A stretch of 64,000 nt of DNA from Novosphingobium sp. (GTDB taxonomy: Bacteria > Pseudomonadota > Alphaproteobacteria > Sphingomonadales > Sphingomonadaceae), in NCBI GenBank assembly GCA_016719755.1, contig JADJYM010000010.1, positions 62,001 to 126,000 on the forward strand. Direction: 5' to 3'. Position 1 is the first letter of the stretch. Each line of letters starts with the position of its first letter. A program made the position numbers and the translations under genes. Below, one piece after another: positions 1 to 64,000 of the stretch. The notes beneath the pieces were generated by a model. That model was not told where the DNA came from. It did no database searches and saw nothing but the letters and a program-made list of their open reading frames with translations.

Positions 1-451
1 AGCGATGGTAGAGGGCGATGCGCCGGGCCTTGTCATCAACACCGGATCGAAGCAGGGCATCACCCAGCCGCCGGGCGATACGGCCTACAACGTCAGCAAG
101 GCCGGGGTGAAGGCGCTGACCGAGGGGCTGGCCCACACCCTGCGCGAGCAGACCGGCGGCCGCGTTTCCGCGCACCTGCTGATCCCCGGCTTCACCTATA
201 CCGGAATGATCGCGCGCCACCTGCCGCAGCAGCCGCCCGCTGCGTGGACGCCCGACCAGGTGGTCGACACCATGCTGGACGGGATCGCGCGGGGATCGTT
301 CTACCTGTGGTGCCTCGACAATGAGACATCGCGCGAGGTCGATAACCGGCGCGTCCTGTGGAGCGCGCTGGACATCGTCGAGGATCGTCCGGCGCTGTCA
401 CGCTGGCATCCGGACTGGAAGGATGCCTTTGCCGCTTACGTGAAAGGGTGA
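1..451 (+). CDS. SDR-family short-chain dehydrogenase, C-terminal part (cut by window start)
   Basis: This is the distal part of a short-chain dehydrogenase/reductase; the reading frame is open to the left edge, so the Rossmann NAD(P)-binding N-terminus lies outside the window. The visible part begins just before the catalytic region, with the Ser-containing strand (VINTGSKQG) followed by the YxxxK catalytic motif (YNVSKAG), then the loop after it (LIPGFTYTGM), typical of classical SDRs. The stop overlaps the GTG start of hrpB by 4 bp (GTGA), suggesting translational coupling. Substrate cannot be inferred from the visible half. Family call is firm; function is unknown. Confidence 0.85.
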   Translation, partial: AMVEGDAPGLVINTGSKQGITQPPGDTAYNVSKAGVKALTEGLAHTLREQTGGRVSAHLLIPGFTYTGMIARHLPQQPPAAWTPDQVVDTMLDGIARGSFYLWCLDNETSREVDNRRVLWSALDIVEDRPALSRWHPDWKDAFAAYVKG

Positions 452-2898
452 GCACGCTTCCGATCCACGCGGTTCTGCCCGATCTGCTCGCCGTCCTGCG
501 CGAACGGACCTGTGCGGTGCTGATCGCCCCGCCGGGAGCGGGCAAGACGACGGCGGTGGCCCCGGCGCTGATCGATGAGCCGTGGTGCACCGGCATGGTC
601 ATCGTCCTGTCCCCGCGCCGGGTTGCCGCGCGCGCGGCGGCGGAGCGGATGGCTGAGCAACTGGGCGAAAGCGCGGGCGAGACCATCGGCTACGTCACCC
701 GGCTTGACAGTAAGCGCGGCGCGAAAACCCGTGTGCTGGTGATGACCGAGGCGATCTTCGTCGCGACGATCCTGGGCGATCCGGAACTTGCCGACGTATC
801 CGCCGTGCTGTTCGACGAGGCGCACGAGCGGCATCTCGATTCCGATCTTGGCCTTGCGCTCGCGATCGAAAGCGCCGGGGTGCTGCGCGAAGACCTGCGG
901 CTGGTGGTGATGTCCGCCACCATCGATGGCGCGCGGTTCGCCAGCCTGCTGGGCCCAGAAGGCCAGGGCGCGCCGGTGATCGAAAGCGAGGGCAAGGCCC
1001 ACCCGCTCGCCATCCGCTGGCTGGGCGCGCGGCCCGACCTTCGGATCGAGGACGCGATGACCTCCGCGATCCTAACTGCCTGGCGCGAGGAGACGGGCGA
1101 CGTGCTTGCCTTCCTGCCTGGCGTGGGTGAGATCGAGCGGGTGCGGGAACGGCTGGCCGAGAAGCTGCCGCAGGCGCTGGTCCTGCCGCTCCACGGCCAA
1201 TGCGAACCTGCCGCGCAGCGTGCCGCGATCCGCCGCGATGGCGAGGGCCGCCGCCGGATCGTGCTGGCCACGGCGATTGCCGAAACCTCGCTGACGCTCG
1301 ACGGCGTTTCGGTGGTGGTCGATGCCGGGCTGTCGCGCCGGGCGGAGTTCGACAAGGCGGCTGGCGTTACCCGGCTCGTCACCCACCGCGCCAGCCAGGC
1401 CGCCGCCGCGCAGCGCGCGGGCCGCGCCGCGCGGCAGGGGCCGGGGGTCGCCTACCGGTTGTGGGAAGAGGCCGCGCATCCCGGCCGCGCGCCCTTCGAT
1501 CCGCCCGAAATGCTCACCTCAGACCTTGCGCCGCTGCGGCTCGCGCTGGCGCAATGGGGCGCGGCCGATCCTGCCGCGCTGCCCTGGCTCGATCCGCCGC
1601 CGGGTGCAGCATTGGCTGCAGCAAATGCGACGCTGGCAGCGCTTGGCGCGCTCGATTCCGCAGGCCGCATCACGCAGCATGGGCGCAGCATGGCGGCGCT
1701 GCCGATGAACCCGGCGCTCGCCCATATGCTGCTTTATGCTGCGCAGCATGGTGCAGCATCGACGGGTGCGCGGCTGGCGCTGCTGTTGCAGGAGCGCGGG
1801 CTTGGCGGGCGCGGCGATGATCTTTCCGCGCGGCTCCAGCGCTGGCAGGGCGACCGCTCTCCGCGCGCCGAAGCCTCGCGCAAGCTGGCCGAACGCTGGG
1901 CGCAGCGCGCGCGGGGGCTGGTGAAGGAAGGCGCGCCCGACGATCCGCCTCCTGGCGTACTCCTTGCCGAGGCCTATCCCGGCAATATCGCGCGCCGCCG
2001 CGATGCCTCTGGCGAGCATTGGCTGACCGCATCGGGGCGGGGGCTGCGGCTCGATCCCGCCTCGCCGCTCGCCCGCGCGGAATGGCTGGCCGTGGGCGAG
2101 GCGCAGGGCGAGGCCAGGGGCGCACGGATCACCGGCGCCATTGCGCTGGATGAGGCCGAAGTGACCGCCTGGCTGGCCCACCGCATGGAGCGCCGCACCA
2201 CGCTGCGCTGGGTGGCAGAGGATCGGCGCGTCGAGGCCCTGCTGGAAACCCGGCTGGGGGCGATCACCGTGTCGCGCGGCCCCGATCCCGCGCCCGATCC
2301 GCAGGCGATCCGGGCTTTCCTGTGCGACCGGGTGCGCAGCGATGGGCTGGGGCTTGTGCCGCTTTCTAGGGGCAGCGAAAGCCTGCTGCGGCGCGCGCGC
2401 TTTGCCGGCATCGCCAGCCTGTCGGAAGAGGCGCTGCTTGCCGATCTGGACGACTGGCTTGGTCCGCTGCTTACGCGGCGGCTCGATGCGATCGATCCCG
2501 GCAAGCTGCACGAGGCCCTGCGCGGCCGGCTGGACTGGAACGCGCAGCAGGAGCTTGAGCGGCTGGCGCCCGCGCAGTTCGTCAGTCCCGCAGGGACCAG
2601 TCATCCGATTGACTACGACGATCCGGGCGGACCTTCGGTGGAGGTGCGGGTCCAGGCGCTGTTCGGACTCGACCGCCAGCCCACCTTCGGCCAGCCACCG
2701 CAGCCACTGTTGCTCAAGCTGACCTCGCCCGGCGGCAAGCCGATCCAGACCACCCGCGACCTGCCGGGGTTCTGGCGTGGATCATGGCGCGATGTGGTGA
2801 AGGACATGAAGGGGCGCTATCCCCGCCACCGCTGGCCGGACCAGCCATGGGCCGAAGCCCCGAGCCTCAAGACCAAGAACGCCTTCAACCGGCTTTAG
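448..2898 (+). CDS. hrpB: ATP-dependent helicase HrpB (DEAH box)
   Basis: A DEAH-box superfamily 2 RNA helicase of the HrpB family. From the GTG start at 448 the protein has 816 aa, the usual HrpB length (about 810-825). Walker A GAGKT lies at residues 30-34, the DEAH box (FDEAHERH) near residue 122, motif III (MSATI) near 155, and the HrpB-specific C-terminal region (LLLKLTSPGGKPIQTTRDLPGFW) closes the protein. The GTG was chosen because it gives the family N-terminus directly before the helicase core and overlaps the preceding stop; an upstream in-frame ATG at 358 would add 30 residues encoded inside the SDR gene. HrpB's cellular role is poorly defined; RNA remodelling is inferred from homology. 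Confidence 0.95.
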   Translation: MSTLPIHAVLPDLLAVLRERTCAVLIAPPGAGKTTAVAPALIDEPWCTGMVIVLSPRRVAARAAAERMAEQLGESAGETIGYVTRLDSKRGAKTRVLVMTEAIFVATILGDPELADVSAVLFDEAHERHLDSDLGLALAIESAGVLREDLRLVVMSATIDGARFASLLGPEGQGAPVIESEGKAHPLAIRWLGARPDLRIEDAMTSAILTAWREETGDVLAFLPGVGEIERVRERLAEKLPQALVLPLHGQCEPAAQRAAIRRDGEGRRRIVLATAIAETSLTLDGVSVVVDAGLSRRAEFDKAAGVTRLVTHRASQAAAAQRAGRAARQGPGVAYRLWEEAAHPGRAPFDPPEMLTSDLAPLRLALAQWGAADPAALPWLDPPPGAALAAANATLAALGALDSAGRITQHGRSMAALPMNPALAHMLLYAAQHGAASTGARLALLLQERGLGGRGDDLSARLQRWQGDRSPRAEASRKLAERWAQRARGLVKEGAPDDPPPGVLLAEAYPGNIARRRDASGEHWLTASGRGLRLDPASPLARAEWLAVGEAQGEARGARITGAIALDEAEVTAWLAHRMERRTTLRWVAEDRRVEALLETRLGAITVSRGPDPAPDPQAIRAFLCDRVRSDGLGLVPLSRGSESLLRRARFAGIASLSEEALLADLDDWLGPLLTRRLDAIDPGKLHEALRGRLDWNAQQELERLAPAQFVSPAGTSHPIDYDDPGGPSVEVRVQALFGLDRQPTFGQPPQPLLLKLTSPGGKPIQTTRDLPGFWRGSWRDVVKDMKGRYPRHRWPDQPWAEAPSLKTKNAFNRL

Positions 2899-2924
2899 CC
2901 AATGGCCATGAGGCACTCCGCTAC

Positions 2925-2965
2925 CTCCCCTCCCGCTTGCGGGAGAGGCCGGGGGAGGGCCTGTT
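2925..2965. repeat. Dispersed palindromic intergenic repeat, copy 1
   Basis: A 41-nt element with a core inverted repeat (CTCCCCTCCCGC / GCGGGAG) followed by a GGGAGGGCCTGTT tail. It matches the element at 48932-48972 at 39 of 41 positions. It sits in the spacer between hrpB and the NDUFS4-like gene. Confidence 0.8.
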
Positions 2966-3014
2966 CCCAAAGCCGGGACTTGATTCCATCCGCGATTCGA
3001 CGCAGGGCAGAGCC

Positions 3015-3293
3015 ATGCCTGCACGTATCTTTCAGCGCCCCAAGAACGCCATGCAATCGGGCAAGGCCCGGCTTGGCCAGTGGATCCTCGAATTCGCGCC
3101 CTCCGAAGCGCGCCGCGCCGACCCGCTGATGGGCTGGACCGGTTCGGGCGACACGCAAAGCCAGGTGCAGCTGAAGTTCGCCAGCCAGGCCGAGGCGGAG
3201 GCCTATGCCGCCAAGTACGGGATCGAGGCAGAGGTCCACGTCACCCCGCCGCGCCGGCTCAAGCTCCAGGCCTACGCGGACAATTTCCGCTAG
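3015..3293 (+). CDS. NADH:ubiquinone oxidoreductase NDUFS4/18 kDa-like subunit (ETC complex I conserved region)
   Basis: A 92-aa protein of the ETC_C1_NDUFA4/NDUFS4 family, the bacterial counterpart of the mitochondrial 18 kDa complex I accessory subunit, found mainly in alphaproteobacteria. Family features visible are the N-terminal MPARIFQRPKNAMQSG, the W-L-FAP-EAR segment, the MGWTGSGDTQSQVQLKF core and the closing YADNF. The start at 3015 gives exactly the family's N-terminus; the frame is open further upstream but runs through hrpB and the intergenic repeat. It stands alone, away from nuo genes, which is usual for this subunit in alphaproteobacteria. Peripheral assembly or stability role at the matrix-like arm is inferred from the family. 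Confidence 0.92.
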   Translation: MPARIFQRPKNAMQSGKARLGQWILEFAPSEARRADPLMGWTGSGDTQSQVQLKFASQAEAEAYAAKYGIEAEVHVTPPRRLKLQAYADNFR

Positions 3294-3473
3294 CGGCATT
3301 GCCGCTTCGGTTGATTGCCATTCCGATTGAAAGTGGAGCGGACGCGCCCGCTACCTGGGTCGCGCTGTAAGGCACCGGGGCGCCCGCTCCGACCCTACCC
3401 AGGCACGGGAGGGTATTTCGCTGCCTGGACGGGCAGGGATGAAGGCAAGCTAACCCGATTTCGCAGCCCGCAC

Positions 3474-3502
3474 TTGCGCAAATGCGACATCGCCGCCATA
3501 TG
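3474..3502 (+). promoter_or_regulatory. Sigma70-type promoter of ffs
   Basis: A -35 box TTGCGC (3474-3479), 17-nt spacer and -10 box CATATG (3497-3502) place transcription start near 3508-3510, exactly where the terminal helix of the SRP RNA begins. The fit between predicted start and RNA end supports both calls. Confidence 0.6.
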
Positions 3503-3507
3503 CGCCT

Positions 3508-3602
3508 CCGGGAGTCGGTCGGACGCTTGCGTCCGCCAACCTGGTCAGGTCCGGAAGGAAGCAGCCACAACGGGTTGCGGCGGGTCGGCCGGCTCCTTTT
3601 TT
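3508..3602 (+). ncRNA. ffs: Signal recognition particle 4.5S RNA (small bacterial type)
   Basis: This holds the diagnostic SRP domain IV core: GGTCAGGTCCGGAAGGAAGC (3543-3562) contains the asymmetric loop and the GGAA tetraloop contacted by Ffh. The ends pair as a 10-bp helix, 3511-3520 with 3587-3596 (two G-U pairs), and a run of six T at 3597-3602 follows as an intrinsic terminator. The RNA works with Ffh and FtsY in co-translational membrane targeting. It lies directly upstream of dnaX, an arrangement common in proteobacteria. The 5' end is set from the helix and the promoter, accurate to a few bases. Confidence 0.93.
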
Positions 3603-3603
3603 C

Positions 3604-3632
3604 CTGACAATTTACGCGCCAGCGCCTACCTA
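3604..3632 (+). promoter_or_regulatory. Putative dnaX promoter giving a leaderless mRNA
   Basis: CTGACA (3604-3609), a 17-nt spacer and TACCTA (3627-3632) resemble sigma70 boxes. Transcription would begin about 3638-3640, at or next to the dnaX ATG at 3640; no Shine-Dalgarno sequence precedes that ATG. The gene could also be read through from ffs. Confidence 0.4.
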
Positions 3633-3639
3633 GGCAGCG

Positions 3640-5409
3640 ATGGACGATTCCCCCGACATCTATGGTAACGAGCCCGAGGATGAGGCGCCCTCTGCTGCCG
3701 AGCTGGAAGCGGCCGGGCAGTCGTCGATGTTCGGCGCGCCCGATCCCGCGCCCGCTCCGCCGCCGGTGGTAACCGCCGCTCCGGCGCAGCCCTACCGCGT
3801 GCTGGCGCGCAAGTACCGGCCGCAGACCTTTTCCGAGCTGATCGGGCAGGACGCGATGGTCCAGACGCTGGGCAACGCGATCCGGCGCGAACGGCTGGCC
3901 CACGCCTTCCTGATGACCGGCGTGCGCGGGGTGGGGAAGACTTCCACCGCGCGGCTGATCGCCAAGGCCTTGAACTGCATTGGCCCGGACGGGCAGGGCG
4001 GGCCGACGATCGATCCCTGCGGGAAGTGCGAACCGTGCCTTGCCATCGCCGAGGGCCGCCACATCGACGTGATCGAGATGGACGCCGCCAGCCACACCGG
4101 CGTCGACGACGTGCGCGAGATTATCGAGGCGGTGCGCTATGCCGCCGTGTCGGCGCGCTACAAGATCTACATCATCGACGAAGTCCACATGCTGTCGCGC
4201 AACGCGTTCAACGCGCTGCTCAAGACGCTTGAGGAACCGCCGCCGCACGTGAAGTTCCTGTTCGCCACGACCGAGGTCGACAAGCTGCCGGTGACTGTGC
4301 TGAGCCGCTGCCAGCGCTTCGACCTGCGGCGTATCCCTTCGCCGATGCTGGCCGGGCATTTTGAGCGAATCTGCGCGGCGGAAGGCGTTGAGGCCGAGAG
4401 CGAGGCTCTGGCGATGGTTGCCGCCGCGGCCGAAGGGTCGGTGCGCGATGGCCTGTCGATCCTCGATCAGGCGATTGCTCATGCCGATCTGGGCGGCGAC
4501 GGACGGGTTACCGCCGCGCAGGTCCAGGATATGCTGGGCCTGGCCGACAAGAGCGCCCAGCGGCGGCTGTTCGCGGCGCTGCTTGCCGGAGACGGCGCGG
4601 CGCTGCTCGACATGGTCGATCAGCAATTTGCCCTGGGGATTGAGCCGGTCGCGCTGATGCGCGCAGCGATGGAGCTGGTCCACCGCATCACCGTTACGCA
4701 GCTGGGCAAGGGCGCGGACGAGGCGGCTTCCGCCGAAGAGCGCACCGCGCTGGAGGACTGGGCCGGACGGCTCGCCCCGGGCCAGCTCCACCGGCTGTGG
4801 CAACTGCTGCTAAAGGGCCATGACGAGGTGCGCACCGCGCCAGATCCGCTGGTCGCGGCCAAGATGGCGCTGCTGCGGGTCCAGCACGCAGCCGATCTGC
4901 CCGATCCGGGCCAGCTGGCCCGCAAGCTGGACGAGCTGGCGAAGAATGGCGTGGCCATCGCCGCTCCTGCGGCGTCCGGTTCCGCCGCGCCTTCCGCTGC
5001 AGCCCCGGCCGCGCCTAAGGGCATGGACTGGGCCGCGCTGGTCGAGCAGGTGGACCATTCCGGTCAGCTGCGCCTTGCCCAGGTGATGCGTGACTGGGTG
5101 CGGGTGATCGACCTTGCGCCCGGCGATCTGACCTATGCCCTTGCGCCCGGTTATTCCGGCGATCCCACGGGCGAAATCCGCGAAGCCCTGCTGCGCGCCA
5201 CTGGCGAGCGGTGGCAGGTGAGGCGGGCCGAGGGCGATGGACGATCGACCTTGCGCGAACTTGCCGAAGCCGCGAAGGCCGAGGCCGATGCCGCGCTGCG
5301 CGCCCACCCGCTGGTCGCCGCTACGCTGGCCGCCTTTCCCGGCGCCGAACTGATCGGCGATGAACCCGAACCCCGGGCCGCTGCCCAGGGCCAGAAATGG
5401 AGAAACTGA
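3640..5409 (+). CDS. dnaX: DNA polymerase III subunit gamma/tau
   Basis: The clamp-loader ATPase subunit of the replicative polymerase (589 aa). After a roughly 50-residue acidic, proline-rich N-terminal extension, the AAA+ core starts at YRVLARKYRPQTF. Walker A (GVGKTS) is near residues 97-102, four zinc-binding cysteines lie at about 112 and 127-133 (CGKCEPC), and the Walker B-like DEVHML is near 180. Domain III and a C-terminal tau domain (from about residue 455) follow an Ala/Pro linker. The product looks like full tau; no clear A-rich slippery site for making gamma was seen. It is followed after 1 nt by ybaB, the conserved dnaX-ybaB pair, but recR, the usual third gene, does not follow. 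Confidence 0.97.
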   Translation: MDDSPDIYGNEPEDEAPSAAELEAAGQSSMFGAPDPAPAPPPVVTAAPAQPYRVLARKYRPQTFSELIGQDAMVQTLGNAIRRERLAHAFLMTGVRGVGKTSTARLIAKALNCIGPDGQGGPTIDPCGKCEPCLAIAEGRHIDVIEMDAASHTGVDDVREIIEAVRYAAVSARYKIYIIDEVHMLSRNAFNALLKTLEEPPPHVKFLFATTEVDKLPVTVLSRCQRFDLRRIPSPMLAGHFERICAAEGVEAESEALAMVAAAAEGSVRDGLSILDQAIAHADLGGDGRVTAAQVQDMLGLADKSAQRRLFAALLAGDGAALLDMVDQQFALGIEPVALMRAAMELVHRITVTQLGKGADEAASAEERTALEDWAGRLAPGQLHRLWQLLLKGHDEVRTAPDPLVAAKMALLRVQHAADLPDPGQLARKLDELAKNGVAIAAPAASGSAAPSAAAPAAPKGMDWAALVEQVDHSGQLRLAQVMRDWVRVIDLAPGDLTYALAPGYSGDPTGEIREALLRATGERWQVRRAEGDGRSTLRELAEAAKAEADAALRAHPLVAATLAAFPGAELIGDEPEPRAAAQGQKWRN

Positions 5410-5410
5410 C

Positions 5411-5749
5411 GTGAAGTCGATGGAAGAGATGATCAAGGCGGCCCAGCAGGCGGCGGAGACCATCCAGAAGCAGATGGGCGAAATGCAGGGCAAGCTCGAC
5501 ACGATCGAGGTTGAAGGCGCTGCCGGGGGCGGGCTGGTGAAGATCCGCTGCTCCGCGAAGGGCCGCGTGATCGGCGTTGCCATTGATGACAGCCTGCTCC
5601 AGCCCAGCGAGAAGGGCATCCTCGAAGACCTCGTCGCCGCCGCCTTCAACGATGCCCGCGCCAAGGCCGATCAGGTCAGCGGCGAGGAGATGGCCCGGAT
5701 GCAGCAGGGCATGGGTCTGCCGCCGGGGTTCAAGCTGCCCGGGATGTAA
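5411..5749 (+). CDS. YbaB/EbfC family nucleoid-associated protein
   Basis: A 112-aa homologue of YbaB/EbfC, a small dimeric DNA-binding, nucleoid-associated protein usually encoded with dnaX and recR. The N-terminal amphipathic helix (MEEMIKAAQQAAETIQKQM), the central G-rich turn (VEGAAGGGLVKI) and the C-terminal MGLPPGFKLPGM tail are typical. The GTG start at 5411 has a GGAGAA ribosome-binding site 6 nt upstream; an ATG three codons later (5420) is an alternative. It is 1 nt from dnaX, so co-transcription and probably coupled translation are expected. Its stop directly abuts the stop of the convergent next gene. Confidence 0.93.
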   Translation: MKSMEEMIKAAQQAAETIQKQMGEMQGKLDTIEVEGAAGGGLVKIRCSAKGRVIGVAIDDSLLQPSEKGILEDLVAAAFNDARAKADQVSGEEMARMQQGMGLPPGFKLPGM

Positions 5750-7393
5750 CTAGCGCGCCCGCGCCTCGCTCACGCAGCGGTCATAGTTCTGCTGGGCGAG
5801 GGCGAGCTTTTGCGGGTCAGGCTTGCTGGATGGTTCGTTGATCACCCGGTTTCCGTGGCGTTTGCCCGGATCGGGTTCATAGATCTGCACCCAGCGGTAA
5901 AGCGTGGCGTCGAACACCCAGATATAGCCATCACGCGCGGAAAGCCCCGGGGTGTTGATACCAGGGAAGCTGCGCATCATGTCGACCATTCGCGCCCCGG
6001 GGAGTTTTGATTCCCACAGGCTCTGACGCGGCTGCGACAGCGGATACCCATCCGGTCCCTTGAGATGGCCTTCGCACAGCGCAAGATTGTTGTAGCGCGC
6101 GTCGATGGCCTTCGCGGTTGGGTTCCACACCCGCGATACGCCGTTGTCTTCAAGCCGCTTGCGGGCCTTGCCGATGGTATCGAGCGGGGCATTGCGCCAG
6201 GCGAGGACGAACTTGGCATGCTCTTCGGGCGGGAGGGCTTCGGCCTCCTGGATCGCCATGCCGTAATGCCCGGCGGCAAGATACTGGTTGGCCCGCGAAC
6301 GCGCCTGTGCCCAGCCGGCTTCGACTTCGGCCTGCTGCCGGGCGAGCCGCGCGGCTTCTGCGGCCTTGCGCGCTTCCTCCGCGCGCCGGGCGGCATCGGC
6401 GATTCCCTGATCGGAGCGTTGCTGGGCCTGCACCGCGGCGGCGAGCCGGGCATTGTCGCCCAGCGGAATCGTGGCGAAACGCACCAGCGATTCGCGCGCC
6501 AGCACGGCGGGCGCCGCGGCTTCGGCTTCGGCGCTGGTGGCATAGCCCCGGGGTGAAACCGCCGCGCCATCGACCGCGTGCAACACGTGCCAGTCCCCGG
6601 TCTGCTCTTTTCGGGCAACGAAGAAATGCGACATGATCCGCGCGCAGCGTTCGGCTGAATCGCCCTCGATCGCCAGACTGGCCGGGCCGGTCCTGCCGCC
6701 GGGCAGCAGGCTGCGGCGCTCGATTGCGCTCCAACCGGGCACTCTGCGTTCCTCCGGCGGCAAGGCGGCGCTGACCGAACGGTCCTCGCAATCCTTGAGG
6801 TTGGCAGGTGCACCCCGGACCAGGCGGCGCAGGTCCGATCCCGGCAGGGACGGCCCGATGCTGCCGTCGGTGCCCGCGAAGTGCGCGGGCACCGATCCGT
6901 CCGCGCCGGGCTTGCCGATCAGCACGAGGTTGGTGGCCGAACCCCAGACCGGATAGCGCGCCCAATCGGCAAACGAAGTTACGGCCTGCTTGCCCGAAGG
7001 CAGGCTGACCGCGATAACCTGCGCGCCATCCTTGACCAGCAGCAGCCGGGGGCTGGCCAGTTCCATCTTCGGCCACTTGTTCGGGCCGGGATCGTAGTAG
7101 ATCCGCTCGCTCGGATCGGCATCGAAAGATGTCGCGCCGGGGCCTTCCAGCCGTTTGCGGCTGGTGTCGGGCTTGCCGAAGCAGGTCTTGAGCAGTCCGT
7201 CGGAGAACCATTTCGCGTCGCAGGTGTGAACGGTGGTCCAGTAATAGGCGCCGCCGCCGTCGGGTGCCTGGACCCCCGCAGGCTCGCGCTGGGTGACCGT
7301 GTCGAGCAGCTTGGGCTTCTTCTTGTTGTAGCGCGCATCGGCGGGCTGGATCGCAATTGCCGCAAGCAGGGCGGCCAGCAGGGCGGTTCGCAT
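5750..7393 (-). CDS. Hypothetical secreted protein with Ala/Arg/Glu-rich central helix
   Basis: Not recognised. The 547-aa product begins with a classical signal peptide (about 20 residues, MRTALLAALLAAIAIQPADA). An N-terminal globular half (to about residue 290) has several well-spaced Trp/Tyr and Cys residues (HTCDAKWF, LKTCFGKPD, DCEDRS, ERCARI), so disulphides in the periplasm are possible. A predicted helical, charged stretch follows (about 315-365, rich in RR, EEARKAAEAARLARQQAEVEAGW), and a C-terminal region with DARYNNLALC and WVFDATLYRWVQIYEPDPGKR. It is convergent with ybaB with no spacer and stands alone. Periplasmic location is inferred from the leader only. Confidence 0.75.
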   Translation of the reverse strand: MRTALLAALLAAIAIQPADARYNKKKPKLLDTVTQREPAGVQAPDGGGAYYWTTVHTCDAKWFSDGLLKTCFGKPDTSRKRLEGPGATSFDADPSERIYYDPGPNKWPKMELASPRLLLVKDGAQVIAVSLPSGKQAVTSFADWARYPVWGSATNLVLIGKPGADGSVPAHFAGTDGSIGPSLPGSDLRRLVRGAPANLKDCEDRSVSAALPPEERRVPGWSAIERRSLLPGGRTGPASLAIEGDSAERCARIMSHFFVARKEQTGDWHVLHAVDGAAVSPRGYATSAEAEAAAPAVLARESLVRFATIPLGDNARLAAAVQAQQRSDQGIADAARRAEEARKAAEAARLARQQAEVEAGWAQARSRANQYLAAGHYGMAIQEAEALPPEEHAKFVLAWRNAPLDTIGKARKRLEDNGVSRVWNPTAKAIDARYNNLALCEGHLKGPDGYPLSQPRQSLWESKLPGARMVDMMRSFPGINTPGLSARDGYIWVFDATLYRWVQIYEPDPGKRHGNRVINEPSSKPDPQKLALAQQNYDRCVSEARAR

Positions 7394-7519
7394 CCCGGTT
7401 CCTTCGCGAAAGGACTGAGTGGCGCATTTCTAGCAAGGCTGGTGCGCCCGGCAAGCGGGGCTTGCCGCAAGCGCCGACTTGTATAACCTTCTCATCGTGA
7501 TCGAGAGGGAGTGGCTGCG

Positions 7520-8305
7520 ATGACAACGGCCGGGCAAGTGCAGGTTGCACCGATGACGGTGGCGCGAAATCTGACCGGCGCCGATCTGCGGGCGGCGCTG
7601 GCGGCGGGATGGCGGGATTTCATGGCCTGTCCTGCCTATGGCCTGTTCTTCTCGGCGATCTTCGTCATGGCCGGATGGTACATCTGGTACATCCTCTACA
7701 CCCAGAGCGCCGTGGTGTGGCTGATCCCGACGGTTGCCGGGTTCCCGCTGCTCGCCCCGTTCGTCGCGGTGGGGCTGTACGAGGTGAGCCGCCGCCGCGA
7801 GGCCGGTCTGCCGATCGGCTGGGGCGCGGTGCTGGGCGCGGTGCGTGGACGAGGGGACGAACAACTGCTGATGATGGGCGGACTGGTGTTCCTGGGTTTT
7901 ACCTTCTGGATCAGCATCGCTCACGCGGTCTTCGCGATCTTCATGGCTGAATCCGGCGTCGGCGCGGAATCGCTGGAAGCGCTGCGCACTCCGGCGGGGA
8001 TGGCCATGCTGGCGGTCGGCAGTGTGATCGGCGCGCTGATCGCGCTGACCTTTTACGCGGTGACCGTGATCAGCCTGCCGCTGCTGGTTGATCGCGACGT
8101 CGATTTCCTCACCGCGATCATCGTCAGTCTGGCAACCGTCCGCTCGAATGCGCGGGTCATGGTCGGCTGGGCCGTGCTGATCGCCACCGTGCTGTTCGCG
8201 GGCATGCTGCCGTTGTTCCTGGGCCTGCTGGCGGTGCTCCCCTGGCTTGGCCACGCCACCTGGCACCTCTATCGCCGCGCCGTCCCGCGCGAGGTTGAAG
8301 GCTGA
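7520..8305 (+). CDS. DUF2189 integral membrane protein
   Basis: A 261-aa polytopic inner-membrane protein of the DUF2189 family (unknown function, common in alphaproteobacteria). A family-typical N-terminus (LTGADLRAALAAGWRDF) precedes six or so hydrophobic segments, including a loop (LYEVSRRREAGLPIGWGAVL) and the LPLLVDRDVDFLTAI motif characteristic of the family. The ATG at 7520 is preferred, with GAGAGGGA about 9 nt upstream; a GTG at 7511 lies inside that ribosome-binding region and is unlikely. A TATAAC at 7481-7486 could be its -10 element. Confidence 0.88.
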   Translation: MTTAGQVQVAPMTVARNLTGADLRAALAAGWRDFMACPAYGLFFSAIFVMAGWYIWYILYTQSAVVWLIPTVAGFPLLAPFVAVGLYEVSRRREAGLPIGWGAVLGAVRGRGDEQLLMMGGLVFLGFTFWISIAHAVFAIFMAESGVGAESLEALRTPAGMAMLAVGSVIGALIALTFYAVTVISLPLLVDRDVDFLTAIIVSLATVRSNARVMVGWAVLIATVLFAGMLPLFLGLLAVLPWLGHATWHLYRRAVPREVEG

Positions 8306-8380
8306 CGGGATTGGTGCCTGGGGGATTGACGCAGGGCCCGTCTTGGTGGCAAGCGCAAACCCGCTCCGGTTCTCCGGCCT

Positions 8381-8454
<74 letters not shown>

Positions 8455-8487
8455 ATTTCCTTTTATTTCAAAGCGTTGTGAAGGGAC

Positions 8488-9459
8488 TCAGCCTGTGCGG
8501 CTGAGTCTCTGGCTTTCCGCTGGGGCCGCTTCCAGGCTGCAGGCGATACGGGCGGCCAGATCGGTGCCCGAACGCCAGGCGCCTTCGATTGCGCCGGGCA
8601 GGCACCAGTCTCCGCAGGCGCCCAGCCGCAGGACCGGATTCCACTGCGCGCCGGCGGTCTGGCCATAGGGCAGGGCAAAGCGCCAGCGGTGGGCTTTGAG
8701 GAAAATGGTTGAGGGCGGCTCGATTCCCGCCTGGGCGGCGAACAGGGCGAGCAACCGTTCCGCCACCGCCTCGCGGTCGCATTCGAGATTGTCGGCGGAC
8801 CACTGCGCGCCGGCCTGGATCACCCAGCATTCGCGGCCGGTCCGCCCCGGCTTGGAGGAGTTGCGTGCAGCCCAGGCAATCGGCCCGGCATCGCGCAGCA
8901 CCGAAGGCACTGCGGCAAGCGGCTGGTCGAAAGCGGCCATGACCGTCCAGCAGGGAGTCGATCGCGCGGCGGCGGCCTCGCGCGCCATGGCCAGATCGTG
9001 GAGCGACAGCAGCGGCGCGGCCTGCTCTGCCGGGGTGGCGACGATCAGCGCGCCGAACGGACCTTCGCGCCAGCCGGGGCCGCTGACTTGCCAGCCATCG
9101 CCGCCATGTTCGATCCGCTGCACCTGCGCGCCGAACCGGACATCGTGCCCGCCGCATTGCGCGGCGACCAGCGTGCTCATCGCGGGCACGCCGACCAGAG
9201 CGCCCTCCGGTCCTTCGGGCCAGGGGGCAATCAGCCCGGCCTGACGCCAGGCGGAGACCTGCGCGGCGAAGGCGCCTTCCCCGGCCAGCAGGAACTGGGC
9301 GCCGAAATCCCACGCCATGCCATCTTCAAGCTGGAGCGACGAAAGACGCCCGCCGGGGCGGCGGCCCTTGTCGAACAGCACCGGTTCATAACCCTGAACC
9401 CGCAGCGCGCCCGCACAGGCCAGCCCGGCCATTCCCGCTCCGACGATAGCGACCTTCAT
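8488..9459 (-). CDS. Renalase-like FAD-dependent amine oxidase family protein
   Basis: A 323-aa flavoprotein of the NAD(P)/FAD-dependent, renalase-like group. The N-terminal dinucleotide-binding motif VAIVGAGMAGLACAGAL (residues 3-19) is followed by the acidic end of the second strand and the PGGRLSS motif, and DFGAQF, all typical. The C-terminal FAD motif is LRLGACGDWCLPGAIEGAW with the SG helix. Bacterial members oxidise isomeric beta-NAD(P)H forms or remain uncharacterised. It is transcribed in the same direction as folE, 20 bp downstream of it, so the two may form an operon. Substrate is unknown. Confidence 0.87.
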   Translation of the reverse strand: MKVAIVGAGMAGLACAGALRVQGYEPVLFDKGRRPGGRLSSLQLEDGMAWDFGAQFLLAGEGAFAAQVSAWRQAGLIAPWPEGPEGALVGVPAMSTLVAAQCGGHDVRFGAQVQRIEHGGDGWQVSGPGWREGPFGALIVATPAEQAAPLLSLHDLAMAREAAAARSTPCWTVMAAFDQPLAAVPSVLRDAGPIAWAARNSSKPGRTGRECWVIQAGAQWSADNLECDREAVAERLLALFAAQAGIEPPSTIFLKAHRWRFALPYGQTAGAQWNPVLRLGACGDWCLPGAIEGAWRSGTDLAARIACSLEAAPAESQRLSRTG

Positions 9460-9479
9460 GACCCGTCCGCCAGATCGTC

Positions 9480-10094
9480 TTAGCCGTGGCCCATCAGCGA
9501 AAGCACTTCCTTGCGGCTGCTCGGATCATCGCGGAAGCAGCCCAGCACCTTGCTGGTCACCATGTCGACCCCATGAGTGCGCACGCCGCGTCCGGTCATG
9601 CAGCCGTGCTGCGCCTTGATCACCACGGCCACGCCCTGGGGGCGCAGGTTGTCCCAGATGCACTGGGCGACATCGGCGGTCAGCCGTTCCTGGATCTGGA
9701 GCCGGTGGGCAAAGCCGTGAAGAACGCGCGCCAGCTTCGAGATGCCGACCACGCGGTCGGTCGGCAGATAGGCGATCGAGGCGGTGCCGGTGATCGGCGC
9801 CAGATGGTGTTCGCAGTGCGACTGAAACGGAATGTCGCGCAGCATCACCACCTCGTCATAGCCGCCCACTTCCTCGAAGGTGCGGCTGAGGTGGATTGCC
9901 GGGTCTTCGCCGTAGCCCGAACAGTATTCCTTCCATGCGCGGCCAACCCGCGCCGGGGTGTCGAGCAGTCCCTCGCGGTCCGGGTCGTCGCCCGCCCAGC
10001 GCAGCAGGGTGCGGACCGCTTCCTGCACTTCGTGCGGGACGGGGGGCTTGGCAGCAGCTGCCTCCGGCACCAGATGGCCGTGCATGATGTTCAT
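9480..10094 (-). CDS. folE: GTP cyclohydrolase I
   Basis: Catalyses GTP to 7,8-dihydroneopterin triphosphate, the first step of tetrahydrofolate (and pterin) synthesis. The 204-aa protein has the zinc-site motif PFQSHCEHHLAPI, the substrate-binding KLARVLHGFAHRLQIQERLT segment and the second zinc region QHGCMTGRGVRTHG, with the family C-terminus SRKEVLSLM. The ATG at 10094 is chosen because AAGGGA lies about 7 nt upstream; the frame continues upstream without a plausible family N-terminus. A second ATG three codons in (10085) is possible. It is divergent from the LOV-HTH gene across a 149-bp spacer, so light could influence it, but this is speculation. Confidence 0.96.
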   Translation of the reverse strand: MNIMHGHLVPEAAAAKPPVPHEVQEAVRTLLRWAGDDPDREGLLDTPARVGRAWKEYCSGYGEDPAIHLSRTFEEVGGYDEVVMLRDIPFQSHCEHHLAPITGTASIAYLPTDRVVGISKLARVLHGFAHRLQIQERLTADVAQCIWDNLRPQGVAVVIKAQHGCMTGRGVRTHGVDMVTSKVLGCFRDDPSSRKEVLSLMGHG

Positions 10095-10243
10095 GGGACT
10101 GTCCCTTTTGCGAGAGTTTTGCCGATCGCCGCATGGGAGGGGGGTTGGGAGCGTGCGGCGACCGGCAAGAACCATCTAGGCTTTACCATTAGTCTCTGCG
10201 ATATGGCCTTACGGGCAGGGATTGCACTGCTGCTGGAGAAACG

Positions 10244-10822
10244 ATGACGCCTGAATCCCTGATTGCCAGCAGCAAGGTTGCCGCCGTGGTCAGCGACCCG
10301 CGCCAGCAGGACAATCCGATCGTTGCCTGCAACGAAGCCTTCATCGAACTAACCGGCTATGCGCGAGAGGAAATCCTTGGGCGCAATTGCCGGTTCCTGC
10401 GCGGCGAACGGACCGAACCGGAACAGACCGCGATGCTGCGCGAAGCGGTCAGCGCCAGCCGCCCGGTGATGGTGGAACTGATCAACTACCGCAAGGATGG
10501 CAGCGCGTTCCGCAACGCGGTGATGATCGCCCCGCTGTTCGACGAGAAGGGCGAGCTGGCCTATTTCCTCGGCTCGCAGATGGCGATCGACGATAGCGGC
10601 GACAGCCGCCATGACCGGGCGCGGGCCCTGGTCGAAGGCTTGAGCCGCCGTCAGCGCCAGATACTCGAAGCGCTGGCCAAGGGGCGGCTCAACAAGCAGA
10701 TCGCCTATGAGCTCGATCTGACCGAGCGGACGATCAAGATGCACCGCGCCGCCATGCTCCGCGCGCTGGGCGTGCGCACCGTGGCCGAGGCGATCCGCAT
10801 CGCGATCGAGGCGGGGCTTTAG
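10244..10822 (+). CDS. LOV-HTH (LuxR-type) blue-light transcription factor, EL222-like
   Basis: A 192-aa protein joining an N-terminal LOV (PAS-type) flavin photosensor (about residues 5-120) to a LuxR-type HTH (about 134-190, SRRQRQILEALAKGRLNKQI). The photoactive cysteine motif GRNCRFLRG places Cys49 where LOV domains form the flavin adduct (consensus GxNCRFLQG; Gln is Arg here). Flavin-contacting Asn81 (NYRKDG), Asn91 and Gln112 (FLGSQ) are all present, so a functional sensor is expected. Architecture and size match EL222 of Erythrobacter litoralis, whose light state dimerises and binds DNA. It lies between folE and the carotenoid genes, which makes light control of pigment synthesis a natural hypothesis. 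ATG is preceded by GGAG at 10233-10236. Confidence 0.93.
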   Translation: MTPESLIASSKVAAVVSDPRQQDNPIVACNEAFIELTGYAREEILGRNCRFLRGERTEPEQTAMLREAVSASRPVMVELINYRKDGSAFRNAVMIAPLFDEKGELAYFLGSQMAIDDSGDSRHDRARALVEGLSRRQRQILEALAKGRLNKQIAYELDLTERTIKMHRAAMLRALGVRTVAEAIRIAIEAGL

Positions 10823-10882
10823 ACTTCATTTCCCTGCCCGCGAACGGACAGGCGCGGGAAAGCGCATGGCGCTCGCCAGCGC

Positions 10883-12757
10883 TCAGTGCATCCGGCTGAC
10901 AGCGAACCGCGCCAGATCGCGTAGCGGCGTGGCGCGCGCGCCGAACGGGCTGAGCGCTTCCTGGCAGGCGTTTTCCAGCTCGCTCGCCTGACGCGCCGCG
11001 CCTTCGATTCCCAGCAGCGTGGTGGCGCCCTTGCGGCCCGCCGCCTCATCCTTGCGCAGCGCCTTGCCGACCACCTGGGCGTCGCCGATGCTGTCGAGCA
11101 TGTCATCGCGGATCTGGAAAACCAGGCCGAGATTCTCGGCAAAGCGCAGCAGCCGCGCCCGTTCCTCCGCCGAACAGGGGCCGAGCAGCGTGCCAGCCTC
11201 GACTGCAAAGCGGATGAGCGCGCCGGTCTTGCGCGATTCGCATTCGAACATGTCCTGCGCGGATGGTTTGGCGGGCGGATAGAGGTCCATCATCTGCCCC
11301 CCGGCCAGCCCGTCCTGCCCGACCGCGCGGGCAAGGGCGAGCACCAACTGCGCGCGCACGGCGGGATCGGGATGGGTCGGCTCGTCCGCCAGTATTTCGA
11401 ATGCGAGCGCCAGCAGGGCATCCCCGGCCAGCACGGCGGTTGCCTCGTCGAACTTGCGGTGCAGGGTGGGGCGGCCGCGGCGCAGATCGTCATCGTCCAT
11501 GCAGGGCAGGTCGTCGTGGACCAGCGACTGGGCGTGAACGCATTCGATTGCCGCGCCGACCCGCAGCGCCTGGGCGTAGGAGCCGCCGACCAGATCGCTC
11601 ACTGCCGCGACCAGCAAGGCGCGAAACCGCTTGCCGCCGCCGATCGTGGCGTAGCGCATCGCTTCTGCCAGGCGCCGGTCACGCCCCCGCGCATGGCCGA
11701 TCGCACTATCCAGCGCGGCGTCGATATCGGCGCGCAGGCGCGCCAGCCGGTCTTCGAGCGAGCCGCTTTCCGGCGCCGGGTGCAGCGGTTCAAGCGAAAC
11801 CGGCTTGAAGCGGACCTGTTCGGCCAGTCCTTCGGCCTCTTCCAGCACAAATCCCTGCGCCGCCAGCGCGGCGCAAACCGCATCGACCGCGCTGGCCGGA
11901 GTCGATGCCGCGGCGGTCAGGCCAACTGTGGCAGCGCCTGCAAGCAGGTCCAGCGGCAGATCGTCGGCGCCCGCGATCAGGACCGCGTGCGGGGTTCCGG
12001 CCGCTTCGGCCACCTCGGTCAGGCGGCGGGCGTTCGACGACATGACGTCACCCACCACCAGAACCAGATCGCATGACGCGGCAAGCGCTTCCACGGCCTG
12101 CTGGCGATTGGTTGTGGCATAGCAGATGTCGCTGGAACGCGGCGCGGCAACGTCGCGGAAGCGCTCCCGGATCGCGGCGACCATGTCATCGGCATCGCGC
12201 ATCGCGAAGGTGGTCTGCACTGCGTAGGCAACGGCGGAATTGGGCGGCAGGTCCAGCGCTTCAAGGTCCGCTGGCCGCGAGACGACCGAAACGGCACCCG
12301 ATGGCACCTGTCCCAATGTGCCGACAACCTCAGGGTGGCCAAGATGACCGATCAGGAACACGTGGCGGCCCGCGCGGTACCAGCCCTCGACTTCGGCGTG
12401 GACCTTGGCCACCAGCGGGCAGATCGCATCGACCATCCGCAGGCCGCGTGCATCGGCGGCAAGTTTGACCGACCGGGCCGAGCCGTGGGCGGACAGCACT
12501 GCGACCGCGCCTGCTGGAATATCGTCGATTTCCTGCACGAAGACCGCGCCAAGCTGCTCCAGCCGTTCCACCACCGCGCGGTTGTGGACAATCGCGCGGC
12601 GCACGTAAACCGGCGCGCCATGGCGGGACAGGGCCTGTTCCACGGTATCGATCGCACGCTGAACCCCGGCGCAGAACCCGCGCGGATTGGCCAGCAGGAC
12701 CCGCCGCGGCGCCTTGCGTTCTTGCCCGGTTGCCATGGTCATTGAACTTGCAGCCAT
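10883..12757 (-). CDS. Fusion protein: HMBPP reductase (IspH) - polyprenyl diphosphate synthase (GGPP synthase-like)
   Basis: One uninterrupted frame encodes two consecutive isoprenoid enzymes (624 aa). Residues about 19-325 are IspH: Fe-S cysteines C29, C113 and C212, His58, His91, His141, Glu143, Thr182/183, SSN 240-242 and Ser285 all match the catalytic set of E. coli IspH. Residues about 335-624 are a trans-prenyltransferase: GGGKRFR (373-379), first Asp-rich motif DDLPCMD (415-421) and second DDMLD (551-555). Five residues before the first motif there is Gln410, where C15-making E. coli IspA has Tyr; this favours a C20 (GGPP) product for carotenoids. The ATG at 12757 has AGGAAAGG 5 nt upstream; later ATGs at 12742 and 12736 are possible. 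It is divergent from crtI across 101 bp. Confidence 0.9.
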   Translation of the reverse strand: MAASSMTMATGQERKAPRRVLLANPRGFCAGVQRAIDTVEQALSRHGAPVYVRRAIVHNRAVVERLEQLGAVFVQEIDDIPAGAVAVLSAHGSARSVKLAADARGLRMVDAICPLVAKVHAEVEGWYRAGRHVFLIGHLGHPEVVGTLGQVPSGAVSVVSRPADLEALDLPPNSAVAYAVQTTFAMRDADDMVAAIRERFRDVAAPRSSDICYATTNRQQAVEALAASCDLVLVVGDVMSSNARRLTEVAEAAGTPHAVLIAGADDLPLDLLAGAATVGLTAAASTPASAVDAVCAALAAQGFVLEEAEGLAEQVRFKPVSLEPLHPAPESGSLEDRLARLRADIDAALDSAIGHARGRDRRLAEAMRYATIGGGKRFRALLVAAVSDLVGGSYAQALRVGAAIECVHAQSLVHDDLPCMDDDDLRRGRPTLHRKFDEATAVLAGDALLALAFEILADEPTHPDPAVRAQLVLALARAVGQDGLAGGQMMDLYPPAKPSAQDMFECESRKTGALIRFAVEAGTLLGPCSAEERARLLRFAENLGLVFQIRDDMLDSIGDAQVVGKALRKDEAAGRKGATTLLGIEGAARQASELENACQEALSPFGARATPLRDLARFAVSRMH

Positions 12758-12858
12758 AGTCGCCTTTCCTGCCGGCATAGTGCGATTTGCCACGTTTTAA
12801 GCCCATCCGCCCATTCGGACAGGTTGCTCCGGGCGGAGAGTGCCATAAAGAGAGCAAT

Positions 12859-14433
12859 ATGGAACACCCTATCTCCGCGTCCGGCAAAATGGCACCGACT
12901 GTGGAGGGCGGCCAGTCCGTCCCGGGCAGCGGCGCGGCTCCGGGGGGCGGCTCATCCTCGGCGATCGTGATCGGTTCGGGGTTCGGCGGTCTGGCTCTGG
13001 CGATCCGCCTGCAAAGCGCCGGGATTGCCACCACCGTGGTCGAGGCGCGCGACCGTCCCGGCGGGCGGGCCTATGTCTGGAACCGCGATGGCTTCACGTT
13101 CGATGCCGGTCCAACCGTCATCACCGATCCCGATTGCCTGAAAGAACTGTGGGCCCTGTCGGGCAGCCGGATCGAGGACGATGTCGACCTGCTTCCGGTG
13201 CAGCCGTTCTACCGCCTGCTGTGGAACGACGGCACCCGCTTCGAATACACCAACGACGATGCGCTGCTGAACGCCGAGATCGCCCGGCTCAACCCGGCCG
13301 ATGTCGATGGCTATGCCCGGTTCCTCGAGTATTCCAAGGGGGTGTACGAGGAAGGCTACCTCAAGCTGGGGGCGGTGCCGTTCCTCGATTTCGCATCGAT
13401 GCTGAAAGCCGCGCCGGCGCTGGCGAAATACCAGGCCTGGCAGTCGGTCTATTCAAAGGTGGCGAGCTTTGTGAAGGATGATCGGCTGCGTCAGGCCTTT
13501 TCCTTCCACACCCTGCTGGTCGGCGGGAACCCGATGAAGACCAGCAGCATCTATGCCCTGATCCACCGGCTGGAGAAGCTGGGCGGGGTGTGGTTCGCGC
13601 GTGGCGGCACCAATGCGCTGGTCAGCGGCATGGTCGCGCTGTTCGAGCGGCTGGGCGGCAAGCTTCTGCTGGGGGAAAAGGTCATCCAGATCACGCCTTC
13701 GGGGCAGCGCGTTTCGGGCGTGGTCACGCATACCGGCCGCGTGCTCAATGCCGACATGGTCTGCAGCAACGGCGATCTGGTCCACACCTATGGCCTGATC
13801 AAGGCTTCGGACTATGCCGCGAAGAAAGTCCGGCGGCTGAAGCGCAAGAAGTTTTCGCCCAGCCTGTTCGTGGTCCACTTCGGGCTGAAGGGCACGTTCC
13901 CCGGCATCGCCCACCACTCGATCCTGTTTTCGGACCGCTATGGGCCGTTGATCGATGACATCTACAAGCACGGCAAGCTGGCGGCCGATCCGTCGCTTTA
14001 CCTCCATCACCCCAGCGTGACCGATCCGTCGATGGCGCCGGAAGGGCACTCGACGTTCTATGCGCTGGCGCCCGTGCCGCACATGGGTACGGCCCCGGTC
14101 GACTGGGAGGTTGAAGGCCAGCGCTACCGGGACGTGGTGCTGGGCCGGGTGCGCGACATGCTGATCCCCGATCTCGACGAGCGGCTTGTCACCTGTTTCC
14201 ACTATACGCCCCAGGACTTCGCCGACGATCTGGGCGCCCATCTGGGCAGCGCTTTCAGCCTTGAGCCGTTGCTGACGCAAAGCGCGTGGTTCCGCGGGCA
14301 CAACCGCGACGATCACTATTCCAACCTCTACTTCGTCGGCGCGGGCACTCATCCGGGCGCGGGCATTCCCGGCGTGGTGGGCAGCGCCAAGGCAACCGCC
14401 AGCCTGATTGTGCAACCGCACAATCAGGCGTAG
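12859..14433 (+). CDS. crtI: Phytoene desaturase
   Basis: FAD-dependent desaturase converting phytoene to lycopene in four steps at the membrane (524 aa). After an unusual Gly/Ser-rich N-terminal extension of about 34 residues, the FAD motif AIVIGSGFGGLALAIRL (35-51), the PGGRAYVW segment and DAGPTVITDP follow as in bacterial CrtI. The C-terminal bacterial-type phytoene dehydrogenase signature is YFVGAGTHPGAGIPGVVGSA. The ATG at 12859 has the weak purine tract AAGAGAG upstream. crtZ follows with at most 9 nt between, so both are probably one transcript. The last codons form a 12-bp hairpin (see separate entry). Confidence 0.97.
   Translation: MEHPISASGKMAPTVEGGQSVPGSGAAPGGGSSSAIVIGSGFGGLALAIRLQSAGIATTVVEARDRPGGRAYVWNRDGFTFDAGPTVITDPDCLKELWALSGSRIEDDVDLLPVQPFYRLLWNDGTRFEYTNDDALLNAEIARLNPADVDGYARFLEYSKGVYEEGYLKLGAVPFLDFASMLKAAPALAKYQAWQSVYSKVASFVKDDRLRQAFSFHTLLVGGNPMKTSSIYALIHRLEKLGGVWFARGGTNALVSGMVALFERLGGKLLLGEKVIQITPSGQRVSGVVTHTGRVLNADMVCSNGDLVHTYGLIKASDYAAKKVRRLKRKKFSPSLFVVHFGLKGTFPGIAHHSILFSDRYGPLIDDIYKHGKLAADPSLYLHHPSVTDPSMAPEGHSTFYALAPVPHMGTAPVDWEVEGQRYRDVVLGRVRDMLIPDLDERLVTCFHYTPQDFADDLGAHLGSAFSLEPLLTQSAWFRGHNRDDHYSNLYFVGAGTHPGAGIPGVVGSAKATASLIVQPHNQA
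14402..14429. promoter_or_regulatory. Perfect 12-bp hairpin at the crtI/crtZ junction
   Basis: GCCTGATTGTGC (14402-14413) and GCACAATCAGGC (14418-14429) are exact reverse complements with a 4-nt AACC loop. The hairpin is encoded by the final codons of crtI and ends 2 nt before its stop and 7 to 13 nt before the crtZ start. It lacks a T-tract, so it is not a standard terminator; control of crtZ translation or mRNA processing is possible. Confidence 0.75.
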
Positions 14434-14442
14434 ACGGTGGCC

Positions 14443-14946
14443 ATGGAAGGTTTGCCGCTGATCGCCATTTTCCTGGGCACCGTGCTGGGCATGGAACTGT
14501 TCGCCTATGCGATGCATCGCTGGGTGATGCATGGCCCGGGCTGGTTCCTTCACGCCAGCCACCACCGCGAACGGCACGGGCCGTTTGAATGGAATGACCT
14601 GTACGCCGCGATCTTCGCGATCCCCTCGATCGCGATGTTCTGGCTGGGCGAGCGCGGGGGCTGGGGACCGTCAGCCACTGCCGTGGGGGCGGGGATCGCC
14701 GCCTATGGCGCGATCTATTTCGGCTTCCATGACTGGATCGTCCACCGCCGCCTGCCGCACCGGATCGTGCCGCGCTCGGCCTATTTCCGGCGGATCGTTC
14801 AGGCTCACCGCCTGCACCATGTGGTCGAGAGTCGTCAGGGTGCGGTCAGCTTTGGCTTTCTGTGGGCGCCGCCGTTGGAACAGCTCCACGCGCAGCTGCG
14901 CCGTTCGCAAACCGCCGAGCTGCGCAGGCCGTCGCGTCAGGACTGA
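14443..14946 (+). CDS. crtZ: Beta-carotene hydroxylase (di-iron, fatty acid hydroxylase superfamily)
   Basis: Hydroxylates the beta-ionone rings of beta-carotene at C3 to give zeaxanthin. The 167-aa membrane protein has the four His clusters of CrtZ: HRWVMH, HASHHRERH, HDWIVHRR and HRLHH, and three to four hydrophobic helices. ATG at 14443 is chosen; a GTG two codons upstream (14437) is equally compatible. Transcribed with crtI. Its 3' end overlaps by about 10 bp the restored 3' end of the convergent crtB. Confidence 0.95.
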   Translation: MEGLPLIAIFLGTVLGMELFAYAMHRWVMHGPGWFLHASHHRERHGPFEWNDLYAAIFAIPSIAMFWLGERGGWGPSATAVGAGIAAYGAIYFGFHDWIVHRRLPHRIVPRSAYFRRIVQAHRLHHVVESRQGAVSFGFLWAPPLEQLHAQLRRSQTAELRRPSRQD

Positions 14947-15859
14947 CGGGGCCGGGTCCAGAGCCCGTCGCGCGAAGTTGCCTCAGGAGCTGAAAGGCTG
15001 CGCAGCATCGCTTGCCCCAGCAGCAGGATTTTTCCTCCGCCGCTGACCCGTACGCGTTCGTCCCAGGCGTGGGTGCCGCGCGCCAGGACTTTTTCCCCGA
15101 TAGTGCCATAGATCGCATCGGCGGCCAGCACCGCCAGCCGCCAGGCAGGCGCGCCGCGCCGACCCGCGCCGAACGGCGATAAGGCCGCGCCATCTCCACC
15201 AGCCGCGCCGCCAGCGCGGCGAGCGCGGGGAGGGCCTGCGGATCGGCCAGACGGCCCGCATCCAGCCCCGCCGCATCCAGCCATTCGGCCGGAAGATAGC
15301 AGCGTCCGGCGTGGGCATCGGGCACCACATCGCGCGCGATGTTGGCCAGCTGGAAGGCAAGGCCAAGATCGCAGGCGCGGTCAAGCGTGTCCTCGTCCTG
15401 CGGCGAAACCCCCATCACCACCGCCATCATGCAGCCGACCGTTCCGGCAACGTGATAGCAATAGCGCAGCAGATCATCCCCGCTCTGCGGCTGCCAGCCC
15501 GCCGCGTCGAGCGCGAAGCCGGCCAGATGATCCTCGATAAAGCGGGCGGGCATGGCCGTTTCGTGGGCCACCGCGCGCAGGGCGGCAAACGGCAGGGGGA
15601 CCTCTTCCCCACTGTAGAGCGCCAGCGCGGTCAGCGCCTCCAGCCGGGCCTGGGCGGCAGCCGGATCGTCCAGCGCGCTGGCGCCGTGGCCCAGTTCCTG
15701 CCCGTCGGTCATGTCATCGGCGGCGCGGCACCAGGCATAGAGCAGCCAGGCCCGCTCGCGCGTTGCGGGCGCGAACAGCTTGCTGGCTGCGGCAAAGCTT
15801 TGCGAGCCTTGCGCGATGGTATCGCGCGCGGCGGCGACCAGGGCGGCGCGATCGCTCAT
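14937..15859 (-). pseudogene. crtB: Phytoene synthase with an internal one-base frameshift
   Basis: Head-to-head condensation of two GGPP to phytoene. The start is intact (15859; overlaps the crtY stop by 4 bp) and the first about 238 residues show the squalene/phytoene synthase signatures DDMTD (first Asp-rich motif, about residue 49), YCYHVAGTVGCMM and QLANIARDV..D (second). After SARVGAARLP the expected C-terminus leaves the frame: the typical continuation WRLAVLAADAIYGTIGEKV is found in the next frame to a stop at 14937. One missing base near 15143-15145 explains this exactly (restored length about 307 aa). As written, translation would continue in the wrong frame to 14846, an abnormal 337-aa protein. 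Either a real mutation or a sequence error; all other pathway genes are intact, which favours error. Confidence 0.85.
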
Positions 15860-17001
15860 CCCAGCAACGCCTTCAGCGCGGCGCCGATGCTCACCGGCGG
15901 GCGGCCGGAAAGGATGCGCATCCGGTCCAGAGCGGTCAGTTGTCCGGCGTAGAAGCGGGCGATCCGTTGAGGCGGAAGGCGATAGAAATGGGCGAAGACG
16001 CGCCAGCGCTCCTCGGGCCGGGCGGCGCGGAACAGCATCCGGTTGAGCATCCGGAAATAGCGCGTCTCGCGCCAGTGGCGCAGGAACCTCTCGCGCGTCC
16101 AGCGAGCCAGCTCCGCTCCGGTGAAATCGCCTTCAAGCATCGACAGTTCGTCCGCCAGGCGCAGCGCCAGGCTGAAGGAATAGCCAGTGGTGGCGTGGAA
16201 GAACCCGCCCGCCAGCCCCAACCGCGCGACGGGATCTTCGGCGGGCCAGAACCGTTGTGGATCGCCGCCGATCAGGATCGGCAGGACGCCCGTTTCCCGG
16301 CGCAGCTCATAGCCGCCAAGGCCGCGCTCCGCCGCGAGCGCGCGAACCCGCCGCGCCACTTCGTCGCCATCCAGGTCGGGCGCATCGCTGTAATAGGTAT
16401 CCTCCACCAGCACCCGGTCCGGCCCGAACGGCAGGACATAGACAAAGCGATAGCCGTCGATCTGGGGCAGGCAGGCATCCATCACGGTCGCGCAGTCAGG
16501 TTCGGGGGCAGCGGCTTCGAATTCGATCCCGACGAATTTCTGCCAGCCCAGGTCCAGCCCCGGCATGGCTCCGTGCGGGCCGCGCGCGTCGATCACGCCG
16601 CGCGCGGCGATCCACTCGCCGTCCGCCAGTTCGATCCCTTCGGCCGTGATCCGCGCGGCGCGGGCGCCAAGCCGCAGCGCGCTTTGCGGCAGACGTGCGC
16701 GCACCAGCGCATCCAGCGCGGGCGCGGCGATGGAGTTGTAAGCCACGGCCAGTTCGCGCTCGCGCCCCGGAAACCGCACCCGGTGGCGCGGCCAGCGCAC
16801 CGGGCGCAACGATGCGACAAGGGCTTGCGATCCGGCCGGCACGTCGCTGTCGAAGAACGACCAGGTGTGGTTGCCGCCGATCGTTTTGCCCGCATCGACC
16901 AGCAGTAGCGGCAGTTCGGGGCGCCGTTCGGCCAGCCGCACGGCGGCAAGCGCGCCAGCCAGCCCGCCACCAACGATCACCAGGGGCAGCGTGCTGCTCA
17001 T
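15856..17001 (-). CDS. crtY: Lycopene beta-cyclase (CrtY type)
   Basis: Flavoprotein cyclising both ends of lycopene to give beta-carotene (381 aa, normal length). The N-terminal dinucleotide-binding motif VIVGGGLAGALAAVRL (residues 8-23), the family motif NHTWSFFDSD and the cyclase motif FVYVLPFGPDRVLVEDTYYSD are present, with the C-terminal FHATTGYSFSLALRLAD segment. It precedes crtB in the transcript and overlaps it by 4 bp, giving a crtYB operon convergent with crtIZ. Confidence 0.96.
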   Translation of the reverse strand: MSSTLPLVIVGGGLAGALAAVRLAERRPELPLLLVDAGKTIGGNHTWSFFDSDVPAGSQALVASLRPVRWPRHRVRFPGRERELAVAYNSIAAPALDALVRARLPQSALRLGARAARITAEGIELADGEWIAARGVIDARGPHGAMPGLDLGWQKFVGIEFEAAAPEPDCATVMDACLPQIDGYRFVYVLPFGPDRVLVEDTYYSDAPDLDGDEVARRVRALAAERGLGGYELRRETGVLPILIGGDPQRFWPAEDPVARLGLAGGFFHATTGYSFSLALRLADELSMLEGDFTGAELARWTRERFLRHWRETRYFRMLNRMLFRAARPEERWRVFAHFYRLPPQRIARFYAGQLTALDRMRILSGRPPVSIGAALKALLG

Positions 17002-17098
17002 CGTCCCTGTCTAGCCTGCCTGCGGGCAAATGCCAGTTTCCTGAAAGGACAGGCCGCGCGGTCTATCGCTGGCGGCCCGCTGGCCCTAGAATAGGTAT

Positions 17099-17539
17099 AT
17101 GTCGCGTCTTGACCTTGCCGCTCTCGCAGCCCTGCTGTGGTCGAGCCCCTCGCTTGCCGAAACCGCTCCGGCGGCTTCGCTGGAAATCACCGTCACCGGG
17201 GCCAGGGCTGCCACCGGCCTGATCCGGGTGGCGCTCTGCCCCGCCGGTGCGAAGTTTCCGGACTGCGGAGCCAGGGCGGTCCGCACTGTCAGCGTGCCGG
17301 TAAGCGGTGGGGGCGGCAAGGTGGTGCTGACCGGGCTGATCCCCGGCGCCTATGCGGTCAGCGTGTTCCACGATGCCAATTCGAACGGCAAGCTGGACAC
17401 CTTCGCCGGGATCCCGCGCGAAGGCTATGGATTCTCGCGCAACCCGCCGTTCAGGCCGCGCGCGCCGCGCTTCAACGAAGCGGAGATCGCGATTTCCGGG
17501 GAATCGCACGCGGGAATCAAGCTGAAGTACATTCTCTGA
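17099..17539 (+). CDS. DUF2141 secreted protein
   Basis: A 146-aa exported protein of the DUF2141 family. A signal peptide (residues 1-20, ending SLA) precedes a beta-rich domain with the family core LIPGAYAVSVFHDANSNGKLDTF, and PREGYGFSRNP, then a C-terminal strand. The function of the family is unknown; it is frequently encoded beside carotenoid or membrane-lipid genes. Divergent from crtY (97 bp). Confidence 0.88.
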   Translation: MSRLDLAALAALLWSSPSLAETAPAASLEITVTGARAATGLIRVALCPAGAKFPDCGARAVRTVSVPVSGGGGKVVLTGLIPGAYAVSVFHDANSNGKLDTFAGIPREGYGFSRNPPFRPRAPRFNEAEIAISGESHAGIKLKYIL

Positions 17540-17671
17540 AGCCCGGGATGGCGCAGGCCATCCACAGCGCAGCGACGCGGCGGGATTGCAACGGGGGCGG
17601 ACAACCCCATATCCCGAAGCAAAGCCGGGATTGACCCGGACGGCCCACAGGGCCGGATTGGATGGATTGAC

Positions 17672-20089
<2,418 letters not shown>

Positions 20090-20184
20090 CCATTGCTGCA
20101 TTGCGGCAATCGGCGGGGCGCGCACGACTCGTCGAAAATGGCGGAAAAACGTGGATATTCCGCGTTCTCCGGCGCTGTTTCGCT

Positions 20185-20220
20185 TTGACAGGCGCGGGAA
20201 AAGCCGCTCAATTCCCGCGC
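20185..20220 (+). promoter_or_regulatory. hup promoter overlapped by a 9-bp inverted repeat
   Basis: TTGACA (20185-20190), a 17-nt spacer and TCAATT (20208-20213) form a sigma70-type promoter. Overlapping it, GCGCGGGAA (20192-20200) and TTCCCGCGC (20212-20220) are exact inverted repeats separated by 11 nt, one arm covering the spacer and the other the -10 box, as for a repressor site. Confidence 0.6.
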
Positions 20221-20278
20221 AGCCTGCGGCGAATCACAAGTCGTCCAGCGAAATTCAGAAAGGTAGGGGGTTCCCGTA

Positions 20279-20551
20279 ATGAACAAGAACGACCTGATCA
20301 GCGCTGTTGCCGATTCCAGCGGCCTGTCCAAGACCGATGCGACGAAGGCTGTGGAAGGCGTGTTCGAAGCCATCAGCGGCGCTCTGAAGAGCGGCGACGA
20401 AGTTCGTCTGGTCGGCTTCGGCACTTTCTCGGTCGCCAAGCGCAAGGCCTCTACCGGCCGCAACCCGCGCACTGGCGAACCGATGAAGATCAAGGCTTCG
20501 TCGCAGCCGAAGTTCAAGGCCGGCAAGGGCCTGAAGGACGCCGTGAACTGA
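20279..20551 (+). CDS. hup: HU family DNA-binding protein
   Basis: A 90-aa histone-like nucleoid protein that bends and compacts DNA as a dimer. The N-terminal helices (MNKNDLISAVADSSGLSK), the GFGTFSV turn and the DNA-binding arm with GRNPRTGEPMKIKAS and the closing KFKAGKGLKDAVN are all canonical. The start has GAAAGG about 13 nt upstream and GGGGG closer. It follows lon by 189 bp with its own promoter and is followed by two hairpins. Confidence 0.97.
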   Translation: MNKNDLISAVADSSGLSKTDATKAVEGVFEAISGALKSGDEVRLVGFGTFSVAKRKASTGRNPRTGEPMKIKASSQPKFKAGKGLKDAVN

Positions 20552-20562
20552 CCGGCGATATG

Positions 20563-20632
20563 CGGATCGCGTTATTGCGCGATCCGGCAGGGTTTACAGC
20601 GCCGCGTCTGCACCGTGCAGGCGCGGCGCTTG
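20563..20632 (+). terminator. Double hairpin downstream of hup (probable terminator)
   Basis: A first perfect 9-bp stem (20563-20571 with 20578-20586) is followed by a 14-bp stem (20599-20612 with 20616-20629, one G-U pair) and TTGCCGTTT. The T tail is weak, so termination efficiency is uncertain. Confidence 0.6.
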
Positions 20633-20717
20633 CCGTTTGGCCGGGGCCGGTCAACCTGCGCCTCAATTCCAAGCGGTGCTGGACGCGGGGCCTGCCCATG
20701 ACTATATCGCCCTTGCA

Positions 20718-20996
20718 ATGAACCGGATTTTCCTTGCCATTCTCGCGCTGTTCGCGGGCCTCGCTGCCGAGGCTTCGCCGGTTTTTGCGCGTATGGCCGG
20801 GTCCGGCGATACCGAAATCGGGGCGACCGAGGCAGGGCGCGGCGCGGCCAGTCCTTCGGCCATTCAGGCTTCCCCGATCGAAGCTCCCGCCCTGCGGCGG
20901 GAACGCAGCGAGCGCGAGGCGATGCGGGTCCGCCCGGCCAGCCCGCGCATTTTCATCCCGTCGGTCCAGCTGGGCGTAGACCGCGCGCTGGAATAG
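20718..20996 (+). CDS. Small hypothetical exported protein
   Basis: Not recognised. A 92-aa product with a signal peptide-like start ([21 protein letters not shown], cleavage near residue 20) and then a short, Ala/Arg/Glu-rich, low-complexity mature region ending in [14 protein letters not shown]. It lies alone between hup and secA in the same direction. Coding potential is moderate: the leader looks real and codon use is G/C-ending like its neighbours. Confidence 0.6.
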
Positions 20997-21093
20997 CGCG
21001 CCGCCCCAAGCCACCGTTCCAGCCCGTGCGGCGCCGCTGATGGCACCGGTGCGGTGCTTTGCCCTATCCCTGCAAGATACCAGGACATTTCCC

Positions 21094-23817
<2,724 letters not shown>

Positions 23818-23849
23818 TGAATGCGCCGTCCGCAAGGACGGCACCGCAG

Positions 23850-23949
<100 letters not shown>

Positions 23950-23958
23950 GGGTTTTTG

Positions 23959-24690
23959 ATGGACTGGCTGGCTCCGGCCTTTTTCGGCACGGCCCTGCTC
24001 TATGCCTCGGTCGGGTTCGGCGGCGGATCGACCTACAGCGCGCTGCTGGCGCTCGCCGGGTTCGATTACCGCCTGCTGCCGATCGTCAGCCTGTGCTGCA
24101 ACGTGGTGGTGGTGACGGGCGCCGTGATCCGCTTTGCCCGCGCGGGCGAGATGCCGTGGCGCGGGGCGCTGACACTGTCGCTGATTGCCGCGCCGCTGGC
24201 TTTTCTGGGCGGACTGACCCCGATCCGCGAGGCGACATTCCTGTTTCTGCTGGGCCTTTGCCTGGTCGGGGCGGGGCTCGCCCTGTTCCTGCCGGGCCAC
24301 GGCAAGGGCGATCCGGCCCCCGCGGCCAGCGCGATGCCGCTGGCCGCCGCTCCGCTGGGCTATCTTGCCGGGCTGGTCGGGATCGGCGGCGGGATATTTC
24401 TGGCTCCGTTGCTGCACCTGACGCGCTGGAACTGCGCGCGGCGGATCGCGGCGACGACCAGCCTGTTCATCCTGATCAATTCACTGGCGGGCCTTGCCGG
24501 GCAACTGGCCAAGAGCGGGCCGCAGACCTTCGCCCTTGCCCTGTCGGACGCCCTGCCGCTGCTGATTGCAGTGGTGCTGGGCGGGCAGCTTGGCAGCCTG
24601 CTGGCCTTGCGCTGGCTGCCCGGCCACGTGATCCGCTGGCTCACCGCAGCGCTCACCATCTGGGCGGGCAGCCGCCTGCTGCTGGGCTGA
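23959..24690 (+). CDS. TauE/SafE family sulfite/anion exporter
   Basis: A 243-aa polytopic membrane protein of the TauE/SafE (sulfite exporter) family, with about eight hydrophobic segments arranged as two related halves: FFGTALLYASVGFGGGSTYSA near the start and YLAGLVGIGGGIFLAP in the middle, each with the family's G-(I/F)-GGG turn. The family exports sulfite, sulfonates or other organic anions; the substrate here is unknown. The ATG at 23959 is the first plausible start after the homopolymer; the frame stays open through poly-Gly upstream, but that part is not credible protein. No ribosome-binding site is visible because of the G tract. Confidence 0.87.
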   Translation: MDWLAPAFFGTALLYASVGFGGGSTYSALLALAGFDYRLLPIVSLCCNVVVVTGAVIRFARAGEMPWRGALTLSLIAAPLAFLGGLTPIREATFLFLLGLCLVGAGLALFLPGHGKGDPAPAASAMPLAAAPLGYLAGLVGIGGGIFLAPLLHLTRWNCARRIAATTSLFILINSLAGLAGQLAKSGPQTFALALSDALPLLIAVVLGGQLGSLLALRWLPGHVIRWLTAALTIWAGSRLLLG

Positions 24691-24716
24691 TTGCCGGGGC
24701 CGAGCTGCGGCCGCGC

Positions 24717-25355
24717 TCAGGCCGCGCGATTCGCCGCCGTTTCGTCCGCTTCGGGCCGGTAAGGCTGAAGCTTGAACAGCAGGCGGGCGAGCTGGTCGAG
24801 CGGGATCGCTTCCTGAAAGATGATCCCGTGATCGTGATTCCGGCGCCAGCAGACGTTGCCGAACCGCAGCGGCAGACCATCGACCTCCAGCCGCACCAGC
24901 GAGCCTGCCGGATAGCGGCTCCCGCCGACCACCCGGGCGCCCCGCGTCGAGATGTCCGCCAGCATCGCCCTGCTGTCGATCCCGCCGGTGGTGACAAGTG
25001 CGGGCCGTTCCAGCCGCAGCCGCACACCCCGATGCGGATAGCGGCCGGGCTCGGCGATGAAGGCTGACAGGTCGATCGGGCTGGCAAAGCGGTAGCCGGC
25101 GCTGCCCCCCTGCGCCCAGACCCGCTCAACCGGATAGGTGAGGCCATTAGCCAGCATCAGGAAGATCCGTGTCTCGGCCGGGACATCGTGAAAGAACCGC
25201 AGCCGGGTACCGCCAGCGGACACATCGCGGACGATGCAGACATATTCGCCGCTCTGGCACACCACTTTCGCGGTGCGCAGCATCAGCGAGGAACGGCGGG
25301 CTTGGCGTTGCTCAATTTCGACATCGGCGCTGTAGGGATGCGGGCGGCTGGGCAC
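24717..25355 (-). CDS. Protein with two tandem PilZ-like domains
   Basis: A 212-aa cytoplasmic protein made of two consecutive PilZ-like domains. The first (about 15-100) has the basic RQARRSSLMLR N-terminal motif and (D)VSAGG, the second (about 108-200) RGVRLRLERP and DISTRG; R-x-x-x-R plus (D/N)-x-S-x-x-G is the c-di-GMP-binding pattern. Domain 1 keeps the better Arg motif, so it is the likelier ligand binder. The gene stands alone. An EAL phosphodiesterase gene 1.3 kb away could act on the same messenger, but no direct link is shown. Confidence 0.75.
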   Translation of the reverse strand: MPSRPHPYSADVEIEQRQARRSSLMLRTAKVVCQSGEYVCIVRDVSAGGTRLRFFHDVPAETRIFLMLANGLTYPVERVWAQGGSAGYRFASPIDLSAFIAEPGRYPHRGVRLRLERPALVTTGGIDSRAMLADISTRGARVVGGSRYPAGSLVRLEVDGLPLRFGNVCWRRNHDHGIIFQEAIPLDQLARLLFKLQPYRPEADETAANRAA

Positions 25356-25582
25356 TTGACCTTCCTTTCCTGTCCTCTCGGATCATGGTCAAGGAAAGGT
25401 ACGCAGGCAGGGCAAACGCGGGACAAAGACGGCCCTCAGCGCTGTTACGTAGCCGGCTGTGGAATGTGGGTGGGCGCGAGCGCCCCGAACAGCACAGTGA
25501 GGCGCGTTACGCTCCGTTTCTCGTCAAAAGCTGGAGCCGGTTTTCCCGCACTGCGGCGCTTGCGCCGTGGCTGGAAAATGAA
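25356..25582. other. Intergenic spacer without a recognised gene
   Basis: A 227-bp spacer between the PilZ gene and tRNA-Asn. It contains a short dyad (TTTCCTGTC region with GGTCAAGGAAAGG at 25371-25399) near the PilZ gene's start, probably its promoter area. No gene, RNA or repeat family was recognised in the rest. Confidence 0.5.
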
Positions 25583-25657
25583 TGGCTCCCCGAGTAGGAT
25601 TCGAACCTACGACCAAGTGATTAACAGTCACCTACTCTACCGCTGAGCTATCGGGGA
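25583..25657 (-). tRNA. tRNA-Asn (anticodon GTT)
   Basis: A 75-nt cloverleaf with encoded CCA: acceptor TCCCCGA / TCGGGGA, anticodon loop CTGTTAA (anticodon GTT), T arm TAGGTTCGAATCCTA. Confidence 0.97.
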
Positions 25658-25681
25658 GCAGTCCTTGCGGACAGGAGCGCG

Positions 25682-25709
25682 CCTATAACAGGGCCGGAGA
25701 GTTTGGCAA
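25682..25709 (-). promoter_or_regulatory. Promoter of tRNA-Asn
   Basis: On the minus strand TTGCCA (25709-25704), a 16-nt spacer and TATAGG (25687-25682) lie 25 bp upstream of the tRNA. The same box pair occurs before tRNA-Pro. Confidence 0.65.
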
Positions 25710-25731
25710 TACGCCCCGGCACGTTTTTTCG

Positions 25732-26511
25732 TCAGAACTGGAATTGCTCGGCGAAAATCCGCTCCTCCAGTGTCTTGCCGGGGTCGAACAGCAGGGTCAG
25801 CTGGTGCTCGCGCGCGACCTTGACCTTCACTGCCAGGATATCGCGCAGTTCCTTCTGGTCGGCGACGGCGGCGACGGGGCGCTTTTCGGGATCGAGGACG
25901 CGGAAGGCGATCTCGTAGTGATCTGGCAGAATCGCCCCGCGCCAGCGGCGCGGGCGGAACGGGCTGATCGGGGTGAGCGCCAGCATGGCCGAGCCGAGCG
26001 GGAGTATCGGGCCGTTGGCGGAAAGGTTGTAGGCAGTCGATCCCGCCGGGGTGGCAACCAGGATGCCGTCGCAGGCCAGCGCGGGAATCCGCACCTTGCC
26101 ATTCACCGACACTTCCAGCAGCGCGGTCTGGCGGGTTTCGCGCAGCAGCGACACCTCGTTGATCGCGCAGAAGGTTTCGCTGCCTCCGCTGCCGGTCGTC
26201 GCGGTCATCGACAGGGGGGTTACGGCCAGCGGCCTGGCGCGGGCAACCCGTTCGGCCAGCGCGCGGCTGGACTTGGGCTTGTTCATCAGGAAGCCGACCG
26301 TGCCGAGGTTGAGGCCGTAGGCCGGGATCACGCGGCCCGTATCCAGCATCTGGTGGAGCACGTGGAGCATATGCCCGTCGCCTCCCAGCACCACCGCAAC
26401 GTCAGCCTCTTCCAGCGGCACGAATTCGTGCGCTTCGGCCAGGGCCGAGGCGGCTTCTTCCGCTCGGGCAGTCTCCGACGGGAGGAGGGCGAGGCGCTGG
26501 GGCTTGCTCAT
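25732..26511 (-). CDS. nadK: NAD kinase
   Basis: Phosphorylates NAD to NADP in the cytoplasm (259 aa). The NAD-kinase GGDG motif (VVLGGDGHMLHVLH, near residue 44), NLGTVGFLMN, the NE-x-(S/T) motif (AINEVSLLR) and the substrate motif GILVATPAGSTAYNLSANGP are all present. The start at 26511 gives MSKPQRLALLPSETARAEEA, matching sphingomonad homologues; the frame is open far upstream but antisense to the next gene. Divergent from the EAL gene. Confidence 0.95.
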   Translation of the reverse strand: MSKPQRLALLPSETARAEEAASALAEAHEFVPLEEADVAVVLGGDGHMLHVLHQMLDTGRVIPAYGLNLGTVGFLMNKPKSSRALAERVARARPLAVTPLSMTATTGSGGSETFCAINEVSLLRETRQTALLEVSVNGKVRIPALACDGILVATPAGSTAYNLSANGPILPLGSAMLALTPISPFRPRRWRGAILPDHYEIAFRVLDPEKRPVAAVADQKELRDILAVKVKVAREHQLTLLFDPGKTLEERIFAEQFQF

Positions 26512-26607
26512 GGCACCGATGGATATGGGGGAAGGGCGGGTTTGGCAATCGCCGCAAGGGCCGCTCTGCCAACGCTTTGGTAGGCACTTGCATGCTAGGC
26601 GCGGGGA

Positions 26608-27903
26608 ATGGACGCTTTTGTGCGCGATGACAACGATGACAGCCGCGATGCGGTGACCGGTCTGATCGGGCGCGATGGCGCGCGTCGGCGGCTGGCGCAG
26701 TGGCTGGGCCGGGGCGAGCAGGTCCACGGCCTGGTGGTCGGGTTGCGCCGGTTCGATGCGGTCAACATGGCCTATGGCGCGGCGGTGGGCGATGCCGCCC
26801 TGGCCGAGGTCGCGGCGCGGCTGAAGCACTTTGCGGGCGACGAGCTGGAAGGCGGCTGGATCGCGGCACGCAGCGGCGGCGGGCAGTTTCTGCTGCTGAC
26901 CAGCGAACCGTGCAGCCGTGAACGCTGGCAGGTCGCGGCGGCGCAGTTGCTTGACGCGCTGGCCCGCCCGATTGCCTGCGCGGGCACGACCGTGCGGCTG
27001 TCGCCGCGCGGGGCGCTGCTGCGCGGGCTGGGCGGGGAGAGCGCGGATTCGATGCTCGACCGGCTGGGGCAGGCGCTGTCCAGTGTCATGGCCCATCCCG
27101 GGCGCCGTGTGCTGTGGGCCGACGGCGAGGCGACCCGCGCCGGACGCAGCGCCGCTCAGCTCGAATCCGACCTGCTGCGCGCAATCGATGGAAACGAGAT
27201 CGAGGTGGTCTATCAGCCGCAGTTCGGGTGCCTTGACGACCGGCTGGTCGGCGGCGAGGCGCTGGCGCGCTGGAACCACCCGCAGCTTGGGCGGATCGGC
27301 GCGGGCGCGTTGTTCGCGATTGCCGAACGGGCGGACCATGTCGCCCAGCTTTCGCGTCACATCGCCCGGCTTGCGCTGAGCGGTGCGCGGACCTGGCCGA
27401 TGGACCTGCGCCTGTCGCTCAACGTCACCCCCAGCGATCTGGCGCAGGGCGATTTCGCGGGCGATTTCGCGGCTCTGGCGGAAAGCACCGGCTTTCCCGC
27501 CTGGCGGCTGACGCTGGAAGTGACCGAACAGGTCTTGCTGGCCGATGCGGCCCATGCCGCGCAGGTGCTGGGGCGGCTGACGGCGCGCGGGATGCGCGTG
27601 GCGCTGGATGACTTCGGGGCGGGGTTCTGCAACTTCCGTTACCTCAAGCTTCTGCCGCTGCATTACCTCAAGCTCGACCGCAGCATGATCGACGGGATCG
27701 CGGGCGACCTGCGCGATCTGGCCGTGCTGCGCGCGATCATTGCCATGGCCGGTGCGCTGGAACTGAAGGTCATTGCCGAGGGCGTGGAAAGCGAGGCCCA
27801 GCGCGCGCTGGTCGGGGCCGAGGGCTGCGCCAGCTATCAGGGCTTCCTGCGCGCCCAGCCGCTCAGCGCGGAGGATTTTGTCGCGCTGGCGGAAGCGCGG
27901 TGA
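26608..27903 (+). CDS. EAL-domain c-di-GMP phosphodiesterase with degenerate GGDEF domain
   Basis: A 431-aa cytoplasmic protein. The N-terminal half (about 15-165) is a GGDEF fold whose active-site loop reads SGGGQF instead of GGDEF, so cyclase activity is not expected. The C-terminal EAL domain (about 185-425) keeps the catalytic set: EALARW, the Asn in LNVTP, Glu in LEVTEQ, DDFGAG, LKLD and AEGVES. It should hydrolyse c-di-GMP, perhaps with GTP binding in the dead GGDEF as a regulator. No transmembrane or sensory domain was seen. It overlaps the following lipoprotein gene by a few bases. Confidence 0.9.
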   Translation: MDAFVRDDNDDSRDAVTGLIGRDGARRRLAQWLGRGEQVHGLVVGLRRFDAVNMAYGAAVGDAALAEVAARLKHFAGDELEGGWIAARSGGGQFLLLTSEPCSRERWQVAAAQLLDALARPIACAGTTVRLSPRGALLRGLGGESADSMLDRLGQALSSVMAHPGRRVLWADGEATRAGRSAAQLESDLLRAIDGNEIEVVYQPQFGCLDDRLVGGEALARWNHPQLGRIGAGALFAIAERADHVAQLSRHIARLALSGARTWPMDLRLSLNVTPSDLAQGDFAGDFAALAESTGFPAWRLTLEVTEQVLLADAAHAAQVLGRLTARGMRVALDDFGAGFCNFRYLKLLPLHYLKLDRSMIDGIAGDLRDLAVLRAIIAMAGALELKVIAEGVESEAQRALVGAEGCASYQGFLRAQPLSAEDFVALAEAR

Positions 27904-28471
27904 TGCGCGCGGCTTTCCTGGCGGCGGCATTGACGCTGGGCGGCTGCGGCGCGCTCAGCGGCAACAGCGTCGACATCACCTCGCGCGAGACGGCGGGTTA
28001 TCCGGTTGACCGGGTGGAGAAGCCGGTCGATTCGGGCCCGGCGATCCACGCCATCGGCATCTACGAAGCGAGCGGAGATCACGGGCACGGCCGTCATCCG
28101 ATGGCCGATGCCGAAGTGGTGGTGGAGGATCAGGGCGGTCGGCCGACCTACCTTGCGCTATCGTCTTACGAGCCGGTGCGCTGGAAGCTTTCGGGGCCGG
28201 GTCTGGCAGACGTCAAGGGCGTCTACCTTGCGGGCTATAACCGGCATGAGATCGAGGGAATTGCGGGCGGGCTGGTGGTGAATCTTTCTGGCAATGCCGA
28301 CCCGGGGGGGGGTGGGCAGTGACGGCAAGGGGCGGCCTGCACCACCCTGGGAAGGTTGGGCGCCGCTGCGGCCACGGAGTTCGTGGGCCATGCCGAAGAA
28401 CGCTTCGGGGCCAGACTGGCAAGCTTTACCGGGACATATAACGCCAACGGGTTCCGGGTGAACGCGCGCTA
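27903..28471 (+). pseudogene. Putative lipoprotein gene interrupted at a G-tract
   Basis: ATG at 27903 (or 27900 in frame as GTG) starts a protein with a lipobox leader (ALTLGGC, Cys near residue 15) and a domain of at least 120 residues (HAIGIYEASGDHGHGRHP, DQGGRPTYLALSSYEPVRW, HEIEGIAGGLVVNL). After GNADP the sequence becomes a run of G and stops at 28320-28322. Beyond the stop a plausible coding stretch continues to a TAG at 28469-28471, including GRLGAAAATEFVGHAEERFG and NGFRVNAR. The likely intact gene thus spans to 28471 and is broken by one or two indels around 28303-28335, the same kind of homopolymer site as elsewhere in the window. Function unknown. Confidence 0.6.
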
Positions 28472-28496
28472 GGGCGCCCAACCGCCCGTTCCGCTG

Positions 28497-31400
28497 TCAG
28501 CCCCTGGCCTTGCGTGCGATCGCGCTCAGTCCCTTGGTCAGCTGGAACAGGCCGTTGAGCCGCGCCTCGGCACTGCCCCAGGCGCGGGTGACGGCGATCT
28601 TGCTGTCGGGGCGCAGCTTGATCGTGCCCTGCAGGCGTTCGGCATAGGCGATCAGGCCGGCGGGATCGGGGAAGCTGTCCTGGTGGAAGCTGACCAGCGT
28701 GCCCTTGGCGCCGACATCGATCTTGGCGATATTCGCCTCGATCGCCTGGCGCTTGATCTGGATCAGCTTGACCAGGTTGACGGTGGGCGCGGGCAGCGGG
28801 CCGAAGCGGTCGATCATCTCGGCCGAGAGCGATTCGACTTCGGCGGTGTCTTCGGCATCGTTGAGGCGGCGGTAGAGCGCCATCCGCACCGCCAGATCCG
28901 GCACATAGTCTTCCGGGATCATGATCGGCGCATCGACGGTGATCTGCGGGGAGAGCGAATGGCGTTCTTTCGCCAGCCCCATGTCCCCCGCCTTGGCGGC
29001 GAGGATCGCGTCTTCCAGCATCGACTGGTACAGTTCGAACCCGACTTCGCGGATATGGCCCGACTGCTCGTCGCCCAGCAGGTTGCCCGCGCCGCGAATG
29101 TCGAGATCGTGGCTGGCGAGCTGGAAGCCCGCACCCAGCGAATCGAGATCGCCCAGCACTTTCAGCCGCTTTTCCGCCACTTCCGACAATTGCGTGTCAG
29201 CCGGCGTGGTGAGGTAGGCATAGGCGCGCAGCTTGGAGCGGCCCACCCGCCCGCGCAGCTGGTACAGCTGGGCGAGGCCAAAGCGGTCGGCGCGGTGGAT
29301 GATGATCGTGTTGGCGGATGGAATGTCGAGCCCGCTTTCGACGATCGTGGTGGCCAGCAGCACTTCGTATTTCTTTTCGTAGAAGGCGCTCATCCGCTCT
29401 TCCACCTCGCTGGCCGCCATCTGGCCGTGGGCGCTGACATAGCGGATTTCCGGCACGAATTCGCGCAGCCAGCTCTCCACGCTTTCCATGTCGGCGATGC
29501 GGGGCACGACGATGAAGCTCTGCCCGCCGCGATGGTGTTCGCGCAGCAAGGCCTCGCGCATCACCATGTCGTCCCATTCCATCACGTAGGTGCGCACCGC
29601 CAGGCGGTCGACCGGCGGGGTCTGGATGGTGGACAGCTCGCGCAGGCCCGACATCGCCATTTGCAGCGTGCGCGGGATCGGCGTGGCGGTGAGGGTCAGG
29701 ACGTGGACGTTGGTGCGCAGCTGCTTGAGCGCTTCCTTGTGGTTGACGCCAAAGCGCTGTTCCTCGTCAACGATGACCAGGCCAAGCTGCTTGAACTTCA
29801 GCGATTTCGACAGCAGCGCGTGGGTGCCGATCACGATGTCCATGGTGCCCTCGGCCAGCCCCTCGCGGGTCGCCCTGGCCTCCTTTTCGCCGACCAGGCG
29901 TGAAAGGCGCCCGACCTTCAGCGGAAACCCGGCGAAGCGTTCGGAAAAGCCCGTGAAATGCTGCCGGGCAAGCAGGGTGGTGGGGGCAATCACCGCCACC
30001 TGATGACCGGCCATCGCCGCAACGAAAGCGGCGCGCAGGGCCACCTCGGTCTTGCCGAAGCCGACATCGCCGCAGACCAGCCGGTCCATCGGCGTGCCGG
30101 TGGCAAGGTCTTCCAGCACGTCCTCGATCGCGCGCTCCTGGTCCTCGGTCTCGGCCCAGGGGAAGCGTTCGGAAAACTGGTCGTAGCTGGCCTGCTCGAC
30201 CGGGAGGACCGGAGCCTGCCGCAATGCACGCTGCGCGGCGGTGCGCAGCAGTTCGTGCGCGATTTCGCGGATGCGTTCCTTGAGCCGGCTCTTGCGCTTC
30301 TGCCACGCCTCGCCCCCCAGCCGGTCGAGCGCGACCATTTCGGCATCGCTGCCATAGCGGCTGAGGACGTCGATGTTCTCGACCGGAACGTAAAGCTTGT
30401 CGCCCCCGGCATATTCCAGCGCCACGCAATCGTGCGGGCTGTCGCCCACCGGAATCGATTGCAGACCGATGTAGCGACCGATGCCGTGGTCCATGTGGAC
30501 GACCAGATCGCCCGGAGTGAGTGCGGAGAGTTCCGCCAGGAAGGCATCGGCCCCCTTGCGGCGCTTCTTGCGGCGCACCAGCCGGTCGCCAAGGATATCC
30601 TGTTCGGTGACGAGGTCGATGTCGTCATTGGCGAAGCCGGTTTCCAGCGGCAGGACCAGCGCCACCGGCGCGCCCTTTGCCGCCAATCCCAGCGCCTCCT
30701 GCCAGGTATCGGCCATGACCGGCACCGGCCCCGCCGCTTCGCCCAGGATCGCGGAAAGCCGCGCGCGGCTGCCCTGCGAATAGGCGGCGATCAGCGCCTT
30801 CTTGCCGCGCTTGGCCGCGCCGGTCAGATAACGCGCGGCGGCCTCGTAGACATTGTCGCCCCGCGCGCGCTCGGGGGCGAAATCGCGCCCGCTGGCAAAG
30901 CCGAAATCGACCACGCCCGCGCCTTCGGGCTGGGCAAAGATATCCGCGCGGTGGACCGGGTGGCCGGTCAGCGCCGCGTCCAGTTCCCCGCGCGAGAGAT
31001 AGAGCGAGGCGGGGTCGAGCGGGCGGTAGGAACCGGGTGCCTTGCCGGATGTGTCGGACCGCGCGGCAAAGTAATCGGCAATATCGCCCAGCCGCTCGTC
31101 CGCCGCGCCCTGCGCCGCGCTGTCGATGACGATAAGGTCTTCGGGGGAGAGGTGATCGAACAGGGTCAGCAGCCGGTCTTCGAACAGGGGCAGCCAGTGC
31201 TCCATTCCCGCAAGCCGCCGCCCGTCGCTGACCGCCTGATAGAGCGGATCGGAAGTGGCATTGGCGCCGAACAGTTCGCGGTAACGGCTGCGGAAACGCT
31301 TGACGCTGTCCTCGTCGAGCAGCGCCTCGCTCGCCGGGAGCAGCAGGTGCGCCTCGACCGGGCCGGTCGAACGCTGGGTATTGGGATCGAACAGGCGCAG

Positions 31401-31973
31401 CGTTTCCAGTTCGTCGCCGAAGAAATCGAGCCGCAGGCCCGCATCGAGACCGGACGGGTAGATATCGAAGATCGACCCGCGCACCGCATATTCGCCCGCA
31501 TCGGCAACCGTGTCGGTGCGGCTGTAGCCCTGCCGCTGGAGCAGCGCGATCAGGCTTTCGCGGCCGATCTCCATCCCCGGCTTCAGCAGCCGCACGTTCT
31601 CGCGGATGCGGAACGGCGTGAGGACGCGCTGGAGCAGGGCGTTGATCGTGGTCACCACCAGCTGCGGGGCGCTTGCCTTGCCCTGCAGGCGGTGAAGCGT
31701 TGCCAGCCGCCGCGCGGAGATCGACAGGGCCGGGCTGGCGCGGTCATAGGGCAGGCAATCCCACGAAGGGAAAGTCAGCACTTCCAGTTCCGGCGCGAAG
31801 AAGCCCGCGCTGTCGGCCACCGCCTGCATCGCCGCATCGTCCGCCGCGACGAACACCGCCCGCGATTTTACCGCGCGGGCGAGGTCCGCCATGACCAGCG
31901 GCTGCGCCCCGCGCGCGAGGCCGGCCAGCGTCAGCGGGGTCTTGGCGTTCAGGATTTTCGACAGGTCAGGCAT
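28497..31973 (-). CDS. mfd: Transcription-repair coupling factor
   Basis: Displaces RNA polymerase stalled at lesions and recruits UvrA (1158 aa, full length). The N-terminal UvrB-like domains (from RLATLHRLQGKASAPQLVVTT), the RNA-polymerase interaction domain (GDLVVHMDHGIGRYIGLQSI, CarD-like), the RecG-like translocase with Walker A CGDVGFGKTEVALRAAF and DEEQRFGV, and the C-terminal TRCF domain are in order. sdhE lies upstream in the same direction, an arrangement (recG-sdhE-mfd neighbourhood) widely conserved in alphaproteobacteria. Confidence 0.98.
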   Translation of the reverse strand: MPDLSKILNAKTPLTLAGLARGAQPLVMADLARAVKSRAVFVAADDAAMQAVADSAGFFAPELEVLTFPSWDCLPYDRASPALSISARRLATLHRLQGKASAPQLVVTTINALLQRVLTPFRIRENVRLLKPGMEIGRESLIALLQRQGYSRTDTVADAGEYAVRGSIFDIYPSGLDAGLRLDFFGDELETLRLFDPNTQRSTGPVEAHLLLPASEALLDEDSVKRFRSRYRELFGANATSDPLYQAVSDGRRLAGMEHWLPLFEDRLLTLFDHLSPEDLIVIDSAAQGAADERLGDIADYFAARSDTSGKAPGSYRPLDPASLYLSRGELDAALTGHPVHRADIFAQPEGAGVVDFGFASGRDFAPERARGDNVYEAAARYLTGAAKRGKKALIAAYSQGSRARLSAILGEAAGPVPVMADTWQEALGLAAKGAPVALVLPLETGFANDDIDLVTEQDILGDRLVRRKKRRKGADAFLAELSALTPGDLVVHMDHGIGRYIGLQSIPVGDSPHDCVALEYAGGDKLYVPVENIDVLSRYGSDAEMVALDRLGGEAWQKRKSRLKERIREIAHELLRTAAQRALRQAPVLPVEQASYDQFSERFPWAETEDQERAIEDVLEDLATGTPMDRLVCGDVGFGKTEVALRAAFVAAMAGHQVAVIAPTTLLARQHFTGFSERFAGFPLKVGRLSRLVGEKEARATREGLAEGTMDIVIGTHALLSKSLKFKQLGLVIVDEEQRFGVNHKEALKQLRTNVHVLTLTATPIPRTLQMAMSGLRELSTIQTPPVDRLAVRTYVMEWDDMVMREALLREHHRGGQSFIVVPRIADMESVESWLREFVPEIRYVSAHGQMAASEVEERMSAFYEKKYEVLLATTIVESGLDIPSANTIIIHRADRFGLAQLYQLRGRVGRSKLRAYAYLTTPADTQLSEVAEKRLKVLGDLDSLGAGFQLASHDLDIRGAGNLLGDEQSGHIREVGFELYQSMLEDAILAAKAGDMGLAKERHSLSPQITVDAPIMIPEDYVPDLAVRMALYRRLNDAEDTAEVESLSAEMIDRFGPLPAPTVNLVKLIQIKRQAIEANIAKIDVGAKGTLVSFHQDSFPDPAGLIAYAERLQGTIKLRPDSKIAVTRAWGSAEARLNGLFQLTKGLSAIARKARG

Positions 31974-32119
31974 GGTTCGCGCAACAGCAATTGCCCCGCG
32001 GGCCGTTTGGATGGCCAGCGGGGTGGGAATCGGGAGATTGCCTTAGGCGGGAACCGGCCCGCTACCAAGCCCTGCCTGCGCGACAGGGCGCTCTCCTTGG
32101 GGAGGGGAAGGGAATCCCC

Positions 32120-32389
32120 TCAGCGCGGGATTTCGACGAAGTCCAGCTTGCGGAAAGCTTCCATCTGCGCGCCCGCATATTCCGGCGGGATCGCCAGCGT
32201 GCCCAGCGCCCAGCCCATGATGTCGACGTCTTCCTCGTCCAGCAGGCGCTCGAACCAGGCGAGTTCCGGCTCGTTCCAGCCCGCGCCATAGCGGTCGAAG
32301 AAGCAGCCGATCATGTAGTCGGCCTCGCGCGTGCCGCGGTGCCAGGCGCGGAATTTCAGGCGGCGGAGGCGGTGTTCAGCGTCGCTCAT
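32120..32389 (-). CDS. sdhE: Succinate dehydrogenase FAD assembly factor SdhE
   Basis: An 89-aa DUF339 protein that promotes covalent flavinylation of SdhA. The motif RGTRE (residues about 19-23 in RAWHRGTREADYMIGCF) is the family's essential RGxxE, and the WFERLLDEEDVDIMGW segment is typical. The start at 32389 gives MSDAEHRLRRLKFR; the frame extends 12 codons upstream without a ribosome-binding site. Confidence 0.93.
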   Translation of the reverse strand: MSDAEHRLRRLKFRAWHRGTREADYMIGCFFDRYGAGWNEPELAWFERLLDEEDVDIMGWALGTLAIPPEYAGAQMEAFRKLDFVEIPR

Positions 32390-32422
32390 GCGCGCTGCGG
32401 TAGGCGCTGGCGGGCCGCGAAA

Positions 32423-32454
32423 CAACCCCCGCCGCGCGGTGGCGGCGGGGGTTG
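32423..32454 (-). terminator. Perfect 13-bp stem terminator after the host-attachment-family gene
   Basis: Arms at 32423-32435 and 32442-32454 are exact complements with a 6-nt loop. On the minus strand the stem is followed by TTTCG, just 30 bp past the stop of the gene at 32484-32888. Confidence 0.65.
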
Positions 32455-32483
32455 CCCCTGCGTGCGACCCGCAAGCGAAGGGA

Positions 32484-32888
32484 TCAGTTGTTCTCGCGCA
32501 GCGCGGCCAGGATTTCCGGCGGCTTGCGGCCGATCATGTCCTTGCCCACTTCCTTGAGCAGCGCCGCTTCGGTCTGCTTGTGATAGTGCCTGCGCAGTTC
32601 GCCCAGGGTGCGCGCGGGCGCAAAGACCACCAGCTTGTCGATCCGGTGGCCAAGCACTTCGCCGTTGAGCCAACTGACCGCGGCGGCGGCGTGGGCGTCT
32701 TCGTCGACCTGGCTGTTGGCATGGTTGCCGGGACTGGAATGATGGCCCGCGCCCGAATGGTTGTGGCTGTCGAGTCTGGGGCTATCCAGCGCGGTCAGCT
32801 GGGGCTCCGCTTCGTCGCCAGAGTTGCGGTAGAGTTCGAAATTGCGGCCATCGACGAGTGCGATGACAGTGCCATGTGGCAGCAGCAT
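32484..32888 (-). CDS. Host attachment protein family (PF10116-like)
   Basis: A 134-aa protein of the family annotated as 'protein required for attachment to host cells', named after an Agrobacterium gene. The N-terminal MLLPHGTVIALVDGRNFELYRN strand-turn, the His-rich middle (LDSHNHSGAGHHSSPGNH) and the C-terminal DKLVVFAPARTLGELRRHYH and DMIGRKPPEIL segments are typical. AGGAGAA lies 5 nt before the ATG at 32888. Biochemical role is unknown; the fold resembles archaeal release factor-like Vms1/bacteroidetes proteins. Divergent from recG. Confidence 0.83.
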   Translation of the reverse strand: MLLPHGTVIALVDGRNFELYRNSGDEAEPQLTALDSPRLDSHNHSGAGHHSSPGNHANSQVDEDAHAAAAVSWLNGEVLGHRIDKLVVFAPARTLGELRRHYHKQTEAALLKEVGKDMIGRKPPEILAALRENN

Positions 32889-33029
32889 GGGGTTCTCCTG
32901 AATGGTTCCGGCCCTTGTCCTTGTGGACATGGGGCAATGGAGCGCCTTTCCCCCGCAAATGTCCATGCGCTGGGTCAAATCGTCCAGTTTCCCTCTCCCC
33001 GTTCCCGCCCGCGCCGCTATGACAGCGCG

Positions 33030-35105
33030 ATGCGTCCCGAGCGGCTCAATCCCCTGTTCATTCCTGCCGATGGCCTGAAGGGTGTCGGGCCGCAGCTGGC
33101 GCGCCCGCTGGAGCGGCTGGGGCTGACCCGGGTGCGCGATTTCGCCTATCACCTGCCCGACCGCTTCGTATCGCGCCGCGCCGTGGCGGACCTTGATGAG
33201 GCGAGCGTGGGCGAACAGATCGTCGTCGCGCTCATCCCGCTGGAATACCGCTCCAGCGCCGGGCGCGGGCCATTCCGCGTGCTGGCAAGCGACGCGGCGG
33301 GCAATGTCTGCGCGCTCACCTGGTTCGGACGCAATGCGGGCTGGGCTAAAAAGCAGTTGCCCCTGGGGGAGCGGCGCTGGATCGCCGGGCGGCTCGACCA
33401 GTTCGGCCAGACGCTCCAGATCGTCCATCCCGACCATGTGGTGGAGGAAGGCGGCGAGGCGCTGGGCCAGCTGTGCGAGCCGGTCTACCCGCTGTCGGAA
33501 GGGCTGACGCAGGGACGCCTGGCTGCGCTGGTGCAGCAGGCCCTGGGCATGGCGCCAGACCTGCCCGAATGGATCGAGCCCGGCCTGCTGACGCGCGAAG
33601 GCTGGCCCATCTGGCGCGAGGCCCTGACGCTTGCCCATCAGGGCGAACATCCCGCCGCGCGCGACCGGCTGGCCTATGACGAGCTGCTCGCCAACAGCCT
33701 GGCGCTGATGCTGGTGCGCAATGCCAACCGCGCGCGCAGCGGCACGCCGCTGACCGGCGACGGATCGCTGCGCACCCGGCTGGACCTGCCCTTCGCGCTG
33801 ACCGGTGCCCAGCGCCGCTCGATTGCCGAGATCGAGGCGGACATGGCGCAGGCATCCCCCATGCTGCGCCTGCTGCAGGGCGATGTCGGATCGGGCAAGA
33901 CGGTGGTCGCGCTCGAATCGATGCTGCTGGCGGTTGAGGCGGGCGCGCAGGCCGCGCTGCTTGCCCCCACCGAAATCCTCGCCCGCCAGCACCACGCCAC
34001 GCTGTGCCGGATGGCGGCGGGCACGGGGGTAACGATCGGCCTGCTGACCGGGCGCGACAAGGGCCGGGCGCGCGAATCGATCCTGATGGGGCTGATGGAC
34101 GGTTCCATCCCGATTATCGTGGGCACCCATGCGATCTTTCAGGAGGCGGTGAGCTATCGCAATCTCGCGCTGGTGGTGATCGACGAGCAGCACCGCTTCG
34201 GCGTCGGCCAGCGGCTGATGCTCACGCAGAAGGGCCAGACAACAAAAGAGGGGAGGCGCACGCCGCACTGCCTGGCGATGACCGCCACCCCGATTCCGCG
34301 CACCCTGACGCTGGCCCAGTACGGCGAGATGGACGTCAGCAAGCTGGACGAGATGCCCCCCGGGCGCCAGCCGATCGACACCCGGGTGGTGGCGGTCGAG
34401 CGGATCGAGGATGTCGTCTCCGCCATCGCCCGCCATATCGCCACGGGCGAGCAGGCCTATTGGGTCTGCCCGATGGTCCGCGAACTGGAGACTGAGGACC
34501 TCGCCGCCGCCGAGGCCCGCTTTGCCGCGCTTTCGGCGCGGTTCGGGGATCAGGTCGTGCTGGTCCACGGGCAGTTGAAGCCAGAGGTCAAGGATGCGGC
34601 GATGGACCGCTTCGCGCGCGGGGAGGCTGCCGTGCTGGTGGCGACCACGGTGATCGAGGTGGGAGTCGACGTGCCCAACGCCACGCTGATGGTGATCGAG
34701 CAGGCGGAACGCTTCGGCCTGGCCCAGCTCCACCAGCTGCGCGGGCGGGTGGGGCGCGGCACCGGCAAGAGCACCTGCCTGCTGCTGCGCGGCGAGGCCC
34801 TGTCCGAAACCGCGCGCCGCCGCCTGGCCCTGATGCGCGAAACGCAGGACGGCTTCCGCATCGCCGAGGAGGACCTTGAACTGCGCGGCGGGGGCGAACT
34901 GCTGGGCACCCGGCAATCGGGCGACACTCCGTTCCGCGTCGCCAGCCTGGAACAGATCCAGCGCCTGCTTCCGCTCGCCCACGACGACGCCCGACTGCTG
35001 ATGGAACGCGACGGCGGCCTGACCGGCCCTCGCGGCGAGGCGGCGCGGTTGCTGCTCTACCTGTTCGAGCGGGATTACGGGGTGCAGTTGCTGCGGGGTG
35101 GGTAA
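33030..35105 (+). CDS. recG: ATP-dependent DNA helicase RecG
   Basis: Fork-reversing helicase acting on replication intermediates (691 aa, the E. coli size). The wedge domain begins at LNPLFIPADGLKGVGPQLARP, with OB fold to about residue 150. The motor has Walker A GDVGSGKTVVAL (near residue 290), DEQHRFGV (motif II), AMTATPIPRTL (III), and QLHQLRGRVGRG (VI). The start at 33030 gives the family N-terminus; upstream frame continues through the intergenic region only. Confidence 0.97.
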   Translation: MRPERLNPLFIPADGLKGVGPQLARPLERLGLTRVRDFAYHLPDRFVSRRAVADLDEASVGEQIVVALIPLEYRSSAGRGPFRVLASDAAGNVCALTWFGRNAGWAKKQLPLGERRWIAGRLDQFGQTLQIVHPDHVVEEGGEALGQLCEPVYPLSEGLTQGRLAALVQQALGMAPDLPEWIEPGLLTREGWPIWREALTLAHQGEHPAARDRLAYDELLANSLALMLVRNANRARSGTPLTGDGSLRTRLDLPFALTGAQRRSIAEIEADMAQASPMLRLLQGDVGSGKTVVALESMLLAVEAGAQAALLAPTEILARQHHATLCRMAAGTGVTIGLLTGRDKGRARESILMGLMDGSIPIIVGTHAIFQEAVSYRNLALVVIDEQHRFGVGQRLMLTQKGQTTKEGRRTPHCLAMTATPIPRTLTLAQYGEMDVSKLDEMPPGRQPIDTRVVAVERIEDVVSAIARHIATGEQAYWVCPMVRELETEDLAAAEARFAALSARFGDQVVLVHGQLKPEVKDAAMDRFARGEAAVLVATTVIEVGVDVPNATLMVIEQAERFGLAQLHQLRGRVGRGTGKSTCLLLRGEALSETARRRLALMRETQDGFRIAEEDLELRGGGELLGTRQSGDTPFRVASLEQIQRLLPLAHDDARLLMERDGGLTGPRGEAARLLLYLFERDYGVQLLRGG

Positions 35106-35108
35106 ACG

Positions 35109-35708
35109 CTACTTCGCCGCGAACAGCAGGCGGCCCTGGCCCAGCTTGTCGAGCAGTTCGCCGATGTCCGCCCGCGATACCGCGAAGCAGCCCTGGCTGC
35201 GGCCCACGCGGCCCTGGTTCTGGGCCATGGCCTGGCTGACGTAGTCCGCCCCGTGGATCACGATGGCGCGCGGTTCGGCAAGGCTGTTTTCGGGATCGAG
35301 CCCGATCAGCTTGCGCGATCGGCCGTGCTTGCCGACATAGGTCTGGCCGGTCAGGAAGGCGCCGGGGCTTGAAGCGTTCGAGCCGGGGCGGTTGGAGAAG
35401 CGTTGCACCCAGCCGCTGTTGCCCGGGTCCGATCCGTTGCCATGCGCTACCAGCATCGAAGCGACGGTGCGGCCCGCCGCGACATCGACGATCTGCAGCC
35501 GTTCCAGCCGCGAATGGGCGGAGAAGTTGACGATCCCGATCAGGTCGCGGTGGGGGATCAGGCGGGAGTGACGGTCAAGTGCAGCCATGGCCTGGGGCAG
35601 CAGCGCGGGCGCCTCGCCGCACAGGGGTGCGGCAAACACGCGCGGCGCGGCCAGCGCGCCCGCGGTTCCAGCCATGACGCCAAGAAAGCGGCGCCGGTCG
35701 AAATTCAT
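35109..35708 (-). CDS. Murein L,D-transpeptidase catalytic domain family protein (YkuD_2)
   Basis: A 199-aa exported protein with a Tat-like leader (NFDRRRFLGVMAGTAGALAAP, twin Arg). The mature part carries the YkuD-type catalytic pattern HGADYVSQ followed by GRSQGCFAVS, giving the His and Cys of the active site. The family is expected to act on peptidoglycan peptide stems in the periplasm. It is divergent, across 71 bp, from a second, unrelated-looking L,D-transpeptidase. Confidence 0.88.
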   Translation of the reverse strand: MNFDRRRFLGVMAGTAGALAAPRVFAAPLCGEAPALLPQAMAALDRHSRLIPHRDLIGIVNFSAHSRLERLQIVDVAAGRTVASMLVAHGNGSDPGNSGWVQRFSNRPGSNASSPGAFLTGQTYVGKHGRSRKLIGLDPENSLAEPRAIVIHGADYVSQAMAQNQGRVGRSQGCFAVSRADIGELLDKLGQGRLLFAAK

Positions 35709-35779
35709 GCTATGCGATTCCCGAAGTTCTTTGGGTCAATCTGGGAACGGTTTTCCGGATTGCAAATTTATATGAGTAA

Positions 35780-36922
35780 ATGGCGATGAAACGGGTTCTT
35801 TTTGCGCTGGCCGCCGGATTCATGAGCGTTTCCGGACCGGCGGCGGCGGCAAGCTGGGACGCGGCGGCCCTGACGGCGCTGCGCAGTGCCATCGATTCGG
35901 CCCCGGGGGAAGCGCTGCCCCGGCCTGATCCGGCCGCGCTCGACCAGGCCGAGCGGCTCGGCGATCCGGTGGCGATCGATGGCGCTGCCAACGCGCTGGC
36001 GCTGAAACTCGCCCGGATGCATCTGCATGGCGCGTCGGACGAGGCGCTGCTGCGGGGCTGGAAGATCGCCGACACGGGGGATTCCGACGGGCTTGAGGGG
36101 CGCCTTGCCGCCGCGCTTGCGGCCGGGCAGATCGGCCCGTTCCTGGCCAGCCTCGCCCCGCAGCATCCTGACTATGCCGGCCTGCGCGCCGCCTATGCGG
36201 TGGAAAAGGACCCGGCGCGGCGTGCCACACTGGCCCGCAACATGGAGCGCTGGCGCTGGATGCCCCACAGTCTTGGGAGCGACTACCTGCTGGTCAACGC
36301 TGCCAGCTATGAAGTGCGGCTGTGGCGCGGCGGCAGGCAGGCGGGGACCTGGCGGGTGATCGTCGGCAAGCCGAAGACGCCAACCCCGGTGTTCGGCGCG
36401 ACGGTGACCGGGGTCACGCTCAACCCGTGGTGGGACGTGCCGGCCAGCATCGTGCGCGAAAGCGTGGGCAGCCTGGTGCGGCGCAGTCCGGCCACGGCGC
36501 GCGCGCGCGGCTATGTGTGGAGCGGCGGGCATATCCGCCAGCGCCCGGGGCCGGGCAATTCGCTGGGTGAAATGAAGCTGGCGATGGCCAACCCGTGGAA
36601 CGTCTACCTTCACGACACCCCCAGCAAGGCCCTGTTCGACAAGGAAGTGCGTGCCTTCAGCCATGGCTGCGTGCGGGTGGGCGATGCGCTGGGCTTTGCC
36701 CAGACCCTGCTGGACGGCACCCGTACCCGCGCCCAGATCGACGCGAAGGTGGCGACCCGGGTGACCGAGACGGTACCGCTGGCCCGGCCGATCCCGGTCT
36801 ACATCGCCTATTTCACCGCCGGGATGCGGGGCGATGGCACGTTTGGCTATTTTCCGGACATCTACGGGCGCGACAAGGGCGTGGCGCTGGCGCCGCAGGT
36901 CAACAAGGCCTGCGGCGTGTGA
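35780..36922 (+). CDS. L,D-transpeptidase, YcbB/LdtD-like
   Basis: A 380-aa periplasmic enzyme with a signal peptide (cleavage near residue 23). An N-terminal helical region (about 25-165, including NMERWRWMP, the hallmark of YcbB-type proteins) precedes the YkuD catalytic domain, with GVTLNPWWDVPASIV, YLHDTPSKALF and the active-site SHGCVRV (Cys near residue 297). Forms 3-3 crosslinks between meso-DAP residues in peptidoglycan, by family. ATG at 35780; a second ATG two codons later is an alternative. Confidence 0.93.
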   Translation: MAMKRVLFALAAGFMSVSGPAAAASWDAAALTALRSAIDSAPGEALPRPDPAALDQAERLGDPVAIDGAANALALKLARMHLHGASDEALLRGWKIADTGDSDGLEGRLAAALAAGQIGPFLASLAPQHPDYAGLRAAYAVEKDPARRATLARNMERWRWMPHSLGSDYLLVNAASYEVRLWRGGRQAGTWRVIVGKPKTPTPVFGATVTGVTLNPWWDVPASIVRESVGSLVRRSPATARARGYVWSGGHIRQRPGPGNSLGEMKLAMANPWNVYLHDTPSKALFDKEVRAFSHGCVRVGDALGFAQTLLDGTRTRAQIDAKVATRVTETVPLARPIPVYIAYFTAGMRGDGTFGYFPDIYGRDKGVALAPQVNKACGV

Positions 36923-36941
36923 TCGCGCAAAATAAGTGAAG

Positions 36942-37018
36942 TGGTCGGGGAAAGAGGATTCGAACCTCCGGCCCCTGCCTCCCGAAGACAGTGCTCTACC
37001 AGGCTGAGCTATTCCCCG
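36942..37018 (-). tRNA. tRNA-Pro (anticodon CGG)
   Basis: A 77-nt cloverleaf with encoded CCA: acceptor CGGGGAA / TTCCCCG, anticodon stem CTGTC / GGCAG around TTCGGGA (anticodon CGG), T arm GGAGGTTCGAATCCTC. Confidence 0.96.
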
Positions 37019-37072
37019 ACCGTTCAAGGGTGCCTTTCGAATTTCTTCGAGGGCGCCCGAGGCAGGAGCGGG

Positions 37073-37101
37073 CCTATAAGGGGCGATTGCCGGGGTGGCA
37101 A
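37073..37101 (-). promoter_or_regulatory. Promoter of tRNA-Pro
   Basis: On the minus strand TTGCCA (37101-37096), 17-nt spacer and TATAGG (37078-37073), the same boxes as before tRNA-Asn. Confidence 0.65.
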
Positions 37102-37130
37102 GCGGGCAATGTCGGGTTTAACGTCATTCC

Positions 37131-38090
37131 ATGCCCAGCCATGCGATTCCCTCCGTTTCCGTCCCCCCGCAGCACTGGGAATGGCAGTATCTCGACCTGA
37201 TGCGCCGTATCTGGGCAGCGGGGGATGAACGGATCGACCGCACCGGAGTGGGCACCCGCTCCGTATTCGGGGCGCAGATTCGCTTTGATCTGGCGGACGG
37301 GGCGATGCCGCTGGTGACCACCAAGCGGGTCTACTGGAAGACCGCCACGCGCGAATTCCTGTGGTTCCTGACCGGCGATACCAACATCCGTGCGCTCTGC
37401 GCGCAGGGGGTGGAGATCTGGACCGACTGGCCGCTCGACCGCTATCGCAAGGCCACGGGCGAGGAGATTTCCCGCAGCGACTTCTCGGCGCGAATCGTCT
37501 CCGACGCCGCCTTTGCCGCGCAGTGGGGCGATCTTGGCCCGGTTTACGGCAAGCAATGGGTCGATTGGCCGGTTTACGAACCTGCGGGGGAGGGGCTGTT
37601 CCGCCTGGCGCCGCTGGGCATCAACCAGGTTGCCGAAGTGGTGGAAAGCCTGCGCAGCAACCCCGGCAGCCGCCGCCACATCGTCGAGGGGTGGAACGTG
37701 GCGGAGCTGGGGCGGATGGCCCTGCCGCCGTGCCACAAGACCTATCAGTTCCACGTCGCCGACGGGCGCCTGTCATGCCTGCTCTACCAAAGGAGCTGCG
37801 ACGTTGCGCTGGGCCTGCCGTTCAACCTGTGGGGCGCGGCGCTGTTCACGCGGATGCTGGCGCAGCAGGCCGATCTGGAACCGGGCGAGCTGGTGTGGAT
37901 GGGCGGCGATACGCACCTCTATCTCAACCACGCGGACCTCGTCGAAGCGCAGCTTGCCCGGCAGCCGCTGGGCACGCCCACGATGGCGATCGCGCGGCGG
38001 CCGGAGAGCATTTTCGATTACCGGATCGAGGACTTCGAAGTGCGCGATTATGCGCCGCAGGCACCGCTGTCTGCTCCGGTGGCCGTGTGA
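37131..38090 (+). CDS. thyA: Thymidylate synthase
   Basis: Methylates dUMP to dTMP with methylene-THF (319 aa). The folate/dUMP sites are seen in DRTGVGTRSVFGAQIRFDL, the catalytic Cys in LPPCHKTYQF (near residue 201), and LLYQRSCDVALGLPFN and GDTHLYLNH. It is longer than E. coli ThyA (264 aa) because of an insertion (about 105-145, IWTDWPLDRYRKATGEEISR and beyond), a form common in sphingomonads and Gram-positives. ATG at 37131. Confidence 0.97.
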   Translation: MPSHAIPSVSVPPQHWEWQYLDLMRRIWAAGDERIDRTGVGTRSVFGAQIRFDLADGAMPLVTTKRVYWKTATREFLWFLTGDTNIRALCAQGVEIWTDWPLDRYRKATGEEISRSDFSARIVSDAAFAAQWGDLGPVYGKQWVDWPVYEPAGEGLFRLAPLGINQVAEVVESLRSNPGSRRHIVEGWNVAELGRMALPPCHKTYQFHVADGRLSCLLYQRSCDVALGLPFNLWGAALFTRMLAQQADLEPGELVWMGGDTHLYLNHADLVEAQLARQPLGTPTMAIARRPESIFDYRIEDFEVRDYAPQAPLSAPVAV

Positions 38091-38119
38091 TTGACTCGGA
38101 AAGGCGTTTGAAATAAAAT
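38091..38119 (+). promoter_or_regulatory. Strong promoter of the branched-chain 2-oxoacid dehydrogenase operon
   Basis: TTGACT (38091-38096), 17-nt spacer and TAAAAT (38114-38119): the closest match to the sigma70 consensus found in the window, starting transcription near 38126 about 57 nt before the ATG. The -35 box begins at the base after the thyA stop. Confidence 0.75.
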
Positions 38120-38182
38120 AACGCACATCGATAATTTGCTTCCAGAGGTGCATGGTGCGCCGGGGAAGCGGGAGAGCGCACA

Positions 38183-39484
38183 ATGGCCGACCGGCCCGCC
38201 AGTTCCCACAGCAATCGCGGCAACCTGCCGCCGCTGTCGCTGCACGTTCCCGAGCCGCCCTATCGCCCCGGCGATCCGGTAGACTATTCCTGGCTCGACA
38301 TTCCCCCGGCCGGCACCGCGCCGCGCCCGGACGAGGCCTGCGAAGCGGCGGAAACCCATCCCTTGTGCCACGGCCTGATCCGCGTGCTGGACGAGGATCA
38401 CCGCGCGGTCGGCGCCTGGGATCCCCGGCTCGATCCGGAAACGCTGCGGCGGATGCTGCGGGTCATGGCGATGACCCGCGCCTTCGATGACCGGATGTAT
38501 CGCGGCCAGCGGCAGGGCAAGACCAGCTTCTACATGAAGTGCACCGGCGAGGAGGCGACCAGCGTCGCCTCCGCCTTTGCCCTGGCCGACGATGACATGG
38601 TGTTCCCCAGTTATCGCCAGCAGGGCATCCTGATCGCGCGCGGCTATCCGATCGTGGAGATGATCAACCAGATCTATTCCAACCGGGCGGACAAGCTGAA
38701 GGGCCGCCAGCTGCCGATCATGTATTCCAGCCGTGAACACAGTTTTTTCACGATCAGCGGCAACCTTGCCACGCAGTATCCGCAAGCCGTTGGCTGGGCG
38801 ATGGCGAGCGCGATTCGGGGCGATACCCGCATCGCCGCCAGCTGGATCGGCGAGGGATCGAGCGCGGAGGGCGATGCCCATGCAGCGTTCACTTTCGCCA
38901 CCGTGTTCAACGCGCCGGTCGTGTTCAACGTGGTCAACAACCAGTGGGCGATCTCCAGCTTTTCAGGCTTTGCCGGGGGTGAGCGGGCAACTTTCGCGGC
39001 GCGCGCGGTGGGCTATGGCCTGGCGGGCCTGCGGGTCGATGGCAACGATGCGCTGGCGGTCTATGCCGCCGTTCGCTGGGCGGCCAACCGGGCGCGGGCC
39101 AACAAGGGGCCGACCCTGATCGAGCATTTCACCTACCGCGCCGAAGGCCACTCCACCTCCGACGATCCCAGCCAGTACCGCTCCGCGCAGGAGCGCGAGG
39201 AATGGCCGCTGGGCGATCCGGTGATGCGCCTGAAGCGGCACCTGATTTCACTGGGTGAATGGTCGGTCGAGGCGCACCAGGCAATGGACCGGGAACTGGT
39301 CGAACAGGTCAAGGCCGCGACCAAGGAGGCCGAGAAGAACGGCATCCTCGGTCACGGGCTGCATCACCCGTTCCACACCATGTTCGAGGACGTCTACGAG
39401 GAACTGCCCTGGCACCTCAAGGACCAGTCCGAACAGGCGATGCACGAACGCCGGGTCAAGTGGCCGGATTGGAAGGAAACATGA
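38183..39484 (+). CDS. bkdA1: Branched-chain 2-oxoacid dehydrogenase E1 component, alpha subunit
   Basis: Thiamine-diphosphate-dependent decarboxylase subunit (433 aa) acting on 3-methyl-2-oxobutanoate and relatives. The ThDP-binding motif is GEGSSAEGDAHAAFTFATVFNAPVVFNVVNN (GDG-type, starting near residue 223; written here by its start and end only), preceded by YRQQGILIARG and followed by the regulatory-loop region YRAEGHSTSDDPSQYR. The N-terminal extension of about 70 residues is typical of the BCKDH class rather than pyruvate dehydrogenase. Its stop overlaps the E1beta ATG (ATGA). Confidence 0.93.
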   Translation: MADRPASSHSNRGNLPPLSLHVPEPPYRPGDPVDYSWLDIPPAGTAPRPDEACEAAETHPLCHGLIRVLDEDHRAVGAWDPRLDPETLRRMLRVMAMTRAFDDRMYRGQRQGKTSFYMKCTGEEATSVASAFALADDDMVFPSYRQQGILIARGYPIVEMINQIYSNRADKLKGRQLPIMYSSREHSFFTISGNLATQYPQAVGWAMASAIRGDTRIAASWIGEGSSAEGDAHAAFTFATVFNAPVVFNVVNNQWAISSFSGFAGGERATFAARAVGYGLAGLRVDGNDALAVYAAVRWAANRARANKGPTLIEHFTYRAEGHSTSDDPSQYRSAQEREEWPLGDPVMRLKRHLISLGEWSVEAHQAMDRELVEQVKAATKEAEKNGILGHGLHHPFHTMFEDVYEELPWHLKDQSEQAMHERRVKWPDWKET

Positions 39485-40590
39485 GCGCGCTGGAAGAAGG
39501 CCCGGTGACCCTGGCGGACGCCCCCGTTCGGCGCCTCAACATGATCGAGGCGATCAACGAGGCGCTGCACCTGATGATGGCGCGCGATGACAGCGTGGTC
39601 GTGTTCGGGGAGGACGTGGGCTATTTCGGCGGGGTGTTCCGCGCCACGGCGGGTCTGCAGAAGACCTTCGGCAAAAGCCGTGTGTTCGATACCCCGATCA
39701 ACGAATGCGGGATCATCGGCGCGGCGGTGGGCATGGCCGCCTATGGCCTGCGCCCCGTGCCGGAAATCCAGTTCGCGGACTATATCTATCCCGGCTACGA
39801 CCAGCTCGTCTCCGAAGCGGCGCGGCTGCGCTACCGTTCCGCCGGAGAGTTCATCGCGCCGATCACCGTGCGCTCGCCGTTCGGCGGGGGCATCTTCGGC
39901 GGCCAGACCCACAGCCAGAGCCCGGAGGCGCTGTTCACCCATGTCGCGGGGCTGAAAGTCGTCATCCCCAGCACCCCGCATGACGCCAAGGGCCTGCTGA
40001 TCGCCGCGATCGAGGATAACGATCCGGTGATCTTCTTCGAACCGAAGCGGATCTACAACGGCCCGTTCAACGGCTATTACGACAAGCCGGTGGAGCCCTG
40101 GGCGCGGCACCCCGATTCCGAGGTGCCCGAAGGCTATTATTCCATACCGCTGGGCAAGGCGCGGATCGTGCGCGAGGGCGAGGCGCTGACCGTGCTGGCC
40201 TATGGCACGATGATCCACGTAGCCGAGGCGGTGCTGGCCGAAAAGGGCGTCGATGCGGAGATCATCGACCTGCGCACGCTGCTTCCGCTCGATATCGAGA
40301 CTGTGAAGAAGTCGGTGGAAAAGACCGGCAAATGCCTGATCGTCCACGAGGCGACCCGCACCGGCGGGTTCGGCGGGGAACTGTCCGCGCTGGTGCAGGA
40401 ACACTGCTTCTACCATCTGGAGGCGCCGATCGAGCGCGTGACCGGGTTCGACACGCCGTACCCGCACAGCCTTGAATGGGCCTATTTCCCCGGTCCCGTC
40501 CGCATCGGCGAGGCGGTGGACCGGTTGCTTGCGTCCGGGGGCAGACGGGCAGCCCCCGGTGGCCGCAATGACGCGGTGAGGAACGGATAA
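39481..40590 (+). CDS. bkdA2: Branched-chain 2-oxoacid dehydrogenase E1 component, beta subunit
   Basis: Partner of E1alpha (369 aa). GEDVGYFGGVFRAT, PINECGIIGAAVGMA, YIYPGYDQLVSEAARLRYRS and the C-terminal transketolase domain (LTVLAYGTMIHVAEAVL) mark the beta subunit. The family normally ends near AVDRLLA; here about 19 more residues (SGGRRAAPGGRNDAVRNG) follow, encoded by a palindromic sequence (40535-40559) resembling an intergenic repeat. The stop overlaps the E2 start by one base. Confidence 0.94.
   Translation: MSALEEGPVTLADAPVRRLNMIEAINEALHLMMARDDSVVVFGEDVGYFGGVFRATAGLQKTFGKSRVFDTPINECGIIGAAVGMAAYGLRPVPEIQFADYIYPGYDQLVSEAARLRYRSAGEFIAPITVRSPFGGGIFGGQTHSQSPEALFTHVAGLKVVIPSTPHDAKGLLIAAIEDNDPVIFFEPKRIYNGPFNGYYDKPVEPWARHPDSEVPEGYYSIPLGKARIVREGEALTVLAYGTMIHVAEAVLAEKGVDAEIIDLRTLLPLDIETVKKSVEKTGKCLIVHEATRTGGFGGELSALVQEHCFYHLEAPIERVTGFDTPYPHSLEWAYFPGPVRIGEAVDRLLASGGRRAAPGGRNDAVRNG
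40535..40559. repeat. Palindrome inside the 3' end of bkdA2
   Basis: CCGGGGGC (40535-40542) and GCCCCCGG (40552-40559) are exact inverted repeats with a 9-nt loop; CGCAATGACG follows at 40563. The combination looks like a dispersed intergenic element captured by the reading frame. Confidence 0.6.
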
Positions 40591-41912
40591 TGGCCAAATA
40601 TACCTTCAACCTCCCCGACATCGGCGAAGGCATCGCCGAGGCCGAAATCGTCGCCTGGCACGTCAAGGTGGGCGACCGGGTCGAGGAGGATGACAAGCTG
40701 GCCGACGTCATGACCGACAAGGCCACGGTCGAAATGGAAAGCCCGGTGGCAGGCACGGTCGTGTCCGTTGCCGGGGCAGAGGGCGACATGCTCGCCATCG
40801 GCGCCCCGCTGGTGGTGATCGAAACCGACGGGGAAGGGGAGGTGGAAGAAGCCGCTGCACCGGCTCCGGCTCCGGCTCCGACTCCCGCTCCTGCACCCCA
40901 ACCCCAGACCCAACCTCCGTTCGTGTCGAGCGAAGTCGAGACACCGCAAGCGGCGCCTGCCCCCGCCAAGGCCGAACCAGCGCCTGAACCCCGTGTCTCG
41001 ACGAAGCTCGACACGAACGGGGAGGCCAAGGGCCATGCGGCCAAGGTGCTGGCCAGCCCTGCCGTGCGTGCCCGTGCGGCCGAGCTGGGAATCGATCTTG
41101 GCGAGGTGAAGCCAGCCGAGGATGGCCGCGTGCGCCATGCCGATCTTGACGCGTTCCTGGCCTACAACGCGGGCGGCGGCTTCCGCGCCGCTGGCACGCG
41201 CCGCGCGGATCAGGAGGTGCGGGTGATCGGGCTGCGCCGCCGGATCGCGGAAAACATGGCGGCGTCCAAGCGCCACATCCCGCACTTCTCCTATGTCGAG
41301 GAATGCGATGCGACCGCACTGGAGGCGATGCGCGCGCAATTGAACGCCGCGCGCGGCAGCCGCCCCAAGCTGACCATGTTGCCGCTGCTGATCACCGCGA
41401 TGTGCAAGGCGCTGGCCGATTTCCCGATGCTCAACGCCCGCTATGATGACGAGGCGGGAGTGGTCCACCGCTCGGGCGCGGTTCACCTTGGCATGGCGAC
41501 GCAGACGCCCGGCGGACTGATGGTGCCGGTGATCCGCAACGCGCAGGACCGCAACCTGTGGCAGCTCGCGGCGGAGATCGTCCGGCTGGCCGAAGCGGCC
41601 CGCACCGGCACGGCCAAGAGCGAGGAGCTGTCCGGCTCCACCATCACGCTCACTTCGCTGGGTGCGCTGGGCGGAGTGGCGCACACGCCGGTGATCAACC
41701 GCCCCGAAGTGGCGATCCTAGGCCCCAACCGGATCGTCGAACGGCCGATGTTCGTGCCCGATGGCATGGGGGGCGAGCGCATCGAAAAGCGCAAGCTGAT
41801 GAACCTGTCGATCAGCTGTGATCACCGCGTGGTCGACGGGCACGACGCGGCCAGCTTCGTCCAGGCGGTGAAGCGGCTGATCGAAACGCCGGTGCTGCTG
41901 CTGGCTGACTGA
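40590..41912 (+). CDS. bkdB: Branched-chain 2-oxoacid dehydrogenase E2 (dihydrolipoamide acyltransferase)
   Basis: Core acyltransferase (440 aa). One lipoyl domain (1-80, lipoyl Lys near residue 45 in TDKATVEM), an Ala/Pro linker (about 85-150), a peripheral-subunit-binding domain (about 152-190, VLASPAVRARAAELGIDL) and the catalytic domain with DHRVVDGHDAA near the C-terminus. The linker contains FVSSEVETP and RVSTKLDTNG, encoded by two inverted 28-nt repeat arms (40917-40944 and 40993-41020). No E3 gene follows in the window; the complex presumably uses a shared lipoamide dehydrogenase. Confidence 0.95.
   Translation: MAKYTFNLPDIGEGIAEAEIVAWHVKVGDRVEEDDKLADVMTDKATVEMESPVAGTVVSVAGAEGDMLAIGAPLVVIETDGEGEVEEAAAPAPAPAPTPAPAPQPQTQPPFVSSEVETPQAAPAPAKAEPAPEPRVSTKLDTNGEAKGHAAKVLASPAVRARAAELGIDLGEVKPAEDGRVRHADLDAFLAYNAGGGFRAAGTRRADQEVRVIGLRRRIAENMAASKRHIPHFSYVEECDATALEAMRAQLNAARGSRPKLTMLPLLITAMCKALADFPMLNARYDDEAGVVHRSGAVHLGMATQTPGGLMVPVIRNAQDRNLWQLAAEIVRLAEAARTGTAKSEELSGSTITLTSLGALGGVAHTPVINRPEVAILGPNRIVERPMFVPDGMGGERIEKRKLMNLSISCDHRVVDGHDAASFVQAVKRLIETPVLLLAD
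40917..41020. repeat. Inverted pair of 28-nt palindromic repeat arms inside the E2 linker
   Basis: Arm 40917-40944 and arm 40993-41020 are reverse complements at 25 of 28 positions; the three differing central bases are TTC versus GAA, themselves complementary, so each arm is a quasi-palindrome (GTGTCGAGCGAAGTCGAGAC core). They bracket 48 nt of normal Ala/Pro linker. The core matches a repeat I know as common between genes in sphingomonads. Confidence 0.8.
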
Positions 41913-41922
41913 GGGCTAGGGT

Positions 41923-42363
41923 TCAGCGCACGATCGCGCTGTAGGCGATGCGCCCCTGGCCCTGTGCGGCGGTGGCGGGGGCGACCCGCCAGCGGACGTG
42001 GGTGACGTCCTCGGGCGTGGCCATGCGGCTGCCGACACGCAGCGCTCCCAGCTTGCCCCAGGTCTTGCCGCCGTCGATCGAGACTTCCTCGTCGCCATTG
42101 GCGCTGCCCTGGTAATAGACGCTGCGGGGCAGGGGATTGGTGACGGTGAAACCGCCCTGTCCGCCCATCCGGTACCAGCTGACCACATAGACCACCCGGT
42201 CCCCCCGGGCGAGCCGCGCGGCGGGTTCCAGCATCCGCCCGGCGCGCGGGCTGGTCTTCTCCACAAACACCGCGCTGTCGAGCGCAACGGCGGGAGAAGC
42301 CGGCGCGGCAATCGGCGCGGCAAAGGCAAGACAGCTGCCGAGAATCGCAGCGGCACGAAGCAT
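41923..42363 (-). CDS. Hypothetical secreted protein
   Basis: Not assigned to a named family with confidence. From the ATG at 42363 the 146-aa product has a signal peptide (MLRAAAILGSCLAFAAPIAAPA) and a single beta-sandwich-like domain: VFVEKTSPRAGRMLEP, GDRVVYVVSWYRMGG, VTNPLPRSVYYQGSA, SIDGGKTWGKLG. The pattern resembles DUF11-type surface domains (conserved repeat of envelope proteins). It is convergent with bkdB (10 bp). A longer frame upstream of 42363 has no plausible start. Confidence 0.78.
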   Translation of the reverse strand: MLRAAAILGSCLAFAAPIAAPASPAVALDSAVFVEKTSPRAGRMLEPAARLARGDRVVYVVSWYRMGGQGGFTVTNPLPRSVYYQGSANGDEEVSIDGGKTWGKLGALRVGSRMATPEDVTHVRWRVAPATAAQGQGRIAYSAIVR

Positions 42364-42635
42364 GGTCACGTGGTTAAGCCCCCGGTTCGTCCATCGACGG
42401 ACATCGAGGCGTCTTGTCGCAAACGGGGGCAAAGGAATGGTTAACGCCGGGTCTGCGGGCGGACGCGCGCCTCGTCCCGGACATGATCCGGGAGCGGTCG
42501 CGGCGAGGGGGCTTGCCATCGGGCGAGGCCCCCTGGGCACGTCCGCGACGACGCTGGGCCGGGGGCAGGATTTGCCTGCTTCCCAGCCCCCCGGCGCGAT
42601 TTTTCACAGAGCCGCACAAAGGCGCTTTATGGCGG
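42364..42635. other. Non-coding spacer with short dyads
   Basis: No gene is seen. It contains the palindrome TCCCGGACATGATCCGGGA (42475-42493), a form of the TCCCGGAC-GTCCGGGA element common between sphingomonad genes (compare 52536-52553), and a 7-bp dyad AGGGGGC / GCCCCCT (42507-42533). Its right end holds the tRNA-Asp promoter. Confidence 0.6.
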
Positions 42636-42664
42636 TTGACAGCCCCGTTTCGCTCGCCTAGTGG
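42636..42664 (+). promoter_or_regulatory. Promoter of tRNA-Asp
   Basis: Perfect -35 box TTGACA (42636-42641), 17-nt spacer and a weak -10 TAGTGG (42659-42664), with the expected start 14 or so bases before the mature tRNA. Confidence 0.6.
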
Positions 42665-42684
42665 CGCGTCTCCCAAGTGGCTGC

Positions 42685-42761
42685 GCGGGTGTAGCTCAGT
42701 TGGTTAGAGTGCCGGCCTGTCACGCCGGAGGTCGCGGGTTCGAGCCCCGTCACTCGCGCCA
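42685..42761 (+). tRNA. tRNA-Asp (anticodon GTC)
   Basis: A 77-nt cloverleaf with encoded CCA: acceptor GCGGGTG / CACTCGC (one G-U), anticodon loop CTGTCAC (GTC), T arm CGGGTTCGAGCCCCG. Confidence 0.97.
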
Positions 42762-42776
42762 CTTGGGGATTTCCTT

Positions 42777-43859
42777 TCAGAACAGGTTGCTGATTTTCAC
42801 GTCCTGTCCCCCAGCGGGCAGGCTGATCATCATGCCGTCCTGCGCCAGGCGCAGCGTGCCGGAAAACTCCTGGCGCGCATCCCCCAGGAACAGCGGTTCG
42901 ATCAGCCTGGCGGGCGGCGCCGGGACAAGGTGGTAGAGCACCAGCGCCCTGACCCCGGCCTCGCGGGCAGAGCGCGCCGCTTCTTCCGGACTGGCGTGAT
43001 AGTCCTGGATGTCGTGCATGATCTTCGCCGCGTCCCCGCGCCCGCGCTTGCCCAGCTGCTCGCCCAGCGCGGCCACCATCTTGCGATTGAGCGCCTCGTG
43101 CAGCAGCAGGTCGCTGCCCTTGGCAGCCCGGACCAGCGCCGGGGAATAGGTGGTATCGCCCGAGATCGTGATCGAACGGCCCTTGTAGTCCACGCGGTAG
43201 CCGAAGGCGGGCTTGACCGGATCGTGAATCACCCGGATCACGGTGATCTTCACGCCCTCCTTGTCGTAAACGACCTGGGTGTCGGTGCCATCCGGCAGGG
43301 CAATGACGCTGGCCGTTGCGCCAAAGCCGCCAGGCCGGGCCACCGCCTCGCCGTGGTGGGCGATGCGGAAGCCCTTGTCGATCTCGTAAAGCGCGGTCTC
43401 GGCGGCAATCACCTGGTCGGTGCCTTGCGGGCCATGGACCGGCAAGGGCACCCCGCGCGATCCGCCGATCCAGGCCTGGAGCAGCAGCTCGCCAAGGCCA
43501 TCGATATGGTCGCTGTGGAGGTGAGTAAGGAAGCCCGCCTGGATCTTTTCCATCGGAAAGCCCATCCGCATCAGCTTGCGGATCGATCCGGACCCGGCAT
43601 CGAACACGAAGGCCTGCGATCCGGCCAGCACCCCGATGCAGGGGCCGGCGCGCGTGGCATCGGGCATCGGCGAGCCTGAGCCGCAGACATAGGCGTGGAG
43701 GCCGTCCGCCAGCGCCGCCGACTGGTCCACGCCCACCGTGCTGCCCAGCGCGCGGTCGAACGCGCGCTGCGCCAGCCAGGTGCTGCCTGAGTTGACGAAC
43801 AGCACCGCGCCGATCGCGATTGCCGCCACGGCGAGGCCCAGCTTGCGGCGTCTGGTCAT
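42777..43859 (-). CDS. MBL-fold metallo-hydrolase, membrane-anchored
   Basis: A 360-aa metallo-beta-lactamase-fold hydrolase. An N-terminal hydrophobic segment (LGLAVAAIAIGAVLFV) anchors or exports it. The zinc motif THLHSDHIDGLGE (near residue 112), the metal Asp in ISGDTTYSP and the late His LVLYHLVP are present, in the order of the RNase Z / arylsulfatase-like branch. An extracytoplasmic location argues against a tRNA 3'-processing role, so the substrate is unknown. Confidence 0.88.
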   Translation of the reverse strand: MTRRRKLGLAVAAIAIGAVLFVNSGSTWLAQRAFDRALGSTVGVDQSAALADGLHAYVCGSGSPMPDATRAGPCIGVLAGSQAFVFDAGSGSIRKLMRMGFPMEKIQAGFLTHLHSDHIDGLGELLLQAWIGGSRGVPLPVHGPQGTDQVIAAETALYEIDKGFRIAHHGEAVARPGGFGATASVIALPDGTDTQVVYDKEGVKITVIRVIHDPVKPAFGYRVDYKGRSITISGDTTYSPALVRAAKGSDLLLHEALNRKMVAALGEQLGKRGRGDAAKIMHDIQDYHASPEEAARSAREAGVRALVLYHLVPAPPARLIEPLFLGDARQEFSGTLRLAQDGMMISLPAGGQDVKISNLF

Positions 43860-43912
43860 GAAGTGTCTCCCAATTGGCGCCTTCTGCGTCGGCTGTGTGC
43901 GCGGCGCGATGG

Positions 43913-43933
43913 ATGCTGAAACAAGTTCAGCAT
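43913..43933. repeat. Short palindromic intergenic repeat
   Basis: ATGCTGAA (43913-43920) and TTCAGCAT (43926-43933) flank ACAAG. The string continues to GACGTC and is of a type I recognise as dispersed between sphingomonad genes. Confidence 0.65.
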
Positions 43934-43978
43934 GACGTCAAATCGGAGAGAGGGTGTCAAACGGGAGAATGGGCCTCT

Positions 43979-44194
43979 TCACCCCCAGCGGCCGGTTTCC
44001 ATCCAGATCAGGAACCGCCGCAGCGGCAGCAGCCAGATCACGCCCAGCACGACATAGACCGGCAGCTGCCCCAGTGCCGGCCAGCCCGCCATCAGCGGCG
44101 CGACATAGCGTGCCACCAGACCGCCATAGACCAGCAGCACCGCCAGCAGGCCAAGAATGCCAAGGGGAATCCGCAAGGTGGGCTGTTCGCGCAT
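43979..44194 (-). CDS. DUF2842 membrane protein
   Basis: A 71-aa protein with two hydrophobic helices (LGILGLLAVLLVYGGLVARYVAP and LPVYVVLGVIWLLPL, start and end given) and a cationic C-terminus. Family DUF2842 has no known function; it is confined mainly to alphaproteobacteria. Its ATG at 44194 is the base directly after the stop of the fau-like gene, so translational coupling is likely. Confidence 0.85.
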   Translation of the reverse strand: MREQPTLRIPLGILGLLAVLLVYGGLVARYVAPLMAGWPALGQLPVYVVLGVIWLLPLRRFLIWMETGRWG

Positions 44195-44785
44195 TCAGCA
44201 AGGTTCCTCGGGGCAAAAGGGTCCGTAGAGGCGGGTGGGAGTTACCACGGCACTCAGTGGCACGTCATGTGGCTCTGTGGGCAGGTCATCGACCAGCTGG
44301 CAATCCCAGGCAAGCCCGATCGCAAGGCGCGGCGGATGGGCGGCGAGCCAGCGGTCGTAATGCCCCGCGCCATACCCGATCCGCGCGCCATTGGCGGTAA
44401 AGCCCAGCAGCGGGCAGAACACCACATCCGGAACCAGCAGCGGCGCATCGGCGGCGGGTTGCAGCGCCTTGTAGGGATCGGGCTCCAGCAGGTCCTCGAC
44501 GAAGGGATTGGTCCATTCGCGGAATGCCATCGGCTCTCCGCGCGCGGCGAACCAGGGCAGGGCCACGCGGTGCCCGGCCTCGAAGAACCAGCGGGCATAG
44601 TTGGAAGCGGGCACTTCGCCCGGCATCTCGTGGAAGACCGAGATCACCGCGCCGCTGGGAATGAGGTCCAGTACCGCTGTGGGCGGGCGGCGCAGCATCA
44701 GGCCGCGCATGGCATCAGGAATGCCGGCAACGAAGTCCGCGCGGCGGCGCTTGAGCTCGGCGCGCAGGGCTTGCTTGTCGGTCAA
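44195..44785 (-). CDS. fau: 5-formyltetrahydrofolate cyclo-ligase
   Basis: ATP-dependent conversion of 5-formyl-THF to 5,10-methenyl-THF (about 196 aa). Features: KQALRAELKRRRADF at the start, DVVFCPLLGFTANGARIGYGAGHYDRWL (start and end of the signature only), and the family C-terminus. A TTG start at 44785 is chosen because the family N-terminus begins here and no ATG or GTG fits; start is the least certain point. Its place downstream of zapA and 6S RNA is the classical ssrS-ygfA arrangement. Confidence 0.86.
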   Translation of the reverse strand: MTDKQALRAELKRRRADFVAGIPDAMRGLMLRRPPTAVLDLIPSGAVISVFHEMPGEVPASNYARWFFEAGHRVALPWFAARGEPMAFREWTNPFVEDLLEPDPYKALQPAADAPLLVPDVVFCPLLGFTANGARIGYGAGHYDRWLAAHPPRLAIGLAWDCQLVDDLPTEPHDVPLSAVVTPTRLYGPFCPEEPC

Positions 44786-44812
44786 ACGGCTTGGCCTCCA
44801 GATTAGGCCCGT

Positions 44813-44901
44813 CCATGCGAGCGTAACAAAGCAATCCAGTGCCGTGCCGCGCCGCCCCGGATTGCTTGGGGCCTTGCCCCTCGCAAGGACGAAAGCGTTG
44901 G
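44813..44901. repeat. Palindromic intergenic repeat with GCAATCC / GGATTGC arms
   Basis: TGCGAGCGTAACAAAGCAATCC (core, 44816-44836) and GGATTGCTTGGGG ... TCGCAAGGAC (44869-44889) form an interrupted inverted repeat of the type common between sphingomonad genes. It lies between the 6S RNA and fau. Confidence 0.6.
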
Positions 44902-44921
44902 ACGCAGCCGCCTGTGCGGTG

Positions 44922-45087
44922 GGTGACGGGACCACCATGGGCCGTTGCCGGGGAAATCCTCTGACGCGTTTGACGTCAGGTGGGAACCATGTGCACCGCG
45001 CCAGGGCTCGGGCAGGGACAGCCCCCAATCGGATTGCTTATAGCCTCAGGGATGTTCTGTCGGTTCGTACCGGGCAGTACCCGTCAC
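44922..45087 (-). ncRNA. ssrS: 6S RNA
   Basis: Position and structure support 6S RNA, the sigma70-RNA-polymerase decoy. It lies between zapA and fau as in E. coli. Its ends pair: GTGACGGG (minus strand, 45087-45080) with CCCGTCAC (44930-44923), enclosing 165 nt, a normal length. A 3' hairpin CTGACG / CGTCAG follows CAC at about 44960-44980, matching the position of the E. coli CACCTTGAACC hairpin. A promoter (45093-45121) points exactly to the 5' end. The primary sequence is divergent, so a covariance-model search should confirm it. Confidence 0.75.
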
Positions 45088-45092
45088 GTTCC

Positions 45093-45121
45093 TAAATAGG
45101 GCAGGTGGGCCTAGCCCTCAA
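45093..45121 (-). promoter_or_regulatory. Promoter of 6S RNA, inside the 3' end of zapA
   Basis: On the minus strand TTGAGG (45121-45116), 17-nt spacer and TATTTA (45098-45093); the start would fall at about 45086, the 5' base of the terminal helix. Confidence 0.6.
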
Positions 45122-45395
45122 GGGCCGAAGCGCAATTTTCCAGCCGCGCGGCCAGGGCTTCCAGCCGGGCCGGGTCGATTTCCGGGCGCGTTGCGACGCG
45201 CTGGCGCGCTTCATGCAGCTCGTCGGCCAGCAGCAGCGCGGCGAACAGCAGCTGGCGCGGCTCGCTGTGGGTGCCGCCCATCTCGTCCACCTTGTCCGCA
45301 ATCAGGCGGCCCAGGCCCAGCACGTGTTGTTCCTCGCCCTCGGCGCAGGCGACGGTATAGGAGCGGCCGCCGATACGAAGGGTGACATTGCTCAT
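45111..45395 (-). CDS. zapA: Cell division protein ZapA
   Basis: A 94-aa FtsZ-ring-stabilising protein. The N-terminal VTLRIGGRSYTVACAEGEEQ beta-turn and the long C-terminal helix (QLLFAALLLADELHEAR ...) are the ZapA pattern. Start at 45395. A small coiled-coil gene ends 7 bp upstream, and 6S RNA starts just downstream. Confidence 0.9.
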   Translation of the reverse strand: MSNVTLRIGGRSYTVACAEGEEQHVLGLGRLIADKVDEMGGTHSEPRQLLFAALLLADELHEARQRVATRPEIDPARLEALAARLENCASALEG

Positions 45396-45402
45396 CGCGC
45401 GG

Positions 45403-45603
45403 TCATCCCTGGGCGCCTTCGATCAGGGCGTCGAGCTGGCCCAGCGAATCCTGCACCGCGGCGCGCAGCCGGTTGTGCCGGGCGCGCAGGCTGGCAAGCT
45501 CTGCCGCGCTGGCCGCCGCCGCCGGAGCGCGCGCCGCCGCCTCGATCCGGGCGAGTGCCGCCTCGATCCGGGATAGCGCTTTGGTGGTTGGATCCCCGTC
45601 CAT
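45403..45603 (-). CDS. Small coiled-coil protein upstream of zapA
   Basis: A 66-aa, almost entirely helical product with heptads (LSRIEAALARIEAAARA, ASLRARHNRLRAAVQDSLGQL). It is not a recognised named family by sequence, but a short coiled-coil gene directly before zapA is a recurring alphaproteobacterial arrangement and suggests a divisome partner. Start ATG at 45603. Confidence 0.72.
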   Translation of the reverse strand: MDGDPTTKALSRIEAALARIEAAARAPAAAASAAELASLRARHNRLRAAVQDSLGQLDALIEGAQG

Positions 45604-45797
45604 AGCCGCTGGCTAGCGCATTTAGCCATGAAGGCAAAGCGTTGCACGGCAGTTTTGCCACAGTCTCGAACGACGGGGGCGATACCATGGCTTGACAGGC
45701 GCGCTTGACGGGGGGCGGTGGCTTCGCAAAGGAGACCCGGCATCGAATCGCCCGGATTCGCGCGTCTAATTTCCGCTCCTGCCCGGAGAAATCGCCA

Positions 45798-47771
45798 ATG
45801 AGCCTCGATCCCGCCCGCCTCGCGCCCATGGCCAATGCCATTCGCGCGCTTTCGATGGATGCGGTCCAGGCGGCGAACAGCGGCCATCCGGGGATGCCGA
45901 TGGGCATGGCCGACGTTGCGACCGTGCTGTTCAGCCAGTTCCTGAAGTTCGATCCCGCCGCGCCGAAGTGGCCGGACCGTGACCGCTTTGTGCTGTCGGC
46001 GGGCCACGGCTCGATGCTGATCTATTCGCTGCTGCACCTCACCGGTTATGCCGCGCCGACGATCGATGACATCCGCAATTTCCGCCAGCTGCACAGCCCC
46101 TGCGCGGGGCACCCCGAAAACGCGGAGCTGCCGGGCGTGGAATGCACCACCGGCCCGCTGGGGCAGGGCCTGGCGATGGCGGTCGGCATGGCGATGGCCG
46201 AACGTCACCTCAACGCGGGCTTCGGCGACGCGCTGGTCGATCACAAGACCTGGGTGATCGCGGGCGACGGCTGCCTGATGGAAGGCGTCAATCACGAAGC
46301 CATCGGTCTGGCCGGCAATCTCAAGCTTGGCCGGCTCAACGTGCTGTGGGACGATAACAACATCACCATCGACGGCGATACCTCGCTGTCGACCTGCGAG
46401 GACATCGCCGCGCGCTTCGCCGCGACCGGCTGGCACGTCACCAGCTGCGACGGGCATGACTTTGCCGACATCGCCCGCGCTCTGGCCGAAGCAGAGGCCG
46501 ATCCGCGCCCCTCGCTGGTCGCCTGCAAGACCGTGATCGGCAAGGGTGCGCCCAACAAGCAGGGCAGCCACAACGTCCACGGCAGCCCGCTGGGCGCCGA
46601 CGAAGTGGCCGCCACCCGCGCCGCGCTCGGCTGGACGGCGGCTCCGTTCGAGGTTCCGGCGGAAATTCTGGCCGACTGGCGTTCGCTGGGCGCCAAGGGT
46701 GCCGCGGCCCGCGCCGAGTGGGAAGGGCGGCTTGCCGCCGCTCCGCAGCGCGCCGATTTCGAGGCGCGGATGGCGGGCGTCGTCGGCCTCGCCGGCCCGG
46801 CGCTGGAAGACTATATCGCCGGGCTGCTCGCCAGCCCGCAGAAGGTGGCAACCCGCAAGGCGTCGGAAATGGCGCTGGGCCCGCTGACCGAGCGTCTGCC
46901 GCAGCTGATCGGCGGCAGCGCCGACCTCACCGGATCGAACCTGACGAAGACCAAGGCGACCACACCGTTCGGCGCAAGCGACTATGCGGGCCGCCACGTC
47001 TATTACGGCATCCGCGAATTCGGCATGGCCGCAGCGATGAACGGCATGGCGCTGCATGGCGGTGTGGTTCCCTATGGCGGGACCTTCCTGGTCTTCTCCG
47101 ACTACTGCCGCAACGCGATCCGCCTTTCCGCTCTCCAGCACGCGCAGGTCGTCTACGTGCTGACCCACGATTCGATCGGCCTTGGCGAGGACGGCCCGAC
47201 CCACCAGCCGGTCGAGCACGTCATGTCGCTGCGCATGATCCCCAACCTCAACGTCTATCGCCCCGCCGACGTGATCGAGACGGCGGAATGCTGGGCGCTG
47301 GCGCTGGAAAGCGCAGGCACGCCCTCGGTCCTCGCGCTGTCGCGCCAGAACCTGCCGCAGCTGCGCGCAGAGGGCGGGATGCTTTCGGCCAAGGGTGCCT
47401 ATCGGCTCAAGGCCGCCGAAGCGGCGCGCGCAGTTGTGCTCGTCGCAACCGGCAGCGAGGTCGAGATCGCGATGGCCACCGCCGCCGCGCTGGAAGCGGA
47501 CGGGATCGGCGCCGATGTCGTCTCGATGCCGTGCGCCGAACTGTTCGACGCGCAGGACGCCGCCTATCGCGCCGACGTTTTGCCCGCGGGTGTCCTCAAG
47601 GTCTCGGTCGAGGCGGGGGTGACGCTGGGCTGGCAGAAGTATGTCGGCGACGGCCTGACCATCGGCATCGACCGCTTCGGCGCCTCGGCCCCGGCGGATG
47701 AGCTCTACAAGTATTTCGGCCTCAGCGCCCAGGCGATTGTTCCGCAGATCAAGGCCCGTCTGGGCAGGTAA
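45798..47771 (+). CDS. tkt: Transketolase
   Basis: ThDP-dependent two-carbon transferase of the pentose phosphate pathway (657 aa). [13 protein letters not shown], the ThDP motif [34 protein letters not shown] and the Pyr-domain [20 protein letters not shown] are as expected. The start at 45798 gives [23 protein letters not shown]; the frame is open upstream. First gene of a cluster with gap, pgk and fda; thiE, making the ThDP precursor, is 4 kb downstream. Confidence 0.97.
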
Positions 47772-47885
47772 GTTGGGGCTGCAGGCCCAACCCGCCAAGG
47801 GGGGCGGGGAGAAAAAAAAGGAAGAAAGGGAAAACCCCCCGGGGGTGCCCCCCGGCCCCCCCAGGAAAAAAAGAAGAAAAAAGAC
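47772..47885. other. Low-complexity spacer of G, A and C tracts between tkt and gap
   Basis: After AGTTGGGGCTGCAGGCCC the spacer consists of tracts: six G (47799-47804), eight A (47812-47819), A/G mixtures, a C6-G5 block (47835-47845), C6, C7, then A8 and A6 before the gap ATG. This composition occurs nowhere else in the window. It may be a faulty consensus over a palindromic repeat, or real; the gap ribosome-binding site is not recognisable apart from GAAG. Confidence 0.8.
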
Positions 47886-48893
47886 ATGGCGATCAAGGTT
47901 GCTATCAATGGCTTCGGCCGCATCGGCCGCAATGTGGCGCGCGCGATCCTCGAGCGCACCGATCATGACCTTGAACTGGTCTCGATCAACGATCTCGCAT
48001 CGGCCCAGGCCAACGCCATGCTGTTCCAGCGCGACAGCGTCCATGGTCCGTTCTCGGGCACGGTCGAAGTCGATGGCAACGACCTGATCGTCAACGGCAA
48101 GCGCATCCACGTGACCGCCGAACGCGATCCCGCCAACCTGCCGCACGCCGCCAACGGCGTCGACATCGCGCTGGAATGCACCGGCTTCTTCACCGACCGC
48201 GCTTCGTGCGAAAAGCACCTGGCTGCCGGCGCCAAGCGCGTGCTGATCTCGGCTCCGGGCAAGAACGTCGACCTCACGGTCGTCTACGGCGTCAACCATG
48301 ACAAGCTGAGCGCCGATCACGTGATCGTCTCCAACGCCTCGTGCACCACCAACTGCCTGGCGCCCTTCGCCAAGGTGCTGAACGATGCGATCGGGATCGA
48401 GCGCGGGCTGATGACCACGGTCCACGCCTATACCAACGATCAGAAGATCCTCGACCAGATCCACGAGGATCCGCGCCGCGCCCGTGCCGCCGCGATGAGC
48501 ATGATCCCCACCACCACCGGCGCCGCCCGCGCCGTGGGCGAAGTGCTGCCCGAACTGAAGGGCAAGCTGGATGGCTCGGCGATCCGCGTGCCGACCCCCA
48601 ACGTCTCGGTGGTCGACCTGACCTTCACGCCCGCGCGCGACACTACCAAGGACGAAGTCAACGCGCTGCTCAAGGCCGCCTCGGAAGGCGCGCTGAAGGG
48701 CGTGCTCGGCTATTCGGACGAGCCGCTGGTCTCGATCGACTACAACCACTGCCCGAACAGCAGCACCATCGACAGCCTCGAAACTTCGGTGATCGACGGC
48801 AAGCTGGTGCGCGTGCTGAGCTGGTACGACAACGAATGGGGCTTCTCCAACCGCATGGTCGACACGGCCGGCGCGATGGGCAAGCTGATCTGA
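47886..48893 (+). CDS. gap: Glyceraldehyde-3-phosphate dehydrogenase
   Basis: NAD-dependent glycolytic dehydrogenase (335 aa). [12 protein letters not shown]-type start ([18 protein letters not shown]), the active-site [12 protein letters not shown] (Cys near residue 153), [10 protein letters not shown]-type phosphate-binding segment ([16 protein letters not shown]) and the C-terminal [14 protein letters not shown] are canonical. It precedes pgk, as in many proteobacteria, with a strong terminator between them. Confidence 0.98.
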
Positions 48894-48898
48894 TAAAC

Positions 48899-48930
48899 GT
48901 GCGCCGCCCCTGACGGGCGGCGCACTTCAT
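48899..48930 (+). terminator. Intrinsic terminator after gap
   Basis: A perfect 11-bp stem (48899-48909 with 48915-48925, loop CTGAC) followed by TTCATT. Confidence 0.8.
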
Positions 48931-48931
48931 T

Positions 48932-48972
48932 CTCCCCTCCCGCTTGCGGGAGGGGCCGGGTGAGGGCCTGTT
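48932..48972. repeat. Dispersed palindromic intergenic repeat, copy 2
   Basis: A 41-nt element, 39 of 41 identical to 2925-2965. A partial inverted partner (CCCTGGCCCCTCC ... GGGAGGGG, 49003-49029) follows before pgk, so the whole pgk leader is built of these sequences. Confidence 0.8.
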
Positions 48973-49045
48973 GACCCTCACCGCCCGGGATAAGATGCCC
49001 TTCCCTGGCCCCTCCTACAGGTGGGAGGGGAATCTGGAGCAAACC

Positions 49046-50248
49046 ATGACTTCTTTCCGCACGCTCGACGATCTCGGCGATCTCACCGGCAAGGTGGCGC
49101 TGGTCCGGGTCGACCTCAACCTGCCGATGCAGGACGGGGCCGTGACCGACGATACGCGCGTGCGGGCCTCGGCCCCGACGATCCTCGAGCTCGCCGCCAA
49201 GGGCGCCAAGGTGCTGCTGCTGGCACACTTCGGCCGCCCCAAGGGTGAGCGGGTCTCGACCATGTCGGTCTCGATGACGCTGGACGCGGTCCAGGCGGTG
49301 CTGGGCAAGGAAGTGATGTTCGTCCCCGAAGTGGCCGGGCCGGTGGTCGCGCAGGCGATCGGCATCCTGCGCGCGGGCGACATCGCCATGCTGGAAAATA
49401 CCCGCTTCTGGAAGGGCGAGGAAAAGAACGATCCGGAACTCGCCCGGGCGATTGCCGAAAATGGCGACATCTACGTCAACGACGCCTTCTCTGCCGCGCA
49501 CCGCGCCCATGCCAGCACCGAGGGGCTGGCCCATCTCCTGCCCGCCTATGCCGGCCGCTCGATGGAAGCCGAACTGAAGGCGCTGGAAGCCGCGCTGGGC
49601 AAGCCGGTGCGGCCCGTGGCGGCAGTGGTCGGCGGGGCCAAGGTTTCGTCGAAGCTCGACGTGCTGACCCACCTTGTCACCCAGGTCGATCACCTGATCA
49701 TCGGTGGCGGCATGGCCAACACCTTTCTTGCCGCCAAGGGCGTCGATGTCGGCAAGTCGCTGTGCGAGCATGATCTGGCCGATACCGCGCGCGGCATCCT
49801 GGCGGCGGCTGAAAAGTCGGGCTGCACCGTCCACCTGCCCTATGACGTGGTGGTGGCGAAGGAATTCGCGGCCAATCCGCCGTCCCTGCGCACCTGCAAC
49901 GTCCATGAGGTCGCGGCGGACGAGATGATCCTCGATGTCGGCTCGCAGGCGGTCGAGGCCCTGGCCGATGTGCTCAAGACCTGCCGCACGCTGGTCTGGA
50001 ACGGGCCGCTGGGCGCGTTCGAAACCCAGCCGTTCGATGCCGCCACCGTTGCGCTGGCCCGCAGCGCCGCTGCGCTGTCGAAGGAAGGCGCGCTGGTTTC
50101 GGTGGCGGGCGGGGGCGATACCGTCGCCGCGCTCAACCACGCCGGGGTGGCGGGCGATTTCTCCTATATCTCGACCGCTGGCGGCGCCTTCCTCGAATGG
50201 ATGGAAGGCAAGGAACTGCCCGGCGTGAAAGCGCTCGAAACCGCCTGA
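49046..50248 (+). CDS. pgk: Phosphoglycerate kinase
   Basis: Transfers phosphate from 1,3-bisphosphoglycerate to ADP (400 aa). [12 protein letters not shown], the FGRPKG segment, [24 protein letters not shown] and the C-terminal [12 protein letters not shown] are typical. The start at 49046 follows GGAGC by 6 nt; an in-frame upstream start would lie in the repeat. Confidence 0.97.
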
Positions 50249-50336
50249 TTTTCTTCGCTTCCCCGGTTGCGGCGGGCTGGAACCGCCGCTATCGGCGCTT
50301 TTACGCATACGTATGAACGACAGGGACAGCACCGCT

Positions 50337-51233
50337 ATGAACACCGCAGACATGACTGCCAAGATGGCCGCCGGCAACGGCTTTATCGCCGCGCTCGACC
50401 AGTCGGGCGGATCGACCCCCAAGGCGCTGGCCGGTTACGGCATCAGTGAAGATGCCTGGTCGGACGAAGCCGGAATGTTCGATCTGATCCACGCCATGCG
50501 CGAACGCATCATCATGTCGCCCGCTTTCACTGGCGACAAGGTGATCGGCGCGATCCTGTTCGAGCGCACGATGGACGGCACCGCTGGCGGCAAGCCGGTT
50601 CCCGCTGCCCTGATCGACAAGGGCATCGTCCCCTTCATCAAGATCGACAAGGGCCTTGAGGACGAAGTCAACGGCGTCCAGCTGATGAAGCCGATGCCGG
50701 AACTGGATGCGCTGCTCACCAAGTCCAAGGCGCTTGGCGTCTATGGCACCAAGGAGCGTTCGGTGATCAATTCCGCCAATGCGGAAGGCATTGCGGCGAT
50801 CGTCAAGCAGCAGTTTGAAGTCGGCCAGCAGGTGCTCGCCCACGGCATGATGCCGATGATCGAGCCGGAAGTGAACATCAAGAGCGAGACCCGCGCGGAG
50901 TGCGACGCGATCTTGCTCAAGGAAATCCTCAAGGCGCTCGACGCTTTGCCCGAAGGCCAGCAGGTGATGCTCAAGCTGTCGCTGCCGGTGGTTCCGGGCA
51001 CGTTCGATCCGCTGGTTCAGCATCCCCGGGTGCTGCGCGTGGTGGCGCTTTCGGGCGGCTACAAGCGCCCCGAGGCCTGCGTTGAACTTGCCAAGAACAA
51101 GGGCATCATCGCCAGCTTCAGCCGGGCGCTGCTCGAAGACCTGCGCGCGCAGATGAGCGACGCGGAATTCGACGCCTCGCTGGGCGGCGCGATCGACGAG
51201 ATCTACAAGGGCTCGACCGTCAAGACCGCCTGA
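50337..51233 (+). CDS. fda: Fructose-bisphosphate aldolase, class I
   Basis: Schiff-base aldolase (298 aa). Features: FIAALDQSGGSTPKAL near the N-terminus, KIDKGLEDE, and the KLSLPVVPG motif with the Schiff-base Lys near residue 214, then ALSGGYKRPEA. The ATG at 50337 is preferred (GGGA about 9 nt upstream); an earlier ATG at 50313 has no ribosome-binding site and adds 8 residues. Last of the glycolytic block, followed by a terminator. Confidence 0.93.
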   Translation: MNTADMTAKMAAGNGFIAALDQSGGSTPKALAGYGISEDAWSDEAGMFDLIHAMRERIIMSPAFTGDKVIGAILFERTMDGTAGGKPVPAALIDKGIVPFIKIDKGLEDEVNGVQLMKPMPELDALLTKSKALGVYGTKERSVINSANAEGIAAIVKQQFEVGQQVLAHGMMPMIEPEVNIKSETRAECDAILLKEILKALDALPEGQQVMLKLSLPVVPGTFDPLVQHPRVLRVVALSGGYKRPEACVELAKNKGIIASFSRALLEDLRAQMSDAEFDASLGGAIDEIYKGSTVKTA

Positions 51234-51254
51234 GCGGATTGACCGGGTACAAAC

Positions 51255-51290
51255 GGGGGCGGGGCGCAAGGTCGCTCCGCCCCTGTTTTG
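51255..51290 (+). terminator. Intrinsic terminator after fda
   Basis: GGGGCGGGGCG (from 51256) pairs with CGCTCCGCCCC (51273-51283), one G-U, followed by TGTTTTG. Confidence 0.75.
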
Positions 51291-51304
51291 CGTCTGCTAA
51301 GGAA

Positions 51305-51400
51305 ATCCCTCCCCTTGGGGGAGGGGTTGGGGTGGGGGAGTGGACGCCAGCGAGGTAAACCCCCACCCAACCCTCCCCCTTGAGGGGGAGGGCTTCCGGT
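51305..51400. repeat. Large inverted intergenic repeat of CCCTCCCC / GGGGAGGG type
   Basis: Each half is itself a hairpin (CCCTCCCCTTGGGGGAGGGG and CCCTCCCCCTTGAGGGGGAG core), and the two halves are inverted relative to one another (GGTTGGGGTGGGGG versus CCCCCACCCAACC) about a central 25-nt spacer. Confidence 0.8.
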
Positions 51401-51409
51401 GGAGCGGCT

Positions 51410-51787
51410 TTATTGGGCTCGTTCGAACCGTAAGGTGAAGCGGTAGTCGCGCGGGGCGATCTTGCGCTGGACGCTGGTTGGCGGCATCACCCCGGCCAGT
51501 TCGAGATTGCCGCCAGCAAGGGCCAGCGGCTTGTTGCTGACCACCTCGTGCACCGCGCGGTGCCCGGCATGGACCACGCGCACTTGCAGCCGCACCTGCC
51601 CGGCCCACACGCAGCGCGCCTCCATCGGGCAGCGGCTGTCCTCCAGCACACGCAGCGGGGTGACGCGCAGCGGCCCGACCGAGGCGGTCTGGCCCAGCCG
51701 GACGCTCCCCGCTTCGGCGGGCACAGTGGCGCAGGCTCCCAGCAGGGGCAGGGCGGCGAGGGCGATCAGGGTGGGGCGCAGGTTCAT
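51410..51787 (-). CDS. Hypothetical lipoprotein
   Basis: Not recognised. A 125-aa product with a lipobox leader (LPLLGAC, Cys near residue 19) and a compact beta-rich domain with two further cysteines spaced SRCPMEARCVWAG, plausible as a disulphide pair. It lies between fda and thiE on the opposite strand. ATG at 51787 preferred over a GTG two codons upstream. Confidence 0.75.
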   Translation of the reverse strand: MNLRPTLIALAALPLLGACATVPAEAGSVRLGQTASVGPLRVTPLRVLEDSRCPMEARCVWAGQVRLQVRVVHAGHRAVHEVVSNKPLALAGGNLELAGVMPPTSVQRKIAPRDYRFTLRFERAQ

Positions 51788-51863
51788 GTTCACAGTCTAG
51801 CCGGATTTCCTGAACGGGTGCCGAACACTTGGCCTTGTGGCGCAGTCGGGCTAGGGACGCGCG

Positions 51864-52487
51864 ATGTCTGACTGCCAGCTTTACCTCATCTCGCCGCTCG
51901 ACGTTTCGGGCACCTTTCCTGACCGGCTCGCCCGCGCGCTCGATGCCGCGCCGGTTGCGGCGTTCCAGTTCCGGGTCAAGGACGTGGACGAACACCAGGC
52001 GGCGCGGCTCGCCGAACCGTTGCAGGCGCTGTGCGCGGCGCGCGAGGTGGCGTTCATCGTCAACGATTCGATCGGTCTGGCCAAGCGGCTCGGGGCGGAC
52101 GGGGTGCACCTCGGCCAGTCGGACGGCGAGGTGGAAGACGCGCGCAAGCGGCTGGGGCGCGAGGCGCAGATCGGTGTCACTTGCCACAACAGCCGTCATC
52201 TCGCGATGGAAGCGGGCGAGGCGGGGGCGGACTATGTCGCCTTCGGCGCCTTTTTCCCGACCGCGACCAAGGCGACCGAATACCGCGCCGAGCCGGATCT
52301 GCTGACCTGGTGGCAGGACCTGATGGAAATCCCCTGCGTCGCCATCGGCGGGATCACGCCGGAAAACTGCGCGCCGCTGGTGCGCGCCGGGGCGGACTTT
52401 CTCGCCGTGTCGGGCGCGGTCTGGAACGGGGACGAGGCGGCGGCGATCAAGGCGTTCCACGCCGCGATTGCCGGGGCGGCGGGGTAA
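51864..52487 (+). CDS. thiE: Thiamine phosphate synthase
   Basis: Joins HMP-PP and HET-P to thiamine phosphate (207 aa). A TIM barrel with QFRVKD, the FIVNDSIGLAKRLGADGVHLGQSD phosphate-binding signature (start and end given), TKATE-region and AIGGITPENC. No TPP riboswitch was found in the 76-bp leader. Its product is the precursor of the cofactor of tkt and bkdA, both in this window. Confidence 0.93.
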   Translation: MSDCQLYLISPLDVSGTFPDRLARALDAAPVAAFQFRVKDVDEHQAARLAEPLQALCAAREVAFIVNDSIGLAKRLGADGVHLGQSDGEVEDARKRLGREAQIGVTCHNSRHLAMEAGEAGADYVAFGAFFPTATKATEYRAEPDLLTWWQDLMEIPCVAIGGITPENCAPLVRAGADFLAVSGAVWNGDEAAAIKAFHAAIAGAAG

Positions 52488-52688
52488 ACGGGCGTCCCCC
52501 AGGTTCGATCCTCAACCTCCCTTCTTCCGTCACCCCGGACCGAGTCCGGGACGACGACAGCACGCCGGTTTCCTACCCTGCCAATCCGTGCCATGTTCCC
52601 TGCCTGAAACGGGGCGCTGCGGGGGAAGGGTCTTTCCGCACAGGACACTGTCCAATGTGTCCACTGATTCAGCGGAAGGGCGACAAAG
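52488..52688. other. Spacer with a TCCCGGAC-type dyad
   Basis: A 201-bp spacer before the OPT transporter. CACCCCGGACCGAGTCCGGG (52532-52551) is a hairpin of the dispersed CCCGGAC/GTCCGGG type. No gene seen. Confidence 0.5.
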
Positions 52689-54641
52689 ATGAACGGCAAG
52701 GCAGCGATTCCGCTTCGTGAACTGACCCTGCGCTCGATCCTGCTGGGCGGCGTGCTGACTTTCCTGTTCACCGCCGCCAACGTCTATTTCGGCCTGCGGG
52801 TCGGGCTGACTTTTTCCACCGCGATCCCCGCCGCGGTGATTTCGATGGCGCTGCTGCGCACGCTGGGCGGGGCAACGATCGTGGAAAACAACATCGTCCA
52901 GACCATCGGCAGCGCGGCCGGTGCGGTGGCGACGATGGTGTTCGTCCTGCCCGGGTTCGTGATTGTCGGCTGGTGGAGTTCGATCCCCTATTGGGAGACG
53001 ATGCTGGTCTGCGCCACCGGCGGGGTGCTGGGGGTGATGCTGTCAGTGCCGATGCGCCGCGCGCTGGTGATCGATACCGACCTGCCCTATCCCGAAGGGG
53101 TCGCGGGCGCGGAAATCCTGCGGGTGGGAATGGGCGACGCGGCGGGTGAGCGCGAGAACCGGGCCGGGCTGGCAACGATCCTGCTGGGCGCTATCGCCGG
53201 GGCCGGTTTCGGCCTGCTTACCATGCTGCGCCTTGCCGCCGGGGAAGTGAGCCGCGTGTTCAAGATCGGCGCGGGCTATGGCACCATCGGGGTAACGACC
53301 TCGCTCGGCCTCGTCGCGATCGGCCACCTGATCGGCCTGGCGACCGGCATGGCCATGCTGGCCGGGCTGGTGCTGGGCAAGTTCATCCTCCTCCCCATGC
53401 TGTCCGCCGGACTGCCGGGCGTTCCCGAAGAAGTCGCGGCCACGGTGTTCAGCCAGCAGGTGCGGATCGTCGGTGCGGGCGCGATGGCAGTCGCGGCGCT
53501 GTGGGCGCTGGTGCGGATTTCCGGCTCGATCCTGGGCGGGCTGTCCGGCCTTGTCGCCACGGCCCGGGCGCGCAAGGCGGGCGAGGAAATCCGCCAGACC
53601 GAGCGCGACCTGCCGGGCAACTGGGTGCTGGGGGTCGGCGCGGCGATGTTCGGGCCGATCCTCTATCTGGTCTGGAGCTTCGTCCAGGGCGGGCCGCTGG
53701 CGGATCACGCGGTGGCGGTGCTGGTGCTGGCGCTGATCTTCATTGTCGTGGTCGGCATCTTCACCGCCGTCATCACCGGCTACATGGCGGGGCTGGTCGG
53801 AACCTCGAACAGTCCGGTTTCCGGGGTCGGCATCCTGGCGATCCTGATCGCATCGGTGCTGGTGGGCGCGATGTTCGGCGGCAGCGTGACGCCGGACCTG
53901 CGCGCGCCGCTGATCGCCTTCGCGCTGTTCCTTGTCTCGTTCGTGTTCGGGATCGCGATTGTCGCCAATGACAACCTTCAGGACCTCAAGACCGGGCAGC
54001 TGGTCGGCTCCACCCCGTGGAAGCAGCAGGTCGCGTTGATCATCGGGGTGATCGCCGGATCGCTGGTGCTGCCGCCGGTTCTGCAATTGCTGGCCACCAG
54101 CTTTGGCTTTGCCGGAGCGCCCGGGGCGGGGCCGAATGCCCTGGCCGCGCCGCAGGCATCGCTGTTCGCCACCATCGCGCAAGGGGTGCTGGGTGGTTCG
54201 ATGCGCTGGGATCTGATCTGGCTGGGGGCGGCGATCGGCGCGGTGCTGATCGCGCTCGACGAAGGCCTGCGCAAGACCGGCAAGGGCAAGCTGCCGCCGC
54301 TGGCCGTGGCTATGGGAATCTACCTGCCGGTCACGCTGGTCCTGCCGGCGGTGATCGGCGCGGTGATCGGCCATGCCTGGAACCGGATGGCCGCGCGCAC
54401 TGCCCGTCCCGAATTCGCCGAACGGCTGGGCGTCCTGCTGGCGACCGGACTGGTGGTCGGTGACAGCCTGCTGGGACTGGTCTTTGCCGGTGCGGTGGGG
54501 GTGGTCGGCGATCCCGCCAGACTGGGCATCGTTGGCGACGAATTTGCCGCCGCGTCCGAATGGATCGGCCTTGCGGCGATGGTCGCCTTGCTTGGCTGGT
54601 CCTATGCCCGGGTTCGCCAGCGGGCGATCGCGGCGGAATGA
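52689..54641 (+). CDS. OPT family oligopeptide transporter
   Basis: A 650-aa polytopic membrane protein with about 15 hydrophobic segments, of the oligopeptide transporter (OPT/YSL-related) family. Characteristic segments are LTLRSILLGGVLTFLFTAANVYFGLRVGLTFSTAIPAAVISMALL (residues about 8-52, written by position) and the NIVQTIGSAAGAVA motif. Bacterial OPT members transport oligopeptides or metal chelates; the substrate here is unknown. ATG at 52689 has AAAGAT nearby but no strong ribosome-binding site. Confidence 0.9.
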   Translation: MNGKAAIPLRELTLRSILLGGVLTFLFTAANVYFGLRVGLTFSTAIPAAVISMALLRTLGGATIVENNIVQTIGSAAGAVATMVFVLPGFVIVGWWSSIPYWETMLVCATGGVLGVMLSVPMRRALVIDTDLPYPEGVAGAEILRVGMGDAAGERENRAGLATILLGAIAGAGFGLLTMLRLAAGEVSRVFKIGAGYGTIGVTTSLGLVAIGHLIGLATGMAMLAGLVLGKFILLPMLSAGLPGVPEEVAATVFSQQVRIVGAGAMAVAALWALVRISGSILGGLSGLVATARARKAGEEIRQTERDLPGNWVLGVGAAMFGPILYLVWSFVQGGPLADHAVAVLVLALIFIVVVGIFTAVITGYMAGLVGTSNSPVSGVGILAILIASVLVGAMFGGSVTPDLRAPLIAFALFLVSFVFGIAIVANDNLQDLKTGQLVGSTPWKQQVALIIGVIAGSLVLPPVLQLLATSFGFAGAPGAGPNALAAPQASLFATIAQGVLGGSMRWDLIWLGAAIGAVLIALDEGLRKTGKGKLPPLAVAMGIYLPVTLVLPAVIGAVIGHAWNRMAARTARPEFAERLGVLLATGLVVGDSLLGLVFAGAVGVVGDPARLGIVGDEFAAASEWIGLAAMVALLGWSYARVRQRAIAAE

Positions 54642-54646
54642 GGGCG

Positions 54647-55006
54647 TCAGCCCTGGCTGGAGCGTCCGCGTACGCAGCGCAGCACGGTGTCGGCTCCGTT
54701 CGCGTCGCGCTTGCGCAGGAAGTTGCCGGAAATGCGGTGGAAGCTCTGTCCGCGCTTCGGCCCGGCGGTCATCACCAGCACGTCGCCGGTCAGCAGGTAG
54801 GTCCCGCGTCCCTCGGCATTGCGATAGGTGGAGCCGTTGATGATGCTGAAAGCCTCGCCCGCCTGCGGATAGCCGGTCGGCCCGGAGGCATCGCCCGGCA
54901 GTTCGCAGGTGTATTCACCGGGAGGCAGCGAATCGATCTTGCCGCCCGGCGCGGCAGCAACGGCGCCGGTGGCGGCAAGAAGAAGGAGTGCGGCTATTTG
55001 CTTCAT
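54647..55006 (-). CDS. Hypothetical exported protein
   Basis: A 119-aa product with a signal peptide (MKQIAALLLLAATGAVAAAP). The mature domain has YTCELPGDASGPTGY, FSIINGSTYRNAEGRGTYLLTGD and LRCVRG; the two Cys may pair. Small exported proteins of this type are common and uncharacterised in sphingomonads. Convergent with the OPT gene. Confidence 0.78.
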   Translation of the reverse strand: MKQIAALLLLAATGAVAAAPGGKIDSLPPGEYTCELPGDASGPTGYPQAGEAFSIINGSTYRNAEGRGTYLLTGDVLVMTAGPKRGQSFHRISGNFLRKRDANGADTVLRCVRGRSSQG

Positions 55007-55156
55007 GGCGGTTCCCTGCGGATGCGCGGATTAGCAGGAACTGAACGCGCCCGCTACCTGCGGCGGACAGGCGGCCTTGCTCCTTGCGCCAGCAGGCGCT
55101 AAGGGCGCGGCCTTCCGGGCAGTGTCCGGGTTCTTTCTCAACTTGAAGGCAGCACC

Positions 55157-55723
55157 ATGGCCAAGATCAGCGGCGTGGACATCCGTCCCGGCAATATCCT
55201 CGAATACGAAAAGGGCATCTGGAAGGTCGCGAAGACCCAGCATACCCAGCCGGGCAAGGGCGGCGCCTTCATGCAGGTCGAGATGAAGAACCTGATCGAC
55301 GGCCGCAAGACCAACGTCCGCTTCCGCAGCGCCGACACGGTCGAAAAGGTCCGGCTCGACACCAAGGACTTCCAGTTCCTCTATGTCGAGGGCGATGACT
55401 TGGTGTTCATGGACGTGGAAACCTACGAACAGATCACCCTGCCCAAGGACCTGCTGGGCGGCGCCGACGCCTTCCTGCAGGATGGCATGACCGTGCTGCT
55501 CGAAATGTACGACGAACGCCCGATCTCGGTGCAGCTGCCCGAACAGGTCGAGGCGACCATCGTCGAGGCCGACGCCGTGGTGAAGGGGCAGACCGCCTCG
55601 TCCAGCTACAAGCCCGCGATCCTCGACAACGGCGTGCGCGTGATGGTGCCGCCGCATATCGCCAGCGGCACCCGGATCATCGTCGACGTGTACGAACGTA
55701 CCTACGTCGGCAAGGCGGACTGA
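55157..55723 (+). CDS. efp: Elongation factor P
   Basis: Relieves ribosomes stalled at polyproline (188 aa). KOW-like N-domain with the loop [11 protein letters not shown], where the Lys in PGKG (near residue 34) is the position modified in lysyl-type EF-Ps; then the OB domains ending [14 protein letters not shown]. In many bacteria the lysine is modified by EpmA; none seen here. Followed by an IMPase-family gene 7 nt later. Confidence 0.97.
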
Positions 55724-55730
55724 ACCGGCC

Positions 55731-56552
55731 ATGTCAGTCATTTCCGGCCTGATGCGCGTGATGGAGAAGGCGGCCCGCAAGGCCGGCCAGCGCCTGCGCC
55801 GCGACTTCGGCGAGGTTGAACACCTCCAGGTCAGCCGCAAGGGGCCGGCCGACTTTGTCTCCAAGGCCGACCAGCGCGCCGAGCGGACCCTCTACGACGA
55901 ACTGAAGGCCGCGCGGCCCGACTGGGGCTTCGTGCTGGAGGAAGCCGGCACGATCGAGGGCGATCCCTCCAAGCCGCGCTGGATCATCGATCCGCTCGAC
56001 GGGACCAGCAACTTCCTTCACGGCATCCCGCATTTCGCGATCTCGATCGCGGTGCAGGAGCCACGGCTTGACGGCAAGGGCTGGGGCGAGGTGACTGCGG
56101 GGCTGGTCTACCAGCCGGTCACGGACGAAAGCTTCTGGGCGGAAAAGACGCGCGGTGCCTGGCTGCACGACCGGCGCCTGCGTGTGTCCGGGCGGCGGCA
56201 TCTGGATGAAAGCCTGATCGCCACCGGCATTCCCTTCTCCGGGCGCGGCGATGCGGTGGAATGGCAGCGGATTTACGCGGCGCTGGGGCCGCAGGTGGCG
56301 GGAATCCGCCGTTTCGGCGCGGCTTCGCTCGATCTCGCCTGGGTTGCCGCAGGTCGCTACGAAGGCTTCTGGGAAAGCAGCCTGGCGCCGTGGGACACTG
56401 CTGCCGGATGCCTGCTGGTGCGCGAGGCGGGGGGGTTCGTGACCGACTGGCGCGGCATTTCGCAGCCGATCTGCGATGCCCAGGTGCTGGCCGGCAACGA
56501 CGCGCTGCACTCGCGGCTCCACAAGCTGCTTGTCGGAGCGCTCAAGGGTTAG
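55731..56552 (+). CDS. suhB: Inositol monophosphatase family protein (SuhB-like)
   Basis: Mg2+-dependent phosphatase of the FIG superfamily (273 aa). WIIDPLDGTSNFLHGIPHFA carries the metal-binding D-x-D-G-T and W-D-x-A-A in APWDTAAGCLLVREAGG. The position after efp, 7 nt away, is conserved in alphaproteobacteria. Substrate is inferred only; SuhB proteins also bind RNA polymerase or rRNA transcription complexes. Confidence 0.93.
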   Translation: MSVISGLMRVMEKAARKAGQRLRRDFGEVEHLQVSRKGPADFVSKADQRAERTLYDELKAARPDWGFVLEEAGTIEGDPSKPRWIIDPLDGTSNFLHGIPHFAISIAVQEPRLDGKGWGEVTAGLVYQPVTDESFWAEKTRGAWLHDRRLRVSGRRHLDESLIATGIPFSGRGDAVEWQRIYAALGPQVAGIRRFGAASLDLAWVAAGRYEGFWESSLAPWDTAAGCLLVREAGGFVTDWRGISQPICDAQVLAGNDALHSRLHKLLVGALKG

Positions 56553-56612
56553 GCAAATCCTAACCATGCCGCGTGCATAACCGGTTCGATTACGAAACCG
56601 GGAGTGCGCACT

Positions 56613-56945
56613 ATGGCGGTATGGTTGCTGGGAGAAAGCCTTGCCCTCGTGCTGTTGGGGGTGCCTGCCCCGGTGCCGGATCTGGCCGCGCCGCCGCCGC
56701 TCGCCTCGGCATTCGATCTTGGCGCGAAGCCCGCTGCATCGGCCACTCTGCTGCCCGACCAGGCCGCCGATGCGCGCGAAGCACAGCTTCAGCCCGTACG
56801 GCCGGACGACGGCTGGTCGCCGCCGGTGCGGACCTGGGGCCGTGCCGGTTCCGGCCCGGTGGTCGAACTCGGAGCGCTCGGCGCCTCGAAGATTCGCAAG
56901 CGGCGGGCGGACCTTGTCCACCTTTCGCTCGACTGGGGCTTCTGA
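56613..56945 (+). CDS. Hypothetical small protein with hydrophobic N-terminus
   Basis: A 110-aa product. The first 25 residues are hydrophobic with Pro (WLLGESLALVLLGVPAPVPD), then an Ala/Pro/Arg-rich region ending LVHLSLDWGF. Not recognised. It lies between suhB and tRNA-Leu; no close ribosome-binding site beyond GGGAG at 56600. Coding status is likely but not certain. Confidence 0.55.
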   Translation: MAVWLLGESLALVLLGVPAPVPDLAAPPPLASAFDLGAKPAASATLLPDQAADAREAQLQPVRPDDGWSPPVRTWGRAGSGPVVELGALGASKIRKRRADLVHLSLDWGF

Positions 56946-56951
56946 CCGCGC

Positions 56952-56980
56952 TTGAATACGGCGCCCGCCCCGGCTAAGCG
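56952..56980 (+). promoter_or_regulatory. Putative promoter of tRNA-Leu
   Basis: TTGAAT (56952-56957), 17-nt spacer and TAAGCG (56975-56980), 16 bp before the mature tRNA; the -10 is weak. Confidence 0.45.
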
Positions 56981-56996
56981 CGCGGCACGGCGCAGT

Positions 56997-57080
56997 GCCC
57001 CTGTGGCGGAATGGTAGACGCGAACGACTCAAAATCGTTTGCCGCAAGGCGTGCCCGTTCGAGTCGGGCCAGGGGCACCA
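56997..57080 (+). tRNA. tRNA-Leu (anticodon CAA)
   Basis: An 84-nt class II tRNA with a variable arm (GCCGCAAGGCGT) and encoded CCA: acceptor GCCCCTG / CAGGGGC, anticodon loop CTCAAAA (anticodon CAA). Confidence 0.95.
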
Positions 57081-57123
57081 CGATCGCATTGCCGAAGATT
57101 GGTCCCCAGCCTATCCTGGGGCC

Positions 57124-58458
57124 ATGATCGCCAGACCCATCCTGTTCGCCTCGGCTGCGCTTGCTACTGCCGCACCCGCCCATGCCGACAGCCTTTCGGC
57201 TCAGGTTGCCGCCGAAATGCCCGGCCTGATGGCTATCTACCGCGACCTGCACGAGCATCCCGAACTCAGCTTCCAGGAAGTCCGCTCCGCAAAGGTCATG
57301 GCCGATGCCGCGCGTGCCGCCGGGTTCGAAGTGACGGAGGGCGTCGGCAGGACCGGCGTGGTTGCGGTGATGCGCAATGGCAAGGGACCGACAGTGCTGA
57401 TCCGCGCCGACATGGATGGCCTGCCCGTGCCCGAGCAGACCGGGCTTGCCTATGCCAGCAAGGCGCGCGGCACCTCTACCGCCGGGGTGGAGAGCGGGAT
57501 CATGCACGCCTGCGGGCATGATACCCACATGGCGGGCTGGATCGGCGCAGCAAGGGTGCTGGCGGCTCACCGCGACAAGTGGTCGGGCACGCTGGTGATG
57601 ATCGGCCAGCCAGCGGAAGAGATCAACGCGGGCGCCGCCGCGATGCTGGCGGATGGCCTGTTCGCCCGGTTCCCGAAGCCGGACTATGCCCTGGCCTTCC
57701 ACGATACGGCGGATCTGCCCTCTGGCGTGATCGGCGTGAAGCCGGGCTTCGCGCTGGCCAACGTCGACAGCGTCGACATCACGGTGAAAGGTCTTGGCGG
57801 GCACGGCGCATATCCTCATACCACCAAGGACCCGATCGTCCTGGCCAGTTCGATCGTCATGCGGCTCCAGACCCTGGTCAGCCGCGAGGCCAATCCGCTT
57901 GAGCCTTCGGTGGTGACGGTCGGCAGCTTTCACGGCGGGGCAAAGCACAACATCATCCCGGATGAAGTGAAGATGCAACTGACCGTGCGCAGCTATTCCG
58001 ATGCTTCGCGCAAGACCCTGCTCGACGGGATCCGCCGGATCGTGGCGGGGGAGGCGATGACTGCCGGGATTCCTGCTGACCGCCAGCCGGTGGTGACCAT
58101 GGACCCGAACTTCGCCCGCGCGACCTGGAATACCCCGGCGTTCGCGACCCGCATGGCAGACCATTTTCGCAGCCACTTCGGGGCGGCGCGCGTGGCTGAG
58201 GTGCCTCCGTCGATGGCGGGGGAGGATTTTGGAGAGTTCGCTCGCGCTGACGCGAATCGCATCCAATCGCTGATCTTCTGGGTTGGCGGACGGCCGCAGG
58301 CGGTGCTGGATCAGGCCGCACGGGACGGGACCACGCTCCACGGTTTGCACAGTCCGTTCTGGGCGCCCGAGGCTGACAAGGTGGTCGCCGCCGGAGCCGA
58401 GGCGCTCGCCAGTGCGGCAATCGAACTGATGCCGAAATCAAGCGCACGGTCGAATTGA
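57124..58458 (+). CDS. Exported M20-family amidohydrolase
   Basis: A 444-aa hydrolase of the M20D/aminoacylase-type (HipO-like) family, with a signal peptide (MIARPILFASAALATAAPAHA). Metal ligands are seen in MDGLP, HACGHDTHM and QPAEEINAGAAAML, and GLGGHGAYPHTTKDPI is the family's dimerisation-domain signature. The catalysed reaction (removing acyl groups from amino acids or N-acyl compounds) is inferred; a secreted location is typical of this subset. Start at 57124. Confidence 0.92.
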   Translation: MIARPILFASAALATAAPAHADSLSAQVAAEMPGLMAIYRDLHEHPELSFQEVRSAKVMADAARAAGFEVTEGVGRTGVVAVMRNGKGPTVLIRADMDGLPVPEQTGLAYASKARGTSTAGVESGIMHACGHDTHMAGWIGAARVLAAHRDKWSGTLVMIGQPAEEINAGAAAMLADGLFARFPKPDYALAFHDTADLPSGVIGVKPGFALANVDSVDITVKGLGGHGAYPHTTKDPIVLASSIVMRLQTLVSREANPLEPSVVTVGSFHGGAKHNIIPDEVKMQLTVRSYSDASRKTLLDGIRRIVAGEAMTAGIPADRQPVVTMDPNFARATWNTPAFATRMADHFRSHFGAARVAEVPPSMAGEDFGEFARADANRIQSLIFWVGGRPQAVLDQAARDGTTLHGLHSPFWAPEADKVVAAGAEALASAAIELMPKSSARSN

Positions 58459-58587
58459 GGGTTTTGCGATCCATTCGCAATAGTTTGATCGGAAAAGGCG
58501 ATTAGCGATCGCGGAAATTCGCGATGGCCTTTGAGCGCTGGCGGTCGCAATCAAGCGTGGTCAGATTCCAACCCAAGGAGAGAAATC

Positions 58588-59013
58588 ATGGGACTCAAGG
58601 GCTCCAAGACCGAAGAAAACCTCAAGGCCGCGTTCGCCGGTGAAAGCCAGGCCAACCGCCGTTACCTGTACTTCGCACAGAAGGCGGACGTTGAAGGCTA
58701 CAACGACGTTGCCGCAGTGTTCCGCTCGACCGCCGAAGGTGAAACCGGCCACGCCCACGGCCACCTCGAATACCTTGAGGAATGCGGCGATCCCGCCACC
58801 GGCGAACCGATCGGCGATACCGTTGCCAACCTGAAGGCCTCGATTGCCGGCGAAACCCATGAGTACACCGACATGTACCCGGGCATGGCCAAGACCGCGC
58901 GCGAGGAAGGCTTCGACGAAATTGCCGACTGGTTCGAAACGCTCGCCAAGGCGGAAAAGAGCCACGCCGGCAAGTTCCAGAAGACCCTCGACAGCGTTCT
59001 CGCCGAGGCTTGA
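58588..59013 (+). CDS. Rubrerythrin (single-domain, erythrin type)
   Basis: A 141-aa ferritin-like di-iron protein. Four helices carry the metal-ligand Glu/His pairs: [36 protein letters not shown] and [11 protein letters not shown]. The C-terminal rubredoxin domain of classical rubrerythrin is absent (no CxxC pairs). AAGGAGAG precedes the ATG. Peroxide reduction is the family role; an electron donor may be the downstream Fe-S protein. Start at 58588 (earlier in-frame start at 58531 lacks a ribosome-binding site). Confidence 0.9.
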
Positions 59014-59145
59014 TGACAGGCTCGTCCCGGGTGTGATCCGGCGGCTCTGGCAAGCGGGTGCGCAATCGCCCGTTTCTGGCCAGTTGCTCTCGGGTCCTCC
59101 CGGGCGAGGCATTCCAGACTTTCAGCAGGATTGGGGGGAGCGGCC

Positions 59146-60471
59146 ATGGAAGGCAGCCTCGAAGCACCGACGCGCCACACGATCCCGTGGCAGGACGAAG
59201 CCTGGTATGACGAAGCCGCGCTCGAAGCCGAGTTGCGGCGTGTTTATGACATCTGTCACGGCTGCCGCCGCTGCTTCAACCTGTGCGACAGCTTCCCGAT
59301 CCTGTTCGACGCGATTGACGAGAGCCCGAACGAGGAGGTCGATGACCTGACCCCGGTTCAACTCAAGGCGGTCGTCGATGCCTGTACGCTGTGCGACATG
59401 TGCTTCATGACGAAGTGCCCCTATGTGCCGCCGCACAGCTTCGATCTCGATTTCCCCCACCTGATGCTGCGTCACCGCGCGGTCGAGCACCGCAAGGGCC
59501 AGACTTCATTCGCGGACCGGCAATTGTCCGAAATGGACCGCAATGGCCGTCTTGGCTCCATGGTTGCGGGCTTCGCCAACTGGGCGACCAAGCCGGACAA
59601 CACCCTGACCCGCCCGCTGATGGAGCAGGTCGCCGGGATCGACCGGCGCGCGCACCTGCCGCCGTTCCTTGACGTGCCGCTGGTCAACAAGGCCGCCGGG
59701 ATCATTCCCGCGCCCAACCCCGATGGTCCCGCTTTTGGCAAAAAGGCGGTGATCTATGCGGGGTGCCATGACAATTTCAACGATGACACCCCCGGCCTCG
59801 CGCTGGTCAAGGTGCTCGCCCACAACGGGGTGCAGGTGCGGATCGAGCATCCTGACTGCTGCGCTATGCCCAAGTTCGAGAACGGCGACCTGCCGGCTGT
59901 TTCCAGCGCGGCGCAGCGTATTTCGTCCTTCTTCGCGCCCATGGTGGAAGATGGCTGGGACGTGGTTCCGCTAACCACCAGCTGCGCGCTGATGCTGAAG
60001 TTCGAATGGCCGCTGATCGAACCCGGCAACGAGACGGTGAAGCTGCTCAGCCAGCACACTTTCGATGTTTCGGAATATGTCGTCGCGCTCGCCAAGGACA
60101 CCGGCCTTGCGCCGATCGAGCCGATGGGCAAGTCGATTGCGGTCCACTTTGCCTGTCATGCCCGCGCCCAGAACATGGGGCCCAAGGCGATGGAAATGCT
60201 CCGTCTCATCCCCGAGGCCAAGCCTGCGCTGACCGAGCGTTGTTCCGGCCACGGAGGCAAGTGGGGGATTTTCAAGGAGAACTTCGACCGTGCGGTCAAG
60301 GTTGGCAAGCCGGCCGCGCGCAACCTGATCAAGGGCGAATCCGACCTGATCGTTTCCGAGTGCCCGCTTGCCGGGCCGCATCTCCAGCAAGTGATCGCCA
60401 GCACCGGAGCCGAACCGCCCGCGCGGATCGGGCACCCGATCGAAGTGCTGGCCCTGGCCTACGGCCTGTAA
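59146..60471 (+). CDS. Heterodisulfide-reductase-related Fe-S protein (two [4Fe-4S], CCG domains)
   Basis: A 441-aa protein of the GlpC/HdrD-like class. Two ferredoxin-type clusters ([11 protein letters not shown] near residue 37 and [12 protein letters not shown] near 82) are followed by two CCG cysteine-rich regions (YAGCHDN ... [10 protein letters not shown], and [10 protein letters not shown] ... [10 protein letters not shown]). These bind a catalytic or electron-transfer cluster in Hdr-type enzymes. Between rubrerythrin and DUF3501 it is the likely electron carrier to the di-iron protein. Start at 59146 with GGGGGAG upstream. Confidence 0.9.
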
Positions 60472-60508
60472 TCCCTACGGCCTGTAACCCTTACGGAATC
60501 CAAGAACC

Positions 60509-61105
60509 ATGCCCCGCGACACCCGGACCATTACTCCCGCTGACATCCTGCCGCTCGATCAGTACGAACTGATCCGAGCGGATAAGAAGGCCGAGGCGAT
60601 CGAACGCAAGAAGCTCACCCGCCTCGCGGTCGGGCCTTATGCCACGGCGCTGTTCGAGAACTGGGATTCGATGTGGCTCCAGATCCAGGAAATGCTCCGG
60701 ATCGAAAAGGGCGGGGACGAGCAACTGGTCGACGAGCTTGCGGCCTATGACCCGATGGTCCCCAAGGGCCGCGAACTGACCATGACGATGTTCTTCGAGA
60801 TCGGCGATCCTGTTCGCCGCGATGCCTTCCTGCGAACTATCGGCGGGGTTGAAAACCACATTGCGATCCAGGTGGGCGAGCACGCCATCCGCGCCCGGCC
60901 CGAGGGTGACACCGAACGGACCCGGACAAGCGACAACAAGGCAAGCGCGGTCCATTTCTTCCACTTCGACTTTCCGGCCGAGGCTGTGGCGGCGTGGAAA
61001 TCGGGGGAGGGCACCGCACTGTTGGTGATCGACCATCCGAATTATGGCCATGCTGCGGTGATCGGTGCCGATACCCGTAGCTTCCTCGCCCGCGAGTGCT
61101 TCTGA
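60509..61105 (+). CDS. DUF3501 protein
   Basis: A 198-aa protein of the DUF3501 family, unknown function, found next to rubrerythrin and Hdr-type Fe-S genes in many proteobacteria. Motifs: ITPADILPLDQYELIRADKK at the N-terminus, FENWDSMWLQIQEMLRIEKGGDEQL, and HFFHFDFPAEA. It is 38 bp after the Fe-S gene, in the same direction, so one operon is likely. Confidence 0.88.
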   Translation: MPRDTRTITPADILPLDQYELIRADKKAEAIERKKLTRLAVGPYATALFENWDSMWLQIQEMLRIEKGGDEQLVDELAAYDPMVPKGRELTMTMFFEIGDPVRRDAFLRTIGGVENHIAIQVGEHAIRARPEGDTERTRTSDNKASAVHFFHFDFPAEAVAAWKSGEGTALLVIDHPNYGHAAVIGADTRSFLARECF

Positions 61106-61129
61106 AGGCAGGCAGGGTTTAGGGCAAAC

Positions 61130-61711
61130 TCAGTCGCCCGCAGCGCTGCCGGTCCGTTCGTGTGCGAGTTCCTTGATTCGGGCTTTCTGATCGGCCGAAG
61201 GGCGGATTGATGCCGAGCGCTTGCTCGTGTTTCCGCTGGTTACGCGTGGCCCTGAAACGCCGTCATCCGGGACGCCGCGCAAGGTTACCGAGGCCCCCGG
61301 GGTGGCGGGCAGGATCGGAATGGGCACGCGGGATTGCTGTGTGCCGGTACCACGCGCCTGTCTGCTGCCAAACCGGGGAGCAGATGGAAGTTGTCGGCCG
61401 ACCCCTCCTTCTCCGACTGTGACGTCTCCCGCGGTAACGTCGATCATCCCGCCATCGTCGGAAAAACCGGCAGACGAAGGGTTCTTGTCCTTCGCCGCAA
61501 GGTTGCTCTTCAGCTTTCGGGTGCCAAGCTTCTGGGCTTCGGTTTCAAGCAGCTGATTGCGGGCGGCACGCATGTCCACCTGTTCCTGGATTGCCTCGCG
61601 GCTCTCGCCGTCAGCGAACATCGCGATGCAAGCCGTCAAAACGACAGTTACCGCTGCGAAGTGCTTCAGCAGCTTTGGTGAAATCGGCAGGGGCGGTGCA
61701 GCGCGGCGCAT
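61130..61711 (-). CDS. Hypothetical membrane-anchored protein
   Basis: A 193-aa product with one N-terminal hydrophobic segment (HFAAVTVVLTACIAMFA) followed by a charged, low-complexity, probably disordered tail rich in Gly, Ser, Arg. Not recognised. Convergent with DUF3501. Coding potential is supported by frame length and codon use. Confidence 0.6.
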   Translation of the reverse strand: MRRAAPPLPISPKLLKHFAAVTVVLTACIAMFADGESREAIQEQVDMRAARNQLLETEAQKLGTRKLKSNLAAKDKNPSSAGFSDDGGMIDVTAGDVTVGEGGVGRQLPSAPRFGSRQARGTGTQQSRVPIPILPATPGASVTLRGVPDDGVSGPRVTSGNTSKRSASIRPSADQKARIKELAHERTGSAAGD

Positions 61712-61874
61712 GGCCTGCTTCCTAGCCGCAGAAGGTTAACCGGCGGCTTTCGTGCCATGGTTTACAACAGGTTGACGGCCGCCGGGGTGAAAGGGGCACC
61801 CCGACGGCCGTCGTTTCTCCTCCCCAGGAGGTGGTGGCGGCGTTTGCTGCCGCGAACTGGTTCCCGTCGCGGCG

Positions 61875-63467
61875 TCAGGCCGCGAACTGGTTCATCGTGT
61901 TGTGCTCGCCGCCCGCCTTGAGGGCAGCTTCTCCGGCGAAGTATTCCTTGTGGTCGTCGCCAATGTCGCTGCCAGACATGTTCTGGTGCTTGACGCAGGC
62001 GATGCCCTGGCGGATTTCCTGGCGCTGCACGCCCTTGACGTAGCCGAGCATGCCCTGCTCGCCGAAGTATTCCCTCGCGAGGTTGTCGGTGCTCAGCGCC
62101 GCCGTGTGATAGGTCGGCAGGGTGATCAGGTGGTGGAAGATGCCAGCCTGGGCAGCCGCATCGCGCTGGAAGGTGCGGATGCGCTCGTCAGCTTCGGCGG
62201 CCAGCTCGGTCGTGTCGTAATCGACACTCATCAGCTTGGCGCGGTCATAGGCCGAAACGTCCTTGCCTTCGGCGTTCCAGGCATCGAACACCTGCTGGCG
62301 GAAGTTCAGCGTCCAGTTGAAGCTGGGCGAGTTGTTGTAGACCAGCTTGGCATTGGGGATCACTTCGCGGATGCGGCTGACCATGCCGCCGATCTGGCCG
62401 ATGTGCGGCTTTTCGGTTTCGATCCACAGCAGGTCCGCACCGTTCTGGAGCGAAGTGATGCAGTCGAGCACGCAGCGGTCCTCGCCGGTTCCGGTCCGGA
62501 ACTGGTAGAGGTTCGACGGCAACCGCTTGGGCCGCAGCAGCTTGCCATTGCGGGTGATCAGCACGTCGCCGTGGCCTATGGCGCCAGAATCGACTTCGTC
62601 GCAATCAAGGAAGCTGTTGTACTGATCGCCGATGTCACCCGCCTCGCGGGTATAGGCGATCTGCTTGGTCAGTCCGGCGCCCAGCGAGTCGGTGCGGGCT
62701 ACGATGACGCCGTCCTCGACGCCCAGTTCCATGAAGGCGTAACGGATTGCGCGGATCTTCGCGAGGAAGTCCTCGTGCGGCACGGTAACCTTGCCGTCCT
62801 GGTGGCCGCACTGCTTTTCGTCGGACACCTGGTTTTCGATCTGCAGGGCACAGGCGCCCGCCTCGATCATCTTCTTGGCGAGCAGATAGGTCGCCTCGGC
62901 ATTGCCGAACCCGGCGTCGATATCGGCAATGATCGGCACGACGTGGGTTTCGTGGTTGTCGATCTGCTGCTGGACCGCCTTGGCCTTGACCTCGTCTCCC
63001 GCGGCGCGCGCCGCGTCGAGATCGCGGAACAGCATACCCAGTTCACGCGCGTCAGCCTGACGGAGGAAGGTGTAAAGTTCCTCGATCAGCGCGGGAACGC
63101 TGGTCTTCTCGTGCATCGACTGGTCGGGCAGGGGGCCAAACTCGCTGCGCAGGGCGGCGATCATCCAGCCCGAGAGATACAGGTAGCGGCCCTTGGTGGT
63201 GCCGAAGTGCTTCTTGATGGAAATCAGCTTCTGCTGGCCGATGAAGCCGTGCCAGCAGCCCAGCGACTGGGTGTAGGCAGCCGGGTCCGCATCATAGGCG
63301 GCCATGTCACGGCGCATGATGCCGGCGGTATACTTCGCGATGTCCAGTCCGGTGCGGAAGCGGTTCTGGGCGCGCATCCGGGCAACGGATTCGGCATTGA
63401 TGCCATCCCAGTTGGCGTTCTGGCCGATGATCTGCTGCGCTTGTGCGATGGTATCCGTAAGGGTCAC
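61875..63467 (-). CDS. aceA: Isocitrate lyase
   Basis: Glyoxylate-shunt enzyme cleaving isocitrate to succinate and glyoxylate (530 aa, the longer actinobacterial/alphaproteobacterial form). The catalytic loop reads EKQCGHQDGKVTVP (Cys of K-x-CGH), with DIDAGFGNAEATYLL and the PSFNWTLNF motif. A GTG start at 63467 has GGAGG 5 nt upstream; an earlier in-frame ATG at 63497 lacks one. Malate synthase is not in the window. Divergent from a RamB/ScfR-type regulator. Confidence 0.96.
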   Translation of the reverse strand: MTLTDTIAQAQQIIGQNANWDGINAESVARMRAQNRFRTGLDIAKYTAGIMRRDMAAYDADPAAYTQSLGCWHGFIGQQKLISIKKHFGTTKGRYLYLSGWMIAALRSEFGPLPDQSMHEKTSVPALIEELYTFLRQADARELGMLFRDLDAARAAGDEVKAKAVQQQIDNHETHVVPIIADIDAGFGNAEATYLLAKKMIEAGACALQIENQVSDEKQCGHQDGKVTVPHEDFLAKIRAIRYAFMELGVEDGVIVARTDSLGAGLTKQIAYTREAGDIGDQYNSFLDCDEVDSGAIGHGDVLITRNGKLLRPKRLPSNLYQFRTGTGEDRCVLDCITSLQNGADLLWIETEKPHIGQIGGMVSRIREVIPNAKLVYNNSPSFNWTLNFRQQVFDAWNAEGKDVSAYDRAKLMSVDYDTTELAAEADERIRTFQRDAAAQAGIFHHLITLPTYHTAALSTDNLAREYFGEQGMLGYVKGVQRQEIRQGIACVKHQNMSGSDIGDDHKEYFAGEAALKAGGEHNTMNQFAA

Positions 63468-63539
63468 TGTAGCCTCCAGCGGGGAGAGTTGATGCACCCT
63501 GTTACCGCGATCCGCCGCAGCTTGATCGGGAAAATTACA

Positions 63540-63569
63540 GACTTTCTTGTCTTAATGCGCTCGAAAGTC
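63540..63569. promoter_or_regulatory. Inverted repeat GACTTTC / GAAAGTC in the aceA-regulator spacer
   Basis: GACTTTC (63540-63546) and GAAAGTC (63563-63569), centre-to-centre 23 bp; a candidate operator in the divergent promoter region. Confidence 0.5.
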
Positions 63570-63578
63570 GATTAATCC

Positions 63579-63604
63579 TTGTCGATTTGTAAAAATCATG
63601 ACAA
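63579..63604. promoter_or_regulatory. Near-palindromic TTGTC / GACAA element before the regulator start
   Basis: TTGTCGATTTGT ... ATCATGACAA (63579-63604) is a quasi-palindrome ending 10 bp before the regulator's ATG and touching its AAGGAAAGG ribosome-binding region; a likely autoregulatory operator. Confidence 0.5.
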
Positions 63605-63614
63605 GGAAAGGCCC

Positions 63615-64000
63615 ATGGCCGATAACGCACTTCTTGCCGGAACCGCGATCCGCCGCCTGCGTCGGCGCGAAGGGCTTACCCAGGTGGCCATGGCTGCGCG
63701 ACTGGCGATATCACCAAGCTATCTCAACCTGCTGGAACGCAACCAGCGGCCGCTTTCAGCGCGCCTGGTGGTGCAACTGGCAGAACAGTTCGACTTTGAT
63801 CCGCGCAGCCTGCGCCAGGACGAGGCTGTGGGCGGGATCGACGGCCTGCGCCGCCGCCTGGCCGACGAGCGCTTTGCCGACCTGGCGATCGACCGGGACG
63901 AGATCGCCGAATGGCTGGCCTCCGCCCCGCAAGCCGCGCTTGCATTTGCCCGGCTCTACGATGCGGCTGGCAAGACCGGGACAGACCAAGCGCCTGACCC
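63615..64000 (+). CDS. Short-chain fatty acyl / RamB-type XRE-family regulator (cut by window end)
   Basis: The first 128 residues of a longer regulator. An XRE-type HTH (about 9-65, IRRLRRREGLTQVAMAARLAISPSYL, written by position) is followed by the start of a linker and an acyl/metabolite-binding domain beyond the window. The arrangement divergent from isocitrate lyase matches the ScfR/RamB group, which controls glyoxylate and propionate genes in response to acyl compounds. AAGGAAAGG precedes the ATG. Truncated only by the window. Confidence 0.85.
   Translation, partial: MADNALLAGTAIRRLRRREGLTQVAMAARLAISPSYLNLLERNQRPLSARLVVQLAEQFDFDPRSLRQDEAVGGIDGLRRRLADERFADLAIDRDEIAEWLASAPQAALAFARLYDAAGKTGTDQAPD

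Follow-up and report, generated by a model that had tools for sequence, protein, structure and literature searches.

A single gene in the window, the 64,000-nucleotide stretch of Novosphingobium sp. DNA analysed here, encodes IspH and a prenyl diphosphate synthase as one polypeptide (10883..12757, minus strand), and this fusion is real and conserved. Judging from its motifs, relatives and neighbours, it is probably a bifunctional HMBPP reductase/GGPP synthase dedicated to carotenoid synthesis, extra to the housekeeping ispH and ispA. In the N-terminal half, IspH would bind a [4Fe-4S] cluster through three Cys and convert HMBPP into IPP and DMAPP, and the C-terminal IspA-type half, with Gln in place of the aromatic chain-stop residue, would condense both into GGPP. 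CrtB of the same cluster would then turn GGPP into phytoene.

The minus strand is open from a GTG at 12793 to the stop at 10883 without an internal stop, and the plus strand of 10883-12757 contains stops. Translation from the ATG at 12757 gives a protein of 624 aa, and from the in-frame upstream GTG one of 636 aa; the ATG is the likely start because the relative G466 has a Met at the matching site in the alignment of fused proteins. Domain bounds are numbered here from the GTG, and residues quoted by a previous sequence-only reading of this DNA from the ATG (Gln422 in the former is Gln410 in the latter). That reading had placed IspH and a prenyl synthase in one polypeptide, which was borne out by one open frame with both Pfam domains complete. 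Taken singly, the two halves are typical of their families. The IspH (LytB) domain spans residues 32-310 (11864..12700, minus strand; Pfam LYTB PF02401, E 1.2e-81, 274.3 bits against a cut-off of 24.5) and also matches NCBIfam TIGR00216 (278.8 against 187.85 bits). In IspH, three Cys are the cluster ligands and active-site His, Glu, Thr, Ser and Asn residues have catalytic roles. Alignment with solved IspH chains showed the three Cys, three His, Glu, Thr, SSN and Ser all in place, and every catalytic residue quoted earlier (ATG numbering: C29/C113/C212, H58, H91, H141, E143, S240-S-N242, S285) was found at its position. The short-chain prenyl diphosphate synthase domain covers residues 374-611 (10961..11674, minus strand; Pfam polyprenyl_synt PF00348, E 9.3e-50, 169.6 against 27 bits) and has relatives in the PDB. 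Its first Asp-rich motif, DDLPCMD, starts at D415 (11495..11515), its second, DDMLD, at D551 (11093..11107), and Gln410 is the fifth residue before the first motif (11528..11530; all minus strand), again as quoted. Pfam gives LYTB and polyprenyl_synt only, with neither an S1 domain nor a UbiA membrane prenyltransferase domain in the fusion, and the model for IspH fused to ribosomal protein S1, NF000907, scores 200.8 against a cut-off of 624. A variable linker at about residues 320-345 (11759..11836, minus strand) lies between the final strand of IspH, as modelled, and the helix that follows. The linker is short and differs among the 17 aligned fusions, which have no Met in common there, so the synthase is unlikely to be started separately from an ATG of its own.

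Searches for relatives yielded 16 additional fused sequences, of which one is carried by a plasmid and the other 15 come from further genomes, making 17 in all with the window; pooling the overlapping samples gave 16 fused genomes from five genus codes. The fusion is rare. With the whole protein as query, the family sample had it in 4 of 298 genomes, the genus in 12 of 195 and the order sample in 5 of 396, and the single hits in the class (1/385) and phylum (1/249) samples were both the window's own genome; the threshold in the genus, order, class and phylum searches was E 1e-95, at which very divergent fusions would be missed. Within the genus, the G421 sequence ends at a contig edge, and four more genomes above the threshold had one half only. 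A contig search revealed one fused locus (L036) among the best 80 of at least 597 relatives (at least 598 stretches). Of 316 matching plasmids, one covers 80% of the query, the complete plasmid pKN1 of Sphingobium yanoikuyae (NZ_CP115457.1), where the fusion is one CDS annotated as ispH only, and none of 31 matching phage records covers 80%. Could assembly or sequencing errors have joined two adjacent genes? The two genes are adjacent in different frames in G168, G257 and G289, where one indel could join them, and the window's crtB looks frameshifted, but 16 more sequences, down to 58% identity and including the complete plasmid with its one CDS, keep both halves in one frame, and we rejected an artefact as having a negligible chance of being correct. 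Suspected in-frame stops in G412 and G323 were likewise dismissed; they lie upstream of the first Met, and both frames read through both domains.

When the 17 fusions are aligned, the motifs of IspH and the two Asp-rich motifs prove conserved, except for changes in G392 and G597 and the missing C-terminal part of G421. Comparison of the window with six relatives gave dN/dS values of 0.11-0.19 for the IspH half, 0.07-0.18 for the synthase half and 0.18-0.53 for residues 330-352 between the domains. Two of three other pairs gave 0.05-0.12, and the very close G322/G316 pair, with few changes, gave 0.44 and 0.18. Both halves are under purifying selection.

To what extent the fusion adds to existing enzymes was evident from a profile search of the window's genome (G000, 16 contigs). 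A second PF02401 gene is a stand-alone ispH with a 331-aa frame (C4:107152-107982), and a stand-alone IspA-type PF00348 gene has a 303-aa frame (contig position C15:650725-651450) and scores 299 against 275 bits with the FPPsyn model. A further PF00348 gene (C10:59098-59826), whose best NCBIfam model is octaprenyl diphosphate synthase (326 against a cut-off of 412), would by inference be of the long-chain type. The sequence-only reading had proposed looking for a separate ispH and ispA elsewhere in the genome, and with both present, at C4:107152 and C15:650725, the fusion is an extra copy. Of the 16 fused genomes, 15 have a separate ispH match (split in G466 into two pieces on two contigs); the one without such a match, G392, is 82% complete.

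Extra ispH genes are not confined to fused loci. At least two PF02401 matches (E up to 1e-30) were present in 34 of 298 family genomes, as counted by eye. In G414, G597, G182, G485, G043 and G294 (L256-L261), a further ispH copy adjoins hopanoid genes identified with NCBIfam: HpnH is above its cut-off beside it in all of these except G294, and squalene-hopene cyclase in G414, G597, G182 and G294, the cyclase in G485 being cut at the stretch end. In some sphingomonads, product clusters have an ispH copy of their own. We considered that such a copy might replace the absent IspH half in G182, G414 and G485 or compensate for the Glu-to-Gln half in G597, and dropped this idea because G043 and G294, from the same genus as G182, have that ispH in a like hopanoid context.

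The IspH half itself shows catalytic-site changes in 2 of the 17 fusions. The catalytic Glu is replaced by Gln in G597 and the second His by Leu in G392 (loci L155 8932-10815 and L144 4008-6074, respectively); both sequences keep the Asp-rich motifs of the synthase half. These substitutions, the separate IspH in 15 of 16 carriers and a sensing role suggested for IspH in IspH-RPS1 (PMC4746011) would suit an IspH half that serves as a redox or oxygen sensor or as a stabiliser on the prenyl synthase, having lost its enzymatic role or having gained another beside it. We regard this as quite improbable, given that 15 of 17 fusions keep the catalytic set and that selection on the IspH half is purifying. 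Moreover, crt-linked IspH stands alone in G297, G186 and G356, pointing to a demand for the activity itself, and extra ispH is also kept in the hopanoid clusters of some sphingomonads.

For the synthase half, product length is the central question. An aromatic residue at position -5 of the first Asp-rich motif stops the chain at C15, and a non-aromatic residue there is expected of a GGPP synthase. Gln occupies this position in every one of the 17 fusions and in five stand-alone synthases (G182, G485, G414, G168 and G257), and His in that of G289. Family IspA-type sequences carry Tyr (22 of 24) or Phe (2 of 24, one being the IspA-type gene of the window's own genome), and class sequences carry Tyr throughout (20/20). 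Among solved chains, GGPP synthase 7mxz has Met, and four others that were compared have Tyr. The replacement of the aromatic residue by Gln in every fusion suggests a C20 product.

Profile models and structural relatives gave a less uniform picture. The only NCBIfam synthase model passed by the fusion is FPPsyn (NF045485), by 0.6 bits (275.6 against 275), and with the CrtE model NF045685 it scores 235.3 against a cut-off of 460 bits; the IspA-type gene of the same genome scores above the fusion on both (299 bits with FPPsyn, 247 with CrtE). Since none of 115 class genomes passes the CrtE model, this model is narrow and the failure of the fusion tells little. NCBIfam models separate FPP from GGPP synthases poorly and leave the choice between C15 and C20 undecided. 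The best PDB relative, 4kkm, is named polyprenyl synthetase, and many other chains are named geranyltranstransferase or farnesyl diphosphate synthase. Both the FPPsyn score and these names would fit a synthase half that makes FPP, in which case the fusion would raise the general C15 supply and another enzyme would feed phytoene synthase; the crt-bearing genomes G297 and G186 have just two PF00348 genes each, so carotenoid loci can manage without the fusion enzyme. FPP as the product nonetheless seems unlikely to us. The invariant Gln is set against Tyr or Phe at -5 in the IspA-type genes read from 15 fused genomes (the sixteenth, G382, is 80% complete and yielded no such gene), the synthase halves form a separate clade located mostly at crt loci, and the missed CrtE cut-off has little meaning. 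GGPP thus remains the product that we favour for the fusion.

The crt genes that had been noticed next to the fusion were confirmed by Pfam and NCBIfam profiles for crtI, crtB and crtY and, for the crtZ-like gene, through a homologue. Divergent from the fusion lies crtI, encoding phytoene desaturase (12859..14433, plus strand, in-frame ATG start assumed; TIGR02734 above cut-off). The following gene (14437..14946, plus strand) presumably encodes a crtZ-like beta-carotene hydroxylase, a name that comes partly from general knowledge; the protein has no Pfam or NCBIfam match of its own, and its L141 homologue (75% identity) matches FA_hydroxylase above cut-off. On the minus strand follow crtB, encoding phytoene synthase (14846..15859; SQS_PSY above cut-off), and crtY, encoding lycopene beta-cyclase (15856..17001; TIGR01789 above cut-off). 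crtB has an apparent frameshift near residue 240: the match to the CrtB model NF042419 is below cut-off and ends at 239, and the tail runs on in another frame; L140 and L145 have both pieces in one frame. This is apparently a sequencing error or a recent mutation, and because crtB looks frameshifted, carotenoid production by this strain is uncertain. Next to crtY, a 374-aa ORF (17063-18187, minus strand) showed no Pfam or NCBIfam match; homologues are located near crtY in L140 (58%) and, as partial sequences, in L141, L142, L143 and L145.

Convergent with the fusion is a gene for a PAS-LuxR regulator, probably of the LOV-HTH type (10244..10822, plus strand; PAS_9 and GerE above cut-off). LOV models are among its best NCBIfam matches, below their own cut-offs, and we take its GRNCRFL to be the LOV motif. 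Beyond this gene lie genes for FolE (GTP cyclohydrolase I) and an amine-oxidase-type flavoprotein (8488-10175, minus strand); near the other fused loci, the flavoprotein was found in 8 of 16 and FolE in 2 of 16. Including the window, crtI is near the fusion in 16 of 17 loci (15 of 16 others in the stretch retrieved), within 202 bp in 14 of the other loci and at 2.5 kb in G008. It is on the strand opposite to the fusion except in G597, where both share a strand, and is absent from the stretch of G482, a locus at a contig end. A LOV-HTH homologue is present near 13 of 17 fusions (12 of 16 others), the match in G085 covering residues 81-192 only. In the stretches retrieved from G376, G322, G316, pKN1, G085 and G597, there was no match to crtY, crtB or crtZ. 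Loci L128, L146, L147 and L149, one of them on a megaplasmid, have a crtI–fusion–LOV-HTH unit with no crtY, crtB or crtZ match in the stretch. This unit may be a mobile booster cassette.

The intergenic region between the divergent crtI and fusion genes contains a conserved box, CCCATTCGGACAGGTTG (12810..12826, plus strand). Upstream of the fusion, 13 of 17 loci have a 13-base form, TTNGGACANGTNG, which G061, G008, G482 and G597 lack; its expectation after mononucleotide shuffling was 0.005 per set, in a test that is not independent as the loci are related. Within the genome, CCNWTTSGGACAGGTTG has a single exact match, which is the intergenic box. Allowing up to two mismatches gave 31 genomic matches compared to 10 for the reversed control, a moderate enrichment. 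Nine of the 30 inexact matches were inspected (L263-L271), of which eight lie inside called ORFs and L269 in none, and no regulon emerged from the 31 matches on this inspection. Exact copies of TTNGGACAGGTTG are also found beside crtI in L119 (G071) and L154 (G356). The conserved box is a candidate operator, possibly for the LOV-HTH-type regulator, through which the fusion might come under light control.

How the fusion arose was approached with trees of both halves. The tree of synthase sequences, with 60 rows and without G421, places 16 fused halves and the stand-alone synthases of G182, G485 and G414 in a clade with support of 100/100, apart from the family IspA. The label 'fused' needs three changes on this tree, G182 and G485 each standing beside fused rows with starred support, and the synthases of two-gene pairs branch next to the fused clade with weak support. 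The stand-alone synthases of G182 and G414 are in crt loci, and the stretch retrieved for G485 had no crt match. The tree of IspH sequences (71 rows, built by a quick method, with 18 loci chosen from the best 80 related ones) unites the fused halves with the two-gene pairs and with further crt- or LOV-linked copies in a clade (SH-aLRT 99) apart from housekeeping IspH. A sub-clade (96) holds all fused halves and four synthase-less IspH copies, those of G356, G470, L037 and, truncated, G071; no crt or LOV match was found at the L037 locus. Here 'fused' needs four changes; neither tree gathers the fused sequences into a single clade of their own. Because relatives carry one half, namely the synthase alone (G182, G485, G414), IspH alone (G356, G470) or a truncated IspH (G071), the fusion is dispensable. 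In G071, the truncated IspH part is next to crtI (L119 9185-9979), and the stretch shows no synthase match.

Two-gene homologues in close relatives had been named by the sequence-only reading as evidence against a fusion. Such pairs do exist in the more distant genera of G168, G257 and G289, and the nearest sequences found are fused. In these three pairs, which were noticed among the retrieved loci and are not a count, the genes are adjacent and in different frames, with the second ATG overlapping the first stop by one base in G168 and as ATGA in G289, and following two bases behind it in G257. Their neighbours include crtYIB in G257 and G289 and a LOV-HTH homologue in G168. Most likely, the fusion goes back to neighbouring ispH2 and crtE genes in the crt locus of a sphingomonad, probably coupled in translation, which merged into a single frame and would then have travelled with crtI and the LOV-HTH-type regulator, also onto a plasmid. 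The trees fit one fusion followed by loss of either half; separate fusions are possible.

As IspH is generally regarded as a monomer and IspA-type synthases as dimers, the fusion would be expected to form a dimer that carries two IspH heads. An AF2 model (from the window, L036 and 18 IspH sequences) gave a well-modelled IspH half and a poorly modelled synthase (pTM 0.52). The gain from fusing would be a fixed 1:1 supply and local IPP and DMAPP, which does not imply true channelling. A more far-reaching version of the HMBPP-to-GGPP enzyme, which we put forward tentatively and consider doubtful, is that IPP and DMAPP from the iron-sulfur site reach the condensing site of the same dimer before they mix with the cell pool, and that the fusion, crtI and a blue-light regulator move together as a transferable cassette that feeds carotenoid synthesis. 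The natural series of two genes, fused genes and loci with one half lost allows the benefit of the fusion to be tested, and for metabolic engineering the protein is a ready-made two-domain part. It joins the last MEP pathway step and the first chain-building step in one natural polypeptide.

Previous studies leave a place for such an enzyme in sphingomonads. In a survey of 41 Sphingomonadales strains, crtE is reported never to have co-occurred with another crt ORF (PMC5989583), and the fusion is a possible GGPP source for such strains; the words ispH, lytB, fusion and fused are absent from the text of that survey. For two sphingomonads, a GGPP synthase could not be annotated, according to PMC9967899. 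Two ispH copies are recorded for Sphingomonas nostoxanthinifaciens in PMC9950776, a paper in which the words fusion and fused do not occur. Likewise, ispH and fusion are absent as words from PMC10734531 and PMC12210278, and ispH, lytB, fusion and fused from PMC3380023. The literature searched, consisting of titles and abstract openings of the papers listed, with subscription journals mostly outside its scope, reported no IspH–prenyl diphosphate synthase fusion.

Known IspH fusions differ from the one described here mainly in their partner. The portions of PMC4746011 available list RPS1, UbiA, CMP kinase, helicase, FBPase and UDP/PNP phosphorylase as partners, among which a soluble prenyl diphosphate synthase is absent. 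The sequence-only reading, which named the RPS1 fusion, was too short in its account of known fusions, as fusions with a UbiA-type prenyltransferase and others were already in print. Prenyl diphosphate synthase is a new partner within the known kind of IspH fusion, with no description found in the literature searched. IspH-UbiA of Desulfobacterales (PMC4746011) likewise has an N-terminal IspH fused to a downstream prenyl-handling enzyme. UbiA, however, is a membrane aromatic prenyltransferase, whereas the partner here is an all-trans prenyl diphosphate synthase that would use the IspH products directly, and that fusion is from another bacterial group, while the present one is crt-linked. IspH-RPS1 (PMC4746011; NF000907) shares the N-terminal IspH and a protein of about twice the usual size, but has S1 repeats in place of a synthase. 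Among separate enzymes, stand-alone CrtE/GGPP synthases of carotenoid clusters have in common with the synthase half the crt neighbourhood, the Asp-rich motifs and a non-aromatic residue before the first motif; in contrast to these, it is fused to IspH and falls below the NCBIfam CrtE cut-off. The closest sequence family is the IspA-type FPP synthase of sphingomonads, which differs in its Tyr or Phe at -5, its separate gene and its place outside the clade of fused halves.
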